From an uncultured Bacilli bacterium (GTDB lineage: Bacteria; Bacillota_I; Bacilli_A; RF39; UBA660), in NCBI GenBank assembly GCA_947626115.1, contig CANQQX010000011.1, forward strand, positions 1-39,198: a stretch of DNA of 39,198 nucleotides, written 5' to 3'. Shown here in pieces: positions 1 through 39,198 of this stretch. The translations under genes were made by a program, and so were the position numbers. The notes below the pieces were generated by a model, which was not told the DNA's origin, searched no databases, and was given only the letters and a program-made list of their open reading frames with translations. The first letter of the stretch is position 1, and every line of letters starts with the position of its first letter.

Positions 1-27
1 TCAGTGACTAATTTTGGTATGGGATAC

Positions 28-54
28 TAAAAAAACTTGTTTTTTTTAAGTTAT
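28..54 (-). terminator. Possible weak terminator after the transglutaminase-like gene
   Basis: On the minus strand a short AACTT/AAGTT stem is followed by a run of T, just past the stop codon at 80. The stem is short and A/T-only, so this is a weak call. Bases 1-27 show nothing I can assign. Confidence 0.35.
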
Positions 55-79
55 TATTTAAATAAATAACATATATAAT

Positions 80-1321
80 TTATACATGCCATTCACCATA
101 ACCAGCAAAGCCACCTTGACCATCAGCGAATCCTTTTTGACCATCCATTGTTACTATTACCCATTGGTGCGTCCATGAATTTGCATTAGCATGTTCACAA
201 CTAAAGCCCATATATTCTAATACTTGGATAAGTGCTCTAGTACATCCCGCGCAAGATGCTGCATGAGTAACAAAAACACCATATGGAGTACGATAATCAT
301 AACCTTCTTCAACATGATTATTCCAATCATAATAACTTGATACTTTTTCAGCAGCTGCTTGAACTTTTTCTAAATCAGTACCATATCCTTTAGCATTTAT
401 TTCATTTGCAATTTGTTGTGCTATTGCACTTGCTTGACGATCTTTTTCACAAGCATCAGCATCTTTACTATTATATCCTCTTTTTTTAAGTGTAGATGTA
501 TAAGTACACTTTGATGATGATCCACTACTAGAACTACCAGATGAACCACTACCAGATGAACTACTACTTGATCCTGTACTAGGTTTAGTTGTTGTCGTAG
601 TTTTCTTTTTAACTGTAACTGTCATTTCTTGTTCAGCTCTATTACCACTTTTATCTTCAGCATAAATTTTTACTTTATAAGTACCAGCTTTTTTAGTATC
701 AACTTCACCTTCAACTTTTACTTCAACATCACCATCTACTTCATCTTTAGCAGTAATACCTTTAAGTAAATCTATGGTATCACCCACTGTAATAGCTTGA
801 TTTTTAACTCCTTCTAATACTGGAGCAATAGTATCTTTAATAGTGATAACTATTTCTTTTTTATTTTCAATTACTTCTGTTTCTTCTTTAAATACCTTAT
901 AAGTATAAGTCTTATTTAAATAAATATCTATTTTAGTTTCCCCAATTACAAAAGTATAAGTATCTCCTTCTTTAAATACTTCATCATTAATAGTTATTTT
1001 TATTTCTGTTCCTTTAGCAAGTTTATCTTTATCAATTAATTTACTTTCTAAATCTTCATATGTCCAAGTTGTATTATTTTCTACATCTTCTTTATAATCT
1101 ATTATAGCCATACTATTTTGTTTCGATATTTCTTTAATTTCATTTTCATATTTTACAGTTGCCTTTTTATTATACATAAATAGATAAGTACCAACACCTG
1201 CAAGTATTACTAGTAATACTATAATAATAGTTACAACTATTATTGCCGTTTTCTTTTTCTTTGGTTTTACTTCTTCCTTTATCTCTTCGACATTTTTTTC
1301 TTCTTTTTTCAAAATTACCAC
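80..1321 (-). CDS. Membrane-anchored Ig-like/transglutaminase-like surface protein
   Basis: This is a cell-surface protein of about 413 aa. A Lys/Glu-rich cytoplasmic N-terminus is followed by one membrane segment (about residues 25-49) and an extracellular region. Residues about 161-240 look like a DUF5011-type bacterial Ig-like domain (DTIAPVLEG...GTYKVKIYAEDKSGN). A Ser/Gly/Thr linker (about 241-272) follows, then a transglutaminase-like cysteine domain. The likely triad is Cys357 in ASCAGC, His385 in WTHQW and Asp400 in FADGQ; the Cys-to-Gly spacing fits the family. The substrate is unknown; wall peptide or protein processing is plausible. The start is uncertain. The open frame begins at GTG 1321, a TTG lies at 1312, and an ATG at 1325 with an AAGGA-type RBS is one base out of frame, separated from the gene body by A6 and A7 runs. 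Confidence is high for the domain and low for the start. Confidence 0.75.
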   Translation of the reverse strand: MVILKKEEKNVEEIKEEVKPKKKKTAIIVVTIIIVLLVILAGVGTYLFMYNKKATVKYENEIKEISKQNSMAIIDYKEDVENNTTWTYEDLESKLIDKDKLAKGTEIKITINDEVFKEGDTYTFVIGETKIDIYLNKTYTYKVFKEETEVIENKKEIVITIKDTIAPVLEGVKNQAITVGDTIDLLKGITAKDEVDGDVEVKVEGEVDTKKAGTYKVKIYAEDKSGNRAEQEMTVTVKKKTTTTTKPSTGSSSSSSGSGSSGSSSSGSSSKCTYTSTLKKRGYNSKDADACEKDRQASAIAQQIANEINAKGYGTDLEKVQAAAEKVSSYYDWNNHVEEGYDYRTPYGVFVTHAASCAGCTRALIQVLEYMGFSCEHANANSWTHQWVIVTMDGQKGFADGQGGFAGYGEWHV

Positions 1322-1385
1322 CCATTTCTATTATATCCTTATTTTCTAATAATATTTTAGGTCTAGTATTTTTATTTGACAATAT

Positions 1386-1411
1386 AAAAAGGAAAGTTTT
1401 TTACTTTCCTT
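1386..1411 (-). terminator. Rho-independent terminator after xseB
   Basis: A perfect 9-bp stem AAGGAAAGT/ACTTTCCTT with a 5-nt loop is followed on the minus strand by a T run. It closes the nusB-xseB operon. Confidence 0.8.
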
Positions 1412-1415
1412 GACA

Positions 1416-1643
1416 TTATTTTTCATCTTTAACTTCAAAATCTTTTAGTTCGCCATCACTTGCTAATATTTTATTAACTTTTTCCGTGGCATTATTTAGT
1501 TTTTCACTACAACTTTTAGCAAGTTCCATTGCTTCCGTATATTTCTTTATTGCATCTTCTAGTGGTACATTACCTGCTTCTAGTTCTTTAACTAAATTTT
1601 CTAAATCTTTTAAATTAGTTTCAAATGTTTTTTCACTTTCCAT
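1416..1643 (-). CDS. xseB: Exodeoxyribonuclease VII small subunit
   Basis: 75 aa, the usual length for XseB. The family core is visible in FETNLKDLENLVKELEAGNV, PLEDAIKKYTEAMELAKSC and the following helix. The protein forms the helical small subunits that bind XseA in exonuclease VII, which degrades single-stranded DNA from both ends into oligonucleotides. Its ATG overlaps the xseA stop by one base (TAATG), so translation is probably coupled. It is the last gene of the operon and is followed at once by a strong terminator. Confidence 0.95.
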   Translation of the reverse strand: MESEKTFETNLKDLENLVKELEAGNVPLEDAIKKYTEAMELAKSCSEKLNNATEKVNKILASDGELKDFEVKDEK

Positions 1644-2974
1644 TATTTTATCTCCTTTACTATACTTTCAATTTCACCTTCATGAAATTTAATATTAATT
1701 TTATCATTAACTTTTAAATCTTTACTACTACTAATTAGTTTATCACCTTTTTTTACTAATGAATAGCCATTACTTAAAATATTCAAGGGATTTACAAGTT
1801 TTAAAGTATTAATTAAATAATCTAATTGATACTTTTTATTATTTAAATCTTTATCTACAATATTATTTAAATTAACTACTAATTCTTTTAATTTATTTTT
1901 ATTATCATTAATAATATTAGCTGGACTCATTAATTTTATTTTATTTACATCTATTTCTAATAAATGCTTTTTATTATCTAAAATTATTTGCATATTTTTA
2001 TTTAAATCTTCAAGTAACTTATCTAGTTTTTGTTCTTTTATTTCGTATAAACTCATCGGATTTTTTAAAACAAAAGAATTCTTTAAATGATATAGTTCAA
2101 TAAATTTAGTATTAACTAAATTTTTAATATTTTTATTAAGTCTTATTTTAAATTGATTAATTAAATTTTCTATATCTAGTTTTGTTGGCACAGCCATTTC
2201 AGCAGCCCCAGTTGGAGTTGGTGCACGTAAATCAGCCACAAAATCCGCAATGGTAAAATCAGGTTCATGACCGACAGCACTAATAATTGGTGTTTTCGCA
2301 TTATAAATGGCTCTTGCAACAATTTCTTCATTAAAAGCCCACAAATCTTCAATGGATCCACCACCACGACCCACAATTAACACATCACAATTATAATTAT
2401 CTGCAACTTCTATTTGATGCACTATATTAGGAGCAGCTTCCGCACCTTGGACTAAACTTGGAAATAATATTACTTCAGATAGTGGATATCTTCTTTTAAT
2501 TGTACTCATAATATCTCTAACGGCAGCACCCGTATCAGCAGTAATTACCCCTATTCTTGTAGGATACTTTGGTATTGCTTTTTTATGTTCTTTATTAAAT
2601 AAACCTTCTTTAAATAATTTTTCTTTTAATTTTTCATATTCAATATATAAATTACCTAGACCATCTAATTCCATTGATTCGACATATATTTGATAAGATC
2701 CACTAGTAGGATAAGCACTAATACGCCCCTTTACTAAAACATTCATGCCATCTTCTGGAGCAAATTGTAAAGTCCTAGCATTACTTTGAAACATAACCGC
2801 ATTAATCCGTGATAAATCATCTTTCAAAGTAAAATATAAATGCCCTCTGGTATGATTTTTAAAATTAGATATTTCCCCTTTTAAATAAACTCTATTTAAA
2901 AATAAATCACTATCTAAAACATTTTTAATATAATTATTTATTTCACTTATATTTAAATATTTATTCTCATTCAT
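1643..2974 (-). CDS. xseA: Exodeoxyribonuclease VII large subunit
   Basis: 443 aa, full length. The N-terminal OB-fold starts with NKYLNISEINNYIKN and includes the FKNHTRGHLYFTLKD segment. The catalytic domain contains IGVITADTGAAVRDI, the VGRGGGSIEDLWAFN motif and AVGHEPDFTIADFVADLRAPTPTGAAE. A coiled-coil C-terminal region follows, ending in the NILSNGYSLVKKGD-type motif. With XseB it forms exonuclease VII. It starts 12 nt downstream of a HipA-like kinase gene and overlaps xseB by 1 nt. nusB-xseA-xseB is a common order; here two kinase genes sit between nusB and xseA. Confidence 0.96.
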   Translation of the reverse strand: MNENKYLNISEINNYIKNVLDSDLFLNRVYLKGEISNFKNHTRGHLYFTLKDDLSRINAVMFQSNARTLQFAPEDGMNVLVKGRISAYPTSGSYQIYVESMELDGLGNLYIEYEKLKEKLFKEGLFNKEHKKAIPKYPTRIGVITADTGAAVRDIMSTIKRRYPLSEVILFPSLVQGAEAAPNIVHQIEVADNYNCDVLIVGRGGGSIEDLWAFNEEIVARAIYNAKTPIISAVGHEPDFTIADFVADLRAPTPTGAAEMAVPTKLDIENLINQFKIRLNKNIKNLVNTKFIELYHLKNSFVLKNPMSLYEIKEQKLDKLLEDLNKNMQIILDNKKHLLEIDVNKIKLMSPANIINDNKNKLKELVVNLNNIVDKDLNNKKYQLDYLINTLKLVNPLNILSNGYSLVKKGDKLISSSKDLKVNDKINIKFHEGEIESIVKEIK

Positions 2975-2986
2975 AAAATTACCCCT

Positions 2987-3850
2987 TTATCTACTTTTTA
3001 TATAATCATGATAAATATCTTTTATTAAATAATAATTATCACTATATATTTTAATATAATCTTCTTTATCATCTATTTCTAAAGGAATATTACCATCTTT
3101 CGTAATAATTATTTCTTCTCTTTCTATTTGATCTAATATTTTTCGAAAATATTCTGGTGTAATTAAATTGAATATATCTTCAAATAATACTAAAAATTCT
3201 TTACTAGATTCTTTAAAAAAAGTTGTTAAATCCATTTCAAGTCTCACTCTTCTTCGATTCTGATTCATTGCCATTTTAGTGTTATTTAACCATTCTACTC
3301 CATCAACTTGACTAGATATAATATGATTAATATCATTTTCTAGCAAAAATTCGTTATCAAATATAGCAAGTTTCATATTATCTTCAGTAAAAATTAAGCC
3401 CCAATTATTACTACGTCTATCCCAATTACAAAACAATATATCAAATAAATACATTTTAATAATATCATTAAATACTTCTGATATTTTAGATCCATATACT
3501 GGATCTTTTAAATATTTTTTTTCTAAAAAATCCCATATACCATATAAAGATGCATTATGTTCTTTTAATAAACCTAAATTAAAAGCATCAATAAATTTAC
3601 CATAATTATTTAAATCTTCACTTATAACAAATACTTCTTCATCATCATTATATGGTAAAACAATTTGATATTTAGGACAAAACAAACCTATTTCCTTGGC
3701 AATATAGCTACCTAAAACTTCTCCAATTGCTAAATTCATCGGATAAGTATCAATTATTTGTTTAGCATAAAAACTACCTATACTTAAATCTAATTTAGTT
3801 GGACTATTAATTGTTTCAATTTGTTCTATATCATCTAATGTAAGATTCAT
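2987..3850 (-). CDS. HipA/CtkA-like protein kinase, copy 1
   Basis: 287 aa, divergent. I read it as a HipA/CtkA-type kinase from the order of motifs. Near the N-terminus SIGSFYAK has a candidate ATP lysine (Lys30). CPKYQIVLP and VISEDL resemble the hinge region. N-W-D-R-R-S-N-N (142-149) matches the DRHxxN catalytic/metal loop with His replaced by Arg, and IFDNEF (Asp165) is the metal-binding Asp. HipA itself phosphorylates glutamyl-tRNA synthetase; the target here is unknown. No HipB-like repressor is adjacent. It lies 9 nt after a paralogue (copy 2) and 12 nt before xseA. Both copies share the tail motif TPEY-KILD-IER-E-IITK-GNIPL. The family call is an inference from motifs. Confidence 0.6.
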   Translation of the reverse strand: MNLTLDDIEQIETINSPTKLDLSIGSFYAKQIIDTYPMNLAIGEVLGSYIAKEIGLFCPKYQIVLPYNDDEEVFVISEDLNNYGKFIDAFNLGLLKEHNASLYGIWDFLEKKYLKDPVYGSKISEVFNDIIKMYLFDILFCNWDRRSNNWGLIFTEDNMKLAIFDNEFLLENDINHIISSQVDGVEWLNNTKMAMNQNRRRVRLEMDLTTFFKESSKEFLVLFEDIFNLITPEYFRKILDQIEREEIIITKDGNIPLEIDDKEDYIKIYSDNYYLIKDIYHDYIKSR

Positions 3851-3859
3851 AAAATTCTC

Positions 3860-4714
3860 CTATCTTTTATTATTTTGTTTGTTTTGATAATCTTGCCATA
3901 CTTTAGTTATATCAGTATATATTAATTTATATTTTTCAATTATTTCATCTCTCATATATATTTTTAAAGGTATATTACCATTTTTAGTTATTATTACTTC
4001 ATCTCTTTCAATTAAATCTAATATTTTAATTAAATATTCAGGTGTAAATAAATAATACATTGATTCAAATAATGATATATATTCAGCAAAATTATCTAAA
4101 AAATAATTTAAATTTATTATTAAAGGATTGGTATTTTTATTAAGAGATACTTCTAAATCATAATCTATTTCTGTAGGAAATGAAGACATTTGTGGTTTAG
4201 TATTACTTACAAAAGAATATTCATTATCTAAAATAGCAATTCTATTTTCATCATTATTTTTAACAACACCCCATTGTTCATTATGAAAATCATCAAAACC
4301 AAAAAACAAACTAAGAAGATAAGTTGCTATTAAATCTTTATATAATTTTGGGTTATTTCCATATTGTTCTTCTAAAACTGTATAAGATTCTGAAACACTA
4401 GCGTTAGTAGCTTTACCAACACCTAGAGTATGAGCAGTTAAAAATGGACCAATATTTTCTAAATCTTCACTTAACATATAATATTCATTTTCAGAAATAT
4501 CACTTTGAAATTCTGGAATTACTATTTGATATTTAGGACAAGTAATTCCTAAAATAGAAGCCACTTTAGAAATAATTATTTCATTAAAAGCATTAATATC
4601 ATATTTTTTACGATATTTGACATAAAAACTACCAGTTGATAATCTCACTTTTTGAGCTTCAATGTCTTTACGAATATTTTGAATTTTTTCAAAGTCTTCT
4701 TTAGTCAAGTTCAT
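3860..4714 (-). CDS. HipA/CtkA-like protein kinase, copy 2
   Basis: 284 aa, a paralogue of the next gene downstream, with the same layout: STGSFYVK (candidate Lys33), [15 protein letters not shown], a catalytic-loop region D-D-F-H-N-E-Q-W (141-148), then AILDNEY (Asp163). Compared with DRHxxN, this loop reads D-F-H-N-E-Q: Arg becomes Phe and the metal-binding Asn becomes Gln, so activity may be altered or lost. Its start overlaps the 3' end of nusB by 14 nt, so it is co-transcribed and probably translationally coupled with nusB. The function is not known; a regulatory partner of copy 1 is one possibility. Confidence 0.55.
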
Positions 4715-5105
4715 TTTTAATAACCTTATCTAAAACGGCATTGATAATTTTTCTCACGCTATCATCACTATATTTTTTGGCTAGTTCTATCGCTTCATTG
4801 ATAACTACAATATCTGGAGTTTCAGTATATTTAAGTTCAAATACCCCAATACGAAGGATAGCAGCACCTGTTTTATCAAGACGATTAATACGCCAATTAT
4901 TCATGTATTTATTAGCAATTTCATCTATTTCATTAATATGCGTAATAACACCATATACAATATCTCTTACAAAATCATTATCAATATCTAAATTGTTTTT
5001 GATAAGTTCATCTATATCAATTTGAGAATTATTTTCACGATATAAATCCCATTGATATAATATAACCATACATTTTTCTCTTAATTCACTTCTTGTTTTT
5101 GCCAT
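4701..5105 (-). CDS. nusB: Transcription antitermination factor NusB
   Basis: 134 aa, typical for NusB. The all-helical family is recognisable from [16 protein letters not shown] at the N-terminus and from [35 protein letters not shown] and INAVLDKV in the second half. NusB pairs with NusE (S10) on boxA RNA to support rRNA transcription. It heads the operon. A TG-extended -10 (TGTTATAAT) lies about 30 nt upstream of the ATG, with an AGTGGAGAAG ribosome-binding site. Confidence 0.95.
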
Positions 5106-5161
5106 AATTCTTCTCCACTACTTAATTATAACAAATGAAAATATAAAATGCTATATAGAAA

Positions 5162-5185
5162 GAAAAAGAATGACATAATCATTCT
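5162..5185 (-). terminator. Terminator after the Rpn-type region
   Basis: On the minus strand an AGAATG/CATTCT stem with a 7-nt loop is followed by a T-rich tract, directly after the stop at 5190. Confidence 0.65.
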
Positions 5186-5189
5186 AAAA

Positions 5190-5420
5190 TTATTGTAAAT
5201 TATTTTTTAACTTTTCTATATCATTTTTAGTTAATGATGTATATTTCATTATTACATCTATTGGCATATTCTTTTTTAACATATTAATAGCGATTTCATT
5301 GTTTCTTTCTGCTATACCTTCATCTCTTGCTTCATGTATTTCTGATCTTCTTAATTTCTCTTGGTCTTCTTCATAACTTAAATGATTTATTACTACTCCA
5401 TCTTTTGTTAAAGTTAACAT
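5190..5420 (-). pseudogene. Duplicated C-terminal fragment of the Rpn-type nuclease
   Basis: A 76-aa reading frame without the nuclease domain. Its first ~55 residues repeat the C-terminal part of the neighbouring gene almost exactly (MLTLTKDGVVINHLSYEEDQ, then RRSEIHEARDEGIAERNNEI). The last ~25 residues then diverge (MPIDVIMKYTSLTKNDIEKL against MPIQDIEKATGLCKKAIEKL). It is a remnant, or a silent alternative tail cassette left by tandem duplication. The duplicated DNA begins inside the last codons of the full gene, where it is read in a different frame. Whether the fragment is translated is unknown. Confidence 0.7.
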
Positions 5421-5454
5421 TCTTTTTTCAAACTCCTTTACTACTTTATCTTTT
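5261..5454 (-). repeat. Direct repeat, copy 2 (fragment)
   Basis: About 194 bp aligning without gaps, at an offset of 251 bp, to 5512-5705, with only scattered differences. The most conserved part runs from the AERNNEI codons to the KVVKEFE codons. Confidence 0.85.
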
Positions 5455-6292
5455 GATTTAATTTCTCAATTGCTTTTTTGCAAAGACCAGTTGCTTTTTC
5501 GATATCTTGGATAGGCATCTTCATTTTTAATAAATTAATAGCAATTTCATTGTTTCTTTCTGCTATGCCTTCATCTCTTGCTTCATGTATTTCTGATCTT
5601 CTTAATTTTTCTTGGTCTTCTTCATAACTTAAATGATTTATTACTACTCCATCTTTTGTTAAAGTTAACATTCTTTCTTCAAACTCCTTTACTACTTTAT
5701 CTTTTTTGCCTAACTCTTTCATCTCATCCAAATTTGTGTTTAACATTACTAGATGTATATGTTCTTTGTTTCCTTTTATACACTCATCATACCATAGCTC
5801 TTTGTACTTAACAAGATTCACATTAATTATCTTAAATGTATTTGTATAGATACTATCATCTTCATTACATTTTATTAAATATGTCTTTTTTGCTAACTCT
5901 ACTTCACTATCGTTATTTAAGTTTATAAGTACTGTTTCTAAGTCTTCATCATATTTTTCACTTTTTTCTACTATTTGGGAATAATATGATGCATAATATG
6001 ATAAGTTTCTTACTTTTATACTTTTACTAAAATTACTATTTAACTCAACTAGAATATGCTTACCACTATCTGACTCAACAATTAAATCAGTTACTTTGAT
6101 TCTTTCAGATTTTCTTCTTATTTTTAGTTCAGTTGGTACAAACTTAAATACATGTACTTTTTCTTCTAAAATATCGGATAAAATATAATCAAGTAATCTC
6201 GTATCTTTTTCATTAACTACAATTGTCTTAAAGATAGAATCCTGCATTAAAAAAATTTTTTCTTGACTTTCGTTTTGGACTACATTTTTCAT
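5441..6292 (-). CDS. Rpn-family PD-(D/E)XK nuclease/putative transposase
   Basis: 283 aa, the length of Rpn (recombination-promoting nuclease, PDDEXK_2) proteins. The N-terminal half has the family opening (QDSIFKTIVVNEKDTRLLDYIL) and a nuclease-like core: Asp69 in KVTDLIVES and Glu83 in HILVELNSN. The usual ExK/ExQ third residue is Asn85, so catalysis may be modified. The second half has SYYASYYSQ, a central strand-rich region, then REIxEARDEGIAERN-type helices and a short HTH-like tail. Rpn proteins are linked to RecA-independent recombination and are often multicopy. There is an AGAAGGAG ribosome-binding site. The gene ends inside the duplicated segment described for the fragment downstream. 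Confidence 0.8.
   Translation of the reverse strand: MKNVVQNESQEKIFLMQDSIFKTIVVNEKDTRLLDYILSDILEEKVHVFKFVPTELKIRRKSERIKVTDLIVESDSGKHILVELNSNFSKSIKVRNLSYYASYYSQIVEKSEKYDEDLETVLINLNNDSEVELAKKTYLIKCNEDDSIYTNTFKIINVNLVKYKELWYDECIKGNKEHIHLVMLNTNLDEMKELGKKDKVVKEFEERMLTLTKDGVVINHLSYEEDQEKLRRSEIHEARDEGIAERNNEIAINLLKMKMPIQDIEKATGLCKKAIEKLNQKIK
5512..5705 (-). repeat. Direct repeat, copy 1 (inside the Rpn-type gene)
   Basis: Encodes the KVVKEFEERMLTLTKDG to NEIAINLLK region of the intact gene and matches 5261-5454. The copies diverge only towards the codons for the C-terminal tail. Confidence 0.85.
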
Positions 6293-6385
6293 ATTATTTT
6301 TTCTCCTTCTATATATATTATTAGCTTTTTTTCTTCGATTTCCTTTTTTTTCAAGTAAATTTCTTAAAAAAAGTGCTAAAAATTA

Positions 6386-6411
6386 AAAAAATCTCTATTT
6401 TTAGAGACTTT
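6386..6411 (-). terminator. Terminator after smc
   Basis: On the minus strand AAGTCTCTA/TAGAGATT (one G-T pair) is followed by a T6 run, just past the smc stop. Confidence 0.75.
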
Positions 6412-6421
6412 TTATAAATTT

Positions 6422-9352
6422 TTAAACGTTTTCTAATTTTACCCCAACTACTTTACTAATACCAGCATTTTGCATCGTAATACCATATAAGACATCAGCA
6501 TATTCCATCATTCTCTTTTTATGCGTAATTAGAATATATTGGCTATCCATTTTCTTTTTATTTAAGTATTCCCCAAATAAATCAACATTTACTTCATCTA
6601 GGGCAGCTTCTACTTCATCTAAAACAATAAATGGTACTGGAGATACATTAAGGATAGCAAAAAGTAAACAGATAGCAGTAAGTGATTTTTCCCCACCAGA
6701 TAAACTTTGCGTATTATGTATCTTTTTCCCTGGGGGAATGATAATCATTTCAATACCAGTATTTAAATAATCATTAGGTTCGGTTAGTTCTAATTTACCA
6801 GTTCCACCTTGAAACATTATTTTAAATACTTTACTAAATTCTTCACTAACTTTATTAAATGTCGTTATAAATTTTTCTTCCATAATATTATCCATATCAC
6901 TAATTATTTCTTTTAAACTATTCATTGAAACTTCTAAGTCTTCTTTTTGACTCGTTAAAAATTCATAACGACTACTTACTCTTTCGTATTCTGCGATACT
7001 ACCAGTATTAACTTCCCCTAAAGATTTGATTTCACTTTTTAATTTATGAACTTTACTTCGTGCTAAGTTTTCGTCTATATCTAACTCATAATTTTCTTTA
7101 GCATATTCATATGTCATATTATATTCTTCATTTAATGTAAGTAATAAATTATCTAATTTAACATTTAATTTACCAACATTAACACTAACATTATTAAGTT
7201 CATTAGAAATATTTCTGTATTCTTGATTAGCTTTATTAGTTTTATCTTCTAATTCTTGTAGTTCATTATTTAAATCAACCTTTTTATTTTTTAAATCAGT
7301 TAAATCTTTTTCTAATTTTTCTTTTTCAATAGTTAAATTATTTTCTTTTTGCATTATTTTTTCAAGTTCAGCAGATAAATTATTTTTCTTTAAATTAGTG
7401 ATACCATTTAAATCATTTTTAACTATTTTTAAACTTTCTTCTTTACTTTCTAAAATATTTATTTGACTAGTTTTCGTACTATTTAAATTAATTAACTCTA
7501 CCGCACTTTTATTTAACTTATCGTTAATTATTTCCGCATCACTTGTAATACTAGTTAATTCCTTATTTAAACTATCTATCTTTTCATTTACTTTTTCTAA
7601 ATTTAATTTATTATTTTCAAGTTCACTTTTTAAATTAATATTAGTACTTTTCTTTATGGTTCCACCACTTATAGAACCACCAGCATAAATAATACTACCA
7701 TCAAGGGCTACAACGCGATATTTATATTCCATGATTTTGGCAATTAAATTCATACTATCAATGTCTTTAGCTACAATGACATTACCTAATTGATTTTCTA
7801 GTATATTTTGGTAAGTATGATCATAACTAATTAATTCTGATAAAATACCTTCATAGCCATTGATTTTCTCTAATCTTTCTTTTACATCATCACTAACTAA
7901 TCTAGATTTAATAATATTAAGTGGTAAGAATGTTGCTCTTCCTAAATTATTATCTTTTAAATAATTGATGGCACTTTTAGCAGAAGTCTCATTATCTACG
8001 ACAATAAAATTACTAGAACTAGAGAGTACTACTTCAACTGGCATTAAATAAACATTCGGTACTTCAATTAAATTACCAATAGTATTATGAATACCTTTAA
8101 GTCTACTATTATTTAAAATACTTTTAACACTTAAAGGCATTTTTTCATTATTTAAGATATTATTTTCTAATATATCTATTTTATTTTCTAATTGTAATTT
8201 ATTTTTAGTTAAATTATTTAATTCTTCTGTGTATGTAGTTTTCTTTAAAATAATATTTTTATATTCATTATTTATTTTGGTATTTTCTTCTTCTAATACT
8301 TTAATATTATTATTTAAGATATCTATTTCTTTATTAGCAATTTCAATATCTTTAATTAAATTTAATTCATCATTTTTTAAATTAATTAAATTATTTTTAA
8401 TTTTATCTTCACTATATTCATATTTAGTTCTTTCAACTGCTAGTCTTTTTTCACTACTAACTAAAGATAATTCTTCCGTTAAACTAATTAACTTTTTATT
8501 TTGCATATTTATTTTATCATCTAATTTATAAATATCTAATTTTATCTTTTCACATTCAGCAGTATCAGTAACTTTAGTCATTTTTTCTAAAGTATTAGTA
8601 AGTTCTTCTTCTTTCTTTTTATTATCTAAATATTCTTTATTTAATTTAGTGATATCTTTAGTAGTTAAAGCAATTTCGGTATTTTTTAACTCATCTTTTA
8701 AAGATACATATTGCCGAGCTATTTCGGCTTGTTCTCTTAATGGATTAATTTCCCCGAATAATTCATTAATTACTAAATTAATGCTTGCTATATTATCTTT
8801 AGTTTTATCAAGTTTTTTTAAAGATTCTTCTTTTCTTTTTTTATATTTTAAAACACCGGCAGCACTTTCAATTATAGTTCTTCTATCAATTGGTTTAGAG
8901 TTTACGATATCCATAACTGAACCTTGGGAAATAATATTAAAAGCATCATTGGAACCACTGTCAATAAATAAGTCAGTAATATCTTTAAGTCTTACTTTAA
9001 CATTATTAATAAAGTATTCACTTTCACCACTTTTGTAGACACTTCTTTTTACTTCAACCTCATTAAATTCACTATTTAAATATTTATCACTATTATCAAA
9101 AGTTAGGATAACTGATGCTTTATTTAAGGCATCTTTAGCATCGCTACCGCTAAAAATAACATCACTCATTTGGGCGCCACCACGAAGTGATTTAACAGAT
9201 TGTTCTCCTAGAACCCAACGAATAGCATCAACGATATTGGACTTACCACTACCATTGGGTCCTACTATGGCTGTAATACCTTTTTTAAATTCAAAGATAG
9301 TTTTATTCGCAAATGATTTAAAACCATCTAATCTAATACTCTTTAAATACAT
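6422..9352 (-). CDS. smc: Chromosome segregation ATPase SMC (short form)
   Basis: 976 aa, about 200 shorter than the ~1180-aa Bacillus SMC but with all functional parts. The N-terminal head has Walker A GPNGSGKSN and the adjacent IRWVLGEQSVKSLRG. Two long coiled coils flank a hinge at about residues 400-560 (LKGIHNTIGNLIEV to YAGGSISGG). The C-terminal head has signature LSGGEKSLTA and Walker B PFIVLDEVEAALDE. The missing length comes from the coils. SMC with ScpAB organises and segregates the chromosome. It starts 8 nt after the rnc stop, the common rnc-smc arrangement; ftsY, often next, is absent. Base composition is like its neighbours. Confidence 0.96.
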   Translation of the reverse strand: MYLKSIRLDGFKSFANKTIFEFKKGITAIVGPNGSGKSNIVDAIRWVLGEQSVKSLRGGAQMSDVIFSGSDAKDALNKASVILTFDNSDKYLNSEFNEVEVKRSVYKSGESEYFINNVKVRLKDITDLFIDSGSNDAFNIISQGSVMDIVNSKPIDRRTIIESAAGVLKYKKRKEESLKKLDKTKDNIASINLVINELFGEINPLREQAEIARQYVSLKDELKNTEIALTTKDITKLNKEYLDNKKKEEELTNTLEKMTKVTDTAECEKIKLDIYKLDDKINMQNKKLISLTEELSLVSSEKRLAVERTKYEYSEDKIKNNLINLKNDELNLIKDIEIANKEIDILNNNIKVLEEENTKINNEYKNIILKKTTYTEELNNLTKNKLQLENKIDILENNILNNEKMPLSVKSILNNSRLKGIHNTIGNLIEVPNVYLMPVEVVLSSSSNFIVVDNETSAKSAINYLKDNNLGRATFLPLNIIKSRLVSDDVKERLEKINGYEGILSELISYDHTYQNILENQLGNVIVAKDIDSMNLIAKIMEYKYRVVALDGSIIYAGGSISGGTIKKSTNINLKSELENNKLNLEKVNEKIDSLNKELTSITSDAEIINDKLNKSAVELINLNSTKTSQINILESKEESLKIVKNDLNGITNLKKNNLSAELEKIMQKENNLTIEKEKLEKDLTDLKNKKVDLNNELQELEDKTNKANQEYRNISNELNNVSVNVGKLNVKLDNLLLTLNEEYNMTYEYAKENYELDIDENLARSKVHKLKSEIKSLGEVNTGSIAEYERVSSRYEFLTSQKEDLEVSMNSLKEIISDMDNIMEEKFITTFNKVSEEFSKVFKIMFQGGTGKLELTEPNDYLNTGIEMIIIPPGKKIHNTQSLSGGEKSLTAICLLFAILNVSPVPFIVLDEVEAALDEVNVDLFGEYLNKKKMDSQYILITHKKRMMEYADVLYGITMQNAGISKVVGVKLENV

Positions 9353-9360
9353 AAATATCC

Positions 9361-10011
9361 CTACTTTGCAGATTTTCTATAAGCATCAAAAGCCGCATGT
9401 TGTTCTGCTTCTTTTTTGCTTTTACCACGACCTTTGCCGTAGATTATATTATCAATTCTTACTTCTACTTCAAAGGTTTTATCATGAGCTTCCCCATATT
9501 CATTTACTAAAACATACTCTAATGATTTTTTATCAGTTTGAACTAGTTCTTGTAATCTCGTTTTATAATCATCAAAAAACATAAAATCTTTTTCAATATA
9601 AGGAATAACTGTTTTATAAACATATTTTTTAGCAACTTCATAACCAAAAGATAAATAGATGGCTCCAAGAACACTTTCATAAGTATCAGCAATAATTGTA
9701 TCATTAATATCATGTTCTTGACCATGACCTACTCTAATATATTTATCATAACCAATTTGTTTAACGTAATATGCTAGTGCTTGTTCACAAACAAAACTAG
9801 CTCTTTTTTTAGTCATTTCGCCTTCTTTATAATCGGTATTTAAATAAAAATATTCACTAGTAATAAGTTCTAGGACAGCATCCCCTAAAAATTCTAATCT
9901 TTCGTAATTTTTAGAATCTCTATGTTCATTAGAATAACTACTATGAGTTAATGCTTCTTCTAATAATTTTTTATCTATTTTTTCCAAATTATATTCTTTT
10001 AAAAAGTCCAT
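9361..10011 (-). CDS. rnc: Ribonuclease III
   Basis: 216 aa. The RNase III signature ERLEFLGDAVLEL is present, with the second acidic cluster in ADTYESVLGAIYLS and a C-terminal double-stranded RNA-binding domain (from about residue 148, DYKTRLQELVQT...GKGRGKSKKEAEQHAA). It cleaves double-stranded RNA in rRNA precursors and structured mRNAs. A TATAAT -10 box lies about 20 nt before the ATG and a GGTGAG ribosome-binding site close to it. It is the first gene of an rnc-smc operon. Confidence 0.96.
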   Translation of the reverse strand: MDFLKEYNLEKIDKKLLEEALTHSSYSNEHRDSKNYERLEFLGDAVLELITSEYFYLNTDYKEGEMTKKRASFVCEQALAYYVKQIGYDKYIRVGHGQEHDINDTIIADTYESVLGAIYLSFGYEVAKKYVYKTVIPYIEKDFMFFDDYKTRLQELVQTDKKSLEYVLVNEYGEAHDKTFEVEVRIDNIIYGKGRGKSKKEAEQHAAFDAYRKSAK

Positions 10012-10052
10012 ACTCTCACCATAAAGTAATTATATCATAAAAATAAGTAAAT

Positions 10053-10076
10053 AAAAAATAGTAATTTCTACTATTT
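10053..10076 (-). terminator. Terminator after surface protein A
   Basis: On the minus strand an 8-bp AAATAGTA/TACTATTT stem with a 5-nt loop ends in a T-rich tail (T6). Confidence 0.75.
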
Positions 10077-10088
10077 CTTATATTTTAG

Positions 10089-11696
10089 TTATTCAATACC
10101 AGCTACTCTAAATGGATCTCCTATTGTTCCTTCACCAGATAATTCTATATTACTTGTTAGAAAGAAAACAGGACGAGCAATACCAGAATTGTCTACTTTG
10201 TTGGAGATAACATAGCCTAACCAATACACAAACCAAACATTGTAACGACCGTCATTTAGTCCACTGCGGGACATAGTAAATTCGACCATCATATTCGTAG
10301 ATGGTGTTGTTAACCAGCTTATTCCATAATCATCAGAATCTTCATTTCCTAATAATGAATTAGTAAATGTGCTTATACAATTTAATTCTTTATCATTTTC
10401 AAAACTACTGCAATAATCTGTTATACTCATTAAACTAACTTTTCCTATCGTTTTATCTGTTGCTTTTGTTTCTTCTTTTAATAAAAAATCAGAATATAAT
10501 TTAGCATAATTTTTACCCGCTTCTTTTCGAATATCTAAATCTCCATCACCATATATCACTTCTTCATATTCTTCCATCTTTTGTTGCTCTTCTAGACTCA
10601 TATTATTTTCATTTATATCTCCATATACCCATGTTGTATTTAATATTTTATTTTTTAACTCTATTGGTAATGTATTATAAAAATCTGTATTTAAATATTT
10701 ATATAATTCACTTTCTGACCATTTGATATTATTATAGCTATCACTATTCCATACAATACTATCATTTACTGGGGTATCTTTAACAACTTTCATTAAACCA
10801 TCTTCATTTACACCAATTATTCTGTACATATCATTACTTGTTTCTGTTGAACAATCATTTCCTAAACAGATATAATTGTTATTTACTGTATCTTCTCTAT
10901 CAAAAGTATATTCATTTGAATTATAATTACTAATTATTGAATTACCTTGATATCGATATAATCCATTTATTAAGTTTGTTGTTAATTTATTTCCTTTATC
11001 ATTTTTTCTTAAATGTGTTTCTACTTCTGATACTCCGACATTACATTCTAAATCTTGAAATGTTACATCTATATTTAATGTCTTATTAGCTAAATATGTT
11101 TGGTCATCATTTCTATTTATTATCTCAACAAATCCATCTATTTTTCTTTCTTCTTCACTTGTTATTCCTATCTCAAATGGAATTGTCACTGTTCCACTTG
11201 CCTTTAACTCACTTAAATCTATTCTTTGTTGTAATGAACCGGCATTTAAATATAGATAGGCATCTCCTGTATTAAAAAATTTACCCATATCATTTTCGCT
11301 TGCTACTTGCATTGTTATTACAGCATTGGCTGTACACATATATCTTGTTTTACCATTTCCTCCTTCGGCTGTTAATTTTCCTAATGTATGTATTCCTTCT
11401 TCTAATGTTTTGACATAATTTGCAGTATCATCACCATAATATTCGGTATTTTTATTTGCTTCGGCCATATCTACTGCACTTAAATTAACATGTAAGTTCT
11501 CTGTTACTTTTTGTAGTGCTATGCTATCTATTGCATCTATATCTCCTTTAATACTTGATTTACTTGTACTATTATCTGTATCTATCAAAAAGAAGGCAAA
11601 TGTTGCACCTAGTGTTAATAATAGTAATGCTATTACGCCGATTATTGCTAATCTTATTTGTTTCTTTTTCTCATTATTATTTACTTCTTCATTCAT
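10089..11696 (-). CDS. Surface protein A, phase-variable candidate
   Basis: 535 aa. A short Lys/Asn-rich cytoplasmic start (MNEEVNNNEKKK) precedes one membrane segment (about residues 14-37) ending GATFAFF, reminiscent of SipW-dependent TasA/camelysin signal regions, so it may be anchored or processed. The extracellular part has an N-terminal domain with conserved Cys, a middle block with GLYRYQG and MYRIIGVNEDG, and a C-terminal block ending ARPVFFL...GEGTIGDPF. Protein B (27451-29124) is a clear paralogue over the full length; the protein at 31320-32573 shares the final block. The biochemical function is unknown. An AGAAAGGA ribosome-binding site lies 7 nt before the ATG. The promoter contains a G9 run in its spacer (separate entry), suggesting on/off expression. 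Confidence 0.85.
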   Translation of the reverse strand: MNEEVNNNEKKKQIRLAIIGVIALLLLTLGATFAFFLIDTDNSTSKSSIKGDIDAIDSIALQKVTENLHVNLSAVDMAEANKNTEYYGDDTANYVKTLEEGIHTLGKLTAEGGNGKTRYMCTANAVITMQVASENDMGKFFNTGDAYLYLNAGSLQQRIDLSELKASGTVTIPFEIGITSEEERKIDGFVEIINRNDDQTYLANKTLNIDVTFQDLECNVGVSEVETHLRKNDKGNKLTTNLINGLYRYQGNSIISNYNSNEYTFDREDTVNNNYICLGNDCSTETSNDMYRIIGVNEDGLMKVVKDTPVNDSIVWNSDSYNNIKWSESELYKYLNTDFYNTLPIELKNKILNTTWVYGDINENNMSLEEQQKMEEYEEVIYGDGDLDIRKEAGKNYAKLYSDFLLKEETKATDKTIGKVSLMSITDYCSSFENDKELNCISTFTNSLLGNEDSDDYGISWLTTPSTNMMVEFTMSRSGLNDGRYNVWFVYWLGYVISNKVDNSGIARPVFFLTSNIELSGEGTIGDPFRVAGIE

Positions 11697-11724
11697 AAAT
11701 AATTCCTTTCTACCTTATAAGATA

Positions 11725-11753
11725 AGTATATATTACCCCCCCCCGATTGTCAA
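11725..11753 (-). promoter_or_regulatory. Promoter of surface protein A with G9 spacer tract
   Basis: -35 TTGACA (11748-11753) and -10 TATACT (11725-11730) are separated by exactly 17 bp, made of ATC, nine G (11736-11744) and TAATA. The spacing is the optimum for sigma-A, so this copy is predicted ON. A change in G number by slippage would alter promoter strength. Confidence 0.8.
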
Positions 11754-11767
11754 TTGATTTTCAAAAC

Positions 11768-11786
11768 TTTACATTTGATGTGTAAA
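11768..11786. promoter_or_regulatory. 19-bp dyad operator upstream of surface protein A (proximal)
   Basis: TTTACA-N7-TGTAAA, 23 bp upstream of the poly-G run. Surface gene B has the same arms and distance but a different 7-nt centre, which points to a protein-binding site rather than chance similarity. Confidence 0.65.
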
Positions 11787-11803
11787 CCTAAATATCGTAT
11801 TGC

Positions 11804-11822
11804 TGTATATTTTTATTATACA
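11804..11822. promoter_or_regulatory. 19-bp dyad operator upstream of surface protein A (distal)
   Basis: TGTATA-N7-TATACA, centred 36 bp from the proximal dyad. It is identical in the copy upstream of gene B, within a conserved block that also contains AATATCGTATT. Confidence 0.6.
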
Positions 11823-11901
11823 TTACTAATATTTAGTTATTCAAACTAATATTTAATATTTTGCCCTATTTTGACAACATTTGTCGAAATTATTTCAAAT
11901 T

Positions 11902-11924
11902 AAAAATTCCCTATAAAATAGAGA
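11902..11924 (-). terminator. Terminator after fic
   Basis: On the minus strand TCTCTAT-TTT-ATAGGGA is followed by ATTTTTA. The rest of the 11825-11960 spacer shows only an imperfect TTGACAA/TTGTCGAA dyad around 11871-11888. Confidence 0.65.
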
Positions 11925-11960
11925 ACTCGTTTAGATTAGTAGCACTACTACTACATAATT

Positions 11961-13016
11961 CTAAAATTTACTTAATAAATTAATTAATCTTGTATTTTTA
12001 TAAATACTTTCTCTTCCTACTTTTTCAAATTCAAGTAATCCAGCATCTACTAAATTATTTAAATATGTTGTAGCAGTTTGTCTAGTTACATCACATCTAT
12101 TTTCAATATAATTAATTCTAGTATATACTTCATAGAATAAAGAATCTAATAATTCATCAGAATATATTTTAGGTAATTTCATCATAAATTCTTTCTTATA
12201 AGATTCCATTTCATTTTGAATTTGTTTAATTAATTCAATTGTCTTTTTAGATGTTTCTTCAATTCCTTTTAATACATATATAATCCAATCTTCATAGTTA
12301 TTATTTTCTCTAAATTCAGTAAATAATTTATAATATTGGTCTTTATTTTTATTAATATAATTACTTAAATAAAGAATTGGACTATCTAAAAGTTTATTTA
12401 ATACTAAATATAAAACATTTAATATTCTACCGGTTCTACCATTGCCATCGTAAAATGGATGAATAGATTCAAACTGATAATGAATTAAAGCCATTTTAAT
12501 TAAGGGATCCATCTCATCATCATTTTTATTAATATAATCTTCAAGATTTTTAAGTAAATCTCTAATTTCTTTTTCTTCTTGTGGTGGAGTATAAATTACT
12601 TCTCCAGTTTTACTATTAACTAATTTAGTACCAGGATTTTTTCTGATACCAGCTTTATTGTGTTCGATCATTCCTTGCAGTTCTACTAAAACGTTAGTTG
12701 AAATAAATCCTTTTTCTTTAATAAGTTCATATCCACGCCAAATGGCACTTCGATAATCAACTACTTCTTTAGCAGATGCATCTTTAAAGCCACTTTCTGT
12801 TAATACTTTATAAATACTATCATGTGTAGTCACAATATTTTCTATTGCACTACTATCTTTTGCTTCATTAATCGTAATGGCATTAATTAAAATATGTTGA
12901 TTTGGAATCGAATTAGCAAAACCTTTTAATTCAGCCAGTGATCTTGAAGCTTCATTTAATGCTTCAAGTATTCTTGGTGTTTTTAAATCATAATCATTAA
13001 ATGGTAATAACTTCAT
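11961..13016 (-). CDS. Fic-domain protein (class II, self-inhibited) with C-terminal winged helix
   Basis: 351 aa. The catalytic Fic motif HPFYDGNGRTGR spans residues 186-197 with all key residues. Ser55-Ser-Ala-Ile-Glu59-Asn60 is the inhibitory (S/T)xxxE(G/N) motif placed N-terminal to the core, as in class II Fic proteins, so the enzyme should be autoinhibited. KTGEVIYTPPQ matches the flap region. Fic enzymes usually transfer AMP from ATP to a protein hydroxyl group; the target is unknown. The last ~60 residues (CDVTRQTATTYLNNLVDAGLLEF) form a winged helix-turn-helix, so it may bind DNA. It is monocistronic, with an AAGGAG ribosome-binding site, its own terminator and a large dyad operator over its promoter, which suggests autoregulation. 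Confidence 0.92.
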   Translation of the reverse strand: MKLLPFNDYDLKTPRILEALNEASRSLAELKGFANSIPNQHILINAITINEAKDSSAIENIVTTHDSIYKVLTESGFKDASAKEVVDYRSAIWRGYELIKEKGFISTNVLVELQGMIEHNKAGIRKNPGTKLVNSKTGEVIYTPPQEEKEIRDLLKNLEDYINKNDDEMDPLIKMALIHYQFESIHPFYDGNGRTGRILNVLYLVLNKLLDSPILYLSNYINKNKDQYYKLFTEFRENNNYEDWIIYVLKGIEETSKKTIELIKQIQNEMESYKKEFMMKLPKIYSDELLDSLFYEVYTRINYIENRCDVTRQTATTYLNNLVDAGLLEFEKVGRESIYKNTRLINLLSKF

Positions 13017-13039
13017 AGTTAGTCATCTCCTTATGTATA

Positions 13040-13068
13040 ATAATACACTATTTTTTTAACATATACAA
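13040..13068 (-). promoter_or_regulatory. fic promoter
   Basis: -10 TATTAT (13040-13045) and -35 TTGTAT (13063-13068) are separated by 17 bp. The -35 box lies inside the first operator arm (13056-13080). Confidence 0.65.
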
Positions 13069-13120
13069 TAAATGTGTTAAATTTTTGTCACTTTTTTAAC
13101 ATATTTATTGTATATGTTAA
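13056..13120. promoter_or_regulatory. Double operator: 25-bp inverted repeat upstream of fic
   Basis: Two 25-bp arms (13056-13080 and 13096-13120) are inverted copies of each other with one mismatch, 15 bp apart. Each arm is itself a dyad, TTAACA near one end and TGTTAA at the other. One arm covers the fic -35 box, so a repressor bound here would block transcription. The likeliest binder is the winged-helix end of Fic itself, by inference. Confidence 0.75.
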
Positions 13121-13144
13121 TTTTATTAAAATTTTTATATATTT

Positions 13145-13172
13145 ATAAAAATGAGTCAGATAAAACTGACTC
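13145..13172 (-). terminator. Terminator after the YlbL-like gene
   Basis: A perfect 7-bp GAGTCAG/CTGACTC stem with a 6-nt loop is followed on the minus strand by ATTTTTAT. Confidence 0.8.
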
Positions 13173-13187
13173 TTCAAAAGACAAAAA

Positions 13188-14195
13188 TTATTTACTATTT
13201 AAATATTCGATTGCTTCTTTTAAAGTTTTAACTTTAACTATTTCAATCTTTAAATTTCTTTTCTTTTTTATCTTTACTGCTTCATCGTAATTTTCTTCTG
13301 GGCACAAGAAGATATCAGCATGATTACGTTCGGCTCCTAAAACTTTGTATTTAACACCATCTATTTCTTCAACTACGCCATCACTGGTAATTGCTCCCGT
13401 TCCAACTATATTTAAGCCATGCGTAATATCTTCTTTAGTTAGGGCATTATAGATAGCAAGGCTCATCATTAAGCCACCACTACTACCTGATTCATTATCT
13501 TTCATCTTTATTGATACTGGTATTTCGGTTTTATATTCATATGTTTCACTAAAAGCTACACCTATTTTTAAAGAATCATCTTTTTCTTTATAAACTATAG
13601 CATATCTTTCATATTCTTTATCATCATGTTTAACTTTTACTTTAACTTTATCATTTTCTTTTAGGGTATTAATATATGTTCTTAGTTCATCTAAATTTTT
13701 AACTTTTTTATCATTAACACTTATTATCTCATCACCAATTTTTATATTAGTTTTAGCATCTTCACTAATATAAATAACTCTACTAATAGTTTTAATAATA
13801 TCAATACTATAATCAGATTCTCTAAAAGCTGATATTATTGCATTATCTATTCCTTCATTTAAATATTCTTTTCCAACTTCAATAACTTCATCATAACTAT
13901 TATCATTAGTTACTTCTTTTAAAGGGATTAAATCCCAATCAGGTAATATATAAGATAGAATTATAAAAGGGGCTGTTCCTTTCATCGCTGTAACATAACT
14001 CATTGATAAACTTCCTTCTTCTTTGTATTCTTTATCAATAACGACCCGATCTTCTAAATTAATCGTTCCCCCACTTTTATAAATAACAAAAGGAAATTCA
14101 TAATAAAATAAGAATATTAAAATACTCATCACAATTAAAAATTTATAATTTTCTTTGAAAAACTTTTTTATTTTCTCATATAATTTATTAAACAT
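13188..14195 (-). CDS. ylbL: YlbL/SepM-like PDZ-Lon membrane protease
   Basis: 335 aa from the chosen start. One N-terminal membrane segment (about residues 18-40) is followed by a linker, a PDZ domain (about 140-205, around IGDEIISVNDKKV) and a C-terminal Lon-type (S16) protease domain. The catalytic Ser lies in ESGSSGGL (about residue 239) and the Lys in GVKYKVLGA (about 284). SepM of streptococci, in this family, trims a competence peptide outside the cell; the substrate here is unknown. The frame is open to 14261, but ATG 14195 has a GGTGAT ribosome-binding site and makes a normal N-terminus, whereas the longer form would run into the divergent ylbJ-like gene. Confidence 0.88.
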   Translation of the reverse strand: MFNKLYEKIKKFFKENYKFLIVMSILIFLFYYEFPFVIYKSGGTINLEDRVVIDKEYKEEGSLSMSYVTAMKGTAPFIILSYILPDWDLIPLKEVTNDNSYDEVIEVGKEYLNEGIDNAIISAFRESDYSIDIIKTISRVIYISEDAKTNIKIGDEIISVNDKKVKNLDELRTYINTLKENDKVKVKVKHDDKEYERYAIVYKEKDDSLKIGVAFSETYEYKTEIPVSIKMKDNESGSSGGLMMSLAIYNALTKEDITHGLNIVGTGAITSDGVVEEIDGVKYKVLGAERNHADIFLCPEENYDEAVKIKKKRNLKIEIVKVKTLKEAIEYLNSK

Positions 14196-14235
14196 TATAT
14201 CACCATAATTCATTATAACACTTTGGAGTTTAATT

Positions 14236-15159
14236 ATGAATAAAGTTAAAAAAATTTTCACAATAATTTTATTATTTACTTTTATCTATTTATTATTTAA
14301 ATATAATTTTATTTTACAAAAATCAGTTAATGATGCCGTTATTTTGTGGTTAAACAAAGTATTTCCTTCTCTATTTATTATGTTTATTATAAATGATTTA
14401 ATAATAAATAGTCATATTTTAGATAATTTATGTAAATTAATTAGTCCTCTATTTAATAAAATATATCATGTATCTGGTACTTCTTTAGAATGTTTTATTT
14501 TATGTTTATTTAGTGGTACACCATCATCTGCTTATATTATCAAAGAAATGCTTAATAATAATAGTATTAATGAGATGGATGCTAATAAATTAATTAGTTT
14601 TACTTTCTTTAGCAATCCTTTATTTTTATATAATATATTAAGTATATCTTTTAACAAATTTATTACATTAAAAATAATTATTATTCATTATCTAACTAAT
14701 TTAATTATTGGTTTATTTTATCGTAAAAATAAATCTAATAATAGTAATATAACCATTAAAGTAGCAAATAATAATATTATTAATTTAATACCTAAAGCTA
14801 TTAGCAAAAGTTTTAATACTCTTTTAATGATTTTAGGAACCATTACTTTTTATATGATTATATCTAATTATTTACTTAAAATAATACCTTTAAATATAAT
14901 GGGAGAAATTATTTTAAGAGGCATACTAGAAATTACCCAAAGTTTAAATATCTTACCTAATTTAAATATATTAAGTATGATAAAAGAAATAATAGCTTTA
15001 TCTATTATCTCTTTTGGTGGGTTATCTATTCATACCCAAATACTAAATATTATCAGTGATACCAATATTAAATATCATAACTTTTTAATTGGCAGAATTC
15101 TTCATGTCTTAATTAGTACAACTATTTATATTTTTATCACTATTACTATCTATTGTTAA
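14236..15159 (+). CDS. ylbJ: YlbJ-like integral membrane protein (nucleoside-recognition Gate domain)
   Basis: 307 aa, very hydrophobic, several membrane segments. The YlbJ pattern is present: FPSLFIMFIINDLI, then CLFSGTPSSAYIIKEML and NKLISFTFFSNPLFLYNIL, and a second Gate-like half. In Bacillus YlbJ is a sporulation membrane protein; what it carries or does is not established. It is the only plus-strand protein gene here, divergent from the ylbL-like gene, which also lies close to ylbJ in Bacillus. A GGAG ribosome-binding site lies 8 nt before the ATG. Its last 51 bp overlap the convergent pseudopilin gene. No other sporulation genes are visible. Confidence 0.8.
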   Translation: MNKVKKIFTIILLFTFIYLLFKYNFILQKSVNDAVILWLNKVFPSLFIMFIINDLIINSHILDNLCKLISPLFNKIYHVSGTSLECFILCLFSGTPSSAYIIKEMLNNNSINEMDANKLISFTFFSNPLFLYNILSISFNKFITLKIIIIHYLTNLIIGLFYRKNKSNNSNITIKVANNNIINLIPKAISKSFNTLLMILGTITFYMIISNYLLKIIPLNIMGEIILRGILEITQSLNILPNLNILSMIKEIIALSIISFGGLSIHTQILNIISDTNIKYHNFLIGRILHVLISTTIYIFITITIYC

Positions 15160-15714
15160 ATATTTAGGATCTTTACTTAAGAAATTACTATTACTTGAAT
15201 AAGTTATTTCGATATCATCAATAGCATTATTTACATCTTTATTATTTCTTTTATGAAATGGTTTATTATAGATATAAATATTTAATTTAAAATAATAATT
15301 ATTAGTAGCTAAATCATTATGAAATGTAAAATTAAAGCAAGGATCTATTTCAGCACCTTCCATTGTCCAAGAATGTTTTTCTCCATTAGATGCTATATAT
15401 TTTAAAATGTATTTATCATCTTTAATAGTACTTGTTAAAGTAGCACTTAAATTATCTAAAAAATCAAAAGATATATTAATATTATCATGAGAATTATTAG
15501 TAATTCCAATTAAATTATTATTTAATAAATCATCTTCAATAGTTTTAATAATTTCAGCTCGATTAAGTTGATTATCATAAGCAAAATTATTATTAGCGGT
15601 CTCACTTTCTAAATTATTTAGAAGTTGCACTAAGAAAACTAAAATAGTACTGATTAAAGTAATACTAACTAATATTTCGATTAAAGACAATCCTTTATTA
15701 TTCAACACTCGCAT
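15109..15714 (-). CDS. Type IV pilin-like (pseudopilin) protein 1
   Basis: 201 aa. The N-terminus is a classical prepilin signal: a short basic leader, cleavage-type Gly, then LSLIEILVSITLISTILVF with Glu at mature position 5. A ~160-residue extracytoplasmic region contains two Cys. It is the last of three small pilin-like genes, overlapping the preceding one by 17 nt. It resembles ComG-type minor pilins of Gram-positive competence pseudopili, but I cannot assign a specific one. Its 3' end overlaps the ylbJ-like gene tail to tail by 51 bp. Confidence 0.75.
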   Translation of the reverse strand: MRVLNNKGLSLIEILVSITLISTILVFLVQLLNNLESETANNNFAYDNQLNRAEIIKTIEDDLLNNNLIGITNNSHDNINISFDFLDNLSATLTSTIKDDKYILKYIASNGEKHSWTMEGAEIDPCFNFTFHNDLATNNYYFKLNIYIYNKPFHKRNNKDVNNAIDDIEITYSSNSNFLSKDPKYLTIDSNSDKNINSCTN

Positions 15715-16105
15715 TATTTAACTCCTTATCTGCTAAATCAAAATAAAGAAAACACATATCTTCTTTAGTATTATCTATGGTAAAATTGCCATCTAAATAA
15801 TTAATTATAGAGCCATTATTACAATTGCTTAAATCACCATTATATATATAACCTAAAGTTGGCATAGTATTATTTATTTCATAAGTTAATGTTTCATTAT
15901 TCCATACCATATAAAATAAAGTTACATCTATATTTTCATTAATAAAAGATTTTTTAATATCTTCTTTATAGCTATTTAATAAAATACGTTTATTAGCATA
16001 AGAACTTAATAAATATACCATTAAAGTTAAAAAGATAATAAAGAAAGTATAAATTAATGCTGTTGATACAAAACCATTTCTTTTCATAATTACACACTTA
16101 CCCAA
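15698..16105 (-). CDS. Pilin-like membrane protein 2 (no Glu5)
   Basis: 135 aa, possibly starting at ATG 16087 (MKRNGFVSTALIY), which gives a standard short pilin leader. Gly is followed by FVSTALIYTFFIIFLTLMV, a single membrane segment with the prepilin shape but without Glu5, as in the minor pilin that starts some pilus tips. The small soluble part has three Cys. It overlaps the upstream pilin gene by 16 nt and the downstream one by 17 nt, so the three are one translational unit. The role is inferred from context. Confidence 0.65.
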   Translation of the reverse strand: MGKCVIMKRNGFVSTALIYTFFIIFLTLMVYLLSSYANKRILLNSYKEDIKKSFINENIDVTLFYMVWNNETLTYEINNTMPTLGYIYNGDLSNCNNGSIINYLDGNFTIDNTKEDMCFLYFDLADKELNNASVE

Positions 16106-16623
16106 CTATAGTAATGTTCGCAACCACTATTATGACAAGTTGCATAAGATACTACTAAAATAGCATCACAGGCAATATCAACATTGATTGTTTTTAAATA
16201 TTTTATTATCTCTTCATCAAATTCATTATCACAACTTTTATCTATTAGACATGCTTTTAAATTATCTAATTCTTTAGTTTTTACAATAAACATCTCTTCT
16301 ACTTCATAATCATCTAATATTTTATTAAAATAATTTTGATAATTTTCTCTACCTATAAATAAATTAGTTGTTTCTTTATTAATAGTTAAATAATATTTAT
16401 TATCATCACTATTTAAATTAGTTAAAATATCATTTAAATTTAATTTATCTAAAGTATTTTTTAAATAATGCGTACGATAAATATAGGCAACATCATCATA
16501 ATTCATTCTTTCTTTTTCTTTTTTTAAAATATTACTAAAAGATGAAAATAAAAGAAGTAAGGCACTTGTTAGAACAGTAATTACCACAATAGTCTCAACA
16601 AAAACAAAACCATTTTTGTTCAT
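16090..16623 (-). CDS. Type IV pilin-like (pseudopilin) protein 3
   Basis: 177 aa. The leader MNKNG precedes FVFVETIVVITVLTSALLLLF, a prepilin N-terminus with Glu5. The soluble region is Lys/Asp-rich and has several Cys near its end (KACLIDKSC, IACDA, CHNSGC), so disulfides are possible. It is the first gene of the three-gene pilin-like cluster; no assembly ATPase, inner-membrane platform protein or prepilin peptidase lies in the window. Confidence 0.7.
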   Translation of the reverse strand: MNKNGFVFVETIVVITVLTSALLLLFSSFSNILKKEKERMNYDDVAYIYRTHYLKNTLDKLNLNDILTNLNSDDNKYYLTINKETTNLFIGRENYQNYFNKILDDYEVEEMFIVKTKELDNLKACLIDKSCDNEFDEEIIKYLKTINVDIACDAILVVSYATCHNSGCEHYYSWVSV

Positions 16624-16675
16624 TTAACCCACTTCCTTATTATAATTATAACTTATGCAGTTATTTTTTACAATG

Positions 16676-16710
16676 AAAAAAGGCATTCTATTTTATTCTA
16701 GAATACCTTT
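16676..16710 (-). terminator. Terminator built into the end of alaS
   Basis: On the minus strand AAAGGTATTCTA pairs with TAGAATGCCTTT (one G-T pair), 8-nt loop, followed by T6. The left half of the stem is formed by the last alaS codons. Confidence 0.85.
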
Positions 16711-18468
16711 AATTCTTCTTACACCAGCAGATGATGATTCTTCTTTAATAATTTTGAAATGACCTAAGACACCAGTATTTTCAACATGCGGTCCACCACA
16801 TATTTCTTTTGATAAATTACCAATGGTATAAACTTTTACAATACTACCATATTTATCATCAAATGTACCGTGAGCACCTTCTCTTTTAGCTTGTTCATAA
16901 GGAATCTCTTCAAAAGTAACTGGTGTATTTGTTTGAATCATTTCATTAACCCTATCTTCTACTCTTTTCTTCTCTTCATCAGTTAATTTATGATCACAGT
17001 TAAAATCAAATCTTATTCTCTCAGTTGTAATATTACATCCCTTTTGCATAACATCTTTACCATATATTTCTTGTAAAGTGGCAAGAAGTAAATGGGCTAA
17101 AGTATGATATTTAGTTGATTCAATCGAATGATCAGCAAGGCCGCCTTTAAATGAACCAGCATCAATTGTTCTTGATTTTTCTTGATGTTCTTTAAAACAC
17201 TTATTAAATTCATCTATATCGACACTTAAATTATTTTCTTTCGCAAGTTCTTCCGTCATTTCAATTGGAAAACCAAAGGTATCAAATAATTTAAAGGCAT
17301 CTTTGCCACTTAAAGTACTTCCTTCCATATGACGAATAGTTTTATAAAATAATCTTTCGCCATCTTTTAAGGTATGACTAAATTTATTATATTCTTTTTC
17401 TAATTCTCTAAATACTACTTCTTTATTTTTAGCTAGTTCTGGATAAACATCAGCATATTCATCTATATAAATACTAGCTAAATCATTTAAAACATAATCA
17501 TTAATATTTAATTTTCTTAAATGACGAATTGTTCTTCTTAAAAGTCTTCTTAAAACATAACCTGCCCCAATATTTGATGGTGTAATACCATGATCATCAG
17601 CTAAAATAAAGGTACTTGTTCGAAGATGATCCATAATAATCCGAAAACTTTGTAAATTATCTTCATACTTTAAATGAGAAAGTTCTTCTAACTTACTTTT
17701 AATACCACTAAAGATATCAGAATCATAAACACTAGCAAGACCATTTAAAACGGTAATGGTTCTCTCTAAGCCCATACCTGTATCCACATTTTGTTGTTTT
17801 AATTTTGATAAATTACCTTCTTCATCTTTATAGTATTCCATAAAGACATCATTCCAAATTTCTAGGTATTTACCACAGTCACAAGCTGGGTTACATTCTG
17901 GTGAACATTTTTCTTTGCCTGTATCATAAAACATTTCGGTATCTGGACCACATGGACCAATGCCACTACCTAAAATCCAAAAATTATTTTCTTTCGGTAA
18001 AAAGAATAAATGATCTTCTTCTACTCCTAAACTTCGCCATATTTCATATGATTCATTATCTCTTGGAAAATCATCATCACCCGCAAAAACCGTAAAATAT
18101 AATCTATCTTTGGGAATATTTAAATACTTTTCACTAGTTAAAAATTCATAACTATAAGAAATGGCATCTTTTTTAAAATAATCGCCTAGACTCCAATTAC
18201 CTAGCATTTCAAAAAATGTTAAGTGAGATGCATCACCAACTTCATCAATATCACTTGTTCTTATACATTTTTGGACGTCTGTTAGTCTTTTACCACTTGG
18301 ATGACTTTCACCTAAAAGATAAGGAACTAATGGATGCATACCAGCAGTTGTAAATAAAACAGTTGGATCATTTTCAGGTACTATTGATGCAGATGGAATA
18401 ATTTTATGATCTTTACTTTTAAAAAAGTTTAGATATTTCTCTCTAAGTTCACTAGCTGTTACTTTCAT
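16693..18468 (-). CDS. alaS: Alanyl-tRNA synthetase, short form lacking the C-Ala domain
   Basis: 591 aa against ~870 in most bacteria. The class II catalytic core is complete (LREKYLNFFKSKDH, TTAGMHPLVPYLLGESHPSGKRL, TFFEMLGNWSLGDYFK, FWILGSGIGPCGPDTEM, DTGMGLER). The tRNA-recognition helices and the editing domain follow, with zinc-type motifs HTLAHLL and CGGPH. The protein then stops after GVRRIKGILE: the linker and C-Ala oligomerisation domain are absent. This is not a recent frameshift, because a terminator stem is built from the last codons. It charges tRNA-Ala and may act as a monomer. The ATG overlaps the upstream kinase stop by 1 nt, and the pair is controlled by an alanine T-box. 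Confidence 0.96.
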   Translation of the reverse strand: MKVTASELREKYLNFFKSKDHKIIPSASIVPENDPTVLFTTAGMHPLVPYLLGESHPSGKRLTDVQKCIRTSDIDEVGDASHLTFFEMLGNWSLGDYFKKDAISYSYEFLTSEKYLNIPKDRLYFTVFAGDDDFPRDNESYEIWRSLGVEEDHLFFLPKENNFWILGSGIGPCGPDTEMFYDTGKEKCSPECNPACDCGKYLEIWNDVFMEYYKDEEGNLSKLKQQNVDTGMGLERTITVLNGLASVYDSDIFSGIKSKLEELSHLKYEDNLQSFRIIMDHLRTSTFILADDHGITPSNIGAGYVLRRLLRRTIRHLRKLNINDYVLNDLASIYIDEYADVYPELAKNKEVVFRELEKEYNKFSHTLKDGERLFYKTIRHMEGSTLSGKDAFKLFDTFGFPIEMTEELAKENNLSVDIDEFNKCFKEHQEKSRTIDAGSFKGGLADHSIESTKYHTLAHLLLATLQEIYGKDVMQKGCNITTERIRFDFNCDHKLTDEEKKRVEDRVNEMIQTNTPVTFEEIPYEQAKREGAHGTFDDKYGSIVKVYTIGNLSKEICGGPHVENTGVLGHFKIIKEESSSAGVRRIKGILE

Positions 18469-18992
18469 TATTTTATTCCTTCCAAAAATTTAAATACTTT
18501 ATCTTTTAAATTATCATATGTATCATTAGCTAATATATAATCAAATTCGGCATAATCTTCTAAAGCTGTTTCCGTAATATGTGCTTGTTCTTCAACTGAA
18601 AGTTTACTTGCTGCAAATTGATTTTCGACACAAATTGAATACACATTATCATAATTAAGTTTAATGTCTTCAATTTCATCTGGCATTCTAACATCACTAA
18701 TAACTACATTATCAGTAAGAGTTTCATAAATTTTTAAATCATCAAGCATCTTATTAATAAAGTATTTACTATCAATCTTTCTAATTTTATCTCCTAAATC
18801 TTGTAAATATTTTCTTGGTTTGGTATTAGGATTACCATCCCAATCAGTAAGTTCTTGAGCAAATTTCTTTAAAGGTTTACTATATTCCGTAATAACACAT
18901 TTTTCTAATTTATAAATATAGTATTCTTTAATAATTTTTGCTACTTCTCCTTTTCCACTCCCTGCTTTTCCTGCAATTAAGAATATTCTCAT
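18468..18992 (-). CDS. P-loop nucleotide kinase, dNMP-kinase-like
   Basis: 174 aa. A Walker A motif lies at the N-terminus (IAGKAGSGKGEVAK), with SKPLKKFAQELTDWDGNPNTK and KPRKYLQDLGDKIR (phage-type deoxynucleotide monophosphate kinase pattern), then VVISDVRMPDEIE as the Walker B/substrate region. It probably phosphorylates a (deoxy)nucleoside monophosphate; the exact substrate cannot be read from the sequence. It is the first gene after the alanine T-box and is followed directly by alaS, so its expression should rise when charged tRNA-Ala is scarce, unusual for a nucleotide kinase. The ribosome-binding site is GGAAAGGGAAG. Confidence 0.7.
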   Translation of the reverse strand: MRIFLIAGKAGSGKGEVAKIIKEYYIYKLEKCVITEYSKPLKKFAQELTDWDGNPNTKPRKYLQDLGDKIRKIDSKYFINKMLDDLKIYETLTDNVVISDVRMPDEIEDIKLNYDNVYSICVENQFAASKLSVEEQAHITETALEDYAEFDYILANDTYDNLKDKVFKFLEGIK

Positions 18993-19015
18993 TTTTTCAT
19001 CTTCCCTTTCCTATA

Positions 19016-19207
19016 ATAAAAAGAATGATACATCTAAGGAGTCTATTTAGACGGTACCATCCTTTTATTTACTTAATTTTTTTAACGACTAATATGCCGA
19101 TTAATCTCCAAAAGTAGCAATATTTAAATTATTTTATTAGTTTACACCAACCACTAACTCTCTTTTTAAAAGTAATTTAAATACATCTTTTTTCATCGAT
19201 TACTTCT
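19016..19207 (-). promoter_or_regulatory. T-box riboswitch (alanine)
   Basis: This is the leader of the kinase-alaS operon. On the minus strand, AGAAGTA (19201-19207) pairs with TACTTTT to close Stem I; the distal Stem I has the AGAGAGTTAGTGGTTGGTG pattern. A GCT (Ala) specifier lies at 19116-19118, next to the Stem I base. The T-box sequence GGATGGTACCGT lies at 19051-19062. It also forms the 5' half of an intrinsic terminator whose 3' half (TTAGATGTATCATTC) is followed by T5. Uncharged tRNA-Ala should stabilise the antiterminator and turn on alaS. Confidence 0.9.
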
Positions 19208-19212
19208 ATAAT

Positions 19213-19241
19213 ATAACATAATTTATTTATTTTTTAAACAA
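19213..19241 (-). promoter_or_regulatory. Promoter of the T-box/alaS operon
   Basis: TTGTTT (19236-19241), 17-bp spacer, TGTTAT (19213-19218). The predicted start falls at the beginning of T-box Stem I. Confidence 0.5.
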
Positions 19242-19244
19242 CTT

Positions 19245-20372
19245 TTATTCAATTATTTTTAATTTTTCATTCGTAAATTCTAATAATACTCTTAAAATAG
19301 TTAAGATTGGTGTTGCTAAAACCATACCTAAAATACCAAAGAAATGGCCAAATACAAGTAAAGCAATAATTATGATAACTGGATGAATACTACTTGCTCT
19401 ACTCATAACAATTGGTTGTAAAATATAATTTTCTACTATTTGAACAATAACACAAATAATTAAGGTTCCAATACCAATTAAAGGATCTTGGGTAAGACCA
19501 ACTATAACTGCAACTGCACCACCTATATATGGACCAATAAAAGGAATTAAATCGGTAATACCACAGAATAAGCCAAATAGTATTGGGGCATTTAAACCAA
19601 CTAAAGCAAAGCCTACGGAATCACAAATAAGAACCATTAAAGCCACTAAGAATGTACCATTAACACATTTTCTTACTTCACTACTCATTCTCGTAGCTAA
19701 ATGATGAACATCATTTGTAAATTTTTTCGGAAATAACTTTTTAAAATGATCAGCAATATTATCATAATCAATTAACATATAAATACCAATGATAAGGCCC
19801 ATGCCAAATGTACCAATACCGCTAAATAACGTAACTACAAAGGATATAATAGTATTTGGTAAATTTTTGGCAATATCCATTCCAAAGGATGTAATATTAG
19901 CAAGAAGTTTTTCGGGAAAATCACCTAAATTTAAACCGTTTTCTTCAAACTTAACAAAGAAATTTGTAATACCTTTTGTAATACTTTCCATCCAACTTGG
20001 AAGCAAACCAACTAGTTCATTTACTTCATCATATACAGTTGGAACAAATATATATAATAGTAATGATATAATTAAAATAAATGATGCAAAGATAATAATA
20101 GCACTTACTGTTTTACTATGAATTTTTTCACTTAACTTAAGGACCAATGGCCTTAAATACCAAGCAAGAACAAAACCAATAAAAAATGGACTAATAACAC
20201 TTAAAAAATCTAATAGAATATTTAAAATATTTAATTTTTGAATAGCTATTATTGATGCTAATATTAAACAAGCTATAAAAACAAAATATAATATCTTTAA
20301 AATTTTTTTTGATAAACCAATAACATCATTTAATTCTTTAGTGTTTATTTCTTTTTCTAATTTATTTTTCAT
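19245..20372 (-). CDS. AI-2E family (DUF20) transporter/permease
   Basis: 375 aa with about eight membrane helices and the family landmarks: FFIGFVLAWYLRPLV near the N-terminus, a soluble loop with LLPSWMESITKGI, then PILFGLFCGITDLIPFIGPYIGG and VQIVENYILQPIVMSRASSIHPVIIIIALLVFG. The family includes exporters of autoinducer 2 and Na+/H+ antiporters, so the substrate cannot be named. It has an AAGGAG ribosome-binding site and a TATAAT -10 box about 20 nt before it. No clear terminator separates it from the T-box promoter downstream. Confidence 0.9.
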   Translation of the reverse strand: MKNKLEKEINTKELNDVIGLSKKILKILYFVFIACLILASIIAIQKLNILNILLDFLSVISPFFIGFVLAWYLRPLVLKLSEKIHSKTVSAIIIFASFILIISLLLYIFVPTVYDEVNELVGLLPSWMESITKGITNFFVKFEENGLNLGDFPEKLLANITSFGMDIAKNLPNTIISFVVTLFSGIGTFGMGLIIGIYMLIDYDNIADHFKKLFPKKFTNDVHHLATRMSSEVRKCVNGTFLVALMVLICDSVGFALVGLNAPILFGLFCGITDLIPFIGPYIGGAVAVIVGLTQDPLIGIGTLIICVIVQIVENYILQPIVMSRASSIHPVIIIIALLVFGHFFGILGMVLATPILTILRVLLEFTNEKLKIIE

Positions 20373-20442
20373 AACTATCTCCTTATTAATATAATTATAC
20401 TATAAATTTAGAAAAAGATAAAAAAATAATGTCTTATTTGAC

Positions 20443-20472
20443 AAAAAAATGAAATATTTGACTATTTCATTT
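20443..20472 (-). terminator. Terminator after the 50-aa gene
   Basis: A perfect 10-bp stem AAATGAAATA/TATTTCATTT with a 6-nt loop and a T-run tail. The stem includes the last codons and stop of the small gene. Confidence 0.8.
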
Positions 20473-20614
20473 TACTTGTCATTGTATTTGCTTTATCTAA
20501 CATATTATTAATTAGTTTATCAGCTTTTTGTTTAGTATTTTTATTCATTAAAGTATAAGCTCCTAAACCAATTAAACCAGCCATTATCATACCAGTAGCC
20601 ATCTTTTTCATCAT
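20462..20614 (-). CDS. Small YtxH-like membrane protein, 50 aa
   Basis: A 50-residue frame: MMKKMATGMIMAGLIGLGAY, then a Lys-rich amphipathic helix ending TMTSKMK. One N-terminal membrane segment with Gly spacing and a charged helical tail resembles short YtxH/DUF-type proteins, but I cannot name a family. A GGTGGAT ribosome-binding site 4-5 nt from the ATG and a strong terminator formed by its own 3' end support a real gene. It lies between recD2 and the permease gene, 34 nt after the recD2 stop. Confidence 0.7.
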   Translation of the reverse strand: MMKKMATGMIMAGLIGLGAYTLMNKNTKQKADKLINNMLDKANTMTSKMK

Positions 20615-20648
20615 ATCCACCTCTAATAGTAGTATGGCTATCTTATAT

Positions 20649-22838
20649 TTAATTATGTATAAAATATTCTTTTAATTTTTCTTGTAAAGTAGTTTTTCTT
20701 CCTTCCCCATATTCATTAAATACTCCTTTATAAAATGAAGAAGGATCACCAATTAAAATTAAACTCTTTTTAGCTCTAGATACACCAGTATATAAAAGTT
20801 TATTATAAAGCATACTACTATATTGATAAGTAATTGGCATAATCACATGATCAAATTCACTACCTTGGCTTTTATGAATCGTAATAGCATAAGCATGTCT
20901 AATATTTTTTAAATCTTTTTTAGAAATAGTTACGACATTTCCATCAAAATCTATCGTTATCATATCTTTATGATTAAAATTACTAATATTTTTAATAAAC
21001 CCAATATCACCATTAAAGACATTATTATCAGCATCATTTACAAGTTGTAATATTTTATCACCTTCTCTGTAAACAATATCACCATAAGTAATTTTACTTT
21101 GACCCATATCGGGATTAAAAATACTTTCTAACATCAAATTTAAATTATCTATCCCATTTTCACCTCTATACATTGGGGCTAATATTTGTAAATTATTTTC
21201 ATTAAATCCTTTTTCTATTCCCTTTAAAATAATTTCTCTAATTAAATCTTTAATATTTCTACTATTTGTCACAATAAAATTATAATCATCTTTCTTATTA
21301 ACAAATTCTTCTGGTATATCTTTATTTTTAATTTCTCTAGCTAAATAAGGGATATAAGAATTTTCACTTTGCCGATAAATATAATCTAGATAAATATAAT
21401 TAAATAAATCACTATTGATTAAATCACTAAGTATTAAACCAGGGCCTACTGATGGCAGTTGACTAACATCACCCACTAAAATTAATTTAACATAACTATG
21501 TATTCCTTTAAGGAGAGCTTCAAATAAAGTTACATCAATCATACTTACTTCATCAACAATAATTAATTTTTGAAAATTTTTATTATTTTCATTAATACTA
21601 AATTCACCAGTCTCTTTATTCCATTTTAAAAATCTATGAATAGTTGAAGCCGGTAGGCCTGTTGCCGTACTCATTTTTTTACTAGCTCTTCCGGTTGGAG
21701 CAAGTAAAGCTATTTGTTCAACTATATCTAAACTAGATAATCTATATTTTTCAATATACAATTTAACTATCGCATTGATAATTGTTGTTTTACCAGTACC
21801 AGGGCCACCAGAGATAATCGTAATATTGTTATTTAAAGCTGAATTAATTGCTTTTCTTTGTTCATCATTATAAGTTATATTCAATTTCTTTTCTAATTTT
21901 TTAATATCTTCTTCGTAATCATATTTTTTTACATCTTTACTATCTATTATCTTTAAATTTTGGGCAATATCTACTTCTGCTTCGTAATTTTCCGTTAAAT
22001 AATATTTTTCGCCATCACTTACGATTAATAATTCATCTTGTAATTCTTGTAAATAACTTAAATATACTTCATAATCTAGTGATATATTAAATAATTTACC
22101 TAATATTTCATAAATATAGCTATCACTATAATAAACATCACCCATATTAAAAGAAATTGCTTTCATACTTTCTAATATACATGCTTTAACTCTTCTTTTA
22201 TCAAGTTTATCTTCATTATTATTTAAAAATATTATATCAAGTCTTTTAAAATCAATTATATTATTAAATAAATAAATATTATTTTCAATTATATCTTTAG
22301 TATCTCCTTTAAATTTAGTATATATTTTGGCTGCTTCTTCCATCGAAAATCCTAAATTTTTTAAACTTAAAATAATATCAGAACTTTTCGAATAATTAAT
22401 AATAGAATCATAGATCTTATCTCTTTTACTATCATTCATACCTTCTACTTTATCTAAAGCAAATTTATTTTCTTTAATAACATCTATAGATTTATTACCA
22501 TAAATTTCTACTATTTTTTCGGCAGTTTTTTTACCACAACCTTTAATAAATTTGCTAGATAAAAATTCGATAATATCATCTTTTTCATTAGGCATCATAA
22601 TTTCATAATTATTAACATTAAATTGTTTACCAAACTTTTCATGATTTTTAAATTCACCATTAATAGTAATTGGCGTTTCTAGCTTTAGTTCAGGAAATAC
22701 TCCCGTAATAGTAATAGATTTTTTTAAATATTCTTTATTTTCATCATCAGTTTTAGAAATGCGAAAAAGTGCGACTAAGTAGCCGTTATCTTCATTATAA
22801 TATATTTGACTTTTTATTTTACCAACAAATGTAATCAT
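20649..22838 (-). CDS. recD2: RecD2-type SF1B DNA helicase
   Basis: 729 aa, full length. An N-terminal domain and helix-hairpin-helix repeats (KFIKGCGKKTAEKIVEIYG) precede the helicase core: Walker A SGGPGTGKTT (about residue 340), motif II LIIVDEVSMID, motif III LVGDVSQLPSVGPG, motif V YAITIHKSQGSEFDHVI and motif VI YTGVSRAKKSLILIGD. RecD2 is a 5'-3' helicase acting in DNA repair and replication-fork maintenance without RecBC. The ATG is preceded only by A/T-rich DNA with no convincing Shine-Dalgarno, and TATATT about 13-18 nt upstream suggests a leaderless or very short-leader transcript. Confidence 0.95.
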   Translation of the reverse strand: MITFVGKIKSQIYYNEDNGYLVALFRISKTDDENKEYLKKSITITGVFPELKLETPITINGEFKNHEKFGKQFNVNNYEIMMPNEKDDIIEFLSSKFIKGCGKKTAEKIVEIYGNKSIDVIKENKFALDKVEGMNDSKRDKIYDSIINYSKSSDIILSLKNLGFSMEEAAKIYTKFKGDTKDIIENNIYLFNNIIDFKRLDIIFLNNNEDKLDKRRVKACILESMKAISFNMGDVYYSDSYIYEILGKLFNISLDYEVYLSYLQELQDELLIVSDGEKYYLTENYEAEVDIAQNLKIIDSKDVKKYDYEEDIKKLEKKLNITYNDEQRKAINSALNNNITIISGGPGTGKTTIINAIVKLYIEKYRLSSLDIVEQIALLAPTGRASKKMSTATGLPASTIHRFLKWNKETGEFSINENNKNFQKLIIVDEVSMIDVTLFEALLKGIHSYVKLILVGDVSQLPSVGPGLILSDLINSDLFNYIYLDYIYRQSENSYIPYLAREIKNKDIPEEFVNKKDDYNFIVTNSRNIKDLIREIILKGIEKGFNENNLQILAPMYRGENGIDNLNLMLESIFNPDMGQSKITYGDIVYREGDKILQLVNDADNNVFNGDIGFIKNISNFNHKDMITIDFDGNVVTISKKDLKNIRHAYAITIHKSQGSEFDHVIMPITYQYSSMLYNKLLYTGVSRAKKSLILIGDPSSFYKGVFNEYGEGRKTTLQEKLKEYFIHN

Positions 22839-22874
22839 AAATTTATTGTACTAAATATATATATAAATGTCTAA

Positions 22875-22900
22875 TAAAAAATAGAGATATTTCTCTATTT
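22875..22900 (-). terminator. Terminator after the toxin gene
   Basis: A perfect 9-bp stem AAATAGAGA/TCTCTATTT with a 4-nt loop and T-run tail; it includes the toxin's last codon and stop. Confidence 0.8.
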
Positions 22901-23203
22901 ATCAAATAATTCACTATGACTACCAGTATTAATTAACAATAACAATAATTTATTATCATTATATTGGTATACTAATAACCAATCCGGCTCAATATGACAT
23001 TCACTACAATTTTGATATGTCTTATCATTTATCAATTTATGATTTTTGTATTTTAATGCCAATTTTTCTTTATTAGCAAGTTTTTCTATTACTTGTTCTA
23101 ATTTGTTAATATCTTTCCCCTGTTTAATAATTTTTCTTAATGATTTTTTAAATTTTAAAGAATATACTACTTGATATTTATAATTTGTATTTAATTTAAT
23201 CAT
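22895..23203 (-). CDS. yafQ: YafQ-type toxin (RelE superfamily mRNA interferase)
   Basis: 102 aa. The YafQ pattern is clear: YSLKFKKSLRKIIKQGKD near the start, LALKYKNHKLINDKTYQNC, then SECHIEPDWLLVYQYND and LINTGSHSELF. The catalytic His/Asp/Phe elements of the family are present (H-I-x-P-D-W, G-S-H-S-E-L-F). It should cut mRNA on the ribosome when free of antitoxin. It overlaps the antitoxin gene by 8 nt. Confidence 0.93.
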   Translation of the reverse strand: MIKLNTNYKYQVVYSLKFKKSLRKIIKQGKDINKLEQVIEKLANKEKLALKYKNHKLINDKTYQNCSECHIEPDWLLVYQYNDNKLLLLLINTGSHSELFDK

Positions 23204-23480
23204 CTAATAAACTCTTTTTTAAATCTTTCCAATTATTGTAACGGGGATATTTTTCAGGATTGTTTAACATTTCATCAATTTCATCCAATGCCTCTAGTAA
23301 TTCTTTACTAGGTTTAGGATTTACTACTTCAAAAGGAACTCCATCTTTTTTTACTACTTGCGCTAATGCCATATTAATAAAAGTACTCATATTTAATCCT
23401 AAATCTTTTAAGATTTTAGTAGCTTCTTCTTTTAATTTGGCATCAACATTGACATTAATAGCACTTGTAAGACTTGCCAT
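23196..23480 (-). CDS. dinJ: DinJ/RelB-type antitoxin
   Basis: 94 aa from ATG 23480 (MASLTSAINVNVDAKLKEEA). The N-terminal ribbon-helix-helix domain contains LKDLGLNMSTFINMALAQV, and the C-terminal segment that wraps the toxin contains EALDEIDEMLNNPEKY. The frame is open to 23534, but 23480 fits the family start and follows a GAGATGAT ribosome-binding site. It neutralises YafQ and represses the operon. A dyad lies just upstream of the -35 box. Confidence 0.92.
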   Translation of the reverse strand: MASLTSAINVNVDAKLKEEATKILKDLGLNMSTFINMALAQVVKKDGVPFEVVNPKPSKELLEALDEIDEMLNNPEKYPRYNNWKDLKKSLLDD

Positions 23481-23505
23481 ATTATCATCTCGCTTTCTAT
23501 AAAAA

Positions 23506-23534
23506 ATAATATCACATATTTTATTAATAATCAA
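23506..23534 (-). promoter_or_regulatory. Toxin-antitoxin promoter
   Basis: -35 TTGATT (23529-23534), 17-bp spacer, -10 TATTAT (23506-23511). Confidence 0.65.
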
Positions 23535-23566
23535 GATATTTACTACACAATATCTACATAATATCT
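23534..23566. promoter_or_regulatory. Putative DinJ operator
   Basis: AGATATT-N8-AATATCT (23534-23555) touches the -35 box, and a third AATATCT half-site follows at 23560-23566. This fits a ribbon-helix-helix repressor that binds several half-sites. Confidence 0.55.
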
Positions 23567-23617
23567 TTATAATAATAGTATATACAAAACTTTGAAAATT
23601 AGTACCTAAATAGTACC

Positions 23618-23650
23618 TAAAAAAATAAAAAATCCCTTAATTAAGGGATT
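23618..23650 (-). terminator. Terminator after tRNA-Ser
   Basis: A perfect 20-bp palindrome AATCCCTTAATTAAGGGATT (23631-23650) is followed on the minus strand by a long T-rich tail. Confidence 0.85.
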
Positions 23651-23661
23651 AAATTTCAATG

Positions 23662-23752
23662 TGGCGGAGCAGGAGAGATTTGAACTCTCGCGACAGTTAC
23701 CCGTCCTACACCCTTAGCAGGGGCGCCTCTTCAGCCTCTTGAGTACTACTCC
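23662..23752 (-). tRNA. tRNA-Ser (GCU)
   Basis: 91 nt including an encoded CCA. The acceptor stem GGAGTAG/CTGCTCC has G73. The anticodon loop is CTGCTAA (anticodon GCU) and the T-loop is GTTCAAATC. The long variable arm is typical of class II tRNA-Ser. It reads AGC/AGU codons and is followed by its own terminator. Confidence 0.96.
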
Positions 23753-23848
23753 ATACCAAGAATTACTTCTATAGTTTAACATAAGAAATTCCTTTAGTCA
23801 ATTACTATAGAACAATTTTAGTATATGTTTATTCTCTGTATTTATACT

Positions 23849-25396
23849 TTACATCTCGGTATAATTATTAACTATATTCATGTTATTTTGGTATTCATTT
23901 ATGATAATACTTGTCGTAGTTAAAAGCATACCTGCAATAGATATCGCATTTTTTATTGCATTAATTACCACATTTAAAGGATCTATTACTAAAGTATCTT
24001 TTATATCTTCATAAATACTAGTATTAATATTATAAAGAGTATTAAAATTATTATTTTTTAATTCTTGATATATTTCTTCATAATTAAGGCTACTATTATC
24101 TAGTATTTGCCTTAATGGTTTATTTAAAGCAATTTTTAATATAATACTTGCATTATTATTATCATTTAATTCATCACTTATTATAGCAAGGGTAATGCCA
24201 CTACCAGGAAGAATGCCAATCTTTGCCGTAGATATAGCCCACAAAGCATCATCATAACGCATCTTTGCTTCTCTTCTTTCCGTGGTAGTTTTAGCCCCAA
24301 CTAAAATTTCTACTTTACCTTTTTTAAACATATTAATCCTACTACTAATAAATTCTTTTTCACTAGTAGTGTTTTTTAAATCCTTCTTTAATTTAACAAG
24401 ATAATCTTTTATATTATTATTATTTTGATAATTAATTATTACTTTTTCATTATCTATTTCTATTCTACTAACTTTACCCAAAAAATAATTATTAATATTA
24501 GTTATATCATTAATTATTTTTGCATTACTTATTATTTCTAAATCTTTTAATATCTCTAATTGTTTAAAACCAAATTCAGGTGTTTTTAAAAGTATTATTT
24601 CTTTATCACAATTCATATTTATCTCTAAAATATTTTGAATCACATCTTCTGTATAATCACTAGCTATAATAATTAAATTTTCTTTTTCATCTATTATTTT
24701 ATTAATAATATTTGAAATATATTCTATATCATCTAAATTATTATTTATGAGTAATAGATATGGTTTATTATATATTTTTTTATTTAAACCTTTTAAAAAG
24801 TATGGAGATGCTAGTATTGAATCTAACATATATCCTTTTAAGTAATTAATTTTAGTTATATCTTCTTCTCCTTCTTTAATACTTATGGCATCTCTATTTA
24901 ATACTTTTAAATATGCATTAGTAATATTTTTACCAATTTCTTCATCATTACTAGATATAATTGCCACATTTTTAAGTTCTTCTTTACTAGGAATACGAGC
25001 CATACTTTTTAATTTACTAATAATAACATCTAAATAATTATCCAATTCTCTTTTTAAAACAATTGGACTAAAACCATTATTTATTAATTTAATTCCTTCA
25101 TTAAAAATACTTTGTAATAATACTAAAGTTGTAGTGGTACCATCACCAACATTAGCATTAGTTTTAATTGATGCTTCTTTAGCAAGTTCTAAGATGGTAT
25201 TAATTACTTCATCTTCACTGGTGATATTTTCGGCAATAGTAACACCATCATTAGTGATAAATGGACTAAAAGTAGAATGATCAATTATAACATTATTTCC
25301 TTTTGGTCCTAAAGTTATTTTTACGGTATCACAAAGTAAATTAATTGCATCAACCATTTTATCTTGCAATTCTTTACCACTGACTACTTTTTTCAT
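23849..25396 (-). CDS. groEL: Divergent GroEL-like chaperonin (Hsp60)
   Basis: 515 aa. The group I chaperonin fold can be followed end to end: TLGPKGNNVII (31-38), ITNDGVTIAENI (Asp50), NVGDGTTTTLVLL (84-93), an apical domain with SPYFLKG and LLKTPEFGFKQLEIL, then VGAKTTTERREAKMRYDDAL (catalytic-type Asp) and GILPGSGITLAI. Nucleotide-binding residues look intact. The sequence is far from ordinary GroEL, the Gly-Gly-Met tail is missing (it ends NIVNNYTEM), no groES is adjacent and there is no CIRCE upstream. It overlaps the DUF4130 gene by 4 nt (ATGA), so it is translated from the radical-SAM operon. It may be the cell's only GroEL or a specialised paralogue. Confidence 0.88.
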   Translation of the reverse strand: MKKVVSGKELQDKMVDAINLLCDTVKITLGPKGNNVIIDHSTFSPFITNDGVTIAENITSEDEVINTILELAKEASIKTNANVGDGTTTTLVLLQSIFNEGIKLINNGFSPIVLKRELDNYLDVIISKLKSMARIPSKEELKNVAIISSNDEEIGKNITNAYLKVLNRDAISIKEGEEDITKINYLKGYMLDSILASPYFLKGLNKKIYNKPYLLLINNNLDDIEYISNIINKIIDEKENLIIIASDYTEDVIQNILEINMNCDKEIILLKTPEFGFKQLEILKDLEIISNAKIINDITNINNYFLGKVSRIEIDNEKVIINYQNNNNIKDYLVKLKKDLKNTTSEKEFISSRINMFKKGKVEILVGAKTTTERREAKMRYDDALWAISTAKIGILPGSGITLAIISDELNDNNNASIILKIALNKPLRQILDNSSLNYEEIYQELKNNNFNTLYNINTSIYEDIKDTLVIDPLNVVINAIKNAISIAGMLLTTTSIIINEYQNNMNIVNNYTEM

Positions 25397-26136
25397 AATT
25401 CATCTCTCACTTCTAATAAATATGGCCAATATTTCTTGGGCATAAAATTCATTCGACACCTGTCATTTTGTCTTTCCTTAATACCAATCGTGTGATAAAA
25501 AGTTTGCCATAAATTTTCGATATCTTCTTCCCTATCACTAATATTATCTACTATTTTTAAATCTGTATCAGATATTATATAAAAATCTTTTTTATCGTAA
25601 ATACTTATGGTATGTCTATTTACATCATGAATTACCCAACATTCATTTTTAAGTCTATTTTTAAAATGAATAGAAAGTAAATATAAAATATCATTATCAA
25701 GATTAATATCAGCATATAAAACTTTATTACTAAGTTCTTTAAATCTTACAAATCCTTTCATTTTATGAGCTTCACTACCTACTCTTTTTCTTATTTCTAA
25801 TGCCTTACTTACACATTTTAAATTACGCATATATGGAAGTCTTTCTTTATATTTAAAATAATTTAATAAATAATAATAAATTATTAATTCTTTATTATCT
25901 TCTTTTGATATATAAATATAATAAATAGTTTTAAAATTATTTATCCCAAATATTTTAATAAATTCATTAATTATATTATTATCTTTTTTAATATTTAAAT
26001 TAATTAAATTATCAAATAAATTTTTATTATAATCTATTACTTTGATATTATCTGGTTTTATTTTATTTTTTAATAGAACTTTAATTAAACTAAGTAAACT
26101 AATCAAATCATTATTATATAAATATATATTATTCAT
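25393..26136 (-). CDS. DUF4130 (TIGR03915-type) putative DNA metabolism protein
   Basis: 247 aa. The second half has the family signature: EAHKMKGFVRFKEL, YADINLDNDILYLLSIHFKNR, WVIHDVNRHTISIY, and near the end LWQTFYHTIGIKERQN with MPKKYWPYL. The N-terminal ~90 residues are Lys/Asn/Ile-rich and divergent. The family is nearly always next to the radical-SAM protein found here (TIGR03916) and is believed to act in DNA modification or repair, often with a uracil-DNA glycosylase-like domain; the activity is unproven. Overlaps of 8 nt upstream and 4 nt downstream show strong translational coupling. It ends with TGA. Confidence 0.88.
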   Translation of the reverse strand: MNNIYLYNNDLISLLSLIKVLLKNKIKPDNIKVIDYNKNLFDNLINLNIKKDNNIINEFIKIFGINNFKTIYYIYISKEDNKELIIYYYLLNYFKYKERLPYMRNLKCVSKALEIRKRVGSEAHKMKGFVRFKELSNKVLYADINLDNDILYLLSIHFKNRLKNECWVIHDVNRHTISIYDKKDFYIISDTDLKIVDNISDREEDIENLWQTFYHTIGIKERQNDRCRMNFMPKKYWPYLLEVRDEL

Positions 26137-27337
26137 TGAATAATGATAATTGGGTAGTTAAAGATTTTTCTTTAACTACGTCTCCTAAAACTAAATTTGC
26201 TTCGATAAAGTTCTTATTAAAAAATTCTCTATTTAAATCATACTTACCATTACAAGTTATAAAATATCTTGCCCTTTTTAAAACTACTCCCATCTTTTTT
26301 AAATCTTTAAAATCTAATTTAAAATATCTTCTTGATTTAATTATTCTTTTGGCTGAAGTTACCCCAATACCAGGTATTTTAAGGAGTTCGTTATAAGTAC
26401 ATGTATTTATTTCTTTTGGAAATTCATCTAAATGTTTTAAAGCCCATGATGCTTTAGGATCTACTAGAATATTAAAATTAGGATTAGTTTCATCTAAAAT
26501 ATCACTAACTTTAAAATTATAATATCTAAGTAACCAATCGGCTTGATATAATCTATTCTCTCTTTTTAAAGGTGGCATTTGTAAACTAGGTAAATAAGAA
26601 TCTTTATTTACTGGTATATAAGCTGAATAAAATACTCTTTTTAATTTATAATTATTATATAATGATTCGCTTCTATTCATAATATCTAAATCAGTTTCTT
26701 TGGTAGCCCCGATAATCATTTGCGTACTTTGACCTGCTGGTACATAACTTTTATTATGATTATCTTTAACATATTTCATAATATGTTCAACTCTTTTGAT
26801 ATTTTTATTTGGTGCAAGTAATTTTATGCCATTATCGGTAGGTAGTTCAATATTAGCACTTAATCTATCAACAAGCATCCCTAGTTTTTTTAACAAATAT
26901 TCACTAGCACCTGGAATTGCCTTACAATGAATATATCCACCAAAATGATATTTATGTCGTAATAAATCGACAGTTTTAATGAGTAACTCCATTGTATAAT
27001 CAGGTGATTTAATAATACCAGAACTTAAAAATAGACCTTCAATATAATTCCTTTTATAAAAATTAATGGTGATATTACATATTTCTTCAGGAGTAAATAT
27101 GGCTCTTTTAACATTATTACTTCGTCTATTAATACAATATTTACAATCAAAAATACATATATTAGTTAATAATATTTTTAATAGTGATATACATCTACCA
27201 TCAGATGAAAATGAATGACAAATACCAGCATAAGCAGTACTTCCAAAATTACTAGACCTATTACTACCACTAGATGAACAAGATGCATCATATTTAGCAC
27301 TATCAGCAAGAATAATTAATTTTTCTTTTAGATTCAT
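26129..27337 (-). CDS. Radical-SAM putative DNA modification/repair protein (TIGR03916 type)
   Basis: 402 aa. The N-terminus KLIILADSAKYDASCSSSGS and the Cys-rich stretch that follows are characteristic. The radical-SAM cluster motif is CIFDCKYC (Cys61, 65, 68). The TIM-barrel part contains FLSSGIIKSPDYTMELL and the C-terminus a helix-hairpin-helix (IPGIGVTSAKRIIKSRR) that suggests DNA binding. The family is known only by neighbourhood (DUF4130 and uracil-DNA-glycosylase-like proteins), so the reaction is unknown. It heads a three-gene operon ending in the divergent GroEL. The ribosome-binding site is GGTGAT. Confidence 0.92.
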   Translation of the reverse strand: MNLKEKLIILADSAKYDASCSSSGSNRSSNFGSTAYAGICHSFSSDGRCISLLKILLTNICIFDCKYCINRRSNNVKRAIFTPEEICNITINFYKRNYIEGLFLSSGIIKSPDYTMELLIKTVDLLRHKYHFGGYIHCKAIPGASEYLLKKLGMLVDRLSANIELPTDNGIKLLAPNKNIKRVEHIMKYVKDNHNKSYVPAGQSTQMIIGATKETDLDIMNRSESLYNNYKLKRVFYSAYIPVNKDSYLPSLQMPPLKRENRLYQADWLLRYYNFKVSDILDETNPNFNILVDPKASWALKHLDEFPKEINTCTYNELLKIPGIGVTSAKRIIKSRRYFKLDFKDLKKMGVVLKRARYFITCNGKYDLNREFFNKNFIEANLVLGDVVKEKSLTTQLSLFNE

Positions 27338-27354
27338 TTTATATCACCAATATT

Positions 27355-27383
27355 ATTATAATACAAAAATTTACTTATAGCAA
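27355..27383 (-). promoter_or_regulatory. Promoter of the radical-SAM/DUF4130/GroEL operon
   Basis: -35 TTGCTA (27378-27383), 17-bp spacer, -10 TATAAT (27355-27360). No CIRCE-like dyad is visible around it. Confidence 0.7.
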
Positions 27384-27413
27384 ACATTTGTTTATAATTT
27401 AGCATAAATTGGC

Positions 27414-27440
27414 AAAAAAAGAAAGATTTAAACATCTTTC
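27414..27440 (-). terminator. Terminator after surface protein B
   Basis: A perfect 7-bp GAAAGAT/ATCTTTC stem with a 6-nt loop is followed on the minus strand by T7. Confidence 0.85.
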
Positions 27441-27450
27441 AATTATTTTT

Positions 27451-29124
27451 TTAAATTTCAAGAATATATGGATTTGACTTCGTGCCATCTCCACTTGCTA
27501 TCTTTGCACTTGATGATAGGTAGAAAACTGGACGAGCACAATAAGCTCCAACATTAATTTCCCCAGCACTAAATTCACCGAACATATGAACACGATGAAC
27601 GTTTATGGTTGTATCACTAGTGCTTTCAATACCCCAACGAGTACTAAGTGTCTCCCAAGCCAAGGAAGAGTTATATCCATCTTTATCAAAATGAATCCAA
27701 CTTTTTGCTACATTTGCACTATTTCCCGGGTTTCCTCCTGGATATGCATATAAATAATCATACATATACAGTAAGCTTGTTTTTGATTTTACTTTATTTG
27801 TCTCTGGCCATTTGTATGTTTCAAGAGTTATATCTTCTTTTGTCCCTATATAGTGTGTTGTATTTGCTTGTCCGGTTTCTATTGCATACATATAATCTCC
27901 ATTATATGTATTTGAATCATTGTAATTTTGATTTGTATCTCCATACATCCATTCATGTTCTTCTATTAAGTTGTACCAATCAGTTCCTTGTGTTAAATAT
28001 TCATATGGGCTTTGGTGTTCATTTGTTCCTAAAAATAAATTTGTATCACCATTTGCACCTGAATTTGTTCCATTGCTTGTTCCATTTATTCTTTTAAACA
28101 AATCTACATTCGGCCATTCACAAGAATTACTTAAACAATCTGATATATCACCTTTTGAATTCCAGAAAAACTGTCTTTCATATTCTTCTTTTAAAACTAC
28201 TTCTTTTAGTAAATATAATTGCCCTTCTTCTGTTATTCCTATTATCCTATACATATATTTATTTACTCCTGTGTTCACACTTGTAGTTCCAGATGTACAT
28301 TCTCCTTTATCCTTTGTTCCAAAGCATATCCAGTTTGGTACACTACTTGTTCCTTGATATCTATACATTCCACCAATTATATTTTCGCTTAATGTATTAT
28401 TTACATCATTTTCTCTTAATCTTGTTATTGTTGGATGTTCTATGTATACATTACATTTTAATTCACTTGTATTTATATCGATATTTAATTTCTTTCCTGC
28501 TAAATAATTTTGTGATTCATTTTTATTTAATAATTTAATATATGCTTGAATATTTTCTACTTTATTTCCTGTTACTTTAAAACTTAAATTATATTCTTTT
28601 GGATTATTTTCTTTTAATTCACTTAAGTCTAATTTCTCACTTATGATATTTCCTTTAAATTGTAATATCATATCTCCTGAATGTAATACATCTATCATTG
28701 TATCTTTATCTGCATCTGGTTCTGTTATTTTTGATACTGTTAATTTCGCTGTACAATTATATTTGGTTGTTTCTTCTCCACCTGTTAGTTCTATTTCAGC
28801 TATTGTCTTTGTTCCATCTTGCTCATTTTCTTCATATGATTTCTCTACTGCATCTGTTGCATAATATTCATTATTAGCATTTGCTAGTGACATATCACTG
28901 GCACTTATATTTAAATGTAAATTACTTGTTCCTTGTTTTAATGTTACTAAACTTTTTGGTGGTGTTTTTCCGGTTATAGTTGTATTACTACTTTCATTAT
29001 TTGTACTTATTTGAAAGTAAGCATAAGTGGCTCCAAGTACCGCTATTAACAATGTTACTAAACCTATTAGTATTGCTACCTTTTGTTTCTTCTTATTCTC
29101 ATTATTTTTTACTTCTTCGTTCAT
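27451..29124 (-). CDS. Surface protein B, phase-variable candidate
   Basis: 557 aa, a full-length paralogue of protein A. It has the same start (MNEEVKNNENKKK), one membrane segment ending GATYAYF, an N-terminal extracellular domain (LHLNISASDMSLANANNEYY), then GGMYRYQG, YMYRIIGITEEG, and an acidic/aromatic region rich in Asn, Trp and Tyr. The C-terminal block ends ARPVFYLSSS...GDGTKSNPY. The central and C-terminal parts differ much more from A than the N-terminus, as expected for antigenically diversified surface proteins. The function is unknown. The AGAAAGGA ribosome-binding site is shared with A, and so is the promoter layout, except that the G run is 8 long and the spacer 16 bp. Confidence 0.85.
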   Translation of the reverse strand: MNEEVKNNENKKKQKVAILIGLVTLLIAVLGATYAYFQISTNNESSNTTITGKTPPKSLVTLKQGTSNLHLNISASDMSLANANNEYYATDAVEKSYEENEQDGTKTIAEIELTGGEETTKYNCTAKLTVSKITEPDADKDTMIDVLHSGDMILQFKGNIISEKLDLSELKENNPKEYNLSFKVTGNKVENIQAYIKLLNKNESQNYLAGKKLNIDINTSELKCNVYIEHPTITRLRENDVNNTLSENIIGGMYRYQGTSSVPNWICFGTKDKGECTSGTTSVNTGVNKYMYRIIGITEEGQLYLLKEVVLKEEYERQFFWNSKGDISDCLSNSCEWPNVDLFKRINGTSNGTNSGANGDTNLFLGTNEHQSPYEYLTQGTDWYNLIEEHEWMYGDTNQNYNDSNTYNGDYMYAIETGQANTTHYIGTKEDITLETYKWPETNKVKSKTSLLYMYDYLYAYPGGNPGNSANVAKSWIHFDKDGYNSSLAWETLSTRWGIESTSDTTINVHRVHMFGEFSAGEINVGAYCARPVFYLSSSAKIASGDGTKSNPYILEI

Positions 29125-29152
29125 AATAGATCCTTTCTACCTTTATAAGATA

Positions 29153-29180
29153 AGTATATATTACCCCCCCCGAAAATCAA
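29153..29180 (-). promoter_or_regulatory. Promoter of surface protein B with G8 spacer tract
   Basis: -35 TTGATT (29175-29180) and -10 TATACT (29153-29158) are 16 bp apart: TTC, eight G (29164-29171) and TAATA. It is one base shorter than the promoter of protein A and has a weaker -35, so expression is predicted lower or OFF. Confidence 0.78.
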
Positions 29181-29194
29181 CTGATTTTGTTAAT

Positions 29195-29213
29195 TTTACA
29201 CAGGAGATGTAAA
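29195..29213. promoter_or_regulatory. 19-bp dyad operator upstream of surface protein B (proximal)
   Basis: TTTACA-N7-TGTAAA, 23 bp from the G run, as at gene A. The arms match A; the centre (CAGGAGA) does not. Confidence 0.65.
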
Positions 29214-29229
29214 CCAAATATCGTATTAC

Positions 29230-29248
29230 TGTATATTTTTATTATACA
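29230..29248. promoter_or_regulatory. 19-bp dyad operator upstream of surface protein B (distal)
   Basis: TGTATA-N7-TATACA, identical to the site upstream of gene A and centred 35 bp from the proximal dyad. Confidence 0.6.
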
Positions 29249-29295
29249 ATGAAGATATTTAATAATTCAATATTTTTGTTATATTGTTTACATAT

Positions 29296-29328
29296 AAAAA
29301 AGAAACAACTAATTATTAACTGTTTCTT
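29296..29328 (-). terminator. Terminator built into the end of mtaB
   Basis: AAGAAACA/TGTTTCTT stem, followed on the minus strand by a T run. The first arm is formed by the last sense codons of mtaB. Confidence 0.75.
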
Positions 29329-30568
29329 TTGAAGCTAATTCATATTTAACTTTATATATTTTGTTTTTTTCTAATTTTTTTGGTATAACTACTCTTAAAT
29401 AATTTGATGTATGACCAATACTTTCATTATCTTTAACTTCTTCAATTAAGACATCTACTACTTTATCAACAAATTTTTCTTCATATTCTTTTTCTAAGAT
29501 ATTAGAAAGATCTAACAATTTATGAACACGATTTGTTTTTTCAATTGATGATACTTCTTTCATTAAACTTGCTTTAGTACCATTTCGTTTTGAATATGGA
29601 AATACATGAATTTTACTAAATTTTAATTTTTTGGCATTTTCATAAGTTTCTTCAAAATCACTATCTGTTTCTTCTGGAAATCCTACTATTATATCTGTTG
29701 TTATTGAAATATCTGGTCGTATATTTCTAATTTCATTTATTTTATTAAAGAAATAATTCATATCATATTTACGATTCATTTTCTTTAGCGTATTATCACT
29801 ACCGGCTTGCAAAGGAATATGTAAATGATTACAAAATTTATTATTTACTTTTAACATATTCATAAATTTATCATTAAGTTCAGTAATTTCCACACTAGAA
29901 AGTCTAATTCGATCTAAACCATCTATCTTAGATAACTCATTAATAACATCAACTAAATCTTTACCTTCATAGTTATAAGAACCTGTATGAATACCAGTTA
30001 AAACTATTTCATGATGATGTGTTTTAACTAAATCTTTAGCTTCTTTCATAATCTCATTAAAATCTTTACTACGACATTTGCCACGCATAAATGGAATTAT
30101 ACAATAAGAGCAAAAGTTATCACAACCATCTTGAATTTTAATAAACGCTCTGGTATGATCAAAATTATTTATTTGCATATCTTCAAATGGTAAATCTCTG
30201 TTTTTTTCAAAATAATTATACTTTTCTTTAGTTTTTAAATAATTATTAATAATATCTGGTAATTTAGATTTACCAATATTGCCTAAAAGAATATCGATAT
30301 TCATATCTTGATATTCAGTATAATTGTTTTGCACACTACAACCTACTACTACTAAAATACTATTTGGATTTTCTCTTCTTACTCTTCTAACAAATTTCTT
30401 ACATTTACTATCAGCCGTATTAGTTACAGTACAAGTATTAATGATAATAATATCAGCAGTATTCATTTTATCTACAAAAAGAAAACCACTTTTTAGAAGT
30501 GACTCTTTAATATAATTTGATTCATAAGTATTTACTTTACAACCAAAAGTTTCAATATAAAACTTCAT
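29309..30568 (-). CDS. mtaB: tRNA t6A37 methylthiotransferase MtaB
   Basis: 419 aa. The N-terminal methylthiotransferase domain has the three cluster cysteines Cys10 (ETFGCKVNTYES), Cys46 (IINTCTVT) and Cys77 (VVGCSVQ). The radical-SAM motif CDNFCSYC holds Cys149, 153 and 156, and a TRAM-like domain lies at the C-terminus (LIEEVKDNESIGHTSNYLRVVI). FGCKVN, rather than the MiaB/RimO variants, marks the MtaB subgroup, which converts t6A to ms2t6A at position 37 of tRNAs reading ANN codons. It starts 11 nt after the small membrane-protein gene, with which it shares a promoter at about 31.3 kb. Confidence 0.93.
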   Translation of the reverse strand: MKFYIETFGCKVNTYESNYIKESLLKSGFLFVDKMNTADIIIINTCTVTNTADSKCKKFVRRVRRENPNSILVVVGCSVQNNYTEYQDMNIDILLGNIGKSKLPDIINNYLKTKEKYNYFEKNRDLPFEDMQINNFDHTRAFIKIQDGCDNFCSYCIIPFMRGKCRSKDFNEIMKEAKDLVKTHHHEIVLTGIHTGSYNYEGKDLVDVINELSKIDGLDRIRLSSVEITELNDKFMNMLKVNNKFCNHLHIPLQAGSDNTLKKMNRKYDMNYFFNKINEIRNIRPDISITTDIIVGFPEETDSDFEETYENAKKLKFSKIHVFPYSKRNGTKASLMKEVSSIEKTNRVHKLLDLSNILEKEYEEKFVDKVVDVLIEEVKDNESIGHTSNYLRVVIPKKLEKNKIYKVKYELASKETVNN

Positions 30569-30579
30569 AAAACCACCCT

Positions 30580-31194
30580 TTAATTTAATAATTTATTCAG
30601 TTCTTTTAAAGCTTGTAAAAAAGCTTCTTCTTTTTCATAACTAATAACTCTTACTTCTTTAATTTTAACTTGTTCATCTTTATTAACTAAGTCATTTAAA
30701 TTCACTTTTTTAACAACTAAATCATCTAACAATTCTTCTTTTTCATAATTTATGGCATATTTATTTTGTTTTTGTAATAACTCATCATAACTAATAATTG
30801 CTTTTTCTTCTTGATCCTTTTCATAAGAATCACAACTCATATTACCAGCTAATTTATCTTCTTGTAATTTTTTAGTTAGTCCTTCTAAATCTAAAAGTTC
30901 TCCTTCTTCATCATTATAGGCAAACTCTTCTTCATTATTTTTTTCATCTTTTTTTACCTCTTCATTATTCTTTATTTCGTTTATTATTTCTTCTTTTTTC
31001 TTATCATCATCATTTGGTTTATTTCCCATTGGTGGAAAAAAATCATCAACATCTAATGGATCATCTTTATTTATTTTAATAAAATAAATAAGAGTAACAA
31101 TTAATATTAATAAAGTGATAATAGCGATAAAAAATGTTATATCAACAAAACTTAAGCATTTAATAAAAGTATAAATGTCTTGTAAAAAATTCAT
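30580..31194 (-). CDS. Single-TM acidic membrane protein of unknown function
   Basis: 204 aa. One membrane segment (about residues 15-40, VDITFFIAIITLLILIVTLI) is followed by a cytoplasmic-type, highly charged Glu/Lys/Asp region, probably helical, with repeated ISYxE/NYEKEE elements (AIISYDELLQK, YAINYEKEELLDDL, RVISYEKEEAFLQAL). I do not recognise the family. The repeats look like short binding motifs. It heads an operon with mtaB; the GGTGAT-type ribosome-binding site and the promoter at 31289-31317 support the start. Confidence 0.75.
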   Translation of the reverse strand: MNFLQDIYTFIKCLSFVDITFFIAIITLLILIVTLIYFIKINKDDPLDVDDFFPPMGNKPNDDDKKKEEIINEIKNNEEVKKDEKNNEEEFAYNDEEGELLDLEGLTKKLQEDKLAGNMSCDSYEKDQEEKAIISYDELLQKQNKYAINYEKEELLDDLVVKKVNLNDLVNKDEQVKIKEVRVISYEKEEAFLQALKELNKLLN

Positions 31195-31216
31195 AAATAA
31201 TCACCACATTATTATT

Positions 31217-31312
31217 TTAACACTTTATGTATATAAAAATAAGTGTTAAACATCTGCTTTACACAAATATTAGCAAATGTTGACACTTATTATAGCATAT
31301 ATATTGACACTT
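31217..31312. promoter_or_regulatory. Array of four TTRACACTT half-sites around the mtaB-operon promoter
   Basis: Half-sites lie at 31217-31225 (+), 31241-31249 (-), 31280-31288 (+) and 31304-31312 (+). Within each pair the starts are 24 bp apart. The upstream pair flanks the -10 box; the downstream pair is inverted and could also form a hairpin in the 5' UTR. Confidence 0.55.
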
Positions 31313-31317
31313 AACAA
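31289..31317 (-). promoter_or_regulatory. Promoter of the membrane protein-mtaB operon
   Basis: -35 TTGTTA (31312-31317), 17-bp spacer, -10 TATAAT (31289-31294) with a TG extension (TGCTATAAT). Confidence 0.75.
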
Positions 31318-31319
31318 TA

Positions 31320-32573
31320 TTATTTAGTAATTACTTTATAAGGATTATCTATTGTACCATTACCAGTTACTTCGGTATTTTTTATTAAATTAATAACTGG
31401 TCTTACTCTTTCATAAGTACTTCCTGGTATAGTAGTTTTAATATTACCATTAGCATCCACTACAAACATATTAATAGATTTTTCTACCCCACTTGATGCA
31501 GTCATTGTATACCAAGCATCTTTAATATCAGGATTATACAAATAATAACTTTGATTTGGATTAGTAGGAGCAGCTCCGGCTAAAATAACTTCATCAATAG
31601 AAAGAATGCCAACATTATTTTTGAATGTATTACCTAAACAATTTAATGTAGGTATTTTATTAATCATAATTCTACTATAAGGTAAATAATTATTAGCATC
31701 ATCATGACTAACATCATTACAATAATTAGTTGTAGCTATATAATTAGTATAATTTCGTAAATTTTCTTGATGCCAGTTATCTAAAGCTGTACTAATATAA
31801 GAATCTTGATACAAAAATGATTCTGATTCTTCATTTTTATAATTAGCACTTTCACTTATAATATCATCTAATATCATTCTAACTGTACCATCACCATTGA
31901 TTCTAACAATACGCCAGGTAAGATTAGCAAAAGATACATAATTATTTTTTACATTACCCCGGAAATAATAACTAACACCAGAATCATCACTACTTTTAAT
32001 AAGTCCTTCATCATCTACGGCAGCTTCTTCGCCTACCTTAGATAAAGCATCATCAGAAGGATTAGTATTTTCTATTATAATATCTGCAAAAGTTTTTACT
32101 ACACCTACTTGGGGACGAATATTTAAAGATCCTTTTATATTGTCTTTTCCTTTATTAGTAATTTCAATAATATACTCTTTAGTTTCCATAGTATCAATAC
32201 TAACAAAATCAGTACTTATTTCATCACTACTATTTAATTTACCTTCAGTAACTAATTTATTATCTGAGATTATTTTATAAGTGCCTTCACCACGTACTTT
32301 CATAAAACCAATGTTATAATAATTAACTTTATCAGAAGCATTAGATACGGAAAATTTAATTGTCTCATTATTTTTTATATTAAAGCTTTTACCACTTATA
32401 TAATTAATAGATAATGCTCCATTTACTTCAATATCAGAATCTTTGATAACTTTATCATAAAATAGATAACCAACACCTAAAAAAGCAATAGCTATAATTA
32501 ATATACTAAGAAAAGATAAGCTTCTTTTATATCCTTTTTTCATCTTTAATTTGACTAAAATTGGCTCTTTCAT
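31320..32573 (-). CDS. Surface protein C, single-TM with shared C-terminal block
   Basis: 417 aa. The basic N-terminus (MKEPILVKLKMKKGYKR) precedes one membrane segment (about residues 18-40) and a first extracellular beta-type domain (about 45-150, resembling a camelysin-like/Ig-like fold by pattern only). The middle block has YYFRGNVKNNYVSFANLTWRIVRINGDGT, and the C-terminal block ends RVRPVINL...GNGTIDNPYKV, shared with proteins A and B. The function is unknown. Unlike A and B it has a consensus promoter with no homopolymer run, so it should be constitutive. No obvious terminator separates it from the next promoter. Confidence 0.8.
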   Translation of the reverse strand: MKEPILVKLKMKKGYKRSLSFLSILIIAIAFLGVGYLFYDKVIKDSDIEVNGALSINYISGKSFNIKNNETIKFSVSNASDKVNYYNIGFMKVRGEGTYKIISDNKLVTEGKLNSSDEISTDFVSIDTMETKEYIIEITNKGKDNIKGSLNIRPQVGVVKTFADIIIENTNPSDDALSKVGEEAAVDDEGLIKSSDDSGVSYYFRGNVKNNYVSFANLTWRIVRINGDGTVRMILDDIISESANYKNEESESFLYQDSYISTALDNWHQENLRNYTNYIATTNYCNDVSHDDANNYLPYSRIMINKIPTLNCLGNTFKNNVGILSIDEVILAGAAPTNPNQSYYLYNPDIKDAWYTMTASSGVEKSINMFVVDANGNIKTTIPGSTYERVRPVINLIKNTEVTGNGTIDNPYKVITK

Positions 32574-32595
32574 CTACCATCAATCCTCATAATTA

Positions 32596-32624
32596 ATTAT
32601 ATTAAATATCAAAAATGTTGTCAA
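32596..32624 (-). promoter_or_regulatory. Consensus promoter of surface protein C
   Basis: TTGACA (32619-32624), 17-bp spacer, TATAAT (32596-32601): a perfect sigma-A match, about 22 nt upstream of the ATG. Confidence 0.8.
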
Positions 32625-32633
32625 TTTAAACCC

Positions 32634-32660
32634 CAAAAAAATAAAAGAATTTCTTCTTCT
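32634..32660 (-). terminator. Probable terminator after dnaJ
   Basis: An imperfect A/T-rich stem followed by T8 on the minus strand at the end of the heat-shock operon. Confidence 0.5.
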
Positions 32661-33777
32661 ATTTTAATGCTTTTTCAAAATCTCTAAATTCTGGTTCACT
32701 TTCTAAATCCGTATCAGCAAGTTCACTAAGTAATTCTTTTTGTTTTCTTGAAAGTTTAGTAGGTATGATAACATTAATAACAACATACATATCTCCAGTA
32801 GTTCTACTACTTTCATTTTTAATACCTTTACCTTTTAATTTTAACTTAGTATAATTTTGGGTTCCGGGTTTTATTTCAATATATCCATTACCATTAAGAG
32901 TAGGTATTTCTTTTTTGCAGCCAAGGATAGCATCAGTAATGGTAACTGGTACTTCTAGGTAGATATCATCATCTTGTCTTTCAAAATATTTATGATCTGA
33001 TACACTAAATTCTAAATAAATATCCCCATTGGCACCACCATTAACACCAGCACCACCTTTACCAGAAAGTCGAAGTTGACTACCATTATCAACACCAGAT
33101 GGAATAGTTACAGTTAAAGTTTTATTCTTTTTTACTCTTCCTTCACCACGGCAAGTTGAACAAGTCTCTTTAAATGTTTTACCCGTACCACGACAGTTTG
33201 GACAAGTCTTTTGGGTTTGCATGATGCCAAATAAAGTTCTTTGTTCATCTCTTACAACACCAAGGCCACCACACATCGTGCATGTCGTCTCACCAAAACC
33301 ACCAGTACCATGGCATTCATCACATTCTTCAGTAACATTCACTTTTATATCTTTTTTACAGCCAAATACAGCTTCATCAAAAGTAAGATTAATACGCATA
33401 AGTAAATCATCACCGCGTCTTGCTCTACTTCGACCGCGCTCTCTTCCCCCAAAGCCAGAGAAAGATGAGAAACCGCTGAAACCACCTCCAAAGATACTTG
33501 ATAAGATATCATCTAAATCGATATCACCCATATCAAAGTTAGATGCTCCACCATTTTCAAAAGCTGCATGACCATATTGGTCGTATTGGGCTCTTTTATT
33601 TTTGTCTGATAAAACTTGGTAAGCTTCCCCAATTTCTTTAAATTTTTCGGCTGCACCAGGTTCTTTATTAACATCTGGGTGATATTTTTTCGCTAAAACT
33701 CTAAATGCACGCTTTATTTCTTCATCAGTCGCATTTTTTGATACCCCAAGAGTTTCATAATAATCTTTCTTATTCAT
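32659..33777 (-). CDS. dnaJ: Chaperone DnaJ
   Basis: 372 aa from ATG 33777, preceded by GGAAGTG; the frame also opens at GTG 33786 but that start is less likely. It has a J domain with HPD (KKYHPDVN), a Gly/Phe region ([16 protein letters not shown]), four zinc-finger repeats ([32 protein letters not shown]) and two C-terminal substrate-binding domains. It is the co-chaperone that stimulates DnaK ATPase. It overlaps the end of pepF by 8 nt, so it is co-translated with pepF rather than following dnaK directly. Confidence 0.97.
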
Positions 33778-35572
33778 CTTTTTCACTTCCCATTAAATGG
33801 TCATACTCACTTATTAATTCATCCATAAATTTAATCGCGTTGTCAAATACTTCTGTTTTAGTCATATCAACACCCGCAACTTTAAGAGAATCAATTGGAT
33901 TTTTTGTACAACCTAATTTTAAAAATTCTAAATAATTATCTCTAACTTTAGTATTGCCTTCATAAATTTGATTAGCAAGATAGATGGCAGCGGCAAAACC
34001 AGTAGCGTATTGATAAACATAAAAGTCCATATAGAAATGTGGTATTCTTTCCCATTCATATTTGATTTCTTCATCAACTACTACATCATCACCAAAATAC
34101 TCTTTATTTAATTCTAAATATTTATCACTCATATTTTGGTAAGTCAATACGCCACCTTTTTCCGTATATTCATGAATATATAATTCGAATTCAGCAAACA
34201 TCGTTTGTCTAAAGATTGATGCTTTATACTTTTGTAATAAATCATCAATTATTTTAATTTTTTCGCATTTTTTATTACTATGATCAAGTAAATAACGACT
34301 TAATAATATTTCATTAACTTGACTAGCTACTTCTGCGACAAAAATACTATAATTATAATCTTGGTATTTTTGAGACTTACACGCATAGTAATAATGCATC
34401 GCATGACCAAGTTCATGAGCAAGAGTTGAAACATCATTAAGCAGTCCTTCAAAACTCATTAAGACATAAGGATGGGCATCATAACACGCTGTACAATAAG
34501 CTCCACCTCTTTTGCCAACATTATTACATGAATCTATCCATCTATTAGTAAAAGCATAAGATAAATCTTTAACATAAGTATCCCCTAAAGGTTTAGTTAT
34601 TTCTAAAACTAAATCTTTAGCTTCTTCATAAGTATATTTTTTATCATCTTTAATATCTATTTCGGCATAAGTATCATATAAATGCATTTCATCTATTTTT
34701 AATAATTTCTTTTTTAAATGCCAATATTTATATAAGCTAGGTAAATGTTTATGAATTGATGTAATTAAATTATGATATACTTTACTATCAATTTCATCAT
34801 GGAAAAGTGATGCTTCTAAACTATTTTTGTATTTACGAAGACGGGCACTAGTTACATTCTTTTCTACTTCATTTTTTAAAATAACCGCAAGAGTGTTTTT
34901 ATATTGGGCATAAGTTTTATATAATGAAGAAAATGCTTGTTTTCTGACATCTCTATCATTATGTCTTATATATATTGCATAATTACTTTCAGTAAGTTCT
35001 ACCTCTTTTCCATCAACCATAATACTATCAAAAGTAAAATCACTATCAGTTAAAGTACCCATTATTTCATCAGGGGCACTCATTAAATTAGCATAGTTAC
35101 TTAAAGCATTTTCAACATCTTTACTTAAAATATGTTCTTTAGCCCTGTATATTTGTTTTAAATTACGTTCAAATTCTTGTAATTCTTTTTTCTCACTTAA
35201 ATATTTTTCTACAACTTTATAATCACTTTCCATTAACTCTGGTACTATAAATGAAGTAGTTTCTAAATATTTAGTATATAAATTTTTAGCTAACCCAAAT
35301 AATTCTTGATATTTAGTATCTTTAGTATCAGCATCATTATTGATATGAGCATAGATAAATATCTTCTCTATTTTTCTTGATAAATTTATATCAAATGTTA
35401 ATAATTCTAATAAACTATCGGCACTATCTAAAATATGTCCAACATATTTAGTATATTTGGGTAATTCTTTTTCTATTTTTTTAATTTCTTTTAAACACTC
35501 TTCATCACTATTAAATAAATCTTTAGTATTCCATTTATATATATCTTTAAAATCTTTTCTTGTCTTTGCCAT
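33770..35572 (-). CDS. pepF: Oligoendopeptidase F
   Basis: 600 aa, normal for PepF (M3 family). The zinc motif HELGH is in [16 protein letters not shown], followed by the downstream Glu region ([16 protein letters not shown]). The N-terminal helical domain ([16 protein letters not shown]) and the C-terminal [17 protein letters not shown] region are typical. It hydrolyses oligopeptides in the cytoplasm. Its place between dnaK and dnaJ is unusual and makes it part of the HrcA-controlled operon. A hairpin without a T run separates it from dnaK. Confidence 0.96.
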
Positions 35573-35597
35573 ACATTTACCTTTCTCTTACAAAGTT

Positions 35598-35621
35598 AAG
35601 GTTCTAGTTATCTAGAACCTT
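35598..35621. other. Perfect 10-bp hairpin between dnaK and pepF
   Basis: AAGGTTCTAG/CTAGAACCTT with a 4-nt loop. In the direction of the operon it is followed by AACTTTG, not a T run, so it is probably an mRNA-stabilising or processing element or a leaky terminator. Confidence 0.7.
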
Positions 35622-35628
35622 ATACTTT

Positions 35629-37455
<1,827 letters not shown>

Positions 37456-37482
37456 TCATTTCCTTTCTTTTTTAGAGTATTA

Positions 37483-38019
37483 TTATTCACTAACTTTAAC
37501 CATTGCTGGTCTTATTACTTTATCATTAAATTTATATCCTTTTTGTAAAACATCAATGACTATACCTGCTTCCTTACCTTCTACTTTTTCAGTTAATACT
37601 GCTTCCATAAAAGTAGGATCAAATGCTTCATCTTGACATTTTATCTCACTTAACCCCTTATTCTCTAATTTAGTACGGAACTCACTATATATTAGTTTAA
37701 ATCCGCTTAAGAATTTAGATAATTCATCTTCTAAATTATCATTATCTTGCAAAATAGCTCTTTCAAAATTATCCAATGTACTTAATAATTCTTTTATTAT
37801 TCCTTCCCCTTCATATTTATACATTCTTGCTATTTCTTCATCATATCTTTTACGCATATTCTGCATTTCGGCAGATATTCTAAGTAATTTATCATTTAAA
37901 TCTCTTTTCTCTTCTTGTAATTTTTCTACTTCTTTATTTTTCTTTTCTTTCTTTGGATGCTTTTCTTCCTTTACTACACTATCCAAAGTTTCAATTTTTT
38001 CTTCACTATTTTCTTTCAT
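37483..38019 (-). CDS. grpE: Nucleotide exchange factor GrpE
   Basis: 178 aa. A charged N-terminus and long coiled coil (KEVEKLQEEKRDLNDKLLR, AEMQNMRKRYDEEI) precede the C-terminal beta domain with FDPTFMEAVLTEKVEGKEAGIV and the final VLQKGYKFNDKVIRPAMVKV. It releases ADP from DnaK. Its start overlaps hrcA by 14 nt. Confidence 0.97.
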   Translation of the reverse strand: MKENSEEKIETLDSVVKEEKHPKKEKKNKEVEKLQEEKRDLNDKLLRISAEMQNMRKRYDEEIARMYKYEGEGIIKELLSTLDNFERAILQDNDNLEDELSKFLSGFKLIYSEFRTKLENKGLSEIKCQDEAFDPTFMEAVLTEKVEGKEAGIVIDVLQKGYKFNDKVIRPAMVKVSE

Positions 38020-39022
38020 CTTTTCCCTCGATCTTATCTACCATATAATTAAGTAGTGATACAACTCTTTCATATTCCATTCTTTTAGGACCAATTATCG
38101 CAATTGTTCCTTCTTCTCCACCAGATTTATATTTCTTCTTTATAACGGTAACATTATCATCAAAATTAGAATCTTTACCAATATAAATTTGTAAATTTTC
38201 GCCACCATCTATATTACTAACCATTTCTTTAAATGAATCATCTTCTAGTTTTGATGCTATTCTTTTAATATCTTCCGTTGTTTCATATTCTGGTTCTTTT
38301 AAAAGATTAACTCTTCCGGATACATGCATATTAGTATTATGTTTTATAAAATCATTAAATGCATCATAGAAAATATTATAAACTGTTTCATAATCTTTAA
38401 TTCTTTTCGCAATAATTGGTTTTATTTCTAATTCCAATTTTTCTGCGACTTTGTTAATTGGAGTACCCACTAACATCTTATTGATCATTTCACTAGTTTT
38501 AACTATTTCTCCTACATCAGTATTAGTATCAAGAACAAATTGCTTATTTTCCACTATTCCTTTATCGGTACAAACAACCGCAATTATTCTTCTTTCATCC
38601 AAAGCGATAACATTTATTTGCTTAAGCAAATTATCGTTACTACTCTTACCTAATACAATTGATGTATAGTTAGTTAAATCACTAATAATTTCTAGACACT
38701 TACTAACTGCATCACTAACTTGTAAGTCATTATTAGAGAATATTGTTTGTAACTTTAACATATCTTCTCCAGTTAAATCTTTTGGCTCCATTAAATTCTC
38801 AACATAATAACGATACCCAAGTTCACTTGGAACTCTACCACTAGAAATATGATTTTTTTCAATGTAGCCCATATTTTCTAAGGCTACCATTTCATTTCTA
38901 ATCGTGGCACTTGAGCATTTTAACTTCTTACATAAAGAATTACTACCAACAGGTTTAATTGTTTTAACATAAGTTTCAACAATTTCTTTTAATAATGCTT
39001 TTTTCCTTTCATCCATAATCAT
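38006..39022 (-). CDS. hrcA: Heat-inducible transcription repressor HrcA
   Basis: 338 aa. The N-terminal winged helix includes LKEIVETYVKTIKPVGS and SSATIRNEMVALENMGYI, with the HISSGRVPSELGYRYYV segment, then a GAF-like dimerisation domain ending in EEGTIAIIGPKRMEYERVVSLL. It represses the operon by binding CIRCE dyads, and usually needs GroEL to stay active. Here the only visible GroEL is divergent and lies outside this operon. GGTGGTG precedes the start; the second Met at 39016 is also possible. Confidence 0.97.
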   Translation of the reverse strand: MIMDERKKALLKEIVETYVKTIKPVGSNSLCKKLKCSSATIRNEMVALENMGYIEKNHISSGRVPSELGYRYYVENLMEPKDLTGEDMLKLQTIFSNNDLQVSDAVSKCLEIISDLTNYTSIVLGKSSNDNLLKQINVIALDERRIIAVVCTDKGIVENKQFVLDTNTDVGEIVKTSEMINKMLVGTPINKVAEKLELEIKPIIAKRIKDYETVYNIFYDAFNDFIKHNTNMHVSGRVNLLKEPEYETTEDIKRIASKLEDDSFKEMVSNIDGGENLQIYIGKDSNFDDNVTVIKKKYKSGGEEGTIAIIGPKRMEYERVVSLLNYMVDKIEGKDERK

Positions 39023-39037
39023 CGCATCACCACCAAA

Positions 39038-39064
39038 TTAGCACTCGATAAATTCAAATGCTAA
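39038..39064. promoter_or_regulatory. hrcA: CIRCE-like operator, downstream copy
   Basis: TTAGCACTC-N9-AAATGCTAA, the 27-bp CIRCE layout with two changes in one arm. It lies between the -10 box and hrcA. Confidence 0.75.
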
Positions 39065-39068
39065 TTAC

Positions 39069-39097
39069 ATTATAATATTATGCTTAGCACTTGTCAA
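39069..39097 (-). promoter_or_regulatory. hrcA operon promoter
   Basis: TTGACA (39092-39097), 17-bp spacer, TATAAT (39069-39074): perfect sigma-A boxes. The -35 lies inside the upstream CIRCE-like dyad. Confidence 0.88.
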
Positions 39098-39111
39098 TAT
39101 ATGAGTGCTAA
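39084..39111. promoter_or_regulatory. hrcA: CIRCE-like operator, upstream copy over the -35 box
   Basis: TTAGCACTT-N10-GAGTGCTAA, one base longer in the centre than the standard CIRCE. Confidence 0.7.
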
Positions 39112-39130
39112 TTTTTAAAAGTTTTCTTAC

Positions 39131-39181
39131 TTGGACAAGTAAAAGCAATTATTATAAAAGCAGTTGCATTTACTTGTCCAA
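39131..39181. repeat. 18-bp inverted repeat upstream of the hrcA promoter
   Basis: Arms 39131-39148 and 39164-39181 match in 17 of 18 positions around a 15-bp loop. The left end (TACTTGGACAAGTA) is itself a 14-bp palindrome. There is no T run on either side, so it is not a standard terminator. Function unknown. Confidence 0.7.
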
Positions 39182-39198
39182 AATAAATTGCATTAAGT

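Follow-up and report, generated by a model that had tools for sequence, protein, structure and literature searches.

Does the run of nine G residues between the -35 and -10 elements of promoter A make the surface protein encoded downstream phase-variable, and is the copy at hand on or off? The promoter lies in the window, by which we mean the whole 39,198-nucleotide stretch of DNA that was analysed, and the first-pass annotation had read it as TTGACA, ATC, nine G, TAATA and TATACT with a spacer of 3 + 9 + 5 = 17 bp. That reading is exact: the parts occupy positions 11753 to 11725 of the minus strand (Table 1), 5' of the gene for a membrane-anchored protein, and are followed by a Shine-Dalgarno-like AGGAA and then by an ATG at 11696. 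Runs of G or C had also been called otherwise very rare, and within the window they are: G/C runs of at least 6 occur only twice in the window, whose G+C content is 26%. The other one is the tract of promoter B, which is placed in the same way 5' of a second gene, and two G/C runs of at least 8 were found in none of 300 dinucleotide-preserving shuffles of the window.

Table 1. Promoters A and B, their genes and the upstream palindromes in the window
Feature	Positions	Strand
Gene A, 535 aa: N-terminal membrane helix, beta domain, C-terminal DUF6273-like domain	10089..11696	-
-10 element TATACT of promoter A (17-bp spacer)	11725..11730	-
TAATA, spacer of promoter A	11731..11735	-
G9 tract, spacer of promoter A	11736..11744	-
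ATC, spacer of promoter A	11745..11747	-
-35 element TTGACA of promoter A	11748..11753	-
Palindrome TTTACA-N7-TGTAAA, ending 23 bp upstream of the promoter A tract	11768..11786	
Gene B, 557 aa, paralog of gene A (33% identity), no Pfam match	27451..29124	-
-10 element TATACT of promoter B (16-bp spacer)	29153..29158	-
G8 tract (C8 on the plus strand), spacer of promoter B	29164..29171	-
-35 element TTGATT of promoter B	29175..29180	-
Palindrome TTTACA-N7-TGTAAA, upstream of promoter B	29195..29213	

Protein A scores 37.3 bits against DUF6273 (PF19789), above the gathering cut-off of 23.5. DUF6273 domain proteins include the tentaclins and, with its N-terminal domain, the Thomasclavelia ramosa IgA peptidase; protein A has no peptidase domain and carries the membrane helix and beta domain instead. 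NCBIfam gave no name for protein A or protein B, the FliL-like matches scoring far under cut-off and being confined to the N-terminal helix, and a Foldseek comparison with the PDB returned just weak matches, jelly-roll for the most part; the match to the IgA peptidase domain came from the VIA look.

Are the two tracts of the window part of a larger set? Its genome (1.27 Mb in 56 contigs) has G runs of at least 6 in 71 places. A script that called a run promoter-type when -35 and -10 elements lay within set distances and TA followed the run placed 54 of the 71 in that class (54 of the 57 runs of at least 7); the other 17 are G6 or G7. The promoter-type tracts comprise 45 G8, five G7 and four G9, all but one are preceded by a C, and three lie at or in an insertion element. 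All 52 readable genes behind tracts encode an N-terminal hydrophobic (membrane) segment, compared with 9 of the 31 other genes of the window, and on the strength of this segment their products are predicted to be surface-exposed. Nine groups of paralogs have identical flanks over 7 bases upstream and 11 downstream, and in four of these groups the members differ by one G (three G7/G8 and one G8/G9); because paralogs are related, counts across the tracts are not independent. MutS_V and MutL were both found in this genome, so slippage should run slower than in species that lack mismatch repair and its rates may be modest. Loss of mismatch repair was accordingly rejected as a cause of the tracts, and a link to phages was rejected when no viral contig matched the promoter pattern of one subfamily.

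The tracts are not all placed alike within their promoters. In the main geometry of this genome, 3+G+5, G7, G8 and G9 give spacers of 15, 16 and 17 bp, and further gene sets have 10+G+0, 7+G+0 and 11+G+0, with G7 to G9. Genus-wide the run is 0 to 11 bp from the -35 element and 0 to 10 bp from the -10 element, by gene set, and in every geometry of this genome it stays inside the spacer; that it is always in the spacer yet at no single place argues against a fixed protein-binding site. The G9-rich genome G008 has 2+9+5 = 16 bp, and the window's genome and G016, both G8-rich, have 3+8+5 = 16 bp. The idea that the flank makes up for the usual tract length in every case was rejected, since G022 (21 G8 and 10 G9) has 2+8+5 = 15 bp as well as 2+9+5 = 16 bp, and one tract of 2+9+4. 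At 15 of 56 tract loci the palindrome of Table 1, or a sequence near it, lies upstream, ending 23 bp before the run in 14 cases and 25 bp before it in one; the two listed sites are the only exact ones in the window, and the palindrome is likely to be an operator for a shared regulator.

Homologs of protein A are present in all 38 genomes of the genus, and G runs of at least 7 in 37 of them, this one included (57 here, 46 in G034, 42 in G018, 40 in G031 and none in G025). The usual tract length, 8 or 9, depends on the species: G8 and G9 account for 37 and 0 of 38 runs in G011, for 1 and 18 of 22 in G020, and for 0 and 12 of 12 in G060, and in G016 the run is G8 in 12 of 12 pattern matches and in 30 of 37 runs genome-wide. 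The tract system is real, non-random and genus-wide. An inspection of homologous loci, as had been proposed at the outset, gave results on both sides. The gene A homolog of G027 (L154) has G8 behind an altered flank, one G fewer than promoter A, and those of G011 (L155) and G018 (L156) have G8 as well; against this, the run of a close homolog in G016 (70%; L153) is interrupted (GGGGGAGG) and so would slip poorly. Among the more distant homologs, several lack a G run at the promoter. Where records that share this promoter carry a name, it is "uncultured Bacilli bacterium"; these are metagenome assemblies whose isolate names contain "Lapin", and to judge from that name they are probably from rabbits.

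In three sibling species (G020, G032 and G033) many of the G runs are placed within the first codons of long frames, behind an ATG with a Shine-Dalgarno-like site. The tracts with an open frame beyond number 11 in G020 (where 20 of the 22 runs of at least 7 were fetched: 11 coding, 6 promoter, 2 unjudgeable at contig ends and 1 neither), 6 in G033 (where every run was taken in) and 5 in G032. Without length selection all 17 are out of frame as assembled (11 of 11 in G020 and 6 of 6 in G033), the frame closing soon after the run; by upstream sequence the coding tracts form only about four or five gene sets, and the chance of finding all closed is ~0.2 for four gene sets and 0.001 for 17 independent tracts. 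The five tracts of G032, four of which had been picked at G9, are likewise out of frame. The first methionine in the open frame past the tract is mostly distant and without a ribosome site (L202 and L204 of G033 are exceptions), so that the tract must normally be crossed. That all these genes are kin of the tract proteins of the window's genome was rejected, because BLAST related only 10 of the 22 to them and left the other 12 without a match at E 0.001.

The state of a promoter tract has to be judged from its spacer, and for this we compared tract promoters with ordinary ones (TTGACA or TTGACT, a -10 element with at most one change, and a gene no more than 150 nt away). One best spacer was called per tract, with ties resolved toward 17 and secondary -10 hexamers excluded; spacers of 22-27 and 10 bp, which came from unreliable -35 choices by an earlier script, were replaced, and the calls of 20 bp for two TAGACT tracts of G022 are doubtful. 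Among other members of the genus, 13 of 18 ordinary promoters in the fetched stretches have a 17-bp spacer, as do 2 of 62 tract promoters in all. The tracts of G004, G008, G022, G031 and G032 had been chosen by length, so the set without them is the fairer one, and there 2 of 32 are at 17 bp (p = 2e-6 against the 13 of 18), many of the 32 having been retrieved with a search pattern in which the upstream flank is fixed. In the window's own genome the difference is not significant: 5 of 51 tract promoters and 3 of 8 ordinary ones are at 17 bp (p = 0.07), or 7 of 53 (p = 0.12) when the insertion-element junctions L064 and L073, left out of the 51, are counted.

What, then, explains the tracts best? 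A chance run or an assembly artefact is hardly credible: the named sibling records are metagenome assemblies and contig ends are often near tract promoters (for example, 77 bases at the starts of contigs C41 and C10 recur at the ends of other contigs), but recurrence rules this out, with so many long runs in so small a genome, a window so poor in G+C, the result of the shuffles, and the same design in the assemblies of other species. A second possibility is that the run is a recognition element of invariant length, through which a dedicated sigma factor or regulator would control the genes of a surface regulon together. Such a motif would be expected to have a narrow length, as the preponderance of G8 here and in G016 has, and the nearly constant C before the run and the palindrome upstream of some loci would suit it; we nevertheless think it quite improbable, given that the distances to both promoter elements vary by gene set within one genus, that the usual length is 8 or 9 depending on the species, that runs occur in coding regions too, and that a one-G difference separates paralogs of identical flanks in four of the nine groups. 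Narrow tract length also fits biased slippage of the kind described for Campylobacter jejuni (PMC8355987). We consider it quite likely from these sequence comparisons that the G9 run belongs to a set of about fifty poly-G spacer tracts, which together would form genome-wide contingency loci for phase-variable surface proteins. The first-pass claim that the surface protein is phase-variable by spacer slippage thus stands in part, phase variation being strongly favoured by the comparison because of the 54 promoter-type tracts, the one-G differences in four of nine paralog groups, the varied geometries within the spacer and the coding tracts of sibling species.

A narrower question is which spacing is the active one. 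The tracts may vary and the usual 16-bp state nevertheless be active, with 17 bp no better, in which case copy A would be an ordinary or a weaker variant. In favour of this, 16 bp is modal in the window's genome, in G016 and among the G9 tracts of G008, so that it could be under selection as the working state, and the eight ordinary promoters of the window's genome are spread over 16 (three), 17 (three) and 18 bp (two). We find this reading rather doubtful all the same, as most ordinary promoters of siblings are at 17 bp, other geometries rest at 15, 18 or 19 bp (16 is thus not modal throughout), and every one of the unselected coding tracts is out of frame. It is because these coding tracts, whose state can be read directly, rest closed that 17 bp is favoured over 16 as the high state. 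The earlier conclusion that copy A is ON at 17 bp is plausible, and it is consistent with the spacing of ordinary promoters in siblings.

Under phase variation with 17 bp as the high state, replication slippage within the population would add or remove one G and so shift the distance between the -35 and -10 elements by one base, which would turn the transcription of one membrane-anchored surface protein up or down without regard to the rest. With some fifty loci slipping independently, every cell would come to have a surface set of its own. The usual 16-bp state would be low, so that most copies would rest one base off the best spacing and a few, possibly copy A among them, would be on; the repertoire is thus probably silent by default. 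Against this reading, a 16-bp spacer is in many bacteria just weaker and not silent. A wider and tentative version, to which we give a little under an even chance, is that across the whole genus dozens of surface proteins, lectin-like ones among them, are silent by default, each cell showing a rare random few. Taken together and with the same reserve, its parts are that the usual poly-G length would leave promoter tracts off the best spacing and coding tracts out of frame almost everywhere, that related genes would carry their tract in the promoter in one species and in the coding region in a different one, and that, at least in G008, a flank shorter by one base would accompany a longer usual tract (2+9+5 in place of 3+8+5). 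The last of these fails for G022, where the usual G8 stands in a 2+8+5 spacer. The scarcity of tract promoters at 17 bp and the closed sibling frames may be compared with the vlhA family of Mycoplasma gallisepticum, in which few members are on at a time.

In vlhA, as in vlp of Mycoplasma hyorhinis, a repeat lies in or near the promoters of a surface-protein family; those repeats are poly-A or GAA and the proteins are lipoproteins, whereas here the repeat is poly-G and the proteins are of DUF6273 type among others. Similar in design are Neisseria porA and fetA, in which a homopolymer between the -35 and -10 elements sets surface-protein transcription by its length (PMC5320596, explicit on this for fetA). 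Promoter A and the 54 promoter-type tracts have the homopolymer in the same place, and differ from the Neisseria cases in being so many in one 1.27-Mb genome of an uncultured Bacilli lineage and in their narrow G8 length. Many poly-G loci of narrow length in one genome also recall the Campylobacter phasomes, which according to PMC8355987 include more than 50 phase-variable genes in two species, with mutational bias holding C. jejuni tracts mainly at G9 and G10. Campylobacter tracts are mostly inside genes, whereas those of the window's genome are nearly all in promoter spacers, and C. jejuni is without mismatch repair, whereas this genome has MutS and MutL. Switching by a promoter-spacer homopolymer is thus already known; among the open-access literature matches listed there was no report on poly-G promoters in this lineage, and nothing was found there for RF39 together with phase variation. 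If the interpretation is right, a 1.27-Mb genome of little-known uncultured gut Bacilli would hold a promoter phasome of some fifty loci, an inroad to the question of how bacteria of the gut change their surface in the face of phages or antibodies. Tract lengths at all loci could be counted at once in metagenome reads, a direct test of the phasome, and coding tracts, whose state is read from sequence, set beside promoter tracts, whose state is inferred, would give a handle on resting-off repertoires.

Some of the tracts are associated with an insertion element that is IS1182-like by sequence. Its transposase is above the cut-off for Pfam DUF772 and scores 207.1 bits against IS1182 (NF033551), below the curated cut-off of 270. 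The element, found at L065:722-2485 (C12:908-2668 of this genome) and at L243, L244, L245, L246 and L247, occurs in 4 of the 38 genus genomes, with six transposase matches (three in this genome and the others in G016, G006 and G031). It appears to insert into poly-G tracts, because in all six cases at least one end of the element abuts a run of G5 to G8. Among the 54 promoter-type tracts, C12:745 and C15:29137 are right-hand junctions at which the -35 side is supplied by the element; C12:2787 and C37:189 (G6 or G7) are the left-hand sides of promoters that the element has split. At C12:822 (L064), the third of the 54 that belongs with the element, a promoter-like poly-G run lies inside the end of the element and is directed outward into the downstream gene.

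At the start of C41 and at C6:51812 (L100, L051) a common upstream sequence with its poly-G promoter, 77 bases in all, leads into two different genes, which could reflect recombination between promoters or a branch in the assembly. At L091 (C32:2798-4422 of this genome) a tract-controlled paralog of gene A is broken into two frames; other paralogs are intact. In a sample spanning the class, a loose form of the promoter pattern matched at least once in 93 of 296 genomes, with few matches in most of them and 37 in G273, a genome from a different genus within the same family; in several genomes of another family, G8 to G11 adjoins the -10 element. The poly-G promoters of G273, G062 and genomes of family f21 have other flanks and look independent, and G062 has three adjacent copies with identical flanks and runs of G9, G10 and G11.
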